Assembly (NCBI RefSeq): GCF_000376865.1 | Contig: NZ_AQXQ01000003.1 | Coordinates: forward strand, 1 to 58,756 | Length of the DNA stretch: 58,756 nt | Reading direction: 5' to 3' | DNA from: Thioalkalivibrio sp. ALJ7 | GTDB lineage: Bacteria > Pseudomonadota > Gammaproteobacteria > Ectothiorhodospirales > Ectothiorhodospiraceae | Shown here: piece by piece, positions 1-58,756 of the stretch | Layout of the letters: the number at the start of each line of letters is the position of its first letter | Position numbering within the stretch: position 1 is the first letter of the stretch | The notes under the pieces: model-generated | What the model was told of the DNA's origin: nothing | Database searches by the model: none | What the model saw: the letters and a program-made list of their open reading frames with translations, nothing else | Program-made: the position numbers and the translations under genes

Positions 1-287
1 CTGCTATCACGCCCGGGCGTTCAGCCAGGCCTGCCGTCGGCTGGGCATCCGTCATCGCCGGACACGGCCCTATACGCCGCGAACCAACGGCAAGGCGGAG
101 CGCTTCATCCAGACCGCCCTGCGCGAGTGGGCCTACGCCTTCACCTATGCCACCTCGGAGGAGCGCAAACGCCACCTGCCCCGGTGGATCCATGACTACA
201 ACTGGCACCGCCCACACGGTAGCCTGAACAAACAGCCACCCATCAGCGTCCTCGGGCTACCTGAGGACAACCTTGTGAGACTCCACA
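1..287 (+). mobile_element. IS481-family insertion sequence, 3' part
   Basis: This is the right part of an insertion sequence, cut by the window edge. Its outer end is at 287: read inward on the minus strand it begins TGTGgagTCTCAcaAGGTTGTCC. That matches the left terminal repeat at 58477 (TGTGatcTCTCAatAGGTTGTCC) at 21 of 28 positions. The next six bases (288-293) are CCTAGG, which fits the NCTAGN target known for IS481. The neighbouring gene is a chemoreceptor whose stop codon lies inside this target. The other end and the matching target duplication are outside the window. Confidence 0.9.
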
Positions 288-292
288 CCTAG
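2..292 (+). CDS. IS481-family transposase, C-terminal fragment
   Basis: The open frame enters from the window edge and gives about 96 residues of the C-terminal DDE integrase-core region. The segment [14 protein letters not shown] contains the third catalytic acid (E) in its usual NGKxERF setting, followed by the WxxxYNxxRPHxSL motif typical of IS3/IS481 transposases. The last IS base is 287, so the final sense codon is completed by target bases and the TAG stop at 290-292 comes entirely from the CCTAGG target. It probably belongs to the same IS type as the N-terminal fragment at 58561, but the two copies are separate insertions because their targets differ. Confidence 0.9.
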
Positions 293-1518
293 GACTGCTG
301 CCGAAAGCCCGCAACCTCCTGCTGTAGCCCTTGCGCCAGGGCCTCCAGAGCCTCCACCGCCTGCTGCATCTCGTTCGCCCCATCCGCATTGCGCACGGCG
401 ATGTCGTTGATGTGGTGGATGTTCCGGTTGATCTCTTCCGCCACCTGGCTTTGTTCCTCCGTCGCGCTCGCCACCTGCCGCGTCATATCGTCGATGGCCG
501 TTACCGAGTCGTGGATATACTCCAGGGTCTCGCCGGCCTCGCCCGCCTTGTCCACCGAAGTCTCGGCATGCTGCTGGCTCACCTCCATGGCCTGCACCGC
601 ACGGGTCGCCCCGGCCTGCAGACGCTCGATGATCGAGCGGATCTCCCCGGTGGAGTCGTTGGTACGCTGCGCCAGGTGACGGACCTCGTCCGCCACCACC
701 GCAAAACCCCGTCCGGCCTCGCCCGCCCGCGCGGCCTCGATCGCGGCATTCAGCGCCAGCAGGTTGGTCTTCTCGGCGATCTCCTCGATCACCTGCAAGA
801 TGGTGCCGATGTTGTCGGAATCCCCTTTCAGCTCGCCAATAACGTTGTTGGCCTGGCGAATCTCCCCGGCCAAGGTATTGATGGCCCCCTGGGTCGCCTT
901 GACCACGGTACGCCCACCCTCCGCCGCACGGGTCGCCTGACCCGCGCTCTCGGCCGTGCTCTGGGTGTTGTTGGCCACCTCCTGGACGGTGGCGGACATC
1001 TGGTTCATCGCGGTGACCACCTGTTCTACGTCACCGCGCTGCTCGTGAGTGGCCCGCGTCATTTCGTTGCTGCGCCCTTCCAGCTGGCGCGCGGAGGCCG
1101 CGATCCCGTCGGCCGCATCGGCGACCTGGCGGATCAGCCCCGAGAGCCGGCCCATCACCGTATTGAAGGCCTCGCCGGTGCGGCCGATCTCGTCGTCCGT
1201 GGTGACCTCCACGCGGTGCCCAAGATCCGCGCGGCCCTCGCCAATCGCCTCCAACCCGTCGGCCAGACGCTCCAGCGGCCGCGTAAGCACGTTGGCGTAG
1301 AACCAGCCGATGCCCAGGGCCACCACAAACGCGATCACCCAAAGCGCCCACAGCAACCACCACAACTGCGTCACCAGTGCATCGTCCACCCCTGCGGCCA
1401 GATCGCCCTTCATGGTGTGGAACGTCACCCCGCCCATGATGGACAGCGGCACCGTACTCACCACGATCACCAGGATAATCAGCTTCAGCCGCAAACCACC
1501 CAACGGTCCAATCTTCAT
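289..1518 (-). CDS. Methyl-accepting chemotaxis protein
   Basis: Encodes a 409-residue membrane chemoreceptor that should signal to CheA/CheW. Residues ~10-30 form a transmembrane helix, followed by a very short periplasmic stretch and a second helix ([20 protein letters not shown]). A HAMP domain follows ([19 protein letters not shown]), then the coiled-coil signalling domain with the conserved hairpin [19 protein letters not shown]...[13 protein letters not shown] chose the ATG at 1516-1518 because GGGAGG lies 6 nt upstream; a TTG six bases earlier is less likely. With almost no periplasmic ligand domain, the stimulus is probably sensed in the membrane or cytoplasm. Its TAG stop (289-291) lies in the CTAG used by the adjacent IS481, so the insertion left the protein intact. 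Confidence 0.93.
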
Positions 1519-1647
1519 CGACAACCTCCCTTTCGTCCCTTAACGACCAACCGCCCACGGCCTTGAGCCCGCCAGAGTATCGCCCTCCCCAATGCCCGCC
1601 GCCCTGATCCAGCTCAACTCCGGCTACTCGCCAAAACCTCAAAACCG

Positions 1648-1906
1648 TATTCACCACGAAGCACACGAAGGCACGAAGAAGGGCAAGGGCGATTGCACCA
1701 CGGAGGGCACGGAGTTCACGGAGAAAATCAAAAGGCGTTCGGCTTAGCGTATCGCTCTCGCTGTGTTCCAGCACCTGTGCCAACGGCAATGACTCTGGAC
1801 GCTGCCCACGAGAATCCGTCCTTTCTCTGTGTCCTCCGTGCCCTCTGTGGTTAAAAAGCCTTTGACCTGGCCCTTCTTCGTGCCTTCGTGTGCTTCGTGG
1901 TGAATA
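1648..1906. repeat. Long palindromic intergenic repeat, copy A
   Basis: A 259-bp element with perfect 37-bp inverted arms at 1648-1684 and 1870-1906 (ending TTCACCACGAAG / CTTCGTGGTGAA). Inside lies a second, imperfect pair built on ACCACGGAGGGCACGGAG and its complement. The arms are made of degenerate 8-11 bp units (ACGAAG, ACGGAG). A related element lies at 49022-49290. It sits between the chemoreceptor and the rhlE terminator, and the transcript could fold into one very long hairpin. No convincing gene is encoded inside. Confidence 0.85.
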
Positions 1907-1932
1907 AAGCCCTTCCAGCCAGGCCCGGAACG

Positions 1933-1970
1933 AAAAAACCCGCGGCCCCGGAGATCGGGACCGCGGGTTC
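1933..1970 (-). terminator. Rho-independent terminator of the rhlE-like gene
   Basis: On the minus strand, a GC stem CCCGCGGTCCCG...CGGGGCCGCGGG is followed directly by a run of six T. It lies 25 nt after the helicase stop codon. Confidence 0.85.
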
Positions 1971-1994
1971 GCGGTAGTGCGTTAGCAGGCCGGG

Positions 1995-3302
1995 TTAGCG
2001 GCTGCGCGCCGCCCGGTTGCCGTTGGCAGACGGGCGCCCGTTGCCACCGCGGCCACCGCCGGGCTTGCCACCGCGACCATTGCGCGGGGCACCATTGCGG
2101 CCACCGCCCGGCTTGCCGCCGCGACGATTGGCGTTGCCATCATTGGCAGCCGGCTTGGGCGTGGCGAAGCCCTCGGTCTCGATGCGGTCGATCGGGCGCT
2201 GAATCAGGCGTTCAATGCCCTTCAGCAGTTTCATCTCCTCGCCATCCACCAGCGACAGTGCAGCACCATCGGAGCCGGCGCGCCCGGTGCGACCAATGCG
2301 ATGCACGTAGTCCTCCGGCACATTCGGCAGTTCGAAGTTGACCACCTGCGGGAGCTGGTCGATATCCAGGCCGCGGGCTGCAATATCGGTCGCCACCAGC
2401 ACCGGCACCTGACCGGACTTGAACTGTTTGAGGGCCTTGGTACGGGCCGCCTGGCTCTTGTTGCCGTGGATCGCTTCGGAACGCACACCGTCCTTGGTCA
2501 GCTTTTCCGCCAGGCGATTCGCGCCATGCTTGGTACGGGTGAACACCAGCACCTGTTCCCACTTGTTGGTGCGGATCAAGTGACTCAGCAGTTCCCGCTT
2601 CTGGCTGGTCTCGACCAGGTGCACGCTTTGCTGCACCAGCTCGGAGGCCGTGTTGCGGGCCGCCACTTCGATCTCGGCCGGTTTCGTCAGCAGGCCGTTG
2701 GCGAGCTTGCGGATCTCGTCGGAGAAGGTCGCCGAGAACATCAGGTTCTGGCGGTTCTTCGGCATCAGCGCAATCAGCTTCTTGATGTCGCGGATGAAAC
2801 CCATGTCGAGCATCCGATCGGCCTCGTCGAGGACCAGGATCTCCACGCCGGACAGGTCAATGGTTTTCTGGTTGGCATGATCCAGCAGCCGCCCGGGGGT
2901 GGCCACCACGATATCCATGCGCTCGCGCAGGGCCTTGATCTGCGGGTTCATGTTCACCCCGCCGAAGATCGTCATCGAGCGCATCTTCAAGTTGCGCCCG
3001 TAGGTCTTCACGGAATCATGCACCTGCGCGGCCAGCTCGCGGGTCGGGGTCAGCACCAGGCAGCGCGGACGGCCCGCACCGGGCTTGGGCGCTTCGCTGG
3101 TGGACAGGCGCTGCAGGATCGGGAGGGTAAAGCCGGCCGTCTTGCCGGTACCGGTCTGGGCGGCAGCCAGCAGATCGCCCCCTTTCAGGACTTCCGGGAT
3201 GGCCTGGGCCTGAATCGGCGTCGGGTGCTGGTAACCCGAGGTTTCCAGCGCGCGCAAAAGGGTATCGGCCAACCCGAGGTCGGCAAAGGTCGTATCAGTC
3301 AT
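1995..3302 (-). CDS. rhlE: DEAD-box ATP-dependent RNA helicase, RhlE-like
   Basis: A 435-residue RNA helicase expected to unwind short RNA duplexes during ribosome assembly and mRNA decay. In order it shows the Q motif (FADLGL...YQHPTPIQ), Walker [31 protein letters not shown] (DEAD), SAT (MFSATF), and the helicase-C motifs [10 protein letters not shown] and [10 protein letters not shown]. The C-terminal ~50 residues are a Gly/Arg/Asn-rich tail (GGKPGGGR repeats), common in RhlE and used for RNA binding. The ATG at 3300-3302 is preceded by GGAG at a good distance. The longer upstream frame lacks a ribosome site and family similarity. The gene is monocistronic, with its own terminator. Confidence 0.93.
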
Positions 3303-3709
3303 GGAAAGCTCCAACGCTACCCGCCACTCGTTCAACACGGAGCACCCATCGGGGGAAACGAAATCAGGGGGATCACTGCGAACCGAAATGGCTCTGGATC
3401 AGATGAACGGACGCTGACGGGCGGGGCGTTCGATGGCGGTACTATACCCGTTTCGTCAATGAAAAGACACTCTACCTATAATCCCTTCGATATATATTTT
3501 TTTTGTGCGGGAATATCGGCTAGCTTGCCTCAGTAAAGAGAAGTGGCGCCCACGCAGCACCACCTCAGCCGGACGCGACCCATAGGAACAGTTGCCCGCC
3601 ACAGGGAGCCACCACGGATGAACATTCTTGGGCGCGTTCGGCCGACCGGCCGCCTCTATGTCCGCACACCAACGCGGCACCGGCATCTGCAACGGAACTC
3701 GGCCCGATC
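3303..3709. other. Divergent intergenic region
   Basis: 407 bp between the helicase and the MASE3 gene. It has an AT-rich patch at about 3440-3510, the only such patch nearby, which most likely holds the promoters of both genes. No convincing ORF or structured RNA was seen. The helicase side leaves a leader of over 100 nt, which would suit cold-shock control of a DEAD-box helicase, but that is inference. Confidence 0.5.
3477..3482 (+). promoter_or_regulatory. Candidate -10 element for the MASE3 gene
   Basis: A perfect TATAAT. About 18 nt upstream is a weak TTCGTCA -35. Transcription would start near 3490, leaving a ~220-nt leader before the ATG at 3710. Confidence 0.45.
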
Positions 3710-6235
3710 ATGACTCCGGGTCTGAGTAGCTCGCTACGCTGGAACGGGATTCCCTTGGCCGGATTACTGCTGGCCCTGCTGCTATTCCCCGTGGCGGTCT
3801 GGCTCCTTGGAATCGAACTCCCACGTATCATCCCACGCGAACACCTTACGGCCTTCCACACTGGGGCCGAGCTATTTGCGATCGTGGTCGCCTTCCTCGT
3901 GTTCGCAGTGGGGTACCACGTGATCGACCGGCGCCGGGTGGCCGCTTCGCTATTACTGGCCTGCGCGTTCCTGGCGGTTGCTCTGCTCGACTTCCTGCAC
4001 ATGATGACCTACCCGGCGATGCCGGACTTCATCACCCCCAACTCGCCCCAGCAAACAATCTTCTTCTGGCTGGCCGCGCGCCTGGTCGCTGCCGGTGCCT
4101 TGTTTGCCTATGTCGCCCTTCACATGGTGTCGCACCAGAATGGCCCACCACGCCGGTTCTACCTGTTCGCGAGCCTGGGCCTGGTCGCGGTACTTGGCTG
4201 AGTCGGGCTCTGGCACGCGACGGTCATCCCTCCCCTGTTCGATCCATTCACCGGCCTGACTTCGTTCAAGCTGGCAATCGAGGCCCTGGTCATCATCCTG
4301 CATCTGGCCACCCTGATCCTGCTGAGCCTGCGCCGTGAATTGCTCCGAGGACCCGGCATGCCGATGGTCGCGGCGGCCCTGGTCGTCAGCATGGGTGGGG
4401 GGATGTTCTTCATGTTTTACGAGGATCTCACCGATACCCCGTTTGTGCTCGGACACGTCTACAAGCTGGCCGCCTACCTCCTGATCTATCAGGGCCTGTT
4501 TCGGGAGAGTGTCAAGGCGCCACTGGAACGGCTGCGCGAGGCTCATCGCGATATTGAAGTGCGCGAGAAGCGCTATCAGCAACTCATCGAGACGGCGCCC
4601 GACGGCGTGCTCGTCACCGATATGGACGGGCAGATTGTGATGGCCAACCGGAATATCGAGCGCCTGTTCGGCTATCCACGCCAGCAATTGATCGGCGAGC
4701 CGGTCGAGCAATTGGTGCCGGAGCGCCTGCGCGATCGGCATCGGATTCAGCGTAGAACCCAAGCCCACAGCATTGATCGCCGCACCATGGGCCAGGTACC
4801 CCATCTGCGCGGGCGGCGAAAGGACGGGACCGAGTTGCCGGTGGATATCAGCCTGAACGCCTTCGAGGACACCGAGGGCCGACGCATCACAGCCTTCATC
4901 CGTGATGTGACCGACCGTCAGCAGCGCGAGGCTCGCATCCAGCACCAGGCGACCCATGACAGCCTGACCGAACTCCCCAACCGCTGGCTGCTGAATGACC
5001 GCCTGACCCAGGGCATCGCCCAGGCGGAGCATCATGCCTATCCGATCGCGGTGATGCTGTTGGACCTCGACAACTTCAAGATGATCAATGACACCTTTGG
5101 GCATCACGAAGGCGATCAGCTCCTGAAGGCCGTGGCCACCCGCCTTCGTGGCGCGCTGGATCAGGAAGCCACCATCGGGCGTTTTGGCGGCGACGAGTTC
5201 ATGATCCTGCTCGCCAACGTCAAGGACGAACAGGCCATCGGCGAGGCCGCGCGGCGAATTCTCGGAATCTTCGACAGCCCGTTTCAGACCGAACACGCGC
5301 GCAACCTGACCGCGACCGGCAGTCTGGGAATCGCCCTGTTCCCTCGCGATGCGCGGGACGAGCGGACCTTGCTGCGCTACGCCGACATGGCGATGTACGA
5401 GGCCAAGCACTCCGGCCGCAACACCTATGCCTTCTTCTCCGAGCACCTGGATGCCCAGGTGCACGAGGAGCAGCGCCTCCAACAACAACTTCAGCTAGCC
5501 CTGGAACAGGACGGTTTCGAACTCCACTACCAGCCACTGCTTGAGGTCGAATCAAATCGCACGATCGGCGTCGAAGCACTGGCACGCTGGACCGATCCCG
5601 AACTCGGCGCCGTATCCCCCACCCGCTTCATTGCCAGTGCCGAGGCCAACGGCCTGATGCTGCCCCTGGGCGACTGGGTCATACGCACCGCCTGCGCCCA
5701 GCTCGCCCAGTGGACCCAGGTCGGACTGCACTTGCGGGTCGCTATCAACATTTCCGCGATGCAGTTCCGCCAGCACGATTTGGTCGACCGCCTAAGCGCC
5801 GCCCTCGAGGCTACCGGTGCCCCCGCCGAACGCCTGGAGATCGAGGTCACCGAGACGGTCGCCATGGCGGATGTCGCACTCACGCTGGATCAGCTTCGCG
5901 GGCTCAAAGCGCTGGGCATCCGGGTATCGCTGGACGACTTCGGTACCGGCTATTCATCACTGGCCTATCTCAAGTCTTTGCCGATCGACAAGCTGAAGAT
6001 CGACCGCTCGTTTATCGCCGGCATTGGGCAGGGCGAAGAGTCCGAAATGATCCTGCGCTCTATCGTCCATCTCGGCCACAGCCTCGGGCTTACTCTGGTC
6101 GCCGAAGGTGTGGAAACCACGGCACAGCGGGACTTCCTGCGCACCATCGGCTGCGACGTCTATCAGGGCTGGCTTCACTCCCGGGCCATGCCGCCCGCCA
6201 ACCTGGTGGACTGTCTGAAGACTCAAACCGTTTGA
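3710..6235 (+). pseudogene. MASE3-PAS-GGDEF-EAL c-di-GMP protein, interrupted by in-frame TGA
   Basis: One continuous frame of 841 sense codons is broken by a single TGA at 4199-4201; no frameshift is needed. Codons 1-~260 match MASE3, a seven-helix membrane sensor (HTGAELFAIVVAFLVFAVG..., LLDFLHMMTYPAMPDF, FWLAARLVAA), and the stop lies in its middle. After it come a PAS domain (ETAPDGVLVTDMDG), a canonical GGDEF motif (RFGGDEF) and an EAL domain with intact VEALARW and DDFGTGYSS. Both catalytic domains look competent. The TGA probably replaced a Trp TGG. Translation could resume at the ATG at 4340, giving a protein without most of the membrane sensor, or the gene may be dead. A sequencing error is possible. 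Confidence 0.85.
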
Positions 6236-6314
6236 ACCCCTTCCTATTGCTCAAAGCCCCGCGGATAGATCCTGCCTGTGCCGATCACAGCAACACCCAC
6301 CCCCTGAACGCAAG

Positions 6315-6336
6315 AAGGCCGCCCGAAGGCGGCCTT
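6315..6336. terminator. Bidirectional terminator hairpin
   Basis: AAGGCCGCC-CGAA-GGCGGCCTT forms a perfect 9-bp stem between two convergent genes. The flanking A and T bases allow use in either direction. A near-identical stem is reused at 32256-32299. Confidence 0.7.
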
Positions 6337-6361
6337 CCAAAGCCAGGACCTATGCGGGGCG

Positions 6362-6733
6362 CTAGTAGCCCGTGCTGCCGTGAACGTCCGGCGGGGCTTC
6401 GCGGGTCAGCATGGCCCAGGTCAGGTGGGCCATGACCTCCGGAGCCACCACGGTATGGCGATTTCCCGTGTTCTGCATCCCTTCGCGCAATTCCTGCCGC
6501 ACATGCGGCTGCCCCGATAGATCAAAGATCACATCCACCTGGTCCCCACGCGCCACGATATCCGCGACCGACTCGAGTGGAATCCCCTTGGATTCCGCCA
6601 GGCGCCGACCATCGGTCTCGGCCCTCTCCGAGGCGGCGCAAATCGTCATTCCCGGCAAACCACTTTCTAACAACATTTCCAGGAAGCGGCCGCCCACCCG
6701 GCCCAGCCCCACCACTGCAATCTGAATCGACAT
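6362..6733 (-). CDS. Small NAD(P)-binding Rossmann-fold protein
   Basis: A 123-residue protein that starts with a dinucleotide-binding motif (VVGLGRVGGRF, GxGxxG type) followed by beta/alpha elements, as in the N-terminal NAD-binding domain of homoserine-dehydrogenase or aspartate-dehydrogenase-like oxidoreductases. It stops before any catalytic domain. It may be a stand-alone redox-sensing or KtrA/TrkA-N-like domain, or a cut-down oxidoreductase; I cannot name a substrate. The ATG at 6731-6733 has GGAGAG just upstream. The longer frame seen upstream overlaps the neighbouring promoter region and is not supported. It is convergent with the MASE3 gene and divergent from the nuclease gene. Confidence 0.7.
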   Translation of the reverse strand: MSIQIAVVGLGRVGGRFLEMLLESGLPGMTICAASERAETDGRRLAESKGIPLESVADIVARGDQVDVIFDLSGQPHVRQELREGMQNTGNRHTVVAPEVMAHLTWAMLTREAPPDVHGSTGY

Positions 6734-6939
6734 ATGCTCTCCATCCTTTTCGATTTTTTGTTTTTCGCGCATGCCGGCCGGTTGCCATCCGCCCGGCACG
6801 CTCCCTGACTCTAGGGCAAAAGTTGCAACCGTGCACAGCTTCTCGGGCGGCCCCTCGCCCCGCGCGGCATCCGGCCATTTGGCGCGATCTGCTCCAGGCC
6901 CTAGAGTGCCGTGCATCAGACAATCACCCGGAGCCCCCC

Positions 6940-7587
6940 ATGGAAAACGTTCATCTGCCGATCCGCGTAGACAATCGCGAACAGGGCAAGATCATTCAGC
7001 GCATCGAGCGCCTGGAGGGCGTGGAACTGGAGTTCACCGACCTCGATGTCGGCGACTACGAACTGCCGAACGGCGTGGTGGTGGAGCGCAAATCCGCCAC
7101 CGACATGGTGCTAAGCGTGGTCGACCAGACCCTGTGGGAGAACGCCGCCAAGCTGAAGGCCAACCATGATCAGGTGGTCTACATCGTCGAGGGGGACTTG
7201 TACGAACCGCGCTTCCATCAGCAGGCGCTGGACATTCATCGTGCCCTCGCCCACCTCACCATCGCCTTGGGCGTAAGCGTACTGCCTAGCCCCGATGCCG
7301 ATAACAGCGGCATGCTGATCTACTTGCTGGGCCTGAATGCACAGCTAGAACCCGATGCCACCGCCCGCCCCACACGCCCGGACAAGCGCCGCGCGGCAGC
7401 CGAGTTCATCGTCAGCGGGTTACCCGGCGTGGAACCGGACCAGGCCCGCGAAATGTTGCGCCAGCTCGGCAGCGTCCGGGATATCGTCAACGCCAACGCC
7501 GACACCCTGGCCGGCATCGAGGGCATTGATGAAGAGCGCGCCCAGCGCATCGAGTCGGTCGTTACCTATGGCAGCCGCAACCACTGA
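6940..7587 (+). CDS. ERCC4/XPF-type structure-specific nuclease with HhH2 domain
   Basis: A 215-residue protein with the layout of short archaeal XPF or the nuclease half of Hef. The N-terminal ERCC4 nuclease domain (residues ~5-135) has IRVDNREQ, GDYELPNGVVVERKSATD (the GDxnERKx3D catalytic motif complete), YIVEG and a late ISVLPS-like strand. A C-terminal tandem helix-hairpin-helix (residues ~150-205) has GLPGVEPDQAREML and GIEGIDEERAQRI. The family cuts branched or flap DNA at fork junctions, usually as a dimer. No helicase domain is present. The start is the ATG at 6940, after a weak GGAG. Such proteins are common in archaea and eukaryotes but sporadic in bacteria, so transfer is plausible. 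It is a single gene between unrelated neighbours. Confidence 0.88.
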   Translation: MENVHLPIRVDNREQGKIIQRIERLEGVELEFTDLDVGDYELPNGVVVERKSATDMVLSVVDQTLWENAAKLKANHDQVVYIVEGDLYEPRFHQQALDIHRALAHLTIALGVSVLPSPDADNSGMLIYLLGLNAQLEPDATARPTRPDKRRAAAEFIVSGLPGVEPDQAREMLRQLGSVRDIVNANADTLAGIEGIDEERAQRIESVVTYGSRNH

Positions 7588-7611
7588 GAAAACCCGAGCC
7601 GCAACCAGCCG

Positions 7612-9063
7612 CTATCCGGACCCGGATTCGACATCTTCCAGTACATCCTGAAGCTGGGCATCTCCGGCCCAGCCACCACCCAATGCCCGATACAGGTCAG
7701 CGGTCGCGGCCAGCCGGTCGCGTGAAGCGTCGGTCAGCGTCAAGCGCGCTTCGAACAGAGCCCGCCGCGCATCCAGCACTTCGAGGTAGCCCACAAATCC
7801 TCCCAGGTAACGCCGTTCCGCCAGGCGCACGACCTCAATGCGAGCGGTCACCTCCCGCTGGTAGATCTCCACGCGCTCATGCTGGGCGCGCAATTCGCTC
7901 CAAGCATCCGCCACCTCGACCACAGCGTCCTGGATCGCCCCCTGGTACTCCAGCTCGGCGATATCCCGCTCGACTTCCACACCCTCGATGGTCGCCTGAC
8001 GGCGTCCGAAATCCAGGATCGGGGCAACCGACTGGGCGCTGATTTCCCATAGCCCGGCCGCGCCGGTAAAGAACTGGCTCGGCCGGTTCACCTCGTTACC
8101 CAACAGGGCCGCGAGATTCAGACTGGGCAACCATTCGGCTCGCGCCACTCCGATATTGGCGTTGGCCGCGATGAGCGAGGCCTCGGCGGCACGAATGTCG
8201 GGCCGCCGCACCAGCAGGTCGGAGGGAATGGAATGCGGCAACCCGTCCAGGGTCTCCGGCAGTTCCTCCAGACCGTGATCGCCCAGAGAATCCAGACCCT
8301 CGACGACCGCCTCGCTATCCCCCACCAGCACCGCCAGGGCCCGGCGCAGCCGTTCCGCCTCGGCCTCCAGTGAGGGCAGCCCGGCGCGGCTGGTTTCCAG
8401 CTCTGCCTCGGCCTGGCGTACGGTCAGGTCCGTTGTGGCTCCACTCTCCAGGCGCGAACGCTCCAGACCCAAAGCCTCGATCAGGGACTGAATGGTGTCC
8501 TCGGTGGTATCGATTTGTTCGCGGGTAGCGCGGTAGTCGAAATAGGTACTTACCACATCGCTCATAACCGCCAGCCGGACGGCATCACGTGTAAAGGCCG
8601 TGCCCAGCAACTGTGCCCGCGCCGCCTCTTCGGAGCGCGCCAGCCGGCCCCATAGGTCGACTTCGTAACTGAGTCGGCCGAACACGGCCAAGTCGGTTTC
8701 GGGGCCATCCCCGCCTATGCCCGGGTCTTCCCGCTCCGCCTCGATCACACCGTCCAGTTGCGGGTAGCGTTCCGCCCGCTCCAGTCCCAACACAGCGCGT
8801 GCCTGGACCACCCGTGCCGCCGCGATCTCGGTCTCGATGTTGTTCTCCAGTGCTTCGCGCACCAGACGGTCGAGAATCGGGTCCTCGAACATCTCCCACC
8901 AGAACTCGACGTCGGAATAGTCGACGTCCATCTGCTCATCAATCTCCTCGGGCCAGGCCTCGGGGAGCGCGACATCCGGACGCTCATAGTCCGGCCCCAG
9001 GGCGCAACCACTCAACCAGACGGTTCCCGCGAGCCCCACCAGTCCCACCAGTGACTTACGCAT
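7612..9063 (-). CDS. RND efflux system outer-membrane channel lipoprotein (OprM/NodT family)
   Basis: A 483-residue outer-membrane factor that forms the trimeric exit duct of a tripartite pump. It has a lipoprotein signal (GLAGTVWLSGCALGPDY, lipidated Cys followed by the CxxGPDYxRP pattern usual for NodT-type channels). Two repeated long helical segments are typical of the TolC fold, with the family signature LLVRRPDIRAAEASLIAANANIGVARAEWLP. The ATG at 9061-9063 has GGAGG upstream and overlaps the end of the pump gene by 8 nt, showing translational coupling. It is last in the three-gene operon. Confidence 0.93.
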   Translation of the reverse strand: MRKSLVGLVGLAGTVWLSGCALGPDYERPDVALPEAWPEEIDEQMDVDYSDVEFWWEMFEDPILDRLVREALENNIETEIAAARVVQARAVLGLERAERYPQLDGVIEAEREDPGIGGDGPETDLAVFGRLSYEVDLWGRLARSEEAARAQLLGTAFTRDAVRLAVMSDVVSTYFDYRATREQIDTTEDTIQSLIEALGLERSRLESGATTDLTVRQAEAELETSRAGLPSLEAEAERLRRALAVLVGDSEAVVEGLDSLGDHGLEELPETLDGLPHSIPSDLLVRRPDIRAAEASLIAANANIGVARAEWLPSLNLAALLGNEVNRPSQFFTGAAGLWEISAQSVAPILDFGRRQATIEGVEVERDIAELEYQGAIQDAVVEVADAWSELRAQHERVEIYQREVTARIEVVRLAERRYLGGFVGYLEVLDARRALFEARLTLTDASRDRLAATADLYRALGGGWAGDAQLQDVLEDVESGSG

Positions 9064-12000
9064 GTGCAGCCTCCTTGGACTCCGGTCCACGCCCACCCAG
9101 GCGCTCGATCGCACTGGAGATCAGGTAGTAGAACAGGGGCACAAAGAGCAACGCCAGGAAGGTCGCGCTCAGCATTCCACCAATGATGCCGATGCCAATG
9201 GCCTGCTGACTGTTGGCACCCGCGCCGGAGGCTAGTGCGAGCGGCACCGCCCCCAGGATGAATGACATCGCGGTCATCATGATCGGACGGAAACGCAACC
9301 GGGCCGCCTCCACCGAGGCCTCCATCAGTTCCAGCCCCTCGTTGCGCTTTAGCTGAGCAAACTCAACGATCAAGATCGCGTTCTTGGCCGCCAGCGAAAC
9401 CAGCACCAGCAGCCCGATCTGGAAGTAGATACCGTTCTCCTGTCCGGCCAGCCAGATCGCCACCAGGGCCCCGAACACCGCAAACGGGACCGCCATCAAC
9501 ACGGCCAGCGGAAGGCTCCAGCGCTCGTACTGCGCCGCCAGAATCAGCACAACGAACAGCACCCCCAGAGCGAACGCCAGGGCCGAGGTCCCCGATGCCT
9601 GCTGCTCCAGGTACTCGGCCCCGGTCCAGCTCAACAGGTAGTCATCCGAGAGCGTCTCGTCCACCACCGCGTTCAGCGCCGCAATGGCATCCCCCGAGCT
9701 GTATCCCGGCGCCGGTTGTCCCATCAGGCGAGCGGAGGGAAAGACATTGAACCGTTCCACTTCATCCGGACCCTGCACCCGGTCCACGCTCACCAAGGTT
9801 GAAAGCGGGACCAGTTCCCCCTCGTCGGACCGAACAAACACCCGATCCAGGTCTTCCGGACGCTCCCGGAAGCCGGAGTCCGCCTGCATGTGCACCCGCA
9901 TTACCCGTCCGAATAGCGAAAAGTCATTGAGATACACGGCCCCAAACGTGCTCTGCATGGCGTCGAACACATCGCCCATGGGAACCCCGGCCGCAAACGC
10001 GCGTTCACGGTCGACATCCGCATCGTAGCGGGGCACGTCCACATCCAGTGCGGTGCGTACATCGGCCAGCTCCGGACGTTCCCGCGCGGCCTCGATTACC
10101 TCCTCCGCACGTTCGCGCATCGTGAACGCATCGTCCCCAATCCGGCTCTGGAGATAGGCCTCGAAGCCACCCGTCGTGGATATACCCGTAATCGGCGGTG
10201 GATTGAAGGCTCGAATCTCGGCCTCTGGATCCTCTTGGCCATAACGCACCAGGCGGTCCACGACCGCATCACTGCTCTGGCCCTCGCCGCGGCGCTCGGA
10301 CCAGTCGTTCAACGTCACATAGGCCGCACCGGTGTAGGTCTTCATCCCGTCCGACAACAGGTCCATGCCGGAAAAACTCACCACGTCGGCCGTATCCGAA
10401 TCTTCCAGGGCCGCATCCCCCAGCCGTTCCATCACCTCGCGGGTGCGCGGCAGCGAAGACGCGGCCGGCAACTCCGCAGCCGCGAACACATACCCCTGAT
10501 CCTCGTCTGGCACCAGGCCGCCCGGGACCATGCGGAACATCACCACGATCGCTACCAGCATCAGCGCGAACAACGCCATGCCGATCACGTTGTGCCGCAA
10601 AAGGAAGCGCACTCCGACCATGTAGGCGGCCGTGCCCCGCTCGAAGGCCCCGTTGAACCAGCGGAAGGGAAAGGCTGGCCGTCGCGGGCGATCGGACAGC
10701 AGCCGCGCACACATCGCGGGGCTCAGCGTCAGCGCCACCACTCCGGATATCGCGACCGATACCGCAATCGTGATTGCGAACTGCTGATACATCTGACCCG
10801 TAAATCCGCCAATGAAGGCCACCGGCACAAACACCGCGACCGTCACCAGCGTCATCGCGATAATCGGAGTCGCCACCTCGTCTACGGTGCGGTAGGCGGC
10901 CTCCTTCGCCTTTAAGCCCTCTTCGCGCATCAAGCGTTCGGTGTTCTCCAGCACGATGATCGCGTTATCCACCACGATCCCGATGGCCAGCACCAGCCCA
11001 AACAGCGTCAGCATGTTCGCGGAGAATCCCAGCAGGTACATACCCGCCAGCGTGCCGATCAGCGATACCGGCACCGCCACAATGGGTACGGCAGTCGCCC
11101 TCACGGTTTGCAGGAACAGATACACCACGGCCACTACCAGGATCAGGGCCTGGATCAGCGTCAGTAGTACGCGCTGCACCGACTGATCAATGAAGTGGGT
11201 GGTATCGAACGGGATGTGATATTCGAGCGAGTCCGGGAAACGGGGCTCCAGCTCGGCCAGGATCTCGCGGACCCCGCGGGCCGTATCCAGGGCATTCGCG
11301 CCGGGTTCCAGGTAGATCCCCACGGGCACTGCACGCTCGCCGTTATGGGTCGCCTCGAAGTCATACATATGCGCCCCGAGCTCGACCCGCGACACATCGC
11401 CAAGACGCAACGCCGAACCATCCGGCGCGCTGCGCAGGATGATCTGCTCGAACTCCTCCACCTCCGAGAACCGCTCCGGCGTCGTCACCGCATAGGTGAA
11501 ATCGACGCTCCCCTCAGTAGGCTCGGACCCAAACTGCCCCGCCGCGTACTGCTCGTTCTGTTCCTGAACGGCGCTGCGGATATCCCCAGGGGTCAAACCA
11601 AACTCCGCAATCCGGTCAGGCTGCAGCCAGATCCGCATGGAGTAGATCTGTGCACCAAAGAAAGTCTGGTCACCCACCCCGGGTGCCCGCCGCAACTCGG
11701 AGTACACGTTGCGCCAGACATAGTCGCTGATAAAACGCGGATCGAGACTCCCATCCGAAGAAGTAAAGGTGACCATCTGCAACATCGAGGGAGCACGCTT
11801 TTCTACCGAGATCCCGGAACTCATTACGGTCTCCGGCAAGCGTCCCTGGGCGCCCTCCACCTCGTTGCTCACATTGATCGCGGCGATATCCGGGTCGGTC
11901 CCCACCTCAAAGGTGATGATCAACTCCATGCTGCCGTCATCCGACGACCTCGAACGCATGTAGGCCATGTTGTCCACGCCATCCACGGTCGCCTCGATGG

Positions 12001-12190
12001 GTGCCGCCACGGACTCCGCCACCGCCTCCGCGCTGGCACCGGGATAGCTGGCCGATACAATGACCTTCGGCGGCAGAATGTCCGGATACTGGTCAACCGG
12101 CAGCAGGAACGCGGACGCGGTGCCCGCGAGCACGATCAGAATGGAGATGACGGATGCAAGGACCGGCCGCCCAATGAAAAAGCGGAGCAT
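9056..12190 (-). CDS. RND multidrug efflux inner-membrane pump (HAE-1/AcrB family)
   Basis: A 1044-residue proton-driven drug exporter of normal family length, with twelve predicted helices and two large periplasmic loops. It begins with the usual MLRFFIGRPVLASVISI. TM4 contains GIVVDNAIIVLEN, the proton-relay region: one of the two neighbouring Asp residues of AcrB is Asn here, a variant seen in other RND subgroups. The sequence PGGLVPDEDQGYVFAAAELP and the C-terminal AAKNAILIVEFA are also conserved. Its start shares one base with the adaptor stop (TGATG). Drug specificity cannot be read from sequence. Confidence 0.95.
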   Translation of the reverse strand: MLRFFIGRPVLASVISILIVLAGTASAFLLPVDQYPDILPPKVIVSASYPGASAEAVAESVAAPIEATVDGVDNMAYMRSRSSDDGSMELIITFEVGTDPDIAAINVSNEVEGAQGRLPETVMSSGISVEKRAPSMLQMVTFTSSDGSLDPRFISDYVWRNVYSELRRAPGVGDQTFFGAQIYSMRIWLQPDRIAEFGLTPGDIRSAVQEQNEQYAAGQFGSEPTEGSVDFTYAVTTPERFSEVEEFEQIILRSAPDGSALRLGDVSRVELGAHMYDFEATHNGERAVPVGIYLEPGANALDTARGVREILAELEPRFPDSLEYHIPFDTTHFIDQSVQRVLLTLIQALILVVAVVYLFLQTVRATAVPIVAVPVSLIGTLAGMYLLGFSANMLTLFGLVLAIGIVVDNAIIVLENTERLMREEGLKAKEAAYRTVDEVATPIIAMTLVTVAVFVPVAFIGGFTGQMYQQFAITIAVSVAISGVVALTLSPAMCARLLSDRPRRPAFPFRWFNGAFERGTAAYMVGVRFLLRHNVIGMALFALMLVAIVVMFRMVPGGLVPDEDQGYVFAAAELPAASSLPRTREVMERLGDAALEDSDTADVVSFSGMDLLSDGMKTYTGAAYVTLNDWSERRGEGQSSDAVVDRLVRYGQEDPEAEIRAFNPPPITGISTTGGFEAYLQSRIGDDAFTMRERAEEVIEAARERPELADVRTALDVDVPRYDADVDRERAFAAGVPMGDVFDAMQSTFGAVYLNDFSLFGRVMRVHMQADSGFRERPEDLDRVFVRSDEGELVPLSTLVSVDRVQGPDEVERFNVFPSARLMGQPAPGYSSGDAIAALNAVVDETLSDDYLLSWTGAEYLEQQASGTSALAFALGVLFVVLILAAQYERWSLPLAVLMAVPFAVFGALVAIWLAGQENGIYFQIGLLVLVSLAAKNAILIVEFAQLKRNEGLELMEASVEAARLRFRPIMMTAMSFILGAVPLALASGAGANSQQAIGIGIIGGMLSATFLALLFVPLFYYLISSAIERLGGRGPESKEAAHA

Positions 12191-13479
12191 CAGTCCAGGT
12201 CCCCCGCCCCGTTCCCCATGTCATCGAGGACCTCGTCCGCCACGCCAGAATCCGTCTTCGGCTCGGCGACCTCGTCCAGCAGGTCGGGGGCCACCTCCGG
12301 CAATACACCCGGTGCAACCGGGTGCTCAGCCGCAAGAGGCGCGTCTTGCGGCGAAACCCGCTCACCCTCCTCCACGCCCGAGACCCCGCCAATCACCAGG
12401 CGATCCCCTTCGTTGACCCCACGGGTCACCAGAAAGTCGTCGCCCAGGTCCATCGCAACCGTGATGGATTGGGTATACGGGATGTCGTCCTCATCCAGCA
12501 GATAGACCGCCGGCCCGGATTCGATCTCCGTCACGGCCGTGTGCGGCACCCGCACCCCGTGCCCCGCCTGCAGGCCGCTCAAGGTGACCCGAACGAACTG
12601 TCCTGGCAGCATCGACCCATCCGGATTCGGGAACATCGCACGCACATTCATCATGCCCGTGGCCTCGTCGACCGCGTCCTCGGTCGCGTCAAGCTGGCCC
12701 TGATGGCGATACAAGTCCCCATTCGGCAAGGTCAGCAGCACAGTCAGTCCCACGCCGGAACGGATCTGAGGACCATAGGCGGTCAAGTGGGCTTCGGGTA
12801 CCGCAAAATCCACCCGGATCGGGTTCAACTGGGTCACGGTGGTGAGGAGATCACCTTCTTGCAGCAGACTGCCTTCGGGGCGTTCCTCGAACCCGGCCAC
12901 GCCATCCAGCGGTGCGGTCACCGAGGTGTAGTCGAGATCAATACGCGCCTCGGCCAACGTCGCCTCGGCCTCGGCGACAGCGGCCTGCCCCAGTTCCAGT
13001 TGTGAACGGGCCTCGTCGCGCTCGCGGCCACTGGCTGCATTGTCCTCGTACAGGTCCCGTACCCGTTCCCATTCGCGCTCGGCCTGGCGCCATTCCGCCT
13101 CCGCACGCTCCAGGCTCGCCTCGGCACTGCGCACCTGAACCGCGAATGGCGCCGGGTCCATACGAAACAATTCATCACCCTGCTCGACGCTGTCACCCTC
13201 GCCGTAGAGCCGACTCTCCAGCACCCCGGACACCCGCGCCCTCACCTCTACCGAACGCGGGCTGTGGGTACGCCCGGTGTAGGTGCGCGAGATGGACACC
13301 AGCTCACGAGTGACCTGACGCACCGGCACTTCCACCGGCTCCGCCTCCGTTGCCGCGGAATCGTCTTCATCGGACTCCGCCGCACAGCCACTCAGCACCA
13401 ACGTACCGGCCATCAGGAGTAAAAGGGCGAAGAGCGGCGTCAAGCGCCCGGGAACGCTTGCGAGCGAGGGGAGGGGCAT
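12190..13479 (-). CDS. RND efflux periplasmic adaptor (membrane-fusion lipoprotein)
   Basis: A 429-residue adaptor linking the pump to the outer-membrane channel. It has a lipoprotein signal (LLLLMAGTLVLSGCAAES), the barrel-sandwich start VEVRARVSGVLESRLYGEGDSVEQGDELF, a helical hairpin (SAEASLERAEAEWRQAEREWERV) and the second half-lipoyl strand. An acidic linker follows the lipobox. I placed the start at the ATG at 13477-13479, just before the signal peptide, with a modest AAGG upstream; the extended frame adds no conserved sequence. It is first gene of the operon, so its promoter should lie in 13480-13700. No adjacent regulator gene is present. Confidence 0.92.
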   Translation of the reverse strand: MPLPSLASVPGRLTPLFALLLLMAGTLVLSGCAAESDEDDSAATEAEPVEVPVRQVTRELVSISRTYTGRTHSPRSVEVRARVSGVLESRLYGEGDSVEQGDELFRMDPAPFAVQVRSAEASLERAEAEWRQAEREWERVRDLYEDNAASGRERDEARSQLELGQAAVAEAEATLAEARIDLDYTSVTAPLDGVAGFEERPEGSLLQEGDLLTTVTQLNPIRVDFAVPEAHLTAYGPQIRSGVGLTVLLTLPNGDLYRHQGQLDATEDAVDEATGMMNVRAMFPNPDGSMLPGQFVRVTLSGLQAGHGVRVPHTAVTEIESGPAVYLLDEDDIPYTQSITVAMDLGDDFLVTRGVNEGDRLVIGGVSGVEEGERVSPQDAPLAAEHPVAPGVLPEVAPDLLDEVAEPKTDSGVADEVLDDMGNGAGDLD

Positions 13480-13700
13480 AGGGCGTACCTTGGTCAGCGG
13501 TTCGAGGGAACCGGGCAGGCGCTGGATCGCGGGACGATCCGGATGCGGAATGCCATCCATCGCCTTGCGTCCCAGCCGCACTGACCGTCTAGCTAAACAC
13601 CCTATCGTGGTGAGGCGCAGCCGTAAATTAATCGTGATGGAGATATCACCCGATGCCCGGTTACGTGATTGGCTCCACAGAATCGACGTTCGGCCTCCGT

Positions 13701-15794
13701 TCAGTCGTCCTGCAACCAGCGCCGCAAGCCCCCGCTACGCTGGATCTGGCGCTGACTGGCCGCCGCCAGGGTGCCTACCCCTGGTTCCAGCAGGCTGAAC
13801 CAGTGGCTGGCGCGGGTAATCGCGGTATAAGCCAGCTCGCGAGTCAGGATCGGGCTGTCCGCCTCCGGCAGCACCAGCGCCACGTGCTCGAACTCCGAGC
13901 CCTGGGCCTTGTGCACGGTCAGGGCGAACGCGGTCTCGGTGGCCTCCAGGCGATTGGGCAACACCCAGCGCACGCGGTCGCCCGCCGCGAGGAACACCAC
14001 GCGCAGGACGGACGCATCATCATCGACATCGCCCGCCTCCGGTTCGCCACGCGCCAGCCACGCAGGGACCGCCAGGGCGATGCCGATGTCGCCGTTGATC
14101 AGCCCCAGCGCGTAGTCATTGCGGGTGACGATCACCGGGCGGCCCTCGACCCATGGTTCATACCCGCCGGAGTGGCCAACCTGGGCGGGATCCCCCTCCA
14201 GCAGCCCACGCGCCTGTAGCGCCGCGGCAATCCGCCGGTTCAGCGCCTCCACCCCCCACGGTCCGCGTCGCACCGCACACAGCAACTGGAACCGCCCATG
14301 CGCCGCCAGGACATCGCGCGCCCAGTCCTCCCAGGCCGCGCGCGGTGCCGCCGAGGCCGGTCGCGCCATGCGCAGTCCCTCCAGATAGCCGGCGTAGCCG
14401 ACCGCCTCGCCTTCCGATACATCCTTACGCCCATCCACCGCGAGCGCCACCAGCGCCGGATCCTCCGGCCCCGCGAGCACCTTTTGCTGCACGGCTGAAT
14501 CCATACTCGGTAGACGGGAGACCTCCCCCGCATTCACGGCGGCGGCCAGTCGCCCGATCCCGCTATCCGCGCCAAACCGATGGCTCTCGCGCAGCATCAC
14601 GATGTGCTGGTCCAGTGCCTGCGCGGCCGCGTCCTGCATGGCCTCCGGCACGACCATTCCGGTCACCGCCTCCAGCCACCGCGCGGTCCGTGGCGTGTAG
14701 TGGCCACCCCCCGCGCGGTGACAGAGCTCGCCCAACACCGCGCCGGCCTCCACCGAGGCAAGCTGGTCACGATCCCCCAGCAGAATCAGACGCGCGGTGT
14801 GGGGTACGGCCTCCACCAGGCTCGCCATCAGCTCCAGGTCGATCATCGAGGCCTCGTCCACTACCAGCACGTCCACCGCCAGCGGATTCCGCGCCCCATG
14901 GCGGAAGTGCCGGGTATCCGGACGCGCCCCGAGCAGGCGGTGCACGGTTACCACCTCGGCCGGCAGATTCCGGCGCAGTGCCTCGCCGTCAGGCAACTGA
15001 TCCAGCCCCAGCCGGTCCAGCGCTCCGCTCACCGACGCATTCAGACGCGCAGCCGCCTTGCCCGTGGGCGCGGCAAGCCGGATGCGTAGCGGGTCGTCCG
15101 GCCCCTGCAGGCCCTGCAACAACGCAAGCAGACGCAACACCGTGGTGGTCTTGCCGGTCCCGGGTCCACCGGTGATCACGCTGAACCCGGACCCGGCCGC
15201 CAGGCCACAGGCCAGCCGCTGCCAGTCCGTTTCGCCGGCGGCTGGCAGCGGCCCGAACAACCAGCCCAGCCAGTCCCGCGCCGCCCGCTCATCCAGTGCC
15301 CCTTGCCAGGTCTCGCAGTCCGCAAGCCGGGCGCGGATCGCCTGCCCGATACGGCGCTCGCTTTCCCAGTAGCGGCGCAGGTACACCTGTTCGCCGGTGT
15401 AGACCAGCGGTGTTCCACCCGCCTCGCCCGGCCCGGCCAGGACTCCGTCCTGCAAGACCTCGGCCACCTGTGCGGCGGAGACGCCCTGCAGCACCGACGA
15501 GGGCCGTAGCGGTAGCGGTACACCCGGCTCGCCCTCCGGTGGCAGGGACAACGTCGCATCGGGTGCGTGCAGCAAGGCCCCGAGCTCCAGGCAGACATGC
15601 CCACGCCCCACCTGGTGGCTGGCCAGCGCTGCCAGCAGCAGGGCCAGTGGGGGTGCGTCTGGCGCCTGCTCGTGCAGGAAGCGCACTAGCGCCCGGTCCA
15701 CGCCGCGCAGCCAGTCCGCATCCTCCCACTCGCGCAGAAGCTCGAGCACGGCCTGAGCCGAAGCCAGAGGGCCCGTCGTCGGGCACGCGGTCAT
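13701..15794 (-). CDS. recD: Exodeoxyribonuclease V alpha subunit RecD
   Basis: A 697-residue 5'-3' helicase subunit of RecBCD. It has Walker A GGPGTGKTTTV, the Walker B-like DVLVVDEASMIDLELM, LGDRDQLASVEAGAV, and the late UvrD-C motif TVHKAQGSEFEHVALVLP. The N-terminal ~150 residues form the RecB-contacting region. The ATG at 15792-15794 overlaps the recB stop by 4 nt (ATGA), which fixes the start; the longer open frame upstream runs inside recB and is spurious. It is last of the recC-recB-recD operon. Unlike E. coli there is no ptrA between recC and recB. Confidence 0.95.
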   Translation of the reverse strand: MTACPTTGPLASAQAVLELLREWEDADWLRGVDRALVRFLHEQAPDAPPLALLLAALASHQVGRGHVCLELGALLHAPDATLSLPPEGEPGVPLPLRPSSVLQGVSAAQVAEVLQDGVLAGPGEAGGTPLVYTGEQVYLRRYWESERRIGQAIRARLADCETWQGALDERAARDWLGWLFGPLPAAGETDWQRLACGLAAGSGFSVITGGPGTGKTTTVLRLLALLQGLQGPDDPLRIRLAAPTGKAAARLNASVSGALDRLGLDQLPDGEALRRNLPAEVVTVHRLLGARPDTRHFRHGARNPLAVDVLVVDEASMIDLELMASLVEAVPHTARLILLGDRDQLASVEAGAVLGELCHRAGGGHYTPRTARWLEAVTGMVVPEAMQDAAAQALDQHIVMLRESHRFGADSGIGRLAAAVNAGEVSRLPSMDSAVQQKVLAGPEDPALVALAVDGRKDVSEGEAVGYAGYLEGLRMARPASAAPRAAWEDWARDVLAAHGRFQLLCAVRRGPWGVEALNRRIAAALQARGLLEGDPAQVGHSGGYEPWVEGRPVIVTRNDYALGLINGDIGIALAVPAWLARGEPEAGDVDDDASVLRVVFLAAGDRVRWVLPNRLEATETAFALTVHKAQGSEFEHVALVLPEADSPILTRELAYTAITRASHWFSLLEPGVGTLAAASQRQIQRSGGLRRWLQDD

Positions 15795-18700
15795 GCCGTT
15801 TCCCCCTGGCCCGGACCCACCGACATGCGCCGATCCAGCCATTCGATCAACGCCCGCGGCGGACAGTGGTGGAACACCCCGAGCCCCGGCGCATCCACGC
15901 CGCGCAGGAACAGGTACACCCCGCCACCCATGTGCTGATCGTAGTCGTAGCCTGGCAGGCGCGCCCCCAGTTGCCGGTGCAGCGCCAGGGTGTATAGCAC
16001 CAGCTGCAGGTCGTAGCGGTGCTCCAGCACGGCCGCCTGCAGGTGCTCGTGCGCATAGGCCCGGGCCGAGGCGCCCAGCCAGTTCGACTTGTAGTCGGCC
16101 ACGTAGTAGCGCCCGCCATGCTCGAAGACCAGATCCACAAACCCCTTCAGCATGCCGTTCAGGGTCACGTTCCCCAGCGGCGGTCGCGGCTGCCCGGGCA
16201 TCAGTTGCGCGCGCACGCCCTGGTCCAGTTCGGCCGCCGACAAATCCCGCGCCGGGTACAGGAACTCCAGCTCCGGCTGATAGGTGTCGAGACCTCCCAG
16301 GCGAAAGGACGTCCCATCCTCCAGAGGGAAATCGGCCGCGATCAGCTGCTGCATCCAGTCCGCAACCGTCGTCGACCACTCACCCCAGCCACGCCGCTCG
16401 CAACGCGCGACCACCTCCTGCGTCAGCCGCTCGGGGCGCTCAGCCTGCGCCGCCAGGCCCTGTTCCGCGACCCACTCCAGCAGGCCATGGAGGAAGGTCC
16501 CGGGGCCGGGCCCACGCGGAAAGGCGTGCAGTCCACTGGTGGCCCGCAGCTCGGGCTCGGGGACCTCCGGCGCCAGTCGGTTGGCATCCGCGACCCCCTC
16601 GCGCAGCACATCCTCGCGCGCCGAGTCGGGGGCCACCGGCGCAATTCCATCGTCGTGCGCGGCAATCGCGCTATAGCTAGCCACCCACCAACGCTCGAAG
16701 CGGCTCGGCGGCGGTACCCGGGCCGGCCCCGTCGCGACCGCATCACCCCCAGTGGTCGCGATGATCTCACTCGCCTCAGGCAGCGGCCCCACATGGATCG
16801 CCGGCTCGCTGCCGGCCGCGGCCTGCAGGGCCGATTCCAGGCCGCCGTCCTCGACGCCCCTGGGCCCGGCCAGCAGGTAGCCGGCCGCCGTGAGGTGGAA
16901 GTGGTTACTCTTGCCGCCGCCGGAGACAATCGGCGCAATCCCCAGCCAGCAGGCATGCCGCGCCCGGGTCATGCCCACGTACAGCAGCCGCAGGTCCTCC
17001 GCCAGGCGTTCGCGCTCGGCGCGAGCCAGTACCGTCTCGTCCATCTGGAACACCCAACGCGCCCCACCCTCCGGGGGATGATCGCGGTAGGGCACATCCT
17101 TGGTCTTGTTGGTTTCACGGAAATTGCACACAAACGGCAGGAACACCAGCGGATACTCCAGACCCTTGGACTTGTGCAGCGTGACCACCTTCACCAGGTC
17201 CTCGTCGCTCTCCAGGCGCAGGACCTGTTCCTCCCCGGTCTCGCCTTCGCCGTCGCGATGTTCCGTCAGGTGGCGGATCAGGGCCTGCTCGCCATCCAGC
17301 TCCGTGGCCGCCTGTTGCAGCAGCTCGCTCAGGTGCAGCAGGTTGGTCAGCGCGCGTTCGCCCTCGGCGCTCGCACGCAGCCGCAGCGGAACCTCGAAGT
17401 CGTGCAGCAATCGGCGCAGCATCGGCAGCACCCCGCGCGACTGCCACAGGCCGCGATAGGAGCGGAACTGCTCGACCCGTGCCTCCCAGGCCAGCTCGTC
17501 CACCGTCAGCCGATGCAGCTCGGAGAGCGACTGCCCCAGCGTCGCGGTCGCCAGGGCGGCACGCAACAGCCGCTCGCTGGTCGGCTCGGCACAGGCGCGC
17601 AGCCAGCGCAGCAGGTCCCCCGCCTCGTCCGTGGCGTAGACCGACTCGCGATCCGACAGATAGACGCTGCGCACGCCGCGTCGACGCAGCTCGGCTCGGA
17701 TCGCGTCCGCTTCCATACGCCCCCGCACCAGCACGGCCATGTCGCGCGGGCGCACCGGCTCCAGGCCGTCCTCCGCGGCGTTCTTGCGAAAACCACAATG
17801 CCCTGTGGCGCCGTCATTGAGCAGCGCCACCATGTGGCTGGCACAGGCCGCGGCCATGCGCTCGCGGTAGGCCCCCTTGGGCACCGGCTCGCCGGGGTCG
17901 TGGCACCAGAGCGTGACGGGCGGCGCCGCCTGCCCGGCGTGCTCGAAGACCTCCTTGCGCCCGTTCGCGTCCACCGCCAGAAACGGCAACGGGTTCTCCG
18001 CGCCCTTGCGAAACAGGAAGGCTCCGTCGTCCCAACCCTCGGCGTGCTCGAACAGTCGGTTCACAGCCGCCACCAGCGCCTCGGTCGAGCGGAAATTGCG
18101 CTCCAGGGTGTAGTGCCGCCCCTCGGTTGCCGCGCGCGCGGCGAGATAGGTATGGATATCCGCGCCGCGAAAACGATAGATCGACTGCTTGGGGTCACCG
18201 ATCAGCAGTACGCCGAGATCATCGGGGTTCTCGTCGATGCGATACACGCGGTGGAAGATCCGGTACTGCACCGGGTCGGTATCCTGGAACTCATCGACCA
18301 GGGCCACCGGGAACTGCGCGCGCAGCGTCGCGGCGAGGTGCTCGCCACCGGGCCCGTCCAACGCATCGCGCAACCGAGTCAGCAGGTCATGAAATCCCAT
18401 CTGCGCGCGCTGGCGCTGAGCCTGGCGGAACTGCGCATCGACCTGCCGTGCGGCACTCTGCAACAGGCGCTCGCGGTCATCCACGCAGACCTCGGCGTGA
18501 TCGTCGAGTGTGGTGAAGGCCGGGTGCAGATCCTCCGGCAACACCTGTCCCTTCTTCAGCCGCGCCTGCATCCCGACCGCACTGAACCGCTCGAGCGGCG
18601 AATCACCGGATACACCACCGGGGCGCAGTGCGCCCGGGTCTGCGGCCCACTCGCGCATCGACCCCAACAGCTTCTCCGGGTTGCTGTACTTGCCCCCTTT

Positions 18701-19492
18701 CAGCAAGCTGGTGCGCAGCGCCTCGAACTGTTCGGCCACCGCGTCGAACGCCTCGCGCCAGGGTCGTTTCATCGCCTCCAGCCGCTCCAGACGTTCGCCC
18801 AGCGCCGCCTCCAGCCCCTCCGGCGTCTCCAGTTCGGCATCCCCTGTACGGGCCGGTAGATGGCCGACCAGTGGCCGGATCTTCTGCAACAGGGCGTCGG
18901 GATCGGTCCCGAAGGCGTTACGCAACAGCGCAAGCTGCGCCGGTGGCTGCGGGTAGACAAAGCGACGCCAGTAGTCGCGGGTGGCCTCCGCCAGCAGTTC
19001 CTGCTGGTCGCTCGCCAGGTCCTGGGTGAACAGGCTCCCGCTGTCGAAGGCGTGCTCGCGCAGCATGCGGTAGGACCAGCCATGGATGGTGGAGACCGCG
19101 GCCTCGTCCATCCACTCCGCCGCCAGCTCCAGCCGGCGCGCGGCCCCCGGACGTTCCGCCTCGGCGTACTCGCTGCGCAGCGCCTTGTGAATGTCCTCGA
19201 CGCCCGGCACCGCATCCGGGTCCGGTGCGCGAAACACCCGCGCCGCGATCGCCAGTGCTTCGCGAATCCGCTCGCGCAGCTCCTGGGTGGCCGCGTCGGT
19301 GAAGGTCATTACCAGAATCTGCGGCGGCGTCAGGGCATCAGTGCCCTCGGGCAGCTCGCCATGCCCCAGCACCAGGCGCAGGTACAGCGCGGCGATAGTG
19401 TAGGTCTTGCCGGTGCCAGCGCTCGCCTCGATTAGACGACTGCCGTGCAAGGGCAGCGCCAGCAGGTCCAGCTTGTGCGCGGACGCCGTCAT
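15791..19492 (-). CDS. recB: Exodeoxyribonuclease V beta subunit RecB
   Basis: A 1233-residue 3'-5' helicase and nuclease of RecBCD, which processes double-strand breaks and loads RecA. It shows Walker A IEASAGTGKTYTIAALY, motif II VALVDEFQDTD, GDPKQSIYRFRGAD, motif V VVTLHKSKGLEYPLVFLPF, and motif VI RLLYVGMTRARH. The C-terminal nuclease domain carries GFVDLVFEHGGRYYVADYKSN, with the catalytic D...DYK residues present. Length is normal. It overlaps recC and recD by 4 nt on either side, so the three subunits are translationally coupled. Confidence 0.96.
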   Translation of the reverse strand: MTASAHKLDLLALPLHGSRLIEASAGTGKTYTIAALYLRLVLGHGELPEGTDALTPPQILVMTFTDAATQELRERIREALAIAARVFRAPDPDAVPGVEDIHKALRSEYAEAERPGAARRLELAAEWMDEAAVSTIHGWSYRMLREHAFDSGSLFTQDLASDQQELLAEATRDYWRRFVYPQPPAQLALLRNAFGTDPDALLQKIRPLVGHLPARTGDAELETPEGLEAALGERLERLEAMKRPWREAFDAVAEQFEALRTSLLKGGKYSNPEKLLGSMREWAADPGALRPGGVSGDSPLERFSAVGMQARLKKGQVLPEDLHPAFTTLDDHAEVCVDDRERLLQSAARQVDAQFRQAQRQRAQMGFHDLLTRLRDALDGPGGEHLAATLRAQFPVALVDEFQDTDPVQYRIFHRVYRIDENPDDLGVLLIGDPKQSIYRFRGADIHTYLAARAATEGRHYTLERNFRSTEALVAAVNRLFEHAEGWDDGAFLFRKGAENPLPFLAVDANGRKEVFEHAGQAAPPVTLWCHDPGEPVPKGAYRERMAAACASHMVALLNDGATGHCGFRKNAAEDGLEPVRPRDMAVLVRGRMEADAIRAELRRRGVRSVYLSDRESVYATDEAGDLLRWLRACAEPTSERLLRAALATATLGQSLSELHRLTVDELAWEARVEQFRSYRGLWQSRGVLPMLRRLLHDFEVPLRLRASAEGERALTNLLHLSELLQQAATELDGEQALIRHLTEHRDGEGETGEEQVLRLESDEDLVKVVTLHKSKGLEYPLVFLPFVCNFRETNKTKDVPYRDHPPEGGARWVFQMDETVLARAERERLAEDLRLLYVGMTRARHACWLGIAPIVSGGGKSNHFHLTAAGYLLAGPRGVEDGGLESALQAAAGSEPAIHVGPLPEASEIIATTGGDAVATGPARVPPPSRFERWWVASYSAIAAHDDGIAPVAPDSAREDVLREGVADANRLAPEVPEPELRATSGLHAFPRGPGPGTFLHGLLEWVAEQGLAAQAERPERLTQEVVARCERRGWGEWSTTVADWMQQLIAADFPLEDGTSFRLGGLDTYQPELEFLYPARDLSAAELDQGVRAQLMPGQPRPPLGNVTLNGMLKGFVDLVFEHGGRYYVADYKSNWLGASARAYAHEHLQAAVLEHRYDLQLVLYTLALHRQLGARLPGYDYDQHMGGGVYLFLRGVDAPGLGVFHHCPPRALIEWLDRRMSVGPGQGETA

Positions 19493-22400
19493 TCCGAGGC
19501 CTCCGCCTGACCCACGACCACATACACCGGACGGTAGATGCGGTCGCGCCAGAAGGCGAAATCGGGGTCGTCCAGCAGGGTCTCAGGGTCGCGCCAGGCC
19601 CGCGCCAGCGCCGGGCTGCGCGACCAGTCGCCCGCGGCGAAGTCGCTCCCACGCAGGGTCTTCAGCGCCTCCTCATCCGGATCCTTCGTGCCGTCCTCCG
19701 CCGCCAGCCAGGCAAACGCGGCGCCACAGGCCAGCGGCAGCGGACGCTCCTGCCCCGCCGCCCAGGCCTCCAGCAGCGTACCCAGCAGCTCCTCGGCCAG
19801 ACCGGCCTCCAGCCCCGGAAGATCCAGCCGAGTGTCCAGCGCGACCAGCTCGGAACCCACGTCACCGGACCCGGCATTCGCCAGCAGGTGCCGGACCCAG
19901 GGCGCCATCAACTTGTCGAAACGCCACTTCTTGCCATCCTTGATACGGCTCGCGGTGTAGTCCAGACACACCCGCGCCTGCCCATTGCTACGCAGTGCGG
20001 GGGGCACGGCCTCCAGACCCCAGTGTTCGTGCTCCAGTCGCAACGGCCGCGCCGCTGACAACGCGTCGGGGTAGAGCGCGTAGCGCTCACCGATCCGCTC
20101 CAGCAGTCGTGTGGCCTCTGCCACCATCGCGCCACGCTCCAGTTCGCCCGCAGCCCCCAGGGGCAGACGCCCGGCGCGCTGCATCCTGGCGGACTCCGCC
20201 TGCAGGATCGCCGGCCAGGCGTCCACCGCTTCGGTCGTCTCCAGCGCGGCCGCAACTAATTGCTGGCGGACCTGCCACTGTTCCAGCCCACCCAGACCAA
20301 ACGGTTCCAGGTCGTCGCCGGTGGCGTCCTCCTCGTCAAAGAACACCCCCAGGCGATAGCGGAAGAAGGCCTCTACCGGATAACGCAGAAAACGTGTCAG
20401 CGCCTCCGCGCCCAGAGCACGGGGCTCGCGTTCGGCCTCCAGCAACGGCACAGCTGCCGGTGCCCCTTTGGGATCCACCGCCGGGGAAGGCGCGGGATCG
20501 TGCATCGCCTCCCACTCCCGCGCGTAGGTGAAGTGGCGAGCCTCGGCGCCCTTTTCCGCCGGGAAATTCACCGGCGAGAACGGCTGCAGCGGATGCCAGG
20601 TGGTCAGGTGCTTCACCAGCTCTGGACCGGCCTCGGGCCCTTCGACCCCGGTAACCCCCCAGCCCGCGGCCAGGTGATCGCGCAGCTGACCGACCAGCAC
20701 CGACGGCGGGCGCGGCTCGTTGTCGCGCACATGCCGCCCCACCCAGCTCACATGCAGCTGGCGGCGGGCGGAGAGCAGTGCCTCCAGGAACAAGTACCGG
20801 TCGTCCTCGCGGCGCGAGCGATCGCCCGGGCGGTAGTCGCTCGCCATCAGGTCAAAGTCCACCGGTGTTGGGCTGCGCGGGTAGTCACCATCGTTCATAC
20901 CCAGTAGGCAGACCACCTGAAATGGAATTGCCCGCATCGGCATCAGGGTGCAACAGTTCACCTGCCCAGCCAGGAAGCGCTGGCCAACCCCGGAATCATC
21001 CTGGGACGCCAGCCACTGCTCGCGCACCACGGCCAGCGGCAACGCCTCCTCCAGACCGGCCGCTGCGCAATCCTCGCGCCACTGGTCCAGTGCCTCGCCA
21101 AGCTGCTCGAGGGTGTACAGCTCGGCGTCGCTCTCGGCCGCGAAGAACTGCTCCAGCAGCTCGCCCAGATGTGCCGCCCAGTCTTTGGGCGTGTGCGGCA
21201 GGCGCAGCCAGGTCCAGGCTTCCTCCAGTGCCGTGATCAGGGCATCCATCGGCCCCAGTAGCGCAGCACCCAGTCCTCCGATCTCGTCAAAGGGTTCCAA
21301 CGCCTGCCACGGGCCCTGGTCGCCCATCGCGTAGCCCAGCAGCATCCGCCGCAGGCCAAAGCGCCAGGTGTTCTGCTCCAGTCCCTCGGGGAGGCCCAAC
21401 CCGGCGCGTTGGGCGGCATCCAGACCCCAGCGCACGCCGGACCCTTCGGCCCAGCGGTGAAGCGTCCCCAGGTCGTCCTCGGCAATCCCGAAGCGTCGAC
21501 GCACCGCCGGCACATCCAGAAGGTCCAGCAACTCGCTGACGCCCATCCGGCTCTCGGGCAGCGATAACAATGGCTCCAGCGCGATCAGTACCGGGTCACG
21601 ACCGCGCGGCCCCTGATCGGACAGCGTGTACGGGATAAAGCGAGGATCATCGGCCTCCGGCTGACCGAACACCGCCTCGATGTGCGGGGCGTAATGGTCG
21701 ATATCCGGCACCATCACAATCACGTCGCGCGGGCGCAGCGCCGGGTCGCGCTCGAAGTGATCCAGCAGACGGTCATGCAACAGTTCCACCTCGCGCAGCG
21801 GACTGTGCGCCACATGGAACTGGATGGAACGATCCTCCGAGGCCACTGCGGGCCAGGCCTCCCGGGTCTCCGCCAGTGGCCGCAGCTCGCGAATGTCGTC
21901 CTGCAGCTGGTGCAGCAGACAGTCGTCCGACCCGCGTGTGCCATGCGCCTCGAACACATCGACACGCTCCCAGTCCAGCGTGCGCAGGACCTGGCCGTAG
22001 CGGCTGGGGTCATCGTGCTCGTCCAGCAATCCGATGTAGTCGCGGCCCTGCTTGCCCCAGGCCGCCAGCAGCGGATGGGCATGATTGTGCAGCTCCGCCT
22101 CCTCCAGCGCCTCCGGCATCCCTGCCTTGCGCACCTGACGCCGACGCGTGGCACGCAGCAGGTCCTTGTCGGCGACGATATCGGCCCAGTAATACTCACA
22201 GGGGTTGTGCACGCAAACCAGCACCTGGCAGAACCGGGCCAGCCCCTCCAGCGCCTCCAGGATCTGTCCCGGCAGCGACGAGATGCCGAACACGATGATC
22301 CGCCGCGGCAGCCCCGCCGGGCGGCTCTCCAGCGCGCCCACCGTTTCCATGTACCGGGCATGCACCGCCGAGCGGCTGACCGCTTCGCGTTCGGCACCGA

Positions 22401-23016
22401 TATCCGCCTGCAGCAGACGCCACAGCTCGGCCTGCCAGCACTGGCCCTGAGGCAGTTCGGGTTCCTGCCCACGGGCATCGCGCAGGACGTCGCGCCCGGC
22501 TCCCCAGTCGGTCAGCCAGTCGGCACGGTACACCTGGTACTGGTCGAACAGGTCCGCCAGGCGCTCGGCCAGCTGGAAGCGCTTGCGCAGATCGCCACCC
22601 TGCCCCGGATCGTCGTCCTGAAGAAACTGGCGCAGCGGCGCGAAGGCGTCCTGCCCCAGACACTCCGGCAGCAGACGCATCAGGCGCCAGGTCAGCGGCC
22701 GCTTGGCGTAGGGGGACTCCAGCGGCACCGCCTCCGCCCCGAGCACCGCGCGATAGGCAGACCACACAAAGCGCGACGGCAGCTGCATGTCCAACGCCGC
22801 CGCGATCCCGCAACCAGGCGGATCGGCATCCGGTGGTGCGGCCAGGGCATGGCGCAGCCACTGCGCCATGCCGTTGCTCTGCACCAGGATGGTCTCGTTC
22901 TCCAGCGACGCCAACGGGGCGCGACGCATCCACTCCACCGCCAGCGTGCGCAGCGACTCCAGGCGATTGCCGTGCAGCACCACCATCCCTGGTTGTAACG
23001 CCTGCGACTCCAACAA
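19489..23016 (-). CDS. recC: Exodeoxyribonuclease V gamma subunit RecC
   Basis: A 1175-residue Chi-recognition subunit of RecBCD. The N-terminus reads VVLHGNRLESLRTLAVEWM...ENETILVQSNGMAQWL, as in Pseudomonas-type RecC, and RLADLFDQYQVYRADWL is also conserved. The start is uncertain: a TTG at 23014-23016 keeps an LQPG segment that I recall from pseudomonad RecC, while an ATG at 22984-22986 would give 1165 residues. Neither has a strong ribosome site. It is first gene of recC-recB-recD and is divergent from the nucleoside transporter, with 125 bp between them. Confidence 0.94.
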   Translation of the reverse strand: MLESQALQPGMVVLHGNRLESLRTLAVEWMRRAPLASLENETILVQSNGMAQWLRHALAAPPDADPPGCGIAAALDMQLPSRFVWSAYRAVLGAEAVPLESPYAKRPLTWRLMRLLPECLGQDAFAPLRQFLQDDDPGQGGDLRKRFQLAERLADLFDQYQVYRADWLTDWGAGRDVLRDARGQEPELPQGQCWQAELWRLLQADIGAEREAVSRSAVHARYMETVGALESRPAGLPRRIIVFGISSLPGQILEALEGLARFCQVLVCVHNPCEYYWADIVADKDLLRATRRRQVRKAGMPEALEEAELHNHAHPLLAAWGKQGRDYIGLLDEHDDPSRYGQVLRTLDWERVDVFEAHGTRGSDDCLLHQLQDDIRELRPLAETREAWPAVASEDRSIQFHVAHSPLREVELLHDRLLDHFERDPALRPRDVIVMVPDIDHYAPHIEAVFGQPEADDPRFIPYTLSDQGPRGRDPVLIALEPLLSLPESRMGVSELLDLLDVPAVRRRFGIAEDDLGTLHRWAEGSGVRWGLDAAQRAGLGLPEGLEQNTWRFGLRRMLLGYAMGDQGPWQALEPFDEIGGLGAALLGPMDALITALEEAWTWLRLPHTPKDWAAHLGELLEQFFAAESDAELYTLEQLGEALDQWREDCAAAGLEEALPLAVVREQWLASQDDSGVGQRFLAGQVNCCTLMPMRAIPFQVVCLLGMNDGDYPRSPTPVDFDLMASDYRPGDRSRREDDRYLFLEALLSARRQLHVSWVGRHVRDNEPRPPSVLVGQLRDHLAAGWGVTGVEGPEAGPELVKHLTTWHPLQPFSPVNFPAEKGAEARHFTYAREWEAMHDPAPSPAVDPKGAPAAVPLLEAEREPRALGAEALTRFLRYPVEAFFRYRLGVFFDEEDATGDDLEPFGLGGLEQWQVRQQLVAAALETTEAVDAWPAILQAESARMQRAGRLPLGAAGELERGAMVAEATRLLERIGERYALYPDALSAARPLRLEHEHWGLEAVPPALRSNGQARVCLDYTASRIKDGKKWRFDKLMAPWVRHLLANAGSGDVGSELVALDTRLDLPGLEAGLAEELLGTLLEAWAAGQERPLPLACGAAFAWLAAEDGTKDPDEEALKTLRGSDFAAGDWSRSPALARAWRDPETLLDDPDFAFWRDRIYRPVYVVVGQAEASE

Positions 23017-23141
23017 ACCGGCACCCCGCTCCCGTTTACTTAACTACCCTACCATCTCGAAGCGACCATTCCGGACGCAGCGGCGCGAACGATCCTGCGG
23101 TTGAGTATGCTGTGTCCGCCATTTCCATTGGGGATTCATCC

Positions 23142-24395
23142 GTGAGCACCGTCCAGGCCGCATTCGGCTTATTGATGTTCATTGGCCTGGCCTGGCTGAT
23201 GAGTGAGCACAAACGCCTGTTTCCCTGGCGCCCGGTCCTCGCCGGACTCGCCCTGCAGTTCGCGATCGCCGCGCTGTTGCTGGGCATTCCGGCAGCACAG
23301 CACCTGTTCCTGTGGGCGAACGAGGTGGTGATCGCGCTGACCGACGCCACCCGCGCCGGTACCTCGTTCGTGTTCGGGTACCTGGGCGGCGATGAGCCGC
23401 CATTCCAGGCCGATGGCCCCGGCAGCAGCTTCATCCTCGCCTTTCAGGCCCTGCCGCTGGTCCTGGTGCTGAGCGCCCTTTCGGCACTGCTGTTCCACTG
23501 GCGCATCCTCCCGTTGCTGATACGCGGCGCCTCGCAGCTGCTGCAACGTGCCTTTGGTATCGGTGGCGCGCTGGGTGTGGGCACGGCCGCCAACGTATTC
23601 CTGAGCATGGTGGAGTCCCCATTGGTAATCCGCCCCTACCTGCGCGAGATGACGCGCAGCGAGCTCTTTGCGCTGATGGCCGTGGGCATGGCCACCCTGG
23701 CCGGGACCATGCTGGTGCTTTACGCCACGATCATTGGATCGGTGCTGGACGATGCGCTCGGGCACCTGATCGTCGCCTCCCTGATCAGTCTTCCGGCGGC
23801 CTTGCTGATCGCGACGGTGATGATTCCCCCCACCGCGCCCTCAACGGCGGGTAACCTGCTACCCGAGTCCGAAGCCGCCACCAGCTCCATGGACGCCATC
23901 ACGCGCGGCACCCTGCGCGGACTGGAACTGCTCCTGCAGATTATCGCCCTGCTGATCGTCGTGATCGCCCTGGTGGCACTGGTGAACGCGGGACTGGGTG
24001 CCTTGCCGGAGTTCGGTGGTGACGCCCTGAGCCTGGAACGCATGCTGGGCTGGATCTTCGCACCGATGGCCTGGCTGATGGGCATCCCCTGGAGCGAGGC
24101 CGTCACCGCCGGCTCCCTGCTGGGGGTCAAAACCGTGCTCAACGAAATGGTCGCATTCCTGCACCTGGCCGAACTTCCCGCAGACGCCTTGTCCGCGCGC
24201 AGCGAACTGATCCTGATCTATGCCCTCAGCGGCTTTGCCAACCTCGGCAGCCTTGGCATCCTGATCGGCGGTCTGGGGGCCCTGGTGCCGGAACGCCGCA
24301 GCGAGATCGTGGCCCTGGGTATTCGCGCTATCGTCGCCGGGACCCTGGCCACGCTGATGACCGGCAGCGTCGTCGGCATCCTCAATCTGGGCTAG
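23142..24395 (+). CDS. nupC: Concentrative nucleoside transporter (CNT/NupC family)
   Basis: A 417-residue inner-membrane symporter that takes up nucleosides with H+ or Na+. It shows repeated hydrophobic helices, the Gate-domain segment GTAANVFLSMVESPLVIRPYL (family signature NxFxGxxExPLxIxPY), LAGTMLVLYATIIG, and NEMVAF in the C-terminal transport domain. The GTG at 23142 is preceded by GGGGA 8 nt upstream; no ATG fits the family N-terminus. It is convergent with the next gene: the two stop codons share CTAG at 24392-24395. Confidence 0.9.
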   Translation: MSTVQAAFGLLMFIGLAWLMSEHKRLFPWRPVLAGLALQFAIAALLLGIPAAQHLFLWANEVVIALTDATRAGTSFVFGYLGGDEPPFQADGPGSSFILAFQALPLVLVLSALSALLFHWRILPLLIRGASQLLQRAFGIGGALGVGTAANVFLSMVESPLVIRPYLREMTRSELFALMAVGMATLAGTMLVLYATIIGSVLDDALGHLIVASLISLPAALLIATVMIPPTAPSTAGNLLPESEAATSSMDAITRGTLRGLELLLQIIALLIVVIALVALVNAGLGALPEFGGDALSLERMLGWIFAPMAWLMGIPWSEAVTAGSLLGVKTVLNEMVAFLHLAELPADALSARSELILIYALSGFANLGSLGILIGGLGALVPERRSEIVALGIRAIVAGTLATLMTGSVVGILNLG

Positions 24396-27300
24396 CGAGA
24401 CGCCACAACGGCATCCAGCACAGACGCAAACTCCGGTGCCGGAATGGGTCGGCTGGCGTAAAACCCCTGATAGTGGTCGCAGCCCAAGCCCTTGAGCACG
24501 GCCAACTGCTCGGCCGTCTCAACGCCCTCGGCGAGAACGGATAGTCCCAGGCCATGGCCCAGGCCCACGATCGAACGGGCAATGGACAGATCGTGAGAGC
24601 GTTCGTCGTCGTCCCCCGCGGCCAGGCCATCGACAAAGCTCTTGTCGATCTTGAGCGTGTCCACCGGGAAGCGCTTGAGCTGCGCCATGGACGAATACCC
24701 GGTACCGAAGTCATCAATCGCGAAGTGCACCCCACGCTCGCGCAACCGCTGCAGGATACGGCGCGCACGGCCTGGATCGGCCATCAGTGCCGACTCGGTG
24801 ATTTCCAGCTCCAGCTGATCGGCCGGGAAGTCGTACTCCTCCAGCAGCAGCCCCACCTGCTGATCGATTGGGACGCGTTGGAACTGCAGGGCCGACACAT
24901 TGACCGCCAGGCGCACCGGCGGATATCCAGCCGCCTGCCATTCGCGGCCCTGCGCAATCACCCGGCGCAGGACCCAGGCACCCAGTTCCACGATCAGCCC
25001 CGTCTGTTCCGCCAGCGGGATAAAGCGCCCGGGCGAGATCGGGCCCAGTTCGGGGTCGCTCCAGCGCAACAGCGCCTCGGCACCCAGCAGGCGCCCATCC
25101 TCCACGTTGTATTGCGGCTGGTAGTGGACTTCCAGGGCGTCCTGCTCGAGCGCCCGGCGCAGGCGCGCGGAAAGGTCGATGCGATCACGTGCCGCTCGGG
25201 TAAATTCATCCGAGTAATAGCGGTAGCTTCCGCGCCCCTCGAGCTTGGCCTGGGACAATGCGGTACCCGCCTGCTGCAGCAGCATGTCGGCATCCGTCGC
25301 ATGATCGGGGAAGACCGCGATCCCGATGGTTGCGGCCACTTCCATCTCGATCCCGTTTCCGAGATCGCAGGGGTGGCCGACCTCGCGGATAATGTTCTCC
25401 GCCACCCGCGCGGCATCGTCGACATGCCCCAGGTTCTCCACCAGCACAGCGAACTCGTCGCTGGCCAGACGCGCAACGGTATCGGTACCGCGCCGACCGG
25501 CCTGCAGACGCTCGGCCACGATCTTCAACAGACGGTCACCCGCCGCGTGGCCCTGGCTGTCGTTGATGTCCTTGAAGCGGTCGATATCCAGGATCAACAA
25601 CGCCAGGTGGCCCTCGCGCCGACGCATTAGCGAGATCCCGTGGGCCAGCCGCGCGCGCAGCAGACGCCGATTGGGCAGTTCGGTCAGCGGATCATGGTGA
25701 GCCAGGAAATCGAGTTCGGCCTCGGAGGCCTTGATCCGGGAGATATCGGCAAACACCGACACGTAATGGGTAAGCCGCCCCTGGCTGTCGCGAACCGCGG
25801 TGATGCTTTGCAGCTCGGGGAATATCTCCCCGTTCTTGCGTCGGTTCCAGATTTCGCCCTGCCAATGGCCGTTCTCCTCCAGCTCGCGGCGCATGTTGGC
25901 GTAGAAGACATGATCGTGGCGCCCCGACTGAAACATCTTCGGTGTCCGGCCGGCCACCTCGTCCTGGCTATACCCCATCAGTTCCGTGAACGCGCGGTTG
26001 ACGGAGAGGATGTGGGCCGTGGCATCCGTGATCACCACGCCCTCGCGGGTGTTCTCGAACACCACGGACGCCAGGCGCTGACGCTCTTCCTGCTCGCGCT
26101 GTTCGGTGATGTCCTCCACGGTCGCCACGACCCGGTCCAGATTGCCCTGCGGCGTGCGGCTGCATTTCACGTCGATATCCGCGACCATCACCCGCCCGTC
26201 CCGCCGCAGCATGCGTTTCACGATGCTGTAGCCCGAACGTTCGCCGCGCCGCATCTCGGCGTCCAGCGCCGTGTCGCAACCCCGGTCCTGCGGTACGGAC
26301 AGGCGGTCATGCCAGTCCATTGCCGCGAGCTCGGTCGGCGCGTAACCCAGCATGTCTGCCAGGCACGCATTCACCCGTTCCCAGCCCTCGCCACGCGGGC
26401 CCGAGATCGCCATACCCACGAAGGGCATATCGAAGAAAATCCCCAGCAACCGATCCTGATCCGCGTGTGCCTGCACCAGGGCGAGGTTGCGTTGAAGCCA
26501 CTGCTGTCTCCACAAAAGCCCGCCGGTACCCAGCACCGCGAGCCACAAGAACAGCGTTGCTCCCGCCGCCCACACCGCGTGTTGCCGCGGCAAAGCCTGG
26601 AGGGCATCGAGCTCGCGCTTCAGCACCAGATCCCAGCCGGCCGGAGCGAGTCCCTGGACGCCAGCCAGAAAAGCAACGGCGGCGTCATCAAAACGCTCGA
26701 CCACCACCCCATCCCGCGGATGATCCAGCACCCGCTCGCGCAATGTCGGAAAAGCCGCGGGCGCCGGGATGATGACGCCACCGGCTTCCGTAATTCGCGC
26801 GATGGTCGCCCGTTGATCCCCCTCACGCACCACGACATGCGCCAGGGCATCCAACCCATTGCGACCCTCTGTAAGGGTCAGTAGGGGATGCAGACTCTTG
26901 ATCGTCGACGACAACAGCACCAGGCCCACCACCGGATCGAGTGGAGCGGCACGGTCGCGCACGGGAACGACCCAGCTGACACGTGGTCGCCCGTCGGGGT
27001 CCGCATGCAAAATGGGTTCGCTGATCTCACCGCTACGCCGGACCTCGCGCAACACCATGTCCATGGTCGCCTCATCCAATGCACTGCGGCCGAGCTCGAT
27101 CACGGGCTGCCGATTGGCGTCTAGCAGGGCCACGCCGTCGTAGTCATAGGCCGTACGCATCAGATCGAGACGATCACGCACCTGCCCGAGGGCCAGAGCC
27201 GATCTCCGTTCCAGGGCCGTCACAGCGAACAGGTTGAACCCGCGTGCCTCCGCCAACACCTCGGCGTCGCCCGTGCGTTCCGCCAGCCATTGATCAATCA

Positions 27301-27721
27301 CCCCCCCCTTCAGGAATGCGGCGCGCTGCAGATCTTCCTGTGCCTGGGTTTCGGCCGCCATGCCCTGCCAGTACCACGTCGCCAGACCCACCCCACCGGT
27401 CGACATCGCTACCGCCAGCGCCAGGAGCAGCCAGGGCCAGGGGCCGAAGCGTCCTCGCTCCCTGTGCGCGGTCGCGCTCGATAGCTCCCCGAGACCACCG
27501 GGAAGCCATCGCATCGCTACGTACAACAACAAGCCCGAGACCAGCACAAACCCAAAGCCCTTGCCCAGGTTCGCGCGCGTCAACGCCGCGGATATATCCG
27601 TCCCCCCCCACCAGGCCAGCGCCACATCGGACAGGGCAATCCACAACAGACCCAGAACGACATAAATACCCGCGATCAACCCGGCTGCCAGGGGCCGTGA
27701 CACACGACGTTCAGCCATCAT
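24392..27721 (-). CDS. Membrane PAS-PAS-GGDEF-EAL protein, probable c-di-GMP phosphodiesterase
   Basis: A 1109-residue sensor protein. Two N-terminal helices (residues ~10-70) and a third (LLLALAVAMSTGGVGLATWY) precede a large extracytoplasmic region of about 270 residues, Cache-like by its position. Another helix (GATLFLWLAVLGTGGLLW) leads to two PAS domains, a GGDEF domain and an EAL domain. The GGDEF signature is degenerate (RLASDEF), so cyclase activity is unlikely. The EAL domain is intact (GAEALLRW, DDFGTGYSS), which points to a phosphodiesterase with a possible GTP-sensing GGDEF. The ATG at 27719-27721 has GGGG upstream; a GTG 21 bases earlier is possible. The C-terminus overlaps nupC by 4 nt, tail to tail. 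Confidence 0.9.
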   Translation of the reverse strand: MMAERRVSRPLAAGLIAGIYVVLGLLWIALSDVALAWWGGTDISAALTRANLGKGFGFVLVSGLLLYVAMRWLPGGLGELSSATAHRERGRFGPWPWLLLALAVAMSTGGVGLATWYWQGMAAETQAQEDLQRAAFLKGGVIDQWLAERTGDAEVLAEARGFNLFAVTALERRSALALGQVRDRLDLMRTAYDYDGVALLDANRQPVIELGRSALDEATMDMVLREVRRSGEISEPILHADPDGRPRVSWVVPVRDRAAPLDPVVGLVLLSSTIKSLHPLLTLTEGRNGLDALAHVVVREGDQRATIARITEAGGVIIPAPAAFPTLRERVLDHPRDGVVVERFDDAAVAFLAGVQGLAPAGWDLVLKRELDALQALPRQHAVWAAGATLFLWLAVLGTGGLLWRQQWLQRNLALVQAHADQDRLLGIFFDMPFVGMAISGPRGEGWERVNACLADMLGYAPTELAAMDWHDRLSVPQDRGCDTALDAEMRRGERSGYSIVKRMLRRDGRVMVADIDVKCSRTPQGNLDRVVATVEDITEQREQEERQRLASVVFENTREGVVITDATAHILSVNRAFTELMGYSQDEVAGRTPKMFQSGRHDHVFYANMRRELEENGHWQGEIWNRRKNGEIFPELQSITAVRDSQGRLTHYVSVFADISRIKASEAELDFLAHHDPLTELPNRRLLRARLAHGISLMRRREGHLALLILDIDRFKDINDSQGHAAGDRLLKIVAERLQAGRRGTDTVARLASDEFAVLVENLGHVDDAARVAENIIREVGHPCDLGNGIEMEVAATIGIAVFPDHATDADMLLQQAGTALSQAKLEGRGSYRYYSDEFTRAARDRIDLSARLRRALEQDALEVHYQPQYNVEDGRLLGAEALLRWSDPELGPISPGRFIPLAEQTGLIVELGAWVLRRVIAQGREWQAAGYPPVRLAVNVSALQFQRVPIDQQVGLLLEEYDFPADQLELEITESALMADPGRARRILQRLRERGVHFAIDDFGTGYSSMAQLKRFPVDTLKIDKSFVDGLAAGDDDERSHDLSIARSIVGLGHGLGLSVLAEGVETAEQLAVLKGLGCDHYQGFYASRPIPAPEFASVLDAVVASR

Positions 27722-28060
27722 CGAACGCCCCCGCGTGGCCACGCACCCAACACAAAAAAGCGCCGCGCCCCGGTTCCGGAATGCGCGGCACCCCGTTGGG
27801 CCGGCCTACTGTCCAATGTAATGTTTCGTGTCACTAGCAACGGCATCCCCATGCGGGGGTCGCAATGTTGTTCAAACGTCTCTTCCGCCCTTACGTACCG
27901 GTTGGCGGGCATGGTGATCATGCCCCCACCTAGATCATGACCAACAACGACCAGGGACCCGCCTAACGGGTCCCGTGTCGCTGACCGCCGAAAAATCCTT
28001 TATCGCGTGCACATTGCGGGCCGCGGCCCGAACTCGCGCAGAGGACTGTAACCCATCGCG
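27722..28060. other. Non-coding stretch, possible minus-strand small RNA
   Basis: This 339-bp gap holds a strong minus-strand terminator at 27754-27789. It also holds a perfect hairpin GGGACCCG-cctaa-CGGGTCCC near 27955-27975, perhaps the terminator of the DUF302 gene. If so, the terminator near the GGDEF-EAL gene would end a separate transcript from about 27790-27950. A 67-codon frame here runs through the terminator and is not convincing. No promoter is clear. Confidence 0.35.
27754..27789 (-). terminator. Rho-independent terminator
   Basis: On the minus strand, stem GCCGCGC...GCGCGGC with an inner CCGG pairing is followed by six T. It lies just upstream of the GGDEF-EAL start, so it ends whatever is transcribed from its right. 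Confidence 0.65.
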
Positions 28061-28573
28061 CTAATCGGCGATGGTCCGTTCGATGATCGCCTCGATCTCC
28101 TCGGAGGAGTTTTCCATCACCTCGGCAACCCCATCCGGCATCATCGGCAGGAATCCTGGAACGTTCATGCGCGAGATGAACACCTCGCCCTGGCTGTCCT
28201 GATAGATGCTGACCCGGCAGGGCATAAAGGCGGAAACAGGCCGATACGCGTCCTCTTCCAGGATCTGCGCGCTGTAACGACCACTGCAGACGTCCAGAAT
28301 CACCACCGGATCGATGGTGAACCCGCGCTCGGACAACGTCCCGGCCATGTTGTTGCGGTTCAGGATGCTCCAGCCCTCCGCATCTACCTCGCGCTCAAAA
28401 GCCGCCAGCGTAGCGGGGAACGAATGCGGGCTCGGCGTGACTTTCACCATATCGGGCTGTTCGCCAGCATGCCCTCCGGCCTGCGCGGCCCCGGCAACCA
28501 AAAGTGCCAACAACATCGCGGCCAGCGCCAGGAACCGCGGGCCGTGGCGCATGGTCATCACTTTAGACTGCAT
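28061..28573 (-). CDS. DUF302 domain protein, exported
   Basis: A 170-residue protein with a clear signal peptide (FLALAAMLLALLVAGAAQAGG, cleavage after AQA). The mature part matches DUF302: TLAAFEREVDAEGWSILNRNNM, VVILDVCSGRYSAQILEED and the PCRVSIYQD strand. DUF302 proteins have no firm biochemical role. Some are found with sulfur, copper or denitrification genes. Two cysteines (VCSGR and MPCRV) are conserved positions in this fold. AGGAGA lies 8 nt before the ATG at 28571-28573. It is divergent from two small-protein genes, with an FNR-like site between. Confidence 0.8.
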   Translation of the reverse strand: MQSKVMTMRHGPRFLALAAMLLALLVAGAAQAGGHAGEQPDMVKVTPSPHSFPATLAAFEREVDAEGWSILNRNNMAGTLSERGFTIDPVVILDVCSGRYSAQILEEDAYRPVSAFMPCRVSIYQDSQGEVFISRMNVPGFLPMMPDGVAEVMENSSEEIEAIIERTIAD

Positions 28574-28682
28574 CGTGCTTTCTCCTTTCCCGGGAAGCGG
28601 GAATCAATGGGAATGCCCGCCTCTTCGTTAGGTTGGAGGCAGAACTTGCAGGCCAAGCTACTCGCTCCCAGCCCCGGCCATC

Positions 28683-28696
28683 ATGATGCAGGTCAA
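28683..28696 (+). promoter_or_regulatory. Candidate FNR/ANR/DNR-type site
   Basis: ATGAT-GCAG-GTCAA matches the TTGAT-N4-ATCAA consensus at 8 of 10 positions. The GTCAA half is common in Pseudomonas DNR/ANR sites. It lies between the divergent DUF302 gene and the small-protein gene at 28767. A perfect copy of this motif type is at 54938. Medium-low confidence because of two mismatches. Confidence 0.4.
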
Positions 28697-28766
28697 ACGA
28701 ACGCGAATCAGACCCGTTCCAGACGGGTACCACCGACGTCACAGTCCGCCAACCAAGGAGATCGAC

Positions 28767-28991
28767 ATGGAAGCGACGCTGAAGAACGGAACCGTCACTC
28801 TGAAGATCGACAAGAAGACCGCCAAGAGCATTGCCGAGAACATCACCGAGCTTGACGGCGAGATCAGCAACGGCGCCCGCGCCCTGGGGTCCGTGCTACA
28901 GGAAGGTGTCTACGAGCTGGATAACGATTTTCGTCAGCCGCCGCACGCCTTCGACGAGAAGGCCCCCAAGCAGCCCTCGATCGAAGACTGA
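28767..28991 (+). CDS. Small acidic protein of unknown function
   Basis: A 74-residue protein with a good ribosome site (AAGGAG, 6 nt before the ATG). I do not recognise a family. The N-terminal half reads as strand-strand-helix (ATLKNGTVTLKIDKKTAKSIAENI), followed by a Glu/Asp-rich segment and a Pro/Lys tail. It has no cysteine and no membrane segment. It probably forms an operon with the next small gene, 48 bp downstream, and shares a regulatory region with DUF302. Confidence 0.65.
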   Translation: MEATLKNGTVTLKIDKKTAKSIAENITELDGEISNGARALGSVLQEGVYELDNDFRQPPHAFDEKAPKQPSIED

Positions 28992-29039
28992 TCGGACTCA
29001 CGCAACGACTGCACCACGAGCGGACACAAGGAGCACGAC

Positions 29040-29243
29040 ATGCATCTGGAAAAAGCCGAAAATGGCGAACTCGTCATCACCATGCCCGAGGCCGAGGCCG
29101 CCGACACCCTCGCCACGCTGAAAAAGCGGGCCGACGATCTGGACGACTGCGAGGACCTCACGGAGGCCCTGGAAAATGCGGGCGTCAAGGTCCCCGAACC
29201 GGACGACCACATCCGCCACGAATACATGCCGCCCGCCGACTAA
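29040..29243 (+). CDS. Small acidic protein of unknown function
   Basis: A 67-residue, strongly acidic protein (runs of D and E, such as RADDLDDCEDLTEALE). AAGGAG lies 6 nt before the ATG. It has a single cysteine and a histidine near the C-terminus (HIRHEY). I do not recognise a family. Its opening, EKAENGELVITMPEAEA, resembles the strand-turn-strand opening of the upstream small protein, so the two may be distant relatives. A perfect hairpin follows directly after the stop codon. Confidence 0.65.
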   Translation: MHLEKAENGELVITMPEAEAADTLATLKKRADDLDDCEDLTEALENAGVKVPEPDDHIRHEYMPPAD

Positions 29244-29251
29244 GCCCGGCA

Positions 29252-29278
29252 CCCATCCCACTACCGTTGTGGGATGGG
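29252..29278 (+). terminator. Hairpin terminator after the small-protein pair
   Basis: A perfect 10-bp stem CCCATCCCAC / GTGGGATGGG with a 7-nt loop, 8 bases after the stop. No T-run follows, so termination strength is uncertain. Confidence 0.55.
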
Positions 29279-29385
29279 GCCACCCGCACGGCCTCGGCAG
29301 GCTCCCGGTAGCAAACCCTTCGTGTTGGCCCCGCCCTCTCCCCAGGGTGTCGTCAACCCAGGCGCGCTCACTGATCCAATGGCGC

Positions 29386-31944
29386 CTAACGGAACAGGTC
29401 TTCCGCGGACGCCGGGCGACCCAGCAGAAAGCCCTGGCCGATCGCGCAGCCTTCTTTCAGGAGGAACTCGCGCTGGGACTCGTTCTCGACACCCTCCGCG
29501 ATCAAATCCAGCTCCAGCGCCTCGGCCAGCGCGATAATGGCGCGAATAATCGACTCGTTGTGTCGGGACCGACCGATATCCCGCACCAGGGATTGATCGA
29601 CCTTGAGCCGATGCAGCGGGAGTCGGCGCAAGTGGGCAAGATTCGAGTAACCCGACCCGAAATCATCCATCGCCAGATGCACGCCCAGGGCACTCAGACG
29701 GCGTAAAACGGCCAGCGCCTGCTCCGGATACTCCATAATCATGGTTTCGGTGAGCTCCACCTCCAGGCGCTCAGGGCGGATCGAGAAACGCTCCAGGGTG
29801 TCCCGCACCGAAGCGACCAGTTGCTCGTCATGCAGCTCGCGGGCGGACAGATTCACCGCGATCATCGGCACCGGCATCCCGTGCTGGTCCCAAGCAGCCA
29901 GCTGGCGACAGGCAGCCTCCAGCACCCAGCGATCAATCGCCTGAATCAGCCCAGTCTCCTCCGCCAGGGGAATAAACTCCGCCGGCGACACCATGCCGCG
30001 CCGCGGGTGATTCCAGCGCACGAGCGCCTCAACGCCCACGCAGTCACCCGTGCCCAGATGGAACTGTGGCTGGAAATGCAGCACGAATTCGTCGTTCTGG
30101 ATCGCCTGACGCAGATCGTTTTCCAGGAACAGGCGCTGTTCCGTCAGCGCACCCATCTCCGGTTCATACAACGACCAGCTATCGCCACCGCGAAGGCGGG
30201 AGGCCTGCATGGCCAGCTCAGCAGCGGTCAAAAGCTCGTCCCGGGTCTGCCCATCGCTGGGGAATCGCGCCACGCCAACGCTCGCCGTCAGCACCAGAGA
30301 CCGCCCCGCGACCTCGAAAGGACTGCGGAGCGTTGTCATCAACTGCTCCACAAATTCCTGAATGGGCGTATCCGGGGGACTCTCGACCACCAGACAGAAC
30401 TCGTCGGCACCGATTCGGGCCACGGTGTCCTGAGGCAACAACATCTGGCTGAGGCGCTGGGCGATTCCCTGCAACACGATATCGCCCGCCGCGGTGCCCA
30501 GGGTCTCGTTGACGTTGCGGAACCGGTCCAGGTCCATCAGCACGATCCAGCGGGCCTCCTCATCGGCCATTGCCCGCTCCACCGTGTGGCCCAGCCGATC
30601 CTGCAGCAGGGCCCGGTTGGGCAGGCCGGTGCGCGCATCGAAGTGCGACATCTGCCGCAGCTGCTCTTCCTGCTCCATGCTCGCGGTCAGGTCGATCCAG
30701 CTACCCACGATCTCCTGGCCGCTATGCCCCCCTGGCACCAGACGCATCTCGTCGCGCACGTGGCGCAGCTTGCCCCAGCCGTCGAACAGGCGGAACTCGC
30801 GCACCAGTTCGCCATCTTCCAGCAAACGATCGTTCTCCCGCAGCGCGGCCTTGCGGTCTTCCGGGTGCAGTTGCTGCTCCCACCAGCCGGGGCGCATCGC
30901 AGAAGCTGGGTCGATGCCAAACAGACGCTCGATATTGGGGCTAACCCAAAGGGGCTGAAAGTCGCTGGCATCCAACTGGTAGATAACCGCTGGACCACTA
31001 TCGAGGACATGTTCGAGACGTTGATTGGCGGCCTGAAGCTCGCGTGTGCGCCGCCGCACCTGCCAGCGGAGTACCCCGCCCGCCACGGCGAGAAAAGCCA
31101 CCAGTACGACACCCACCAGGAGCGTCCATCCAACCCATCGGGGCAACCCGGGCGACTCCTCCGCGAGAAGCGTCGCGTCGAGCGCCTGCTGGTAAGGCGA
31201 ACCGGCTAGCGACTTCCAACGTTCCAGATAGGCATCAATCAGGTCCAGACGCCCGTCCTGGGCCCCCGGCGCGGCCGCGTAGTACAGGCCCACCTGGCCG
31301 AAGGTGATCGGCGTCTCCACAAGGCCATGGGCCCGCGCGTGCTGCCGACCATAGAAGTTGTTACTGACGGCCGCCTCCGCCGTCCCCTGCGATACGGAGG
31401 CCAAGACCGCCTCGAGGTTGCTAAAGGTGGCCAGGCCGAACTCGAGATCCGGGTCGCGCGACCGCACTTCACGCAGGTGCGCTTCCTGGACGGAGCCTTC
31501 AAGGACCGCGATCCGCCCACTGCCCACCGCGCCCAGACTGCTAAAGCCCGAATGCGGGGCCGCGTAGATCTGGCTCCAGCCCTGTACGACTGGGATTTGA
31601 TGAAATGCAAAGAAGCCTTCCCGGGTCTCGCTTAACGCCACGTCGGGCATCAAGTCCAGGCGGCCATCGCGCAGATCCTGCAGACATTGCGCCCATTCGC
31701 AGGAAACATACTCGATGTCCCAATGCTCGCGGCGGGCGATAGAATCCAGGAGCCGAACGAACAGCCCGTCAGCGCGCCCGTCGGCATCCACGTAGACCTT
31801 GGGTGCGTTCTCGTACACACCCACCCGCAAATCGGGCTCAGCCGAACCCAGCACGGATAGCCCCGTCAGCAGCCAGATCCCGATGCCCCCAATAATCCAG
31901 CGCACCATGCGGGGCAGGGGCCTCGAATGGTTTGGGGTGCGCAT
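29386..31944 (-). CDS. Periplasmic-binding-domain PAS-GGDEF-EAL sensor, probable phosphodiesterase
   Basis: An 852-residue protein. After an N-terminal helix (WIIGGIGIWLLTGLSVLGS) comes a solute-binding-protein family 3 domain (residues ~35-270, LRVGVYENAPKVYVDADGRADGLFVRLL...), which should sense a small ligand in the periplasm. A helix (WTLLVGVVLVAFLAVAGGVL) leads to PAS, GGDEF and EAL domains. The GGDEF motif is RIGADEF, one residue off consensus, so cyclase activity is doubtful. EAL (VEALVRW, DDFGSGYSN) looks intact. I chose the ATG at 31942-31944 with no clear ribosome site; an internal ATG 11 codons later is the alternative. It resembles the truncated sensor at 56351 in its input domain. 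Confidence 0.87.
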   Translation of the reverse strand: MRTPNHSRPLPRMVRWIIGGIGIWLLTGLSVLGSAEPDLRVGVYENAPKVYVDADGRADGLFVRLLDSIARREHWDIEYVSCEWAQCLQDLRDGRLDLMPDVALSETREGFFAFHQIPVVQGWSQIYAAPHSGFSSLGAVGSGRIAVLEGSVQEAHLREVRSRDPDLEFGLATFSNLEAVLASVSQGTAEAAVSNNFYGRQHARAHGLVETPITFGQVGLYYAAAPGAQDGRLDLIDAYLERWKSLAGSPYQQALDATLLAEESPGLPRWVGWTLLVGVVLVAFLAVAGGVLRWQVRRRTRELQAANQRLEHVLDSGPAVIYQLDASDFQPLWVSPNIERLFGIDPASAMRPGWWEQQLHPEDRKAALRENDRLLEDGELVREFRLFDGWGKLRHVRDEMRLVPGGHSGQEIVGSWIDLTASMEQEEQLRQMSHFDARTGLPNRALLQDRLGHTVERAMADEEARWIVLMDLDRFRNVNETLGTAAGDIVLQGIAQRLSQMLLPQDTVARIGADEFCLVVESPPDTPIQEFVEQLMTTLRSPFEVAGRSLVLTASVGVARFPSDGQTRDELLTAAELAMQASRLRGGDSWSLYEPEMGALTEQRLFLENDLRQAIQNDEFVLHFQPQFHLGTGDCVGVEALVRWNHPRRGMVSPAEFIPLAEETGLIQAIDRWVLEAACRQLAAWDQHGMPVPMIAVNLSARELHDEQLVASVRDTLERFSIRPERLEVELTETMIMEYPEQALAVLRRLSALGVHLAMDDFGSGYSNLAHLRRLPLHRLKVDQSLVRDIGRSRHNESIIRAIIALAEALELDLIAEGVENESQREFLLKEGCAIGQGFLLGRPASAEDLFR

Positions 31945-32255
31945 GCTCAGGGTCAAATCCGCTGCGTGCACCGTGCTCTCTCTAGCCAACCAATCCACGC
32001 ATAGTGCCATGGCCCGCCGCCTCGTGCGCGCGGCTTCCGGGCCGTCCTCCGCCGAATCGAATCTCCGGAGCAATAATCAGTAACGCCTGCGGCCATGTGA
32101 CCGCTCCGTCTCGGCTCCGGCCCCACCGGTCATTTCTTCCTGCGTACCCGCCTTCCCGCTTGGAGGATCCGCGAACCATCATGTAAACGGACGCGCCGGG
32201 CGCGCGCACAACCCGCCCCATGCATGCCGACCGGTTACCGGCAGAACAACAACCC
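31945..32255. other. Intergenic region upstream of the SBP-GGDEF-EAL gene
   Basis: 311 bp without a convincing gene. It should hold the minus-strand promoter of the sensor gene; no strong -10/-35 pair stands out. The open frames here are short and lack ribosome sites. Confidence 0.4.
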
Positions 32256-32299
32256 CATCACGCAAGAAGGCCGCCCGGAGGCGGCCTTCTTGCGTGATG
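32256..32299 (-). terminator. Long terminator hairpin after tRNA-Cys
   Basis: A perfect 20-bp stem at 32256-32275 and 32280-32299 with a CGGA loop. The core (AAGGCCGCC/GGCGGCCTT) is the same as the hairpin at 6315. It lies five bases after the tRNA 3' end, read on the minus strand. Confidence 0.8.
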
Positions 32300-32304
32300 G
32301 AACA

Positions 32305-32378
32305 TGGAGGCTGGGGTCGGAATCGAACCGGCGTACACGGATTTGCAATCCGCTGCATAACCACTCTGCCACCCAGCC
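32305..32378 (-). tRNA. cysT: tRNA-Cys (GCA)
   Basis: A 74-nt cloverleaf on the minus strand. The acceptor stem is GGCTGGG / CCCAGCC, the T-loop is GGTTCGATTCC, and the anticodon loop ATTGCAAAT gives GCA. The CCA end is encoded. It follows tRNA-Gly with a hairpin between, matching the glyW-cysT order known from enterobacteria. Confidence 0.95.
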
Positions 32379-32430
32379 TGTATCGGGTGGTTCCGGCTCG
32401 GAGCGCATACCTCCGGCGGCCGAAACAGAA

Positions 32431-32451
32431 AACCCCGGCCGAACCGGGGTT
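32431..32451 (-). terminator. Hairpin between tRNA-Gly and tRNA-Cys
   Basis: Stem AACCCCGG / CCGGGGTT with a five-base loop, followed on the minus strand by TTTTCTGTTT. It could terminate after tRNA-Gly or act as a processing signal in a joint transcript. Confidence 0.6.
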
Positions 32452-32463
32452 TCAGGAATCTGT

Positions 32464-32539
32464 TGGAGCGGGAAACGAGATTCGAACTCGCGACCCCAAC
32501 CTTGGCAAGGTTGTGCTCTACCAGCTGAGCTATTCCCGC
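32464..32539 (-). tRNA. glyW: tRNA-Gly (GCC)
   Basis: A 76-nt cloverleaf on the minus strand. The acceptor stem is GCGGGAA / TTCCCGC, the D arm is AGCTCAGCTGGTAGAGC, the anticodon loop CTTGCCAAG gives GCC, and the T arm is GAGTTCGAATCTC. The CCA end is encoded. Confidence 0.96.
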
Positions 32540-32581
32540 TCTTCACTAACGGCGCGTATTCTACCGCAGTTTCCAGGTACG

Positions 32582-33931
32582 TCAATACCCGCGGTAGCCC
32601 ACGGCGGCGGTCGCATGGCCCTCGCGATCGAACAGCACCACGCGGTTTCGGCCCGCATTCTTGGCCACATACATCGCCGCGTCGGCCGCCCGCGACAGCC
32701 CCGGTCCGTCGGCCGCATCCAACGGAAACATCGCAATACCAATGCTGCTGGAGATACGCACCTCCACACCGTCACAGTCGAAGGGCTCGGCCAGCGCCGA
32801 ACGAATCTTCTCGCCAATCGCAAGCGCATGGGCCCGACTTTCGTCGGCCGACTGGAAGCGCGGCAGCATCACGACGAACTCATCACCCGCGATCCGCGCG
32901 GCCACATCGCTCTCGCGGATCGCAGCGGACAGGCGCCGGGCCACCTGACTGAGCAACCGATCCCCCACCGCGTGGCCATGGCGGTCATTCACCGGCTTGA
33001 ACTCGTCGAGGTCGACAAACATCAACGCCACTTGTTGGCCTTCGCGACGCGCCGCCAGTAGTTCGTGGTCGAGGATCTGGTAGAAAAGGGTACGGTTGGG
33101 TAGTTCGGTCAACGGGTCATAGTGTGCAAGGCGCTGCATCTGCGCCTCGGTCTCCTTGCGCACTGTGATGTCGCGCGCGATACCGAGGAAAGCGGTCACT
33201 TCACCCTGTTCGTTCAGCATTGGGGAGACATTGCTGGTATGCCACCGGTAGTGCCCGTCCTGGTGTCGGATGCGGTACTCGATCCCGCTGGCCTTTTGCC
33301 CGGTCTGTGCGATCTGATGCAGAAAGGCATAGCAGGCGGGCAGATCTTCCGGGGCAACGTATTCGTCGATGGCATGGCCCACTGCCGCACTGATTGGGTA
33401 ACTGAGGTTCTCGGTCCAGTTGGGCGATACGTAGGTCATGACGCCGTCCGGGCGCAACGAATAGATCACATCGCTGGCGCTCTCGACGAAGGCGCGAAAC
33501 TGCGCCTCGCTCTGGCGCAGCGACTCCTCTAGCTGCTTGCGCTCGGTGATATCGGTCGCAAAGCCCGTCCAGATGATCGTCCCGTCCTTGAGGCGCCGCG
33601 AAGTGTCATAGGCCTGCACCCACATCACGCGTCCGGAACGGCACTGCATCCGGAACTCAACGCTCCAGGGCTCCGCCCGGTCCACCGAGTCCATCGTGGA
33701 CCGCATCACCCACTCGCGATCCTCGGGGTGAATGCAGTCCAGGAGCGCGCTCGCATCCGTCTGGAGCGCCTCCCGGTCGACCTCGAACCATTGCGCCACA
33801 ATGGGTCCGACATAGGGGTAGTCAAACTGTCCGTCGGGCCTCATGCGCAACTGGTAGACAAACCCCGGCAGCAGACCCTGAAGCACCTCCAGAGTCCGAA
33901 TGTCATCAAGGTCAGCATCAGGATCGCGCAT
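32582..33931 (-). CDS. PAS-PAS-GGDEF protein, probable diguanylate cyclase
   Basis: A 449-residue soluble protein with no membrane segment. Two PAS domains with PAC motifs (IIWTGFATDITERKQ; VTAFLGIARDITVRKE) are followed by a GGDEF domain with RIAGDEF. The AGDEF variant is known to be catalytically active in some cyclases, and the metal-binding FVDLDEFKPVND is intact. Predicted to make c-di-GMP in response to a cytoplasmic PAS signal. The ATG at 33929-33931 has no clear ribosome site, so the start is moderate. It sits between pgsA and tRNA-Gly, breaking an otherwise conserved pgsA-glyW-cysT order. Confidence 0.87.
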   Translation of the reverse strand: MRDPDADLDDIRTLEVLQGLLPGFVYQLRMRPDGQFDYPYVGPIVAQWFEVDREALQTDASALLDCIHPEDREWVMRSTMDSVDRAEPWSVEFRMQCRSGRVMWVQAYDTSRRLKDGTIIWTGFATDITERKQLEESLRQSEAQFRAFVESASDVIYSLRPDGVMTYVSPNWTENLSYPISAAVGHAIDEYVAPEDLPACYAFLHQIAQTGQKASGIEYRIRHQDGHYRWHTSNVSPMLNEQGEVTAFLGIARDITVRKETEAQMQRLAHYDPLTELPNRTLFYQILDHELLAARREGQQVALMFVDLDEFKPVNDRHGHAVGDRLLSQVARRLSAAIRESDVAARIAGDEFVVMLPRFQSADESRAHALAIGEKIRSALAEPFDCDGVEVRISSSIGIAMFPLDAADGPGLSRAADAAMYVAKNAGRNRVVLFDREGHATAAVGYRGY

Positions 33932-34008
33932 GGATAATCCGCGGACGCCACAAGGCCGGTCTTGCCAGTGTAGGCCAAAACCCAAAAGTGGGAACGGCGA
34001 CGATCGCT

Positions 34009-34560
34009 CTACTGACTCCGGGCCGCCGCCAGCATGTACTGGATCATCGAGATCAGGGTCAGCGCCGCGGCCAAGTACAGCAGCCACTCGCCAATCACGA
34101 AGGTCGGCAGACCCACAATGGGTTCGGCCCAGAGCAGGAGAAAGATCGCGACCATCTGCGCCGTGGTCTTCACCTTGCCCACCCAGGACACTGCGACCTT
34201 CGCACTCCCGCCGATCTCAGCCATCCATTCACGTAGTGCGGAAATCGCGATCTCCCGCCCAATGATCACGATTGCAGCCAGCGCGATGCCGAGGTCCGGA
34301 TTGTGGTTCACCACCAGCACCAGAGCCGCCGCGACAATCAGTTTGTCCGCTACGGGGTCGAGGAAGGCCCCGAAGCGGCTGGTCACCTCCCAGCGCCGTG
34401 CCAGGTAGCCATCCAGCCAGTCGGTGACCGCCGCAAGGGCAAAGATCACGGCGGCAACGATCCCCCCAACGGGCATCGACAGGCCATAGAACGCCAGCAC
34501 CAGCAGCGGGATCATCACGATCCGCGACCAAGTCAGCCAGGTGGGTAATTGGGGAAACAT
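34009..34560 (-). CDS. pgsA: CDP-diacylglycerol-glycerol-3-phosphate 3-phosphatidyltransferase
   Basis: A 183-residue membrane enzyme that makes phosphatidylglycerol-phosphate, the committed step to phosphatidylglycerol and cardiolipin. The CDP-alcohol phosphotransferase motif DG-x2-AR-x8-G-x3-D-x3-D is complete (DGYLARRWEVTSRFGAFLDPVADK). Multiple helices and normal length. It lies 9 nt after uvrC on the same strand, the usual gammaproteobacterial order, and is probably co-transcribed with it. Confidence 0.95.
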   Translation of the reverse strand: MFPQLPTWLTWSRIVMIPLLVLAFYGLSMPVGGIVAAVIFALAAVTDWLDGYLARRWEVTSRFGAFLDPVADKLIVAAALVLVVNHNPDLGIALAAIVIIGREIAISALREWMAEIGGSAKVAVSWVGKVKTTAQMVAIFLLLWAEPIVGLPTFVIGEWLLYLAAALTLISMIQYMLAAARSQ

Positions 34561-34569
34561 GTACGTGGC

Positions 34570-36396
34570 TCAACTCTCGTGGAACTGGTCGTAGATCGCC
34601 TGTGCCAGGCGGCGGTGAATCCCGGGCACCTTGGCCAACTCCTCGACGCCGGCCCGGCTGACGCCGCGCAAGCCACCGAAGTGTCGTAACAGCGCGCTGC
34701 GCCGCTTCGGCCCCAGCCCCGGGATGGCCTCCAGGGTCGACTCCTTGCGCGCCTTCGCCCGGCGGGCCCGGTGCCCGGTAATCGCAAAACGGTGCGCCTC
34801 GTCCCGAATCTGCTGGATCAGGTGCAACGCCCCCGAATGCGCGGGCAGTATAGAGGGGGCCTCTACCCCGCTCAATATCAGGGTTTCCATACCCGGCTTG
34901 CGGGCCTCGCCCTTGGCCACGCCAACCACCTTGATGTGGTCCAGACCCAGGTCGGCCAGCACATTCAGTGCCTGGGTCACCTGCCCCTTGCCGCCGTCGA
35001 TAAACAGGATATCCGGCTCCTGTCCCTCACCCTTTTTTAGTCTAGCGAAACGCCGACTGAGCGCCTGATGCATCGCGGCGTAATCATCACCCGGCTCGAC
35101 CCCCGAAATGTTAAAGCGTCGATAGCCCGACTTGATCGGCCCATCCGGTCCGAATACCACACACGAGGCCACCGTGCCCTCACCCCCGGTATGCGAGATG
35201 TCGAAGCACTCCATGCGCTTCGGTGGATCCTCCAGGCCCAGTTCGGCCGTCAGGGCATCCAGACGCGCGGTTTGCCCGGCCTGGCTGGCGATCCGGGTCT
35301 TTAGCGCCAATTCTGCGTTGCGCCGCGCCATGTCCAGCCAGCGCGCCCGTTCCCCGCGCAGCGACCAGGCCAGGGCGACCTTGCCGCCCCGGCGCTCGGC
35401 CAGGAAGGCCTCCAGCGCCTTGGCCCCCTGCGGCTCGTGAGACAGCAGGATGCGCGCTGGAGGCTCGCGCTCCGCGTAGTACTGTGCCAGTACCGCGGCC
35501 ATGACCTCGTCGGTCTCGGTCGCCTCCGGCACATTGGGAAACAGCTCGCTGTTGCCCAGATTCTGGCCGTTGCGCACAAAGAAGATCTCGATCGCGCAGG
35601 CCCCGGCCTCCTGCGCCAGCGCGAACACGTCGGCATCCCCCTCGCCTCCCGCCACGAACTGCTGCTCCGAGATCTGGCGTAGGCGGGCGATCTGGTCACG
35701 CAGGCGCGCCGCATGTTCGAAATCCAGGCGCGCGGAGGCCGACTCCATGCGCTCCATCAGCTCGGCGGTGACCGCCTCGCTACGGCCCTCAAGGAACTTG
35801 ACCGAGGCATCGACATCGCGGGCGTAGTCCTCTGGGGTGATATAGCCCACACAGGGCGCGGTGCAGCGGCCGATCTGATACTGCAGGCAGGGCCGCGAGC
35901 GGTGGGCGAACACGCTGTCCTCGCACTGGCGTACCAGAAAGAGTTTCTGCAACAGCGCCAGGCTCTCGCGCACCGCCCCGGCCGAGGGGTACGGCCCAAA
36001 ATAGCGAACGCCCTTCTTCTTCGCGCCCCGATGAAACCCGAGCCGCGGATACTCCTGGTTGGAGACATAGATATAGGGGTAGCTCTTGTCGTCCCGCAGC
36101 AGCACGTTGTAGCGCGGGCGGTGACGCTTGATCAGGTTGGCCTCGAGCAGCAGGGCCTCGGCCTCGGTGTGCGTGACCGCCACACGGATATCGGCGATCT
36201 GGCGCACCATCGAACGGATGCGTGGACCACGGTCGTCGCTGCCGCGAAAGTAGCTGGCCACCCGGCTCTTCAGGTTACGCGCCTTGCCGACGTACAGCAC
36301 CGTGCCGGACGCATCCAGCATCTGGTACACGCCGGGCGACTGCGTCAGCGTCTGCAGAAAGTCCTTGGGATCGAATCCGGTCTCGGGGGCACTCAT
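34570..36396 (-). CDS. uvrC: Excinuclease ABC subunit C
   Basis: A 608-residue nucleotide-excision-repair nuclease that cuts on both sides of a lesion with UvrB. The N-terminal GIY-YIG domain has PGVYQMLDASGTVLYVGKARNLKSRV. A UVR motif (ELMERMESASARLDFEHAARLRDQI) and the C-terminal RNase H-like nuclease (MECFDISHTGGEGTVASCVVF) follow, then a helix-hairpin-helix pair (IPGLGPKRRSALLRHFGG). I chose the ATG at 36394-36396 (MSAPETGFDPKDFL); the longer frame upstream lacks conservation. No LexA box is seen nearby. Confidence 0.96.
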   Translation of the reverse strand: MSAPETGFDPKDFLQTLTQSPGVYQMLDASGTVLYVGKARNLKSRVASYFRGSDDRGPRIRSMVRQIADIRVAVTHTEAEALLLEANLIKRHRPRYNVLLRDDKSYPYIYVSNQEYPRLGFHRGAKKKGVRYFGPYPSAGAVRESLALLQKLFLVRQCEDSVFAHRSRPCLQYQIGRCTAPCVGYITPEDYARDVDASVKFLEGRSEAVTAELMERMESASARLDFEHAARLRDQIARLRQISEQQFVAGGEGDADVFALAQEAGACAIEIFFVRNGQNLGNSELFPNVPEATETDEVMAAVLAQYYAEREPPARILLSHEPQGAKALEAFLAERRGGKVALAWSLRGERARWLDMARRNAELALKTRIASQAGQTARLDALTAELGLEDPPKRMECFDISHTGGEGTVASCVVFGPDGPIKSGYRRFNISGVEPGDDYAAMHQALSRRFARLKKGEGQEPDILFIDGGKGQVTQALNVLADLGLDHIKVVGVAKGEARKPGMETLILSGVEAPSILPAHSGALHLIQQIRDEAHRFAITGHRARRAKARKESTLEAIPGLGPKRRSALLRHFGGLRGVSRAGVEELAKVPGIHRRLAQAIYDQFHES

Positions 36397-36537
36397 GATC
36401 TTTTCAGGATACCGGAACTGTCTGGTCACCCGGCATCCCCCGCCCTTCGCTTCGTCCTGTGGAAGTGTTCCCCTTGGGGAGAGCATTGGCTATGAACGCC
36501 CCGCATCCGGGGTGTCGAATCTGGCCATAACCCAGCC

Positions 36538-36619
36538 GATTGCCATGGCCCCTGCGGGGCCTCGCAATGACAGGGGAAGCACAGCGTCATCGCGAGCGCC
36601 GCAGGCGCGTGGCGATCTC
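36538..36619. repeat. Imperfect inverted repeat of a dispersed GC-rich family
   Basis: Two arms, GATTGCCatgg...CTCGCAATGAC (36538-36571) and GTCATCGCGAGcg...GTGGCGATC (36586-36619), face each other. Both resemble the GTCATTGCGAG...GCAATC repeats common in many bacterial genomes. The element lies between uvrC and the uracil-DNA glycosylase, and no gene is seen in this stretch. Confidence 0.55.
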
Positions 36620-36684
36620 TCTGGCCACCCCTCGACGCGGGGCCGTTACGGCGAAGCGAAATCAAGCCTTTTGGCCCTGGAAGG

Positions 36685-37326
36685 CTAACCGATTTGGGTG
36701 CGGATCCGGGCGAAGAGTTCGTCGAACATCGCGGGGGTTAGACGGCGGGTCTGGGTGTTGTAGCGCGAGCAGTGGTAGGAATCGATCAGACGGGTGTCTG
36801 CGTCCAGCTCGTGCTCGGCGCCATGGCCGAAACGCAGGCTGGATAGCGGCAGTCCCTTCGCGCGCAGAATGGCGTCATGGGCGATCTTGCCCAGCGCCAG
36901 GATCACTTGCGGCCGCATGACCATCATCTCGGCCGCGAGGAAGCCATTGCAGGTGCGAATCTCTTCGGTGGTCGGCTTGTTCTGCGGCGGCAGGCACTTC
37001 ACCGCATTGGTAATCCGGCAGTCGAGCAGCTCCAGCCCGTCGTTGGCGCGGGAACTCTCGGGGCCGGAGGCAAAGCCGTGCGCATGCAGGGTTTGATACA
37101 GGAGTACGCCGGCGTAGTCACCGGTAAACGGGCGCCCAGTGGCATTGGCCCCGTGCATCCCGGGCGCCAGGCCGACAATCAGCAGCCTGGCGTCGAGCGG
37201 ACCGAAGGATGGGACGGGCGCTGCATGGTATTCGGGGTGCTTCGTGCGGACGTCTTCCAGAAACGCGGCCAGGCGCGGGCAGGCACGGCAGTCTGCAGCG
37301 AAGATCTCGCGGGACTCAGGAGGCAT
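36685..37326 (-). CDS. Uracil-DNA glycosylase, family 5 (UDGb)
   Basis: A 213-residue base-excision enzyme. The key motif GLAPGMHGANATGRPFTGD is the family-5 form, in which the catalytic acid of other UDGs is replaced. The late motif DSYHCSRYNTQTRRL matches motif 2 (H-PS-R-N type). Four cysteines (CRACPRL near the N-terminus; KCLPPQN and RTCNGF later) are placed to hold the 4Fe-4S cluster of family 4/5 enzymes. The family can remove uracil, hypoxanthine and related bases. The ATG at 37324-37326 overlaps the CYTH gene end by 11 nt. The longer upstream frame lies in another gene. Confidence 0.88.
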   Translation of the reverse strand: MPPESREIFAADCRACPRLAAFLEDVRTKHPEYHAAPVPSFGPLDARLLIVGLAPGMHGANATGRPFTGDYAGVLLYQTLHAHGFASGPESSRANDGLELLDCRITNAVKCLPPQNKPTTEEIRTCNGFLAAEMMVMRPQVILALGKIAHDAILRAKGLPLSSLRFGHGAEHELDADTRLIDSYHCSRYNTQTRRLTPAMFDELFARIRTQIG

Positions 37327-37792
37327 CGGGCCACTCGCGGTAGGGGTTCCGCGCCAGCTCGGTGTTGTAGTAGCGCGGGTCGTGCGAGACCTCTTCGCCC
37401 AGCCAGTCGGGACGCGGAAACTCGGCATCGCTGCTCGGCAGCTCCAGCTCAGCCACGATCAGACCAGCATTGGCACCCTCGAACACGTCAATCTCGTATT
37501 CCCAGCCCTGGACGTCCACCCAGTACCGGGTCTTTTCCACCTGCGGTCCGGCCAGGGTATCCAAGAGGCGGTGCGCCTCGTCCAGCGGGATGTCGTACTG
37601 GTATTCGTCGCGCTCCACGCCGAGGGTCGCGCTCTTGATGTTGAGGTTGGCGCCCTCCTCGTCCACCCGCACGCGGATGGAGGCGCGATCGTTGCCACAC
37701 AGGTAGCCCTGGCGCATGTACTGCGAGCGCACCACGCCTTCGCGCCAGGCATCACTGGCCAACAGGAACTTGCGTTCGATCTCGCGCCCCAT
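37316..37792 (-). CDS. CYTH-domain protein, probable inorganic triphosphatase
   Basis: A 158-residue single-domain CYTH protein. It opens with MGREIERKFLL, the ExExK signature that binds triphosphate and metal, and keeps the alternating charged strands (RASIRVRVDEEG, EYQYDIPL, KTRYWVDV, EYEIDVFEG, AELELPS) that form the triphosphate tunnel. Small bacterial CYTH proteins usually hydrolyse inorganic triphosphate; adenylate cyclase activity is less likely. The ATG at 37790-37792 fits the family. It overlaps the glycosylase start by 11 nt, so the two are likely co-translated. Confidence 0.88.
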   Translation of the reverse strand: MGREIERKFLLASDAWREGVVRSQYMRQGYLCGNDRASIRVRVDEEGANLNIKSATLGVERDEYQYDIPLDEAHRLLDTLAGPQVEKTRYWVDVQGWEYEIDVFEGANAGLIVAELELPSSDAEFPRPDWLGEEVSHDPRYYNTELARNPYREWPDAS

Positions 37793-37841
37793 GTCGTCGA
37801 GTACTCCACTTTTTGACCAATCGCCTGGTGAATCCATCCCC

Positions 37842-37865
37842 GTGGGAGCCTGCTTGCAGGCGAAT
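37842..37865 (+). repeat. REP-like element (GTGGGAGCCTGCTTGCAGGCGAA)
   Basis: GTGGGAG followed by the hairpin CCTGC-tt-GCAGG and CGAAT, the form of the GTAG-type REP sequences of Pseudomonas and relatives. It lies between the fabH stop and the CYTH start. Related copies are at 46487-46552. Confidence 0.7.
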
Positions 37866-37890
37866 CCCCCGCTAAAGCCCGAGGCGCGAA

Positions 37891-38853
37891 CTACATCCGG
37901 ATCAGCGCGGAGCCCCAGGTAAAACCGCCGCCGAAGGCCTCGGTCAGGATCAGATCGCCCTTCTTGATGCGGCCATCGCGCACGGCCGTGTCCAGTGCCA
38001 GCGGAATGGACGCCGCGGACGTATTGCCATGCCGGTCCACGGTAACCACGACGTTGTCCATGGACATGTTCAGCTTTTTCGCGGTCGCCTGGATGATGCG
38101 GATATTGGCCTGATGCGGCACCAGCCAGTCCAGTTCCGACTTGTCGATCCCGTTGTACTCCAGGGTCTCGTCGACGATCTGGTCCAGGGTATTGACCGCC
38201 ACGCGGAACACAGCCCGGCCCTCCATGCGGATGAAGTCCAGGTCGGGGTTGTCGCTCGGCTGCGACACCCCTCCCGGCACCTCCAGCAGCCCCTTGTGGT
38301 GGCCATCCGCATGCAGGTGGGTCGAGATAATCCCCGGATCGGGCGAGCGGGAGAGCACCACCGCTCCGGCACCGTCACCCCAGAGGATGCAGTTACCGCG
38401 GTCGGTGTAATCGGTAATGCGCGAAAGCGTCTCCGCCCCAACGACCAGCACGTGACGGATTTCGTCGCTTTGCATGAAGCGATCGGCCGTCGCCAGGGCG
38501 TACACGAACCCGCTACAGACCGCCTGGATGTCGAACGCCGGACAGCCCCCGATGCCCAGCTTGGCCTGCAGGATGCACGCGGTACTGGGAAAAATCTGAT
38601 CCGGAGTCGTGGTCGCCACCAGGATCAGGTCCAGGTCGGCGGCACGGATACCGGCCGCATCCATCGCGCGTTCCGCGGCCTTCAGCGCGAGATCCGAAGT
38701 GACCTCGTTCTCGGCCACGATATGTCGTTCTCGGATGCCGGTCCGTTCGCGAATCCAGGCGTCAGTGGTATCGACCATCGCCTCCAGTTCGGCGTTGGTC
38801 AGAATCCGTTCTGGCAGGTAGCTCCCCGTGCCACTGATTCGTGCGTGCTTCAC
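37891..38853 (-). CDS. fabH: 3-oxoacyl-ACP synthase III
   Basis: A 320-residue enzyme that condenses acetyl-CoA with malonyl-ACP to start fatty-acid synthesis. The catalytic Cys113 (AVCSGF), His (VPHQANIRI) and Asn (GNTSAASIP) are all present, and the C-terminal [13 protein letters not shown] is typical. The GTG start at 38851-38853 overlaps the plsX stop by 4 nt (GTGA). Standard yceD-rpmF-plsX-fabH order, but no fabD or fabG follows; a REP element and the CYTH gene come next instead. Confidence 0.95.
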
Positions 38854-39878
38854 TCGGTTGCCCCCTGGCCCAGGAGCTGCCCGAGCTGCTTGTCAATCCG
38901 CCGCGAGATGTTCGCTTCCGCCTCGATCCGGGCAATGCGAATCGCGTGTTCGAAGGCAAGCTCGTCGGCACTCCCGTGACTCTTGATCACAACACCCTGC
39001 AGGCCCAGCAACGAGGCGCCGTTGTAGCGGCGGTGATCGAAGCGATGGCGCAGGCGCCGCAACACCGGCAATGCGAACAGGCCTGCGAGCCGCGAATACA
39101 CCGACGCACGGAACTCGGCCTTCATGTTCGAGGAGATCATCTTGGCGACGCCCTCGCTAACCTTCAGCGCGACATTGCCGACAAAGCCATCGCAGACCAC
39201 AACATCCACATCACCACAGTAGACGTCATTGCCCTCGACAAAACCGATGTAGTTCAGGCTGGAGGCCTCCAGCATGCGCCCAGCCTCGCGCACCCGGTCG
39301 TTCCCCTTGATTGCCTCGGCGCCGATATTCAGCAGGCCGACGCGCGGCGCTTCGAGCCCGTCCACGGCATTCGCCAATACCGACCCCATCACCGCGAACT
39401 GGTACAGGTGTGCCGCCTCGACATCGACATTCGCACCCAGGTCCAGCATGTGCGTATGGCCTGTCATGGACGGCAGGGCCGTTGCGATGGCGGGGCGATC
39501 GATACCGGGGAGCGTTTTCAGTACATAACGGGCGGTAGCCATCAGGCCCCCCGTGTTGCCGGCGGACACACAGGCCTGGGCGGCCCCATTCTTCACCTGG
39601 TCGATCGCGACACGCATGGAGGAGTCACGCTTGTTGCGCAACGCCACGGCCGGCAGCTCTTCCATGCCGACCACCTGGCTGGCGTGGACGATATCGACCC
39701 GTTCGCGCTCGCTCGCCGACCAGCCGGCAAGCCCCGACTCGATCGTCTCCTGATCGCCCACCAGCAGTAGGCGAAAATCCGTCGCGATTTTCAGTGCGCG
39801 GCGGGCAGCAGGCAGGATGACGGGCGCTCCATGGTCGCCGCCCATCACGTCCAGTGCGATGGTGAAACTGGCAGTCAT
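38850..39878 (-). CDS. plsX: Phosphate acyltransferase PlsX
   Basis: A 342-residue enzyme that makes acyl-phosphate from acyl-ACP for the PlsY route to phospholipids. The opening [20 protein letters not shown] is the family signature, and [28 protein letters not shown] and the [14 protein letters not shown] segment are conserved. It is coupled to fabH by a 4-nt overlap and lies about 100 bp after rpmF. Confidence 0.96.
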
Positions 39879-39977
39879 GTTCGGGTCCGATGATCGGCCG
39901 TCAAACGGCCGAATTCAAACGCGGAAAGGCCACGGTGCGTGCGCAGCCGTGGCCCCGGGACGGTCATTCCCTGGACC

Positions 39978-40175
39978 TTAATCTTCGTCTTCGTCGACTT
40001 CGACGTCCTGCTGGATCACCTGACGCCCACGATAGAAACCATCCGGAGTCACGTGGTGACGGCGATGGATCTCGCCAGTCGTCGGGTCGGTGGACAGCGT
40101 GGCGCCCGTCAGACTGTCGTGGGAACGGCGCATGTCGCGCTTGGAACGGGTCTTGCGGCGTTGTTGAACAGCCAT
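39978..40175 (-). CDS. rpmF: 50S ribosomal protein L32
   Basis: A 65-residue protein opening [20 protein letters not shown], the typical L32 start, with [15 protein letters not shown]. The C-terminus is an acidic tail (DVEVDEDED). It has no zinc-binding cysteines, so it is the zinc-independent form. A GGAG lies upstream of the ATG at 40173-40175. Confidence 0.97.
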
Positions 40176-40284
40176 GATGCATCTCCAGATTGATCAAATC
40201 CCGTAGCGACGGGAGTGAGCCCGATAGCAAAACGGGCGCAAGTATAACGGTTCGGCCCGGGCATTGCCCCGACCCCAGGTCACA

Positions 40285-40806
40285 TTACGAGCCGCCCCGC
40301 TCCGGGCCGCTCTGCTTGAGTTGTTCGAGCACCGCGAATGGGTTCTCGCCGCCCTCGCCCTCCTCGAACTCGGGTTCCGCAGCCGGTTTGCAATCCGCAT
40401 GGCGTGGCACCAGCGGCCAGGCCAGCAGGACCTCTTCCTCGATCCATACCGCCGGCCGCAGCAGGCCATCCGCCTCGAGTTCGACAAAGTCGTCGCCCTC
40501 GCTCATGCCGGCCGGCGTGCCTTCCGGCGGCAGCAGCACGGCATCCGCCTCGAGCCGGAACTCCCAGATCACCGGCTGCAGGCAGCGCTGGCAGGTCTGC
40601 CACAGCTCGCCCGTAATCGTCCCACTCAAGCGCATCTCGTCCAGCGACCCGCGTTCCAGCCGGAACTGTGCGTGCACCTGCAGCGGGTGTCCCGGCAGAG
40701 CATCGGCACGCAATCGCGGGAGGTCTTCCGGGCCCAGGTCGCCCTCGAATTCGAGGTGCCGGGCACGCGGTTGCCACGGATCAAGTGAAACGGGGATGCG
40801 GCTCAT
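40285..40806 (-). CDS. yceD: YceD family protein (DUF177)
   Basis: A 173-residue protein found before rpmF in most proteobacteria and linked to 23S rRNA or L32 processing; its exact role is unsettled. The TCQRCLQPV motif (CxRC) and the acidic segment EGDDFVELEADG are typical. The ATG at 40804-40806 (MSRIPVSLDPW) matches the family start. The longer frame upstream runs back into the pycA leader and is not real. It is divergent from pycA, with 130 bp between. Confidence 0.9.
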   Translation of the reverse strand: MSRIPVSLDPWQPRARHLEFEGDLGPEDLPRLRADALPGHPLQVHAQFRLERGSLDEMRLSGTITGELWQTCQRCLQPVIWEFRLEADAVLLPPEGTPAGMSEGDDFVELEADGLLRPAVWIEEEVLLAWPLVPRHADCKPAAEPEFEEGEGGENPFAVLEQLKQSGPERGGS

Positions 40807-40936
40807 TTCTGGCTCGGTTGCGAGGGCGCGGAATATACCCGCGCGCGGGCGATCTGTCAAAGCGAAACAGAAACTTGCAGCGTCCGCAAACGACGTCGAT
40901 ACTCGGGTTGTCATCGACCTGCCCGGGGCCTTCCGT

Positions 40937-42355
40937 GTGATCCGCAAGCTGCTCATTGCCAACCGGGGCGAAATCGCCGTGCGCCTGATCCGGGCCTGCA
41001 GCGAGATGGGGATCACCTCGGTCGCCGTCTACACCGACGCTGACCGCCACGCCCTGCATGTCAAAAAGGCGGACGAGGCCTACGCCATCGGCCCGGATTC
41101 CATGGGTGGCTACCTCAATCTCCATCGCCTGATCAGCGTGGCTCGTGCCGCGGGCTGCGACGCCGTGCATCCGGGGTACGGCTTCCTGTCGGAGAACGCC
41201 GACTTCGCATCGGCCTGCGCGGCCCGCGGCCTGACCTGGGTGGGGCCGGATGCCTCCGTCATCCGCCGCATGGGCGACAAGGTCGCCGCGCGGCGGGCAA
41301 TGATCGAGGCCGGTGTTCCCGTAACACCTGGGTCGGAGGGAAACCTCAAAGACGCCGAAGAGGCCCTCGCGGTGGCAGCGGAAATTGGCTACCCGGTCAT
41401 GCTGAAGGCCACCAACGGTGGGGGTGGACGCGGTATCCGCCTGTGCGAGGACGCCGCGGCCCTGGAACATAACTTCGAGCGCGTGCGCTCCGAGGCCACC
41501 CGCGCCTTCGGAAGCACTGAGATCTTCCTGGAGAAGGCCGTCGTCAATCCACGGCACATCGAGGTGCAGATCCTCGGCGACACCCACGGCCATGCGATCC
41601 ACCTGTTCGAACGCGACTGTTCCGTGCAACGACGACACCAGAAACTGGTAGAGATCGCGCCCTCACCGCAACTGAGCGAGACCCAACAAGAGCACCTGGG
41701 CGAACTGGCCGTGCGCGCCGCACTGGCGGTCGGCTACCAGAACGCGGGCACCGTCGAGTTCCTGATGGACTCGGATGATTCCTTTTATTTCATGGAGATG
41801 AACACACGACTTCAGGTGGAACATCCGGTTTCTGAGATGATCACCGGGGTGGACATCGTGCAAGAGCAATTGCGAATCGCGGCCGGCGAGCCGCTGCGCT
41901 ACGAGCAGTCCCAGATCACCCGTCGCGGCTATGCGTTGGAGTTTCGCATCAACGCGGAAGACCCAAGCAATGACTTCCTCCCAAGCTTTGGTCGGATTAC
42001 CCGCTACTTCGCACCGGGTGGCCCGGGCGTGCGCACCGACGGTGCGATCTACACTGGATACACGATCCCGCCCCATTACGACTCGATGTGCGCCAAGCTG
42101 ATCTGCTGGGCCCTGGAATGGGACGACCTGCTGGCCCGAGCCAATCGCGCGCTGCGCGATATCGGCGTATTCGGGGTCAAAACCACCATCCCGTTCCACC
42201 TGGCGATCGTCGCCCACCCGACGTTCCGCAGCGGCCACTTTGATACCGGGTTCGTGGCTGCCCACCCGGAGCTGACTCACGTCCCCGGCAAACGCTCGGA
42301 CCGCCAGCTGGCCGTGGCCGTCGCCGCGGCCATTGCCGCCCATCACGGGCTCTAG
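40937..42355 (+). CDS. pycA: Pyruvate carboxylase subunit A (biotin carboxylase)
   Basis: A 472-residue ATP-grasp enzyme that carboxylates biotin. The N-terminus IRKLLIANRGEIAVRLIRA is classic. It has the nucleotide loop KATNGGGGRGIRL, the HPGYGFLSENADF loop, and the active-site FMEMNTRLQVEHPVSE. The GTG at 40937 sits two residues before this conserved start; the longer frame upstream has no similarity. Pairing with the adjacent PycB-type subunit, without OadB/OadG genes, points to two-subunit pyruvate carboxylase (anaplerotic oxaloacetate) rather than the Na+ pump. Acetyl-CoA carboxylase AccC is the main alternative. Confidence 0.88.
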   Translation: MIRKLLIANRGEIAVRLIRACSEMGITSVAVYTDADRHALHVKKADEAYAIGPDSMGGYLNLHRLISVARAAGCDAVHPGYGFLSENADFASACAARGLTWVGPDASVIRRMGDKVAARRAMIEAGVPVTPGSEGNLKDAEEALAVAAEIGYPVMLKATNGGGGRGIRLCEDAAALEHNFERVRSEATRAFGSTEIFLEKAVVNPRHIEVQILGDTHGHAIHLFERDCSVQRRHQKLVEIAPSPQLSETQQEHLGELAVRAALAVGYQNAGTVEFLMDSDDSFYFMEMNTRLQVEHPVSEMITGVDIVQEQLRIAAGEPLRYEQSQITRRGYALEFRINAEDPSNDFLPSFGRITRYFAPGGPGVRTDGAIYTGYTIPPHYDSMCAKLICWALEWDDLLARANRALRDIGVFGVKTTIPFHLAIVAHPTFRSGHFDTGFVAAHPELTHVPGKRSDRQLAVAVAAAIAAHHGL

Positions 42356-42384
42356 GGGACCGCTGATCAATGTACACACTCGCC
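42356..42384 (+). repeat. Solo end of the CTGATCxATGTACAC repeat family
   Basis: Directly after the pycA stop, GGGACCGCTGATCAATGTACAC followed by ACTCGC matches the arms of the inverted-repeat element at 52198-52354, with one deletion and a few changes. No partner arm is seen before pycB. Confidence 0.55.
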
Positions 42385-42410
42385 CGACCGGACACCGGAC
42401 TGACCCGCGA

Positions 42411-44252
42411 ATGACTATGGACCGAGTTCACATCACGGATGTCACCCTGCGCGACGGCCACCAGAGCCTGATCGCCACGCGGATGCGCACCGACGACATG
42501 CTGCCGATCTGCGAACAGATGGACGCAATCGGCTTTCACTCCCTGGAGGTCTGGGGCGGTGCCACGTTCGACGCCTGCCTGCGCTTCCTGAAAGAGGACC
42601 CGTGGGAGCGCCTGCACCAGCTGAAGACCGCGCTGCCCAACACGCCGCTGCAGATGCTGCTGCGCGGGCAAAATCTGCTCGGCTACCGTCACTATGCCGA
42701 TGACGTCGTGCGGGCCTTCGTCGAGCGCTCGGTTGACGGAGGCATCGATATCATCCGCATCTTCGACGCGATGAACGACGCCCGGAACCTGCGCACCGCC
42801 ATCGAAGCGACGCGCGAGGCCGGTGGACACGCTCAGGGCACACTTTGCTATACGACCGGCCCCGTGCATTCAGCCGCCGAGTTTGTCGCCCTGGGGCGCG
42901 AACTGGTGGGCATGGGCGCACAGAGCATCGCGATCAAGGACATGGCCGGACTGCTCACGCCCTCGGCAACTCGTGAGCTAGTCACCGAACTGGTAGACGC
43001 CCTGGATGTACCGATCCACCTGCATGCCCACGCAACCTCGGGGCTGTCCGAGCTGTGCCACTGGCAGGCAATCGAGGCCGGCTGTCGGCACATCGAGACC
43101 GCGATCTCGGCCTTTGCCGGCGGTACCAGCCATCCGCCTACCGAAAGCCTGGTCGCCGCGCTGGCGGGCACCGAACACGACACCGGTCTGGACCTGGTCG
43201 CGCTGCAGAAAATCGGGATGTACTTCCACGAAGTCCGCAAGAAATACCAACGCTTCGAGAGCGAGTACACCGGGGTCGACACCCGTGTGCAGGTCAACCA
43301 GGTTCCGGGGGGCATGATCTCCAATCTGGCAAACCAGCTGCGCGATCAGAACGCGCTGGATCGCTTCGACGCCGTACTGGAGGAGATCCCCAAGGTGCGC
43401 GAAGACCTGGGCTACCCCCCGCTGGTCACACCCACCTCCCAGATTGTCGGCACCCAGGCGGTGATGAACGTACTCGCCGGAGAGCGCTACAAGACCATCA
43501 CCAACGAGGTGAAGCAGTACCTCACCGGGCACTACGGCCGCGCGCCGGGACCGACCAACGCCGTGGTCCGGCAGAAGGCCATCGGCAATGCCGAGGTCAT
43601 CGACAGCCGCCCGGCTGACTTTCTCAAGCCGGAGATGGACCTACTGACTCGCGAGATCGGTGACCTTGCGCAGGGACCGGAGGATGTCCTGACCTTCGCC
43701 TTGTTCCCCGAAGTCGGCCGCCAGTTTCTGGAGCAACGCCGCGATGGCACGCTCGATCCAGAGCCCCTGAATCTTCCGGAGAACACCCAGGCAGGCTGTC
43801 CAGCGCCGGTGGAGTTCAACGTCACCTTCCACGGCGAGACCTACCACATCCAGGTCAATGGCTCCGGCCACCACCGCGAAGACACCCGCCCAATGTACGT
43901 GACCGTCGACGGAATGCCGGAAGAGGTCCAGATCGAGACCCTCGACACGATCGAGACCACGGGTAGCAGTGGCGCGGACCGCGGCCCCGGGAACGGCGGC
44001 GGCAAGAAATCCCGACGCGCGACCCGCCCGGGCGATGTCACCACTTCCATGCCCGGCACCATCATTGATGTCCTGGTGGCGGAAGGCGATACCGTGGAGG
44101 CCGGTCAACCAGTACTGGTCCTGGAGGCGATGAAGATGGAATCCGAGATTGCCGCCCCCGTATCCGGCACGGTCACCGCAGTCAATATCGCCAAGGGGGC
44201 CGCCGCCAACCCGGACGACGCCCTGATCGAGATCGACAGCGCAGATGGCTAA
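42411..44252 (+). CDS. pycB: Pyruvate carboxylase subunit B (carboxyltransferase with biotin domain)
   Basis: A 613-residue protein. The N-terminal HMGL-like carboxyltransferase barrel (DVTLRDGHQSLIATRM, IRIFDAMND, IHLHAHATSG) uses a divalent metal. A conserved PYC/OADA domain and a Gly/Lys linker (GNGGGKKSRRATRPGD) follow, then a biotinyl domain with VLEAMKMES and biotinylated Lys575. I chose the ATG at 42411; an ATG two codons later is equally possible. Sequence alone cannot separate it from oxaloacetate decarboxylase alpha, but the neighbouring biotin carboxylase favours pyruvate carboxylase. It overlaps yceF by 8 nt. Confidence 0.88.
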   Translation: MTMDRVHITDVTLRDGHQSLIATRMRTDDMLPICEQMDAIGFHSLEVWGGATFDACLRFLKEDPWERLHQLKTALPNTPLQMLLRGQNLLGYRHYADDVVRAFVERSVDGGIDIIRIFDAMNDARNLRTAIEATREAGGHAQGTLCYTTGPVHSAAEFVALGRELVGMGAQSIAIKDMAGLLTPSATRELVTELVDALDVPIHLHAHATSGLSELCHWQAIEAGCRHIETAISAFAGGTSHPPTESLVAALAGTEHDTGLDLVALQKIGMYFHEVRKKYQRFESEYTGVDTRVQVNQVPGGMISNLANQLRDQNALDRFDAVLEEIPKVREDLGYPPLVTPTSQIVGTQAVMNVLAGERYKTITNEVKQYLTGHYGRAPGPTNAVVRQKAIGNAEVIDSRPADFLKPEMDLLTREIGDLAQGPEDVLTFALFPEVGRQFLEQRRDGTLDPEPLNLPENTQAGCPAPVEFNVTFHGETYHIQVNGSGHHREDTRPMYVTVDGMPEEVQIETLDTIETTGSSGADRGPGNGGGKKSRRATRPGDVTTSMPGTIIDVLVAEGDTVEAGQPVLVLEAMKMESEIAAPVSGTVTAVNIAKGAAANPDDALIEIDSADG

Positions 44253-44847
44253 GTCCCCGCGGCACCTGGTACTCGCCTCGACCTCGTCTTACCGGGCCGA
44301 GCTGCTGGGGCGGCTGCGGCTGCCGTTCGAGACCGCACGGCCCGGGGCCGACGAGACCCCGCAGCCCCACGAACGGCCCGAGACGATGGTGGTCCGCCTC
44401 GCCGAGGCCAAGGCCCGGGCCGTGGCCGATGTCTACCCCGACCACCTCGTGATTGGGTCCGACCAGAACGCGAGTCATGCCGGCCACATCCTCGGAAAGC
44501 CCGGCGACGTGGGCCGTGCCGAGGCGCAGCTCGCGGCACTGTCCGGAGAGACCGTGACCTTCCACACCGGCCTTTGCCTGCTGGATACCGCAACGGGCCA
44601 GGCCCGAACGGGTCAGATCCCTTCTACCGTGACCTTCCGCGAACTGAGCCCCGAGGAGATCCGACGCTACGTCCAGCTGGACCAGCCGCTGGACTGCGCC
44701 GGAAGTTTCAAGTCCGAGGGCCTGGGCATCAGCCTGTTCGCCCGCATGGAGGGCGACGACCCGACCGCGCTGGTCGGCCTGCCATTGATCATCCTGAGTC
44801 AGTGGCTGCGCGAAGCCGGGGTAGCCGTGCCGCCGGCGCAACCCTGA
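44245..44847 (+). CDS. yceF: 7-methyl-GTP pyrophosphatase, Maf family (YceF)
   Basis: A 200-residue nucleotide pyrophosphatase that cleans up modified nucleotides. It matches the YceF subgroup closely: VLASTSSYRAELLGRL, PDHLVIGSDQ, and CAGSFKSEGLGISLFARMEG...ALVGLPL. The position after DQ reads NASHAGHILGKPG where E. coli YceF has a slightly different loop. The ATG at 44245 overlaps the pycB end (ATGGCTAA). In enterobacteria yceF lies next to yceD; here pycA-pycB has been placed between them. Confidence 0.93.
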   Translation: MAKSPRHLVLASTSSYRAELLGRLRLPFETARPGADETPQPHERPETMVVRLAEAKARAVADVYPDHLVIGSDQNASHAGHILGKPGDVGRAEAQLAALSGETVTFHTGLCLLDTATGQARTGQIPSTVTFRELSPEEIRRYVQLDQPLDCAGSFKSEGLGISLFARMEGDDPTALVGLPLIILSQWLREAGVAVPPAQP

Positions 44848-44865
44848 TACAGGCGCTGCGCCCAA

Positions 44866-44880
44866 GGGAAACGCTGATCC
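44866..44880 (+). repeat. Solo fragment of the CTGATC repeat family
   Basis: GGGAAACGCTGATCC matches the outer part of the 52198-52354 element arms at 14 of 15 bases. It lies between the convergent yceF and methyltransferase genes, near both stops. No longer similarity continues. Confidence 0.4.
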
Positions 44881-44887
44881 AGCACGG

Positions 44888-45490
44888 CTATCCCCGCCCC
44901 CAAGACGGCTTGCGCGCCAGGATCTGCACCACCGCCCCGCGCCCGGTGTGAAGCCGCCCCTCAATGACGTCGCGCTCGCGCTCCACGGCTTCCTCGAATT
45001 CCAGGCCGTCCAGCTCGGCAACCAAGTCATCCCGCGTCATCATCAACTCCGCGGTGGGCGGCCCGCCTGTGCCCCACTCCAGCTGTGCCGGAGTGTAGGC
45101 CTCCAGGATGAAAACACCACCCGGTCGCAGGCCAGCCACGACGTCCCGATGCAACCGTTTCCGGGGCGCCGGAGGCAGGTGACAGAAGATCGAGACAATC
45201 AAATCCCACGCAGCCGGTTCAATGCTGTAAGCGGCAAGGTCTGCCACAACCGTCTCGATGCGAACACCGCGATCCTCCGCCAGATGCCGAGCCTTCTCCA
45301 ACCCGACCGCGGAACTGTCCACCGCCAGGACCTCGAACCCCTGTTGCGCCAGGAACACGGCATTGCGGCCTTCGCCCTCGGCCAGGCAAAGCGCCCGGCC
45401 ACGCGGCACATTGGCCACGACCGCACGCAGGAAATCATTCGGTTCAGTGCCATAGACGTACTCGTCCGCGGCATAGCGCTCATCCCACAT
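44888..45490 (-). CDS. Class I SAM-dependent methyltransferase (TehB-like)
   Basis: A 200-residue methyltransferase. It opens MWDERYAADEYVYGTEPNDFL, and motif I is the unusual ALCLAEGEGRNAVFLAQ (a GEG-type variant of GxGxG common in this TehB/YiiP-like group). It keeps VLAVDSSAVGL (motif II) and DLIVSIFCHLPP. Substrate unknown; TehB relatives detoxify tellurite or thiols. The ATG at 45488-45490 has GGAG about 9 nt upstream. Convergent with yceF and divergent from the ion channel. Confidence 0.85.
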   Translation of the reverse strand: MWDERYAADEYVYGTEPNDFLRAVVANVPRGRALCLAEGEGRNAVFLAQQGFEVLAVDSSAVGLEKARHLAEDRGVRIETVVADLAAYSIEPAAWDLIVSIFCHLPPAPRKRLHRDVVAGLRPGGVFILEAYTPAQLEWGTGGPPTAELMMTRDDLVAELDGLEFEEAVERERDVIEGRLHTGRGAVVQILARKPSWGRG

Positions 45491-45594
45491 CGACTCTTTT
45501 CTCCGGCTCCACAACCCGCGTTCCGACAATTGCCGCAACCTCGGCTTTACCCTACTCTTGCGCGTCCCCGAGTACTGCGACGACCCCTGACATC

Positions 45595-46437
45595 ATGAGC
45601 GAGACCCCCACGCTGCGCACCCGTCTGGAAGGCTTTATCGAGGCCCAACTGACCCAGCGCTTCATCATCGGCTTGATCCTGCTGAATGCAGTGACACTGG
45701 GCCTTGAGACCTCGGACACGGTGATGGGCTGGATGGGGCCCGTGGTCCTGGCCGCGGACGTCATCATCCTGTCGATCTTCACCGCCGAGGTGCTGACCAA
45801 GCTGTTCGTCTACCGTCTAAGTTTTTGGCGCAACCCGTGGAATGTGTTCGATTTCCTCGTGGTCGGGATCGCACTGATTCCGGCCTCCGGCCCATTCTCC
45901 GTACTGCGCGTGCTACGTCTGCTACGCCTGGTCTCGCTGGTGCCCAAGCTTCGCTTCATCGTCGAGGCACTACTACGCGCGATCCCGGGGATTCTCTCCA
46001 TCATGGGTCTGCTGGTACTGATCTTCTACGTATTTGCGATCATCGCCACCGGGCTTTTCAGCGAGTCCTTCCCGAACAAGTTCGGCACCCTCGGCGCCAC
46101 CATGTACAGCCTGTTCCAGGTGATGACTCTCGAGGGCTGGTCCGAAGACATTGCGCGCCCGGTAATGGAGACCTATCCCTGGGCCTGGGCATTCTTCGTG
46201 CCCTTCATCCTGATCGCCACATTCACCGTGCTGAACCTGTTCATCGCGATCATCGTGGACGCGATGCAGCGCATGCATGACCGCTCCATGGAAATCGAAC
46301 AACAGATGATCCACGAGAGCGTGCACGAGGAAAACAAGGTGCTGCATAGCGAGATCCACGAACTGCAACAGGAAACCCTGAAACTGCAGGAACGCCTGAC
46401 CCGCATGCAGACCATGCTGGAGAAGCGGGTGAAGTAA
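45595..46437 (+). CDS. Voltage-gated cation channel, bacterial BacNav type
   Basis: A 280-residue six-helix channel of the NaChBac/NavAb class. S4 has regular arginines (R105, R108, R111; VLRVLRLLRLVSLVPKLR). The pore has FGTLGATMYSLFQVMTLEGWSEDI, then a long S6 (FTVLNLFIAIIVDAM). The selectivity filter is T178-L-E-G-W-S-E184, where NaChBac and NavAb have TLESWA/S. A C-terminal coiled coil (HEENKVLHSEIHELQQETLKLQERL) would hold the tetramer. The Gly at filter position 4 and Glu at position 7 suggest altered selectivity, possibly calcium permeation; this is inference. The ATG at 45595 has a weak ribosome site. Confidence 0.9.
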   Translation: MSETPTLRTRLEGFIEAQLTQRFIIGLILLNAVTLGLETSDTVMGWMGPVVLAADVIILSIFTAEVLTKLFVYRLSFWRNPWNVFDFLVVGIALIPASGPFSVLRVLRLLRLVSLVPKLRFIVEALLRAIPGILSIMGLLVLIFYVFAIIATGLFSESFPNKFGTLGATMYSLFQVMTLEGWSEDIARPVMETYPWAWAFFVPFILIATFTVLNLFIAIIVDAMQRMHDRSMEIEQQMIHESVHEENKVLHSEIHELQQETLKLQERLTRMQTMLEKRVK

Positions 46438-46486
46438 AGAGCCTGGGACGCAGGCCCGGCTGCGGCGCTCCGGCGCGGGCGGGGAC

Positions 46487-46552
46487 TTCGCCTGCAAGCA
46501 GGCTCCTACCGCGGGTGGGTTGCGGTTTTGTAGGAGCCGCCTTGGCGGCGAA
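46487..46552. repeat. Pair of inverted REP elements (BIME-like)
   Basis: A minus-strand copy (46487-46509; GTAGGAGCCTGCTTGCAGGCGAA) faces a plus-strand copy (46530-46552; GTAGGAGCCGCCTTGGCGGCGAA). Each carries the GTAG head and a GC hairpin, as in RAYT-associated REPs. No transposase gene lies in this window. They sit after the channel gene and before the leuA stop. Confidence 0.75.
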
Positions 46553-46647
46553 GCCCCTGCCAAAGCCAGCCCCACCTCAACGACCGGTGATTGCGTGGCC
46601 CTCAATGCCCCGCCTGCGTGCCCTCGGACGCACAGGAGGCCGCGGGG

Positions 46648-48333
46648 TCAGGCGTTGACGGCGGCCGGTTCGGCGGCGCGTTCGCCCAGGCGGCGGCCGG
46701 TGGCATTCAGTACCGCCTGTAGCGTCGCGGCGGTGGTGTCCTCACCCAGAGCGACCCCGACCGAACGCTCACCATCGACCGTCAGGTCCACGGCGGCCAT
46801 GGCGCGTGCCTCGGTGCCGGACTCCATCGCGTGCTCGTCGAAGTGGCTGACCTTCACCTCCACTCCGCGCTCGGCCTGCATCGCGGCGGTCAGGGCCTCG
46901 ACCGCCCCGTGACCCTCGCCCTTCAGGCGCGACTCGCGCCCAGGCGGGCCCATGGTCGCGTCCAACCGCACCACCGGGCCTTCCTTCTCGATCTCGTAGC
47001 GCACCAGGTCCCAACCGGCGACCGGCGTCAGGTAGTGCTGCTCGAACAGCTCGTGGATGCGCTTCGAGGAGACCTCGATCTGCGAGGTCTCGGCATCCTT
47101 CTGCACGATGCGGGCGAACTCGATCGCCAGCCAGCGCGGCACCTCGATGCCGTAATCGCGCTCCAGCACGTGCGCCACGCCACCCTTGCCGGACTGGCTG
47201 TTGATGCGCACGACCTCTTCGTAGCGCCGACCCAGATCGCTCGGGTCGATCGGCAGGTAGGGCACGTTCCAGTGGCCGCCTTTCTCCTTGTAGTGCGCCA
47301 GGCCCTTGCGGATCGCATCCTGGTGGCTGCCGGAGAACGCGGTGTAGACCAGCTCGCCCGCCCACGGATGGCGCGGATGGACGGGCATGTCGGTGCACTC
47401 CTTGTACACGTCGATCAGCCGTTCCATGTCGGACAGGTCGATGGTCGGGTCGATGCCCTGCGAGTACAGGTTCATGCCCACGGTGACCAGGTCCATGTTG
47501 CCGGTGCGCTCGCCATTGCCGAACAGCGTGCCTTCCAGGCGGTCGGCCCCGGCCAGCAGGCCCAGCTCGGCCGCGGCCACACCGGTCCCACGGTCGTTGT
47601 GCGTATGCAGCGACACGCAGAAGTGCTCGCGGTACTGCACATGGTCGCAGAACCACTCGACCTGGTCAGCGAAAACATTCGGCGTGGCCGACTCGACCGT
47701 GGCCGGGAGGTTGATCACCACCTTCTGGCCCTGATCCGGGCGCCAGATCGCGTTCACCGCGTCCACGACCTCGACCGCGTAGTCCAGCTCGGTGGTGGAG
47801 AAGCTCTCCGGCGAGTACTGGAAGATCCAGTCCGTCTGCGGGTACTTCGCCGCGTAGTCACGCACCCAGCGGGCGCCGTTCTCGGCGATGCCGAGGATGC
47901 CGGCGCGGTCCATGCGGAAGACCTGCTCGCGCTGCGCCGGGTTGGTGGAGTTGTATACGTGCACCACCGCGCGCGGTGCGCCCTCCAGCGCCGCGAAGGT
48001 CTTCTGGATCAGGTCCTCGCGCGCCTGGGTCAGCACCTGGATATACACGCCCTCGGGGATACGGTCTTCCTCGATCAGGCGGCGGGTGAAGTCGTAGTCG
48101 ATCTGCGAGGCGGAGGGAAAGCCGATCTCGATCTCGGTCAGGCCGATGTCCACCAGCACCTCGAAGAAACGCATCTTCTGCTCGACGCTCATCGGGTGCA
48201 CCAGCGCCTGGTTGCCGTCGCGCAGGTCCACCGCGCAGAAACGCGGCGCAACCGTGGTGCGCTGCGCCGGCCAGCGGCGGTCCGCCTTGTCGATCGGCGG
48301 GAACGGGGCATATTTGGTGTGATCGAAGGCCAT
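46648..48333 (-). CDS. leuA: 2-isopropylmalate synthase
   Basis: A 561-residue enzyme that condenses acetyl-CoA and 2-ketoisovalerate, the first step of leucine synthesis. It shows FCAVDLRDGNQAL (metal and substrate site), EIEIGFPSASQIDYDF, SLHTHNDRGTG (HxH metal ligands) and GNGERTGNMD. The C-terminal ~130 residues form the leucine-binding regulatory domain. The length and sequence belong to the ~560-residue group rather than the 520-residue E. coli form. The ATG at 48331-48333 has GGAG in front. Divergent from an Lrp-type regulator, with candidate operator repeats between. Confidence 0.95.
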   Translation of the reverse strand: MAFDHTKYAPFPPIDKADRRWPAQRTTVAPRFCAVDLRDGNQALVHPMSVEQKMRFFEVLVDIGLTEIEIGFPSASQIDYDFTRRLIEEDRIPEGVYIQVLTQAREDLIQKTFAALEGAPRAVVHVYNSTNPAQREQVFRMDRAGILGIAENGARWVRDYAAKYPQTDWIFQYSPESFSTTELDYAVEVVDAVNAIWRPDQGQKVVINLPATVESATPNVFADQVEWFCDHVQYREHFCVSLHTHNDRGTGVAAAELGLLAGADRLEGTLFGNGERTGNMDLVTVGMNLYSQGIDPTIDLSDMERLIDVYKECTDMPVHPRHPWAGELVYTAFSGSHQDAIRKGLAHYKEKGGHWNVPYLPIDPSDLGRRYEEVVRINSQSGKGGVAHVLERDYGIEVPRWLAIEFARIVQKDAETSQIEVSSKRIHELFEQHYLTPVAGWDLVRYEIEKEGPVVRLDATMGPPGRESRLKGEGHGAVEALTAAMQAERGVEVKVSHFDEHAMESGTEARAMAAVDLTVDGERSVGVALGEDTTAATLQAVLNATGRRLGERAAEPAAVNA

Positions 48334-48353
48334 CGTGCGCGTCTCCTGTAAGG

Positions 48354-48386
48354 GCGCGGCCCGGGCCGATCGATCGGCCGCCGCGC
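48354..48386 (-). promoter_or_regulatory. Hairpin in the leuA leader
   Basis: A 16-bp palindrome GGCCGATCGATCGGCC is nested in GCGCGGC / GCCGCGC arms, with a 3-nt bulge. It lies about 20 nt before the leuA start, between the start and the putative promoter. It could be an attenuation or RNA-stability element. No leader peptide with a leucine run was found. Confidence 0.4.
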
Positions 48387-48413
48387 TCCGGATTTCTATC
48401 TGTGCATTATCCT

Positions 48414-48443
48414 AACGCATTCATCCGGGCATAACCTTGCGTT
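48414..48443. promoter_or_regulatory. Candidate Lrp-type operator in the leuA upstream region
   Basis: Inverted halves AACGCA and TGCGTT are 18 bp apart, just upstream of the likely leuA promoter region. It is similar in feel to the stronger site at 48476. Confidence 0.35.
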
Positions 48444-48475
48444 TTTCCCTATCAAGGCCTTAGGAAGGATCTATA

Positions 48476-48504
48476 ATTGCGCATTAAAGCTCAATATGCG
48501 CAAT
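48476..48504. promoter_or_regulatory. Candidate autoregulatory Lrp operator
   Basis: A perfect inverted repeat ATTGCGCA ... TGCGCAAT with 13 bp between. It overlaps a TATAAT (48472-48477) that could be the regulator promoter and ends only 9 bp before the preferred start codon, so binding would block transcription. Confidence 0.5.
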
Positions 48505-48513
48505 AATCCACCT

Positions 48514-49005
48514 ATGAAACCGCAACCGCACTCACTGGACCGCTATGACCGCCGCATCCTCGAGATCCTGCAGGAGGACGCGAGCCTGTCGAACCAGGCC
48601 CTGGCTGAACGCGTCGGACTCAGCCCCTCCCCGTGCCTGCGCCGCGTCCGCGCGCTGGAGCAGGCCGGCATCCTGCTGCGCCGCGTGGCGCTGCTGGACC
48701 GGCGCCGCCTGGGCCTGGAGCTGACCGCCCTGATCCACATCGGCATGGACCGCCACACCCCGGAACGCTTCGCGCATTTCGAGGAGACCGTGGCTGGCTA
48801 CCCCGAGGTCCAGAACTGCTACCTGATCACCGGCCAGTCCGCCGACTACATGCTGCAGGTCGTCGTGCCGGACATGGATGCCTACCAGGACTTCCTGCTG
48901 CGGCGCATCACCCGCCTGGAGGGCGTGGACAGCGTGCACTCCAGCTTTGTCCTGCGCCGCGTCGTCGACCGCACCGCCCTACCACTCGACTACACCCCCA
49001 CCTGA
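48514..49005 (+). CDS. Lrp/AsnC-family transcriptional regulator
   Basis: A 163-residue regulator. The N-terminal helix-turn-helix (LDRYDRRILEILQEDASLSNQALAERVGLSPSPCLRRVRALEQAG) is followed by the RAM ligand domain (LELTALIHIGMD..., PEVQNCYLITGQSADYMLQVVVPD). The pattern CYLITGQSADYML is close to Lrp-like amino-acid-responsive members. I prefer the ATG at 48514; an ATG at 48496 lies inside the operator-like repeat. Neither has a strong ribosome site, so the mRNA may be nearly leaderless. Divergent position suggests control of leuA. Confidence 0.88.
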   Translation: MKPQPHSLDRYDRRILEILQEDASLSNQALAERVGLSPSPCLRRVRALEQAGILLRRVALLDRRRLGLELTALIHIGMDRHTPERFAHFEETVAGYPEVQNCYLITGQSADYMLQVVVPDMDAYQDFLLRRITRLEGVDSVHSSFVLRRVVDRTALPLDYTPT

Positions 49006-49021
49006 AACGTCTTAAAACCCA

Positions 49022-49290
49022 GGGCGAATTCACCACGAAGCCCACGAAGGCACGAAGAAGGTCAAGGGCAAAGGCGTATTAACCACAGAGGACACGGAGT
49101 TCACGGAGAAAATCGAAAGGCTTTCAGATGGATGAATACATGTCGCTGTGTTCAGCCGCGCCGGCGAGCCCGCGATGCGACGGACGTTCTTGACCCGAAT
49201 TGGGCCTTTCTCTGTGCCCTCTGTGTCCTCTGTGGTGCAATCGCCCTTGACCTTCTTCGTGCCTTCGTGGGCTTCGTGGTGAATCCGCCC
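49022..49290. repeat. Long palindromic intergenic repeat, copy B
   Basis: A 269-bp element with 47-bp arms at 49022-49068 and 49244-49290 that match at 46 of 47 bases (TTCACCACGAAG...). An inner pair based on ACCACAGAGGACACGGAG is also present. It is the same family as 1648-1906 and lies just before the lexA SOS box. No convincing gene inside. Confidence 0.85.
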
Positions 49291-49314
49291 TTGCCCTGCG
49301 GCGAGTCATCCGGA

Positions 49315-49334
49315 TACTGTATATATAGACAGTT
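49315..49334 (+). promoter_or_regulatory. LexA (SOS) box
   Basis: CTGTATATATAGACAG (49317-49332) with TA before and TT after. It differs by one base from the E. coli ideal CTGTATATATATACAG. It lies 17 bp before the lexA GTG, so LexA should repress its own operon. Confidence 0.93.
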
Positions 49335-49349
49335 ACCGGAGGGCGCCTT

Positions 49350-49967
49350 GTGTCGCTTACTGAACGCCAGCAGGCCATCCTCGACTACATCACCGAGACC
49401 GTCGCCACCCAAGGCACGGCACCGACCCGCAGCGAGATCGCCCGGGCCTTCGGCTTTCGCTCGCCCTACGCGGCCGAGTGCCACCTCAAGGCCCTGGAGA
49501 AAAAGGGCGCCATCGAACTGCTGGGCGGTACCTCCCGCGGTATCCGCCTGCCCCGCGCCGCCCGGGGCGCACCGACCGAACTGCCCCTGGTCGGGCGCGT
49601 CGCCGCCGGGCTGCCGATCCTTGCGACCGAACACATCGAGCGCCACTACCGGGTCGACGACGCCCTGTTCCGCGCCCGCCCGGACTACCTCCTGCGCGTG
49701 CATGGCGAGAGCATGCGCGATGCCGGCATCCTCGACGGCGACCTGCTGGCCGTGCGCCAGACCCCGGAGGCCCGGCCCGGTCAGATCGTGGTCGCCCGCA
49801 TCGAGGACGAGGTCACCGTAAAGCGCTTCGCGCAGGACGGCTCACGGGTGCGCCTGCTCCCGGAGAACCCCGACTTCGCCCCCATCGAGATCGACCTGGA
49901 GCGCCAGGAACTGGCCATCGAGGGGGTCGGCGTGGGCGTTCTGCGCGATCTCGACCCCCAGGCCTGA
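49350..49967 (+). CDS. lexA: SOS repressor LexA
   Basis: A 205-residue repressor. The winged-helix N-terminus has [15 protein letters not shown] and [31 protein letters not shown]. The cleavage site Ala86-Gly87 (VAAGLP), the nucleophile Ser121 (GESM) and Lys158 (VTVKRF) are all in place, so RecA-stimulated self-cleavage should work. The start is a GTG at 49350 with GGAGG in front. First gene of lexA-imuA-imuB, controlled by the box at 49315. Confidence 0.96.
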
Positions 49968-49970
49968 GTC

Positions 49971-50603
49971 ATGGGCGCGCTGGATACCCTGCTCGACCAT
50001 CCGGCCCTCTGGCGCGGACGCAGCGCCACCCCGGCCCCGGATGCCCCGGTCTGGCCCAGCGGCCACGCGGAGCTCGACCGGGCTCTGGGCGGGGGCTGGC
50101 CACGCGGCCAGCTGGTCGAACTGCTGGGCGCCCCGTTCGGCTGCGGCGAGACCCGGCTGCTGGTCCCCATGCTGACCGCCTGCGGCCAGGACGACTACTG
50201 GATCGCGGTGATCGCGCCACCAGCCACCCCCTGGCTGCCGGGCTGGCAGACCCTGGGCATCCCGCCGGAGCGGGTACTGCTGGTGCACACCGAGCACGAT
50301 CGCGACACCCTGTGGGCCGGCGAACAGTGCCTGCGCGACCCGGCCTTCGGCGTACTGCTCGCCTGGCTGCGCAGCCCCGTGGAGACGGCCCTGCTGCGCC
50401 GGCTGCGCCTGGCCGCCAGCGAGAGTCGGGCCTGCGCCATCCTGTACCGACCGCCGACGGCCACGGCCCAGCCCTCGCCGGCCCATCAGCGCCTGCGCTG
50501 GCAGGCCACGGCCGCCGGACTGGAACTACACTGCCTGAAGGGGGCTGGCCACTGGGCCCGCTCCGGCCACCCGGTGCAGATCCCCGACTCGCCGGGGCGC
50601 TGA
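49971..50603 (+). CDS. imuA: ImuA / SulA-like RecA-fold protein
   Basis: A 210-residue protein with a RecA-like start: PVWPSGHAELDRALGGGWPRGQLVELLGAPFGCGETRLL. The loop GAPFGCGETRL sits at the Walker A position but lacks the usual GKT, so ATP binding is doubtful. The family acts with ImuB and DnaE2 in SOS mutagenesis. Its ATG is 3 nt after the lexA stop, and it is probably translationally coupled. Annotated in some genomes as SulA (cell-division inhibitor), but this position favours ImuA. Confidence 0.85.
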   Translation: MGALDTLLDHPALWRGRSATPAPDAPVWPSGHAELDRALGGGWPRGQLVELLGAPFGCGETRLLVPMLTACGQDDYWIAVIAPPATPWLPGWQTLGIPPERVLLVHTEHDRDTLWAGEQCLRDPAFGVLLAWLRSPVETALLRRLRLAASESRACAILYRPPTATAQPSPAHQRLRWQATAAGLELHCLKGAGHWARSGHPVQIPDSPGR

Positions 50604-50604
50604 G

Positions 50605-52197
50605 ATGGGCCAGCCCGCCCGTCCCGCGCGCGCAGCCACACCCCCGGAACCCGCCCGGCAGCAACTGAGCCTGCTGTCGGCGGCGCCCGCCCCCGCGCCC
50701 ACTCCCCGGCCACCGGAGGCACGCCCCGCCAGTGCCACCCGGGCGCGGCAGGAACACTGGATGGCCATCGAGCTGCCGCACCTCGCGCTGGAGTCCCTGG
50801 CCCGGGCGGAACCGGACCCGGAGCGATTGCAGCGCCCCCTGCTGGTGGTGGTGACGTCCGGCGCGGCACCCCGGGTGCACACCGCCAACCGCACGGCGCG
50901 GCGCGCCGGGGCTCGACCCGGCATGGCGCTGGGGGATGCGCTGGCCGTGCTGGATACCCCGGAACTGGTCGAACATGACCCGGATGCCCTGCGGACCCAG
51001 CTGGAGATGCTGGCCGGCGTACTGCTGCGGTTCTCCGACCACGTGCACCCGGAACCGGAAGCCCACCGTATCCTGGTGGAGGTCGGACGCAGCCGCCGCC
51101 TGTTCGGCGGCCTGGAGGCGTTGCGCCAACAGGCACGAGACACCCTGTTCGACCTGGGTTTCCATACCCGCATCGGGCTGGGGCGCAGCCCCGCCGCCGC
51201 GCGCCTGCTGGCGCGTCTGCGCAACCCCGCGATCGCGGAGGACCCCGAGAGCCTGCGCCGACTGCTGACACCCGTGCCGCTGGAGGCCCTGCCGCTGGCC
51301 GACGCCACCCGCGAAGGCCTGCGCGCCGTGGGCCTGCGCCAGCTGGGCGACCTGCTGCGCCTGTCACGCGCCGAGCTGGCCCGGCGCCACGGACCGGAAT
51401 TACTGGACCTGCTGGATCACCTGCTGGCCCGACGCGTGGAGACCCTGCCCCGCTTTGCGCCAACCCCGGTGCTGGATCTGCCCCTACGCCTGGAGCACGA
51501 GATCCACGCCACCACGGCCCTGGCCTTCCCGCTCAAGCGGCTGCTGCGCCAGGCCGAGGCCCAGTTGCGCGGCCTGAACCGCAGCCTGCAGGGGATGGCG
51601 CTGGAACTGACACACCGCGAGGCGCGCACCCGGCTGACGCTGGAACGCGGGCAGCCGGGCATCCGCGCCGACGAGTGGCTGCCCCTGTGGCAGACCCGTC
51701 TGGAGCGCGAAACCCTGCCGGAGGCCGTCATCGGCCTGCGCCTGCGGGCATCCCGCCTGCTGGATCCCCCGGACCGGGGCGACAGCCTGCTGGCCGGGGA
51801 CCCGGCGAGCAGGCCACCGGCGGATCAGCTGCCCGCGGTGCTGGCCCGCCTGCGCGCCCGCCTGGGCGAGCCGGCGGTCACCCGCCTGGTCAACCGCCGC
51901 ACCCCAAGGCCGGAGGAGGCCCAGGGGTCACGCCACGATCTCGCCGTCATTCCGGCCCCGGTCGCCCCGACACCGGGCCAGCGCGCCGTCGGGGCAGCCC
52001 TGTGGCTGCAGGGCCCCGACCCCACCACCCCGCCCGACCAGCCGCAATGGCTGGGACGGCTGGAAGATGGCTGGTGGGACCATGGCCAGGATGCACGGCG
52101 CGACTACGCCCGGGCATTCGATCGCCAGGGCCGCCGGCTCTGGCTGTATCGCTGCCTGCGCAGTGGCCAGTGGTATCGCCAGGGTTACTGGGGCTAA
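50605..52197 (+). CDS. imuB: ImuB, Y-family polymerase-like protein
   Basis: A 530-residue protein with a Y-family fold (VHTANRTARRAGARPGMALGDALAVL, GFHTRIGLGRSPAAARLLAR, LGDLLRLSRAEL) but without the catalytic acids of active polymerases, as usual for ImuB. It acts as a platform for the SOS mutasome. The first ~50 residues are Pro/Ala-rich and include QLSLL (residues 20-24), which resembles a beta-clamp-binding motif in an unusual N-terminal position. The ATG at 50605 is 2 nt after the imuA stop; an internal ATG at 50761 would give the more common family start. No dnaE2 follows in this window. Confidence 0.87.
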   Translation: MGQPARPARAATPPEPARQQLSLLSAAPAPAPTPRPPEARPASATRARQEHWMAIELPHLALESLARAEPDPERLQRPLLVVVTSGAAPRVHTANRTARRAGARPGMALGDALAVLDTPELVEHDPDALRTQLEMLAGVLLRFSDHVHPEPEAHRILVEVGRSRRLFGGLEALRQQARDTLFDLGFHTRIGLGRSPAAARLLARLRNPAIAEDPESLRRLLTPVPLEALPLADATREGLRAVGLRQLGDLLRLSRAELARRHGPELLDLLDHLLARRVETLPRFAPTPVLDLPLRLEHEIHATTALAFPLKRLLRQAEAQLRGLNRSLQGMALELTHREARTRLTLERGQPGIRADEWLPLWQTRLERETLPEAVIGLRLRASRLLDPPDRGDSLLAGDPASRPPADQLPAVLARLRARLGEPAVTRLVNRRTPRPEEAQGSRHDLAVIPAPVAPTPGQRAVGAALWLQGPDPTTPPDQPQWLGRLEDGWWDHGQDARRDYARAFDRQGRRLWLYRCLRSGQWYRQGYWG

Positions 52198-52354
52198 GGA
52201 AACACTGATCCATGTACACGCTCGCGCTCGAGTCGCTTTTGCGTGGGAACAAGGCGCGGTGACTGCCGTGCAGTCATTCTGCACAAGGGAACCGCAACGC
52301 AGGATCGGGGAACCTGGGGTACCAACGCGAGTGTGTACATGGATCAGTGTTTCC
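52198..52354. repeat. MITE-like 157-bp element with terminal inverted repeats
   Basis: Arms at 52198-52225 and 52327-52354 match at 27 of 28 bases (GGAAACACTGATCCATGTAC...). About 100 bp lies between, with no ORF. It starts at the base after the imuB stop codon and ends 17 bp before the rnk stop. Solo ends of the same sequence lie at 42356 and 44866. Confidence 0.75.
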
Positions 52355-52371
52355 CTAAGGGGGGCGCCCCG

Positions 52372-52782
52372 TCAGCGGTGGTATTCGCCCGCCCGCTCTG
52401 GCTGGTACTCGACCTCCACGATTCGCACATGCATCTGCCCGCCACCCGGGCGCGGCCACTCGATCTCGTCCCCCTCGGAAAGCCCCAGTAGGGCACTGCC
52501 CACCGGCGCCAGGATCGACAGCGTGCCGCCGCTTTCATCCACGTCCCGCGGGTATACCAGCGTCATCGAGAATTCCTCGCCGGACTCGGTCACCCGGAAC
52601 CGGACCTTCGAGTTCATCGTCACCACCGCACCCGGGATCTCGTGCGAATCCACCACATCCGCGCGATCCAGCTCGGCCTCCAGATCGGCCTTGCCCAGAA
52701 AGGCATCCTCCGGCAGCGATTCCAACAGCTTGTCCAGGCGCTCCATGTCCGTGGTGGAGACGATGATCTTCGGCTTGTTCAC
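52372..52782 (-). CDS. rnk: Regulator of nucleoside diphosphate kinase Rnk
   Basis: A 136-residue GreA/GreB-fold protein that binds RNA polymerase and raises nucleoside diphosphate kinase levels. It is the same length as E. coli Rnk and close in sequence: VVTMNSKVRFR, TLVYPRDVDESGGTLSILAPVGSALLGLSEGDEIEW, and LEYQPE-like EVEYQPERAGEYHR. I chose the GTG at 52780-52782 because GGAG is 7 nt upstream; an earlier GTG is too close to that ribosome site. Confidence 0.93.
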   Translation of the reverse strand: MNKPKIIVSTTDMERLDKLLESLPEDAFLGKADLEAELDRADVVDSHEIPGAVVTMNSKVRFRVTESGEEFSMTLVYPRDVDESGGTLSILAPVGSALLGLSEGDEIEWPRPGGGQMHVRIVEVEYQPERAGEYHR

Positions 52783-52947
52783 GTTCACACTCCAAATACA
52801 CGACGCGCCCCCAGAGAGACGCGCCAGAGAAGAAAATTCAGGGATTTTTCCGGAAACCGGGAAACGAACTTCGAGATTAGCCAAGTCTCGACGAAAAAGC
52901 GATCCAGCCAATCACGGCACTGGAATACCGATCCGCCCGCACGCTCA

Positions 52948-53295
52948 CTACCGGCCCTCGCCGTCCCGCCAGGCCGCATAGCCACCGCGCAGCACATGCG
53001 CATCGATTCCCATCGCCCGCAGGCTGTCGGCCACCAGCTGGGACCGTCCACGCCCCCCACAGAACACCACGACGGGCTGCTGGGGGTCCTGCATGTGGGA
53101 TTCGATGGTGGCCTCCAGCTTGGGCCGGGGAATATTCACCGCGCCCTCAATCGTACCCTCGGCCGCCTCCTCCGGCTGACGCACGTCCACCAGCAGAAAC
53201 GGCTTCCCGTCCTGGCGCCAGCGGGCCACCTCGGCCGGTTCCAGATGCGGCAGACTCTGTTCCAGATCACCAATACGTTTCTCGAAAAGACTCAC
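52948..53295 (-). CDS. Single-domain rhodanese (sulfurtransferase)
   Basis: A 115-residue cytoplasmic rhodanese. It has FLLVDVRQPEEAAEGTIEGAVNIP and the active-site loop VVFCGGRGRSQL, with the catalytic Cys and a loop of standard length, then LRGGYAAW. It should carry persulfide sulfur to a thiol acceptor. The GTG at 53293-53295 has GGAG 7 nt upstream. The leader GGAGTGTG-xxx-GTG is the same as that of rnk, which lies next in line. It lies 46 bp after the Trx-membrane gene and is probably in the same minus-strand transcript. Confidence 0.9.
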   Translation of the reverse strand: MSLFEKRIGDLEQSLPHLEPAEVARWRQDGKPFLLVDVRQPEEAAEGTIEGAVNIPRPKLEATIESHMQDPQQPVVVFCGGRGRSQLVADSLRAMGIDAHVLRGGYAAWRDGEGR

Positions 53296-53341
53296 GGACA
53301 CACTCCGAATCGTGGGTAGGCCACCATCCTGTCGCGCGGGC

Positions 53342-54010
53342 TCAAAGGGAAGGACGCACCAGCAGCGGCACCACCCGAACCGTAAACAGCGCCAGGCCGA
53401 TCAGCGCCGCCAGAGCACCTGCCGCCGTCAGGATCGCAACCCCCAGGATCCAGCCCAGGCCCATCCCCACCACGGCCAGATGCACCAGGATCTGTGGTGC
53501 CCAGGCCCACAGCCAGCCGCCCGCGATCGGGTGCCCGGTAAAGCGCGGCAGCATGTGCTCCCCAAGTCCCATGATCAGCAGCGACAGAAAGCCCAGGGTA
53601 AAACCGTGCAACGCGGCCGGGCGCGCCGCTCCGTCAAGAAAAAAGCCCCCCAATGGCAAGGCCGCACCGGCAATCAGCAGCCAGACCATCGCCCCCAGCA
53701 CCGAGGCCCGGCTGGAGGGCGACAGCCCCAGCCCCACATGCCGGGCCGCCTTCTGCGTACGCTCCGGGGCGGCGCCCACCAGTTCGGTCGCGGCCGTGCG
53801 ATCCAGCAGACCGATGTGCTTGAGCTCGCCATCGACCACCACCGCCGGGATGGACCGGATACGCAGCCGGGTCGCCAGTTCGCGGCCCTCCGGCTGGCCC
53901 ATGTCAACCACGGCGAAGTCGATCTGTTTGTCCTCGGCCACCTGGCGCCAGATGCGCTCGGCATCGTGGCAGGAGGCACACCATTCGGATACCAGCAGTT
54001 CCACCTTCAT
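53342..54010 (-). CDS. Thioredoxin-domain protein fused to a membrane domain with an HxLPRF motif
   Basis: A 222-residue fusion. Residues 1-~75 are thioredoxin-like (VELLVSEWCASCHDAERIW, redox CxxC at C11/C14, SIPAVVVDG with the cis-Pro). Residues ~103-220 hold four hydrophobic helices. The second helix reads LHGFTLGFLSLLIMGLGEHMLPRF; its His135 and His152 align with His43 and His60 of the adjacent 4-TM protein, 17 residues apart in both. The motif recalls NnrS and heme-copper-oxidase-subunit-I-like proteins and could bind heme or metal. Good GGGGGAGA ribosome site, 18 bp after the lipoyl-protein stop. Function not established. Confidence 0.75.
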   Translation of the reverse strand: MKVELLVSEWCASCHDAERIWRQVAEDKQIDFAVVDMGQPEGRELATRLRIRSIPAVVVDGELKHIGLLDRTAATELVGAAPERTQKAARHVGLGLSPSSRASVLGAMVWLLIAGAALPLGGFFLDGAARPAALHGFTLGFLSLLIMGLGEHMLPRFTGHPIAGGWLWAWAPQILVHLAVVGMGLGWILGVAILTAAGALAALIGLALFTVRVVPLLVRPSL

Positions 54011-54028
54011 GAATCCGTCTCCCCCGGC

Positions 54029-54481
54029 TCAGTCCGCGCAGCGCATGCAGTGGATGTCGTAACGATCGATCCATTGCTTGAGGCCGACGATCGCTTCGGG
54101 CCCGGTATGCAGGCGTTCCAGTGCCTTCTGCGGATCATCCGGCCGCATCACCACCACCCAGGCGTCGGTATAGGGCGCAACGTTCACCAACCCCGGGTCG
54201 GCCTCCACCGCGGGGTTAATCCGCTCGATGGTGCCGTCGAACGGTGTGGGGATGCCGCCAGCCCACTTGCCCGACTCCAGCCGCGCCACCGGCTTTCCCG
54301 CCGCCCGGTGCGAACCCGGCTTGCGAAAGCGGAAGTACTGCACCCGCCCGGCCATGGTCTGGGCGGGATCGGTAATCCCGAGGGTAAAGGTCCCGTCGTC
54401 CTCCGGACGCACCCAGACGTAATCCAGGTCGTAGAACAGGTCATCCGGCAATTCGCAGCCGTTGTATTCCTCGCGTGCCAT
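54029..54481 (-). CDS. Lipoyl-carrier protein, LbpA/GcvH-like
   Basis: A 150-residue protein with a GcvH-like fold. The opening YNGCELPDDLFYDLDYVWVRPE is the form seen in LbpA proteins of the sHdr sulfur-oxidation pathway more than in glycine-cleavage H proteins. The lipoylated lysine is Lys72 in RLESGKWAGGIPTPFDG. The C-terminus ends HCMRCAD, a CxxC that true GcvH does not have. No gcvT/gcvP or shdr genes lie in the window. It lies two bases after the 4-TM gene and 18 bp before the Trx-membrane gene, so it belongs to the same operon. LbpA assignment is probable, its partner unknown. Confidence 0.78.
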   Translation of the reverse strand: MAREEYNGCELPDDLFYDLDYVWVRPEDDGTFTLGITDPAQTMAGRVQYFRFRKPGSHRAAGKPVARLESGKWAGGIPTPFDGTIERINPAVEADPGLVNVAPYTDAWVVVMRPDDPQKALERLHTGPEAIVGLKQWIDRYDIHCMRCAD

Positions 54482-54483
54482 GC

Positions 54484-54882
54484 TCAGGCCCCCTTCGGTC
54501 CGTAGTGCCGCACGGTCAGCGCGATGTTCACGGCAAACAGGATCATCGCACCCCATGCCATCGCACCACCGACCGCGACGGTCGGGTTATGGAACAGCAA
54601 CCAGCCCGCGACCATCACCCAGAGTCCGACGTTCGCCAAAAGGAACTGTGCGTGCCCCAACCGTTCGGAGAACAACGAGCGCCCTGAAAAACGAGGCAGC
54701 ACGTGCAGGCCCACGCCGTAGATCATCATGATCACGAATCCCAGCAGCATCAGGTGCCCATGGATGCGCGGCACGTTGCCCGGGATCAGCCCTGGCTGTG
54801 CCAGCCAGACGATGCCGAGCAGCCCGCCCAGCAGGGCGTAGATCAGGGCTGCGAGAATGAACATCCGGTTGCGAGGGTGCAT
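54484..54882 (-). CDS. Small four-helix membrane protein with paired histidines (NnrS/heme-copper-oxidase-I-like motif)
   Basis: A 132-residue protein with four predicted helices (~7-29, 41-63, 78-97, 104-124). Helix 2 reads RIHGHLMLLGFVIMMIYGVG, followed by LHVLPRFSG; histidines 41, 43, 60 and 77 are candidates for heme or metal binding. The pattern resembles part of NnrS (His...GF...VPNW) and of subunit I of heme-copper oxidases, but the protein is far too short for either. AAGGAG precedes the ATG at 54880-54882. It is first gene leftward of the FNR box. Function is unknown. Confidence 0.7.
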   Translation of the reverse strand: MHPRNRMFILAALIYALLGGLLGIVWLAQPGLIPGNVPRIHGHLMLLGFVIMMIYGVGLHVLPRFSGRSLFSERLGHAQFLLANVGLWVMVAGWLLFHNPTVAVGGAMAWGAMILFAVNIALTVRHYGPKGA

Positions 54883-54937
54883 GGAACGCTCCTTGTCGGG
54901 ATTTGCACAGCGTACTTTAAGTTATATTTGGCATACA

Positions 54938-54951
54938 TTGATCGAAATCAA
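54938..54951. promoter_or_regulatory. Perfect FNR/ANR/DNR-type box
   Basis: TTGAT-CGAA-ATCAA, an exact match to the palindromic consensus. It lies between divergent operons. Rightward, TAAAAG at 54973-54978 would be a -10 that puts the box centre near -40.5, the class II activation position. Leftward, TAAAGT (minus strand, 54914-54919) gives a box position near -37. Either FNR (oxygen) or DNR (NO) could bind. Confidence 0.88.
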
Positions 54952-55016
54952 GACGGCCATCAGCCGTTTCCGTAAAAGTCTTGCCTCAAGGTAACTTTCG
55001 AGACCCAAAACCCGCA

Positions 55017-55559
55017 ATGGACTTACACCTTCACAAGCCCATCCCTGGATTCCAGCAGCCTATCGAGCTGCTGCGGGCCTGCCATCGCAGGATCTTCAAC
55101 TCCCTGGATATCCTGGAGCGCCTGCCGGCACGTCTGCAGGACAACGGTGTCGATGAGGAGGCTCGCACTGCGGCGGACCGAATCCTCAAGTATTTCCACG
55201 AGGCGGCACCCAACCATCATGCGGATGAAGACGAAGATCTCTTCCCCCTCCTACGGCGCCATTGCGACCACCCCGAAAGCCACCCACAGCTTTGCGAATG
55301 GCTGGATCGCCTCACGGCCGAACACACCGAGATCGAGGCCGGCTGGGATCGCCTGGAGCCCGACCTGGAACGCATCGCAAGCGGTGAGCGGGCGGAGCTC
55401 ACCGGCGCCGCTGCGTGGATCGAGCAATACCGGGTTCACCTCGATCTGGAGGAACGCGCCGTGCTCCCGTTTGCCGAGTATCTGCTGGGGCCGGAGGACC
55501 GCCGCGCCATCGGCGCCTCGATGGCTGCTCGCCGTGGCATCCAGCCAACCGCCGATTGA
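55017..55559 (+). CDS. Hemerythrin HHE-domain protein
   Basis: A 180-residue helical protein with the hemerythrin di-iron pattern: FNSLDIL..., HHADEDEDLFPLLRRH, EHTEIE, and HLDLEERAVLPFAEYL. These give the His/Glu ligands in the expected order. Bacterial proteins of this kind bind O2 or protect against NO, and some repair iron-sulfur clusters. I chose the ATG at 55017; a TTG 36 bases earlier would fall at the predicted transcription start. First gene rightward of the FNR box. The next gene begins 8 nt after its stop. Confidence 0.88.
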   Translation: MDLHLHKPIPGFQQPIELLRACHRRIFNSLDILERLPARLQDNGVDEEARTAADRILKYFHEAAPNHHADEDEDLFPLLRRHCDHPESHPQLCEWLDRLTAEHTEIEAGWDRLEPDLERIASGERAELTGAAAWIEQYRVHLDLEERAVLPFAEYLLGPEDRRAIGASMAARRGIQPTAD

Positions 55560-55567
55560 ACCCTGAC

Positions 55568-56272
55568 ATGGCGGATTTTGTTCTCGATCTTCGCGGGCTG
55601 GCCGAACACGCCCATACCCGCGCCTACTACACCCTGCGAGAACTGCGCACCGCACAGGTCTTCGAGGTCTGGCTGGATCAAGAACCGAAGCTGCTGATGG
55701 ATGCGATCAGCCAGCAACTGCGCCATGCAATCCACTGGCAAACCCTTGCCGAAGGTCCACCGCTTTGGAAGCTCTCGGTGCAGCGCCGCGAAGACGTCGC
55801 CCCTGTGGATCTAGTGGATCTTCTGGAACGCGATCACCTGCGCATCGACCGCCTGTTCGCCAGCGCCCTGCACAAGGTCAATGCCGGCGACCTGGAGGGG
55901 GCCGCACCGGATTTCCACGCCTATGTGGATGGACTGCACCGTCACATCCAGGTGGAGAATGAAATGATCGTGCCGCTCCTCGACCTGCCCCGCAGCCCCA
56001 ATGGACAGGACCCGACCTCCATCATGCTGCGCGAACACGACGAGATCCTGGAACAGACCACGATGCTGGAGCACGAATTCAGCGAAGGCGTGGACGAAGC
56101 CTGGGCGGTGGCCCCGTTCTTCGCTCTGATCTCCGGGGCACTGGCAAAACACGAGGGCCGCGAGGAACAGAACCTGTTCCCACTCTGGAGTCGCGCCCTG
56201 CGCGAGCGTCCTGATGAAGCCGCTGAATTACTAGCCAGCGCACAATCCAGACTCGATGCCCAGAAGCGCTAA
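55568..56272 (+). CDS. DUF2249-hemerythrin fusion protein
   Basis: A 234-residue protein. Residues 1-~75 match DUF2249 (LDLRGLAEHAHTRAYYTLREL...LDQEPKLLMDAISQQL...GPPLWKLSVQRR), a TusA-like fold often encoded near denitrification and NO-response genes. Residues ~80-225 form a hemerythrin domain (DHLRIDRLF, HIQVENEMIVPLL, EHDEILEQ, HEGREEQNLFPLW). The pairing suggests a redox or NO-linked sulfur or thiol function, but the biochemistry is not established. Co-transcribed with the preceding hemerythrin. Confidence 0.85.
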   Translation: MADFVLDLRGLAEHAHTRAYYTLRELRTAQVFEVWLDQEPKLLMDAISQQLRHAIHWQTLAEGPPLWKLSVQRREDVAPVDLVDLLERDHLRIDRLFASALHKVNAGDLEGAAPDFHAYVDGLHRHIQVENEMIVPLLDLPRSPNGQDPTSIMLREHDEILEQTTMLEHEFSEGVDEAWAVAPFFALISGALAKHEGREEQNLFPLWSRALRERPDEAAELLASAQSRLDAQKR

Positions 56273-56350
56273 ACTCCCCAAAGCGATCGAGCACAAGCAC
56301 ATCCATAGCAGATCCTGCCCGCGACCAAGGACTCTCTACAGCGCGCTATA

Positions 56351-58492
56351 GTGGATCCGTTGAACCCTCCCCGCCCGGAAGTTGGCTTGCTCCCAAAGTT
56401 ACCCGCTCATGCTGTCGCGATCATCGTTGCCCTGTTGCTTGCCACAACAGTCAAGGCAGCCACCGAGCAATCCCCCACGCCGGACCCACTGATAGTCGCC
56501 CAGGACCACGCCTGGCCCCCGTTTGCCTTTCGCAACGACCACGGCCAGCCTCAAGGGCTTCTGGTGGACCTGTGGCAAGTGATCGGAGACGCCCTCGGAC
56601 GTCCCGTGGAGTTTCGCTTGGTGGACTGGCCGGAGACACTGGAGGTCGTACGCGAAGGTGAGGCCCAGGTACACGGTGGATTGATTGCCTCGCAGGAACG
56701 CCAAGAGTACCTGTCATTCAGTGAGCCACTGCTACCACTGCGCACCTTTGCCTTCGTACGCACAGGCACCCCCAACACCCGGTTGTCCGACCTGGGCCAG
56801 GAACCCGTTGGCGTGACGGCCGGGAGTTTCGAGCTGGAATACTTGCGCCGCGAACACCCGGATCTCGAGGCGCGAACCTACAACAACAATGAAAACATGA
56901 TCCAGGCCGCCGTGGACGGCGAGATCAATGCCTTCGTGGCCGATTATCCCGTCGCGATGTACCTGCTGGATCGCCACACCGTACCCGATCGGTTTCACCC
57001 GGTGGAACGCTTGTACGAGCAAGCTCTGCGAGCTGCGGTAGCTCACGGCAACGAAACACTGCTCGCCGAGATCGAGGGAGCCCTCGACACCATCGACGAG
57101 GCCCAGCTAAGACAGATCCAACAACGCTGGATCCATGGGCAAACCGTCACCCTCACACCCACTTGGGTAGCTCCGACACTGGCGGCCCTGATCCTGACGA
57201 GCCTGCTGGGCTATCTGTTGCTACTAGTACGCCAACGGCGACAACTGACCGAACGAATAAAGCAACGCACAGCCGAGCTGGATGAAGAACGCGAAATCTT
57301 TCGTACGCTCTCCGATCACTCGGCCGCCGGAGTATTCATCCTTCAGGGCAAGCATTTTACAACCGTCAACCAGGCCATGGCCCACATCCTGCGCCGGCCC
57401 CAATCCTCCCTGCTAAGCCAACCCTTCGAGGAATTCATACACCCGGATCACCGCCAAGCCGTCACGCAACGAGCACGCGACCGCCTGGCCGGCGAGGCCG
57501 TACCAGAGGAGTACGAAATCAAGCTGATCACCGCGGACGGCGAGCCCCGTTGGGCCGAACTGAACGCCGGGCGCGTACAGCTGCGATCAGGCCCGGCCAC
57601 AGTCGGAACAGTTTACGACACCACCCACCGCCGAATGCTGGAGGACCAGCTGCGCGCCAGCGAAACCAAATATCGGCAACTGGTCGAGAATGCCAGCGAC
57701 ATCATCTACACCCTGACGCCCGACGGCATTATCGATTACGCCTCACCTCAATGGACATCGGCCCTCGGTTACCCCATCGAAGAAGTCATCGGTACGCATA
57801 TCTCGGAATACATCTACGCGGACGACATGGATGCCTGTGGTGAATTCCTCCATCTGATCATTACCACGAAGGGCGAAAGCCAGGAGATCGAATACCGGAT
57901 CCGCCACCAGGACGGCAGCCTGCGCTGGCACATCTCCAGCGGCGCACCCATTCTCGATTCTCGAGGACAGACGATTGGATACGTCGGCGTGGCCCGCGAC
58001 AACACCGAGCGCCGACGCCTCCAGGAGGAGGTCGAATACCAGTCGCAATTCAATGCATTGCTGGCCAACCTCTCTTCGGATTTCGTCACTGCCCACGCCG
58101 AGATCATTGACGACCGGATCAACGCCGCGCTCGCGAGCATCGGGCAGTTCTTCGAAGTCGGCCGCGCCTATCTTTTCCGGTTATCACCGGAGGGCACACG
58201 CATGGACAACACCCACGAATGGTGCGCCCCTGGTGTTTTCTCGGTGATGCACGAATTGCGTGACGTGGAGCTGGCCAGCCTGCCGTGGTGGCAGGACCGC
58301 ATGCGCGCCATGCTTGCAGCGCGCCGCATGGTGAGCATCCCCGATGTGGCACAGCTACCCGAGGCTGCGAAGGTCGAGAGAGAACTATTCCAGGGACAAG
58401 GCATCCGCAGCCTGGTTTGCACCCCCATCCTGGCCGGGCAACAGGTGACCGGTTTTATCGGCATGGATGCTCTAGATGTGATCTCTCAATAG
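56351..58492 (+). pseudogene. SBP-PAS-PAS-GAF sensor protein truncated by IS481
   Basis: The native gene runs to 58476; the rest of the frame is IS sequence. It encodes a signal-like N-terminus, a solute-binding-protein family 3 domain (LIVAQDHAWPPFAFRNDHGQ...), a helix (PTLAALILTSLLGYLLLLV), two PAS domains (GVFILQGKHFTTVNQAM; NASDIIYTLTPDGIIDYASP) and a GAF domain cut in its last third (TGFIGMDAL). The IS adds a few codons and a TAG. The missing part probably held the output, by analogy a GGDEF/EAL pair, but that is inferred. The start is a GTG at 56351 with no good ribosome site. A truncated sensor could still fold but would lack its output. Confidence 0.85.
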
Positions 58493-58756
58493 GTTGTCCA
58501 CGGGACGACTCCGAAGGATGCTGAGTTTGCGGACTGAGCCATTCCCAAGGAGGACGCCCCGTGAACCTTCACCAAAATGCCTTAATGGGCCCCCGCGGTC
58601 GAGAGCGGATGGCTCGTCTGGTCGTGGATCACGGCCAGAGCCTTCGGGCCACGGCCCGCGCCGTTGGCGTGGATCCGAAGACCGTGCAGCGCTGGGTCCA
58701 GCGGTTCCAGGAGGCGGGCCGTTCAGGTCTTGTGGACCGTTCGTCCCGGCCGCGGC
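58477..58756 (+). mobile_element. IS481-family insertion sequence, 5' part
   Basis: The left terminal repeat begins at 58477 (TGTGatcTCTCAatAGGTTGTCC), directly after TCTAGA (58471-58476), an NCTAGN target. The element continues past the window edge. Its orientation matches the 3' part at 1-287. The targets differ (TCTAGA versus CCTAGG), so they are separate insertions. Confidence 0.92.
58561..58756 (+). CDS. IS481-family transposase, N-terminal fragment
   Basis: The first 65 codons of the transposase, cut by the window edge. AAGGAGG precedes the GTG at 58561. The fragment contains the N-terminal helix-turn-helix (RMARLVVDHGQSLRATARAV, then GVDPKTVQRWVQRF) that binds the terminal repeats, and the Arg/Ser segment LVDRSSRPR typical of IS481 members. 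Confidence 0.93.
   Translation, partial: MNLHQNALMGPRGRERMARLVVDHGQSLRATARAVGVDPKTVQRWVQRFQEAGRSGLVDRSSRPR

Follow-up and report, generated by a model that had tools for sequence, protein, structure and literature searches.

The window analysed here is a stretch of 58,756 bases of Thioalkalivibrio DNA, in which two operons are separated by an FNR box, TTGATCGAAATCAA (54938..54951). The leftward operon, on the reverse strand, starts with a four-transmembrane (4-TM) protein of 132 aa (54484..54882), which carries H41, H43 and H60 and resembles one arc of the haem-copper-oxidase subunit I fold. It is followed by a GcvH-like lipoyl carrier of 150 aa (54029..54481; Pfam GCV_H, 102.3 bits), a 222-aa fusion of a thioredoxin domain (CASC; Pfam Thioredoxin_3, 37.7 bits) with a 4-TM half bearing H135, H152 and LPRF (53342..54010), and a rhodanese-like protein of 117 aa (52948..53301; Pfam PF00581, 4.3e-18, 66.1 bits), all three matches being above cut-off. 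Rightward, on the forward strand, lie a hemerythrin-domain protein of 180 aa (55017..55559; PF01814, 1.7e-16, 61.3 bits, searched from the upstream start 54981) and a DUF2249-hemerythrin protein of 234 aa (55568..56272; PF01814, 1.3e-14, 55.2 bits; PF10006, 9.7e-08, 32.2 bits). Both hemerythrins exceed the PF01814 cut-off of 25.3 bits, and the DUF2249 match is also above its cut-off. For the first hemerythrin, ATG 55017 is the preferred start and TTG 54981 a possible one; the start of the second was corrected to ATG 55568. The first-pass annotation had described these six genes and the box, with the box splitting a four-gene operon from two hemerythrin genes. All of them are located there, and the divergent architecture holds. 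In addition, a degenerate NsrR-type operator (54921..54939) overlaps the start of the box.

The carrier, its thioredoxin and the membrane halves

The main comparison set comprises 80 carrier-anchored loci with flanks of up to 6 kb. The lipoyl-lysine motif ESGKW is found in the window carrier and in all 80 relatives, and its lysine is the predicted site of lipoylation. The C-terminus reads C-[ML]-R-C in 80/80 relatives (CMRC in the window), and the window carrier has GCE close to its N-terminus. Contig C9 carries a distinct gene for the genome's own GcvH, and the sHdr-LbpA1-LbpA2 locus of the genome lies on contig C7. The carrier is 45% identical to this LbpA1 and stays under the NCBIfam gcvH cut-offs (94.7 vs 117; 78.5 vs 115.85). 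In the tree, the own GcvH and LbpA2 fall outside the carrier group (98/91); LbpA1 is likewise placed outside this group of 45 rows, though on long branches and with lower support (92/77). The sub-cut-off scores and the tree placement rule out an ordinary GcvH.

The exact six-gene set was found in Thioalkalivibrio only. The core of the module is also present in Acidithiobacillus, Acidiferrobacter, Sulfuriferula and other Proteobacteria, hosts that include sulfur and iron oxidisers. The co-conservation looked for by the first-pass annotation is borne out, in that the core genes are kept together in relatives. A thioredoxin gene is in the locus for 77/80 carriers and within 1.5 kb of the carrier in 76/80. 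The 4-TM gene is present in 43/80 loci. A hemerythrin was found in 55/80 and none by profile in 25/80, some of the loci without a box or a hemerythrin being on short contigs. Fourteen of the 80 carriers have a globin nearby, 13 of these (the Acidithiobacillus type) together with a flavin reductase, and an LplA-like ligase lies near 13. The rhodanese adjoins the operon in 9/80 loci and in 11/15 order-level loci, one of them cut by a contig end; it is an accessory gene, an operon neighbour in Thioalkalivibrio only. As the first-pass annotation had supposed, no published description of the combination was found in the open-licence PMC literature, and the operon is not mentioned in the excerpted text of a 2019 Thioalkalivibrio arsenite transcriptome (PMC6620896).

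The two membrane proteins share one motif, H-x16-H followed by LPRF, with H43/H60 in the 4-TM protein and H135/H152 in the fusion, bearing out the paired-His pattern noted earlier. These four residues, H41 of the 4-TM protein and both thioredoxin cysteines are invariant in two 31-row alignments, whose rows were picked from the 80 loci, with the window added. The AlphaFold2 model of the whole fusion has a pLDDT of 91.0, and hhalign identifies its membrane half as a homologue of the 4-TM protein at 99.6%. In Foldseek, the 4-TM protein matches the four-helix arc of CcoN with an E-value of at least 0.05, a probability of 1.0 and a TM-score of 0.77, with H41 and H43 at the position of the CcoN HxH. 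This likeness to one four-helix arc makes the suggested haem-type membrane electron transfer plausible. Unlike CcoN and NnrS, the module protein has a thioredoxin-bearing partner and only four helices in 132 aa. It scores below the Pfam cut-offs for COX1 (24.4 vs 34.8) and NnrS (16.2 vs 28), and it was rejected as NnrS or as an oxidase subunit proper, being no 12-TM catalytic subunit. Membrane-anchored thioredoxin occurs in 42/43 loci with the 4-TM gene and in 0/37 without it. From this strict pairing of the two halves, a membrane complex of a new thioredoxin-haem type is predicted. Since the thioredoxin is soluble in Acidithiobacillus and Acidiferrobacter, the core can do without the membrane part.

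FNR and NsrR sites and regulators

The exact TTGAT-N4-ATCAA box, confirmed at 54938, is the only one in the 58,756 bases; allowing up to one mismatch gives two matches in the window, compared with a chance mean of 0.57. The box is conserved: it is exact in 13/15 related (order-level) divergons, and an exact or one-mismatch box lies in the module promoter windows of 42/80 loci, with none within these windows in 38/80. Operon starts for this count were taken from protein matches; they supersede gene-caller starts, several of them miscalled, which had given 13/80 exact and 25/80 with up to one mismatch. The 80 loci span 856 kb and contain 29 exact boxes, 22 of which are found a short distance upstream of module genes, in promoter windows covering 6% of this sequence. 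Nineteen permuted palindromes gave 4 matches in total and 0 in these windows. Conservation and permuted controls rule out a chance box. The genome also encodes an FNR with Fe-S cysteines, above the NCBIfam cut-off.

NsrR-type sites were scored against the published 14-position consensus gATGyAT-N5-ATrCATc (excerpt of PMC1274295), which gave a clearer picture than an earlier scan with a 23-base consensus, suggestive only. Among 253,475 positions, all 8 sites of at least 12/14 abut an FNR box; they score 12-13/14 and come from related genomes, the window's own site being weak at 11/14. Eight sites scoring 12/14 or more occur across the 80 loci, and 3 of these (L069, L074, L111) are off module promoters. 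Genus-wide, the one-mismatch pattern occurs at 31 sites in 21/30 genomes, compared with 1 site for a reversed-pattern control; of these 31, 3 fall at the module or at hmp, the flavohemoglobin gene. Many of the sites are in genomes without NsrR and none is in the own genome, so the NsrR pattern alone is insufficient to define a regulon. The hmp promoters of the genus carry NsrR-type sites of 10-13/14 in 11 cases, of which 4 reach only 10/14, and the strongest (G023, 13/14) lies 86 bases upstream of hmp.

An NsrR-like protein with three cysteines is encoded in the own genome; NsrR is its top-scoring NCBIfam family (143.4 bits, under the cut-off of 182). Among 30 genus genomes, NsrR is present in 14/14 module carriers and 1/16 non-carriers, and flavohemoglobin (Hmp) in 12/14 and 0/16, counts that represent few independent events because 13 of the 14 carriers are closely related. 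The two carriers without an Hmp match are G017 and G032. In T. halophilus (L044/L073), the operon and Hmp are divergently oriented, and an NsrR-like gene lies next to them. The cluster of L071, a betaproteobacterial locus, includes an Rrf2 gene of NsrR-like type together with an operator that matches the consensus perfectly (14/14); beside the NsrR-like gene are a DUF2249-like stretch (27% tblastn match) and a FeS_assembly_P gene. The low-oxygen or NO reading of the first-pass annotation is thus supported by the NsrR-type operator beside the box, the own FNR, the NsrR-like protein and the co-occurrence with NsrR and flavohemoglobin.

A likeness to NnrS is apparent by eye in cluster 27 and in a multi-TM protein of L071 (7692-8924), but the two proteins searched have no Pfam match and they are not counted as NnrS.

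A proposed function and its rivals

The assignment of the module to NO and low oxygen is likely, and a nitric-oxide/low-oxygen defence module is, with somewhat less assurance, the best overall explanation. Judging from the conserved sites, the regulators and the co-occurrence, FNR would activate and NsrR repress the divergent promoters, giving expression at low oxygen with NO. The dithiol of a lipoyl group on the ESGKW lysine would swap electrons with the module's own thioredoxin; in this lineage, that thioredoxin would be tethered to a two-subunit membrane complex on its cytoplasmic side. Each membrane half contributes a single helix with two invariant His spaced by 17 residues, so two b-type haems could be bound across the membrane by the pair. 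Electrons might then run downhill from dihydrolipoyl to thioredoxin to the haems, a path we consider doubtful, and onward to quinone or to haem-bound NO. The two di-iron hemerythrins may bind or reduce NO, or provide repair iron, and overall, NO or S-nitroso adducts would be cleared. Denitrosation of S-nitrosothiols by thioredoxin and lipoic acid has been described (Stoyanovsky 2005, cited in an excerpt of PMC9598160), and lipoyl thiols are modified by NO-derived species (excerpt of PMC9974485). Tentatively, the module could represent a novel class of lipoyl-dependent systems, in which a lipoyl carrier that stands alone and has a C-terminal CxxC of its own would serve, with a dedicated thioredoxin, nitrosative-stress defence. 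In one branch it would be connected to the membrane by a relic of an oxidase- or NO-reductase-like fold, split into two subunits and holding two haems, and the dithiol cofactor would power the removal of NO by way of haem and di-iron proteins.

In M. tuberculosis, a lipoyl-peroxiredoxin/AhpD peroxynitrite reductase takes its lipoyl from a dehydrogenase E2. The order dihydrolipoyl, CXXC protein, and nitrogen-oxide or peroxide sink would be the same here, but the module has a dedicated carrier and haem and di-iron partners. Few systems with lipoyl carriers are known, and LbpA, accepted for sulfur oxidisers, is interpreted as part of sHdr. If the proposed function is true, an NO- and oxygen-controlled relative of LbpA would caution against calling every GcvH-like protein of these bacteria a sulfur carrier. 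Lipoic acid, whose thiols are attacked by NO, would gain an active role in NO defence, a new job for it. The gene set is testable in culturable Thioalkalivibrio and Acidithiobacillus.

The NsrR/FNR/DNR nitric-oxide regulons include hmp, hcp, ytfE/dnrN and nnrS (excerpt of PMC1274295). The module resembles them in its association with Hmp and hemerythrins and in the placing of an FNR box beside an NsrR-type operator, degenerate in the window, an arrangement that the paper reports for hcp. The text of that paper has no occurrence of 'glycine cleavage' or 'lipo'.

One rival holds that the module serves oxygen homeostasis and not NO, the hemerythrins and the membrane haem buffering or sensing O2 for microaerobic growth while the thiol pair keeps the di-iron and haem centres reduced. 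FNR/CRP-type boxes are commoner than NsrR sites, the module is present in iron oxidisers, and iron-oxidiser hemerythrins and globins have been interpreted as O2 handling (excerpt of PMC3770913). We nevertheless consider this unlikely, given the NsrR operator, the NsrR gene, the Hmp association and the DUF2249-like stretch and FeS-assembly gene beside the NsrR-like gene of L071. That FeS_assembly_P gene suits a second rival, in which RIC/YtfE-like hemerythrins mend Fe-S or lipoyl enzymes after NO, with the carrier and thioredoxin as reductant; dnrN/ytfE is also under NsrR (excerpt of PMC1274295), and a weak similarity to RIC is seen (TIGR03652, E=3.2e-5). Repair in place of detoxification is improbable, however: both hemerythrins are far below the NCBIfam RIC cut-off (17.4 and 23.8 vs 204.7 bits), and no Fe-S assembly gene was noticed among the conserved neighbour clusters viewed, short of a dedicated search.

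The defence reading is also preferred to a sulfur-oxidation accessory, in which a third LbpA would move rhodanese-fed sulfane sulfur and pass electrons via thioredoxin to the membrane at low oxygen. The carrier does resemble the LbpA of the sHdr system (excerpt of PMC6067878) as a GcvH-like single lipoyl domain with ESGKW, with its identity to LbpA1 and an LplA-like ligase near some carriers; many hosts are sulfur oxidisers, and in the window a rhodanese is within the operon. Unlike that LbpA, it has thioredoxin and hemerythrin partners, FNR/NsrR sites, an association with Hmp, and the C[ML]RC tail. The module is also independent of LbpA1/2-like proteins, which were found in 13/14 module carriers and 13/16 non-carriers; these matches were assigned by identity band, with the sHdr neighbourhood checked in the own genome. 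Given the scarcity of adjacent rhodanese, the general absence of sHdr partners and this independence, the proposed link to persulfide sulfur is not supported. Neighbourhood and phylogenetic profile do not fit a third LbpA as the main reading, and we keep it as a rival of low probability, raised slightly by the HdrB1-like genes of two loci. When eleven own sHdr-cluster proteins were compared with the 80 loci, the ligase matched 13 (26-33%), HdrB1 matched 2 and the other nine 0; HdrA, HdrC1, HdrC2, HdrB2, DsrE, radical-SAM, GGR and Hyp proteins had no match within flanks of up to 6 kb, TusA being outside the search. The two HdrB1-like genes are at the edges of their stretches, in L090 with 76% identity about 4.3 kb away, and in L103, where the contig end truncates it, with 70% identity at a distance of about 1.9 kb.

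A conserved divergon and its FNR box

The first-pass annotation described a divergon of six genes and an FNR box, which gene coordinates and Pfam domains confirm in the window, which lies on contig C3 (genome size 2.71 Mb). Leftward from the box (TTGAT-N4-ATCAA, 54938..54951) lie the genes for a 4-TM protein (132 aa), a GcvH-like carrier (150 aa), a thioredoxin-4TM fusion (222 aa) and a rhodanese, which their coordinates place only 2, 18 and 40 bases apart; rightward lie those for a hemerythrin and then a DUF2249-hemerythrin. The expected co-conservation is borne out, as the leftward core (4-TM protein, carrier and fusion) is whole in 14 of 15 same-order loci. The carrier is the best-conserved member and shows 93-99% identity across L031-L042, the main group. 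Each of the ten relatives with a name in this range is labelled Thioalkalivibrio, which places the window in that genus or very close to it. In L045 (genome G044) the operon is lost through a deletion: the first part of the 4-TM gene now runs into the last part of the carrier gene (6399-6533), and the box and the DUF2249-hemerythrin are spared. In L033, the DUF2249-hemerythrin gene is broken across two frames (7349-8302). A gene for an Rnk-type nucleoside diphosphate kinase regulator (52372-52791, minus strand; NCBIfam 161 bits vs cut-off 109) lies downstream of the rhodanese in 10 of the 15 loci, namely the Thioalkalivibrio loci with a long enough contig. The SBP_bac_3-PAS-GAF sensor protein at 56351-58492 (plus strand) has 713 aa, compared with 914-962 aa in six related loci, and may be frameshifted or truncated because it stops early near the contig end.

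For a wider set, 84,980 species genomes were scanned with the carrier alignment, and the best 80 of 96 loci were retained. Their hosts are Thioalkalivibrio, Acidithiobacillus, Acidiferrobacter, Sulfuriferula, Thiobacillus, Sideroxydans, Burkholderiales and other proteobacterial bins, with one bin labelled Terriglobia that is possibly mis-binned. All 80 of these carriers have ESGKW and a C[ML]RC C-terminal end. A thioredoxin shares the locus in 77 of 80 (within 200 bases in 42, within 1.5 kb in 76 and at 3.2 kb in L119); none was found in L096 (a short contig), L102 and L108.

The FNR box is conserved as well. It is exact in 13 of the 15 same-order loci, has one mismatch in L042 and is missing from T. 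halophilus (L044). Across the 80 loci (856,485 bases), 22 of 29 exact boxes, 13 of them outside Thioalkalivibrio, fall in module promoter windows, defined as the 200 bases ahead of module genes, which make up 51,154 bases or 6% of the sequence. One-mismatch boxes fall there in 27 of 74 cases, and both kinds together cover 42 of the 80 loci. Nineteen control palindromes made by half-site permutation gave four matches in total, none in a promoter window. The genome's one match to a CRP/FNR query scores 253.5 against the NCBIfam Fnr cut-off of 228, and carries a CxxCxxxxxC cluster near its N-terminus plus a central Cys.

NsrR-type sites and co-occurrence with NsrR and Hmp

According to an excerpt of PMC1274295, the NsrR consensus is gATGyAT-N5-ATrCATc and adjoins an FNR-like site at hcp. 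An NsrR-type palindrome likewise adjoins the box here: in the window and the 15 loci, 8 of 8 sites of at least 12/14 abut it, and the window's own site scores 11/14. The 80 loci hold eight sites of at least 12/14, of which four abut the box, three lie elsewhere and one (14/14, in L071) has on one side a gene like NsrR (50% to its T. halophilus counterpart) and on the other a DUF2249-hemerythrin-like stretch (27%). Sites in 11 hmp promoters of the genus score 10-13/14, four reaching just 10.

Among 30 genomes of the genus (23 of them at least 90% complete), 14 have the module carrier; NsrR occurs in 15, all 14 module genomes and G025 (Fisher p 2e-7), Hmp in 12, each a module genome (p 1e-6), and LbpA1/2-like matches in 26, 13 of 14 module genomes vs 13 of 16 others (p 0.6), values that do not come from independent events because 13 of the 14 module genomes are closely related. 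The module genomes lacking a Hmp match are G017 and G032 (incomplete). At the order level, NsrR occurs in 20 of 47 genomes, and no genome without it has a 4-TM match of at least 60% identity. The sites, regulators and co-occurrence with NsrR and Hmp thus support and sharpen the proposed NO or low-oxygen role. No description of this gene combination was found in open-licence papers; the first-pass annotation knew of none either.

Membrane halves and proposed electron flow

By hhalign (99.6%), the membrane half of the thioredoxin fusion is homologous to the 4-TM protein. Of the 80 loci, 43 carry the 4-TM gene, and 42 of these have the fused thioredoxin alongside (its membrane part shortened in L071; the fusion is broken in L115, the 43rd), compared with 0 of the 37 others, so both membrane halves travel together. 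In 31-row alignments, H41, H43 and H60 are invariant in the 4-TM protein, and C11, C14, H135, H152 and PRF in the fusion. The predicted 4-TM model (pLDDT 90.1) resembles CcoN and other haem-copper subunits I across four helices (Foldseek TM-score at most 0.78 by query length, best probability 1.0, E at least 0.05), and hmmsearch aligns H41 and H43 to the HxH of CcoN (E=2.4e-5), whose histidines are haem ligands. The two halves could together hold two haems. The thioredoxin domain is probably cytoplasmic, given its N-terminal position and no evident signal peptide.

For this module, whose gene content, conservation, promoter sites, regulator genes and co-occurrence pattern are observed, we infer a lipoylated carrier, bound haem, a substrate and a direction of electron flow. 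The dithiols of lipoyl groups and thioredoxin are stronger reductants than b haems or quinone, so electrons should exit from them to haem, NO or quinone. Lipoyl arms are attacked by NO-derived species (excerpt of PMC9974485), and thioredoxin and lipoic acid are reported to denitrosate S-nitrosothiols (title of Stoyanovsky 2005, as cited in PMC9598160). Acidithiobacillus has soluble thioredoxin forms, many with a globin and a reductase alongside, suggesting that the core is the carrier-thioredoxin pair and that the electron exit is exchangeable.

The sulfur link and companion genes

The proposed link to lipoyl-bound or persulfide sulfur is unsupported, though it keeps a low probability. With the genome's own sHdrB1 as query, an HdrB1-like gene was found near just 2 of the 80 loci, L090 (341-1660, minus strand, 76%) and L103 (3947-4357, plus strand, 70%), both at the edge of the sequence examined, and HdrA, HdrC1, HdrC2, HdrB2, DsrE and four other sHdr-cluster proteins gave zero matches in the 80. 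The genome has its own sHdr cluster (L133, 2130-13959) with LbpA1, LbpA2, DsrE, ligase and radical-SAM genes, named by comparing sequences by eye with an excerpt of PMC6067878 and not by family search. A rhodanese adjoins the module in 9 of 80 loci, Thioalkalivibrio in every case; matches of 28-30% lie about 3 kb off in L094, L098, L100 and L112.

Profile searches of open frames found a hemerythrin in 55 of the 80 loci, a CRP/FNR-family regulator in 38, DUF488 in 21, a [2Fe-2S]-flavin reductase in 16, a globin in 14 and an LplA-type ligase in 13. Of the 38 regulators, 37 carry E-[TS]-x-S-R in the recognition helix; most have at most three cysteines and lack an FNR-like N-terminal cysteine cluster. 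A multi-TM family (L087, 3863-5122, and relatives) matches in 6 of 80 loci, beside clusters mostly without the 4-TM protein; the L087 protein had no match in Pfam. In Acidiferrobacter-type genomes (L072, L074, L078, L086, L088, L104, L106, L107, L117, L121 and L122), the LplA-type lipoate ligase gene is divergent to the CRP-carrier cluster, at about 4.1-5.2 kb in full-length loci, and is likely a dedicated ligase. Acidithiobacillus sp. HP-2 has the carrier cluster in three copies (L094, L098 and L109).
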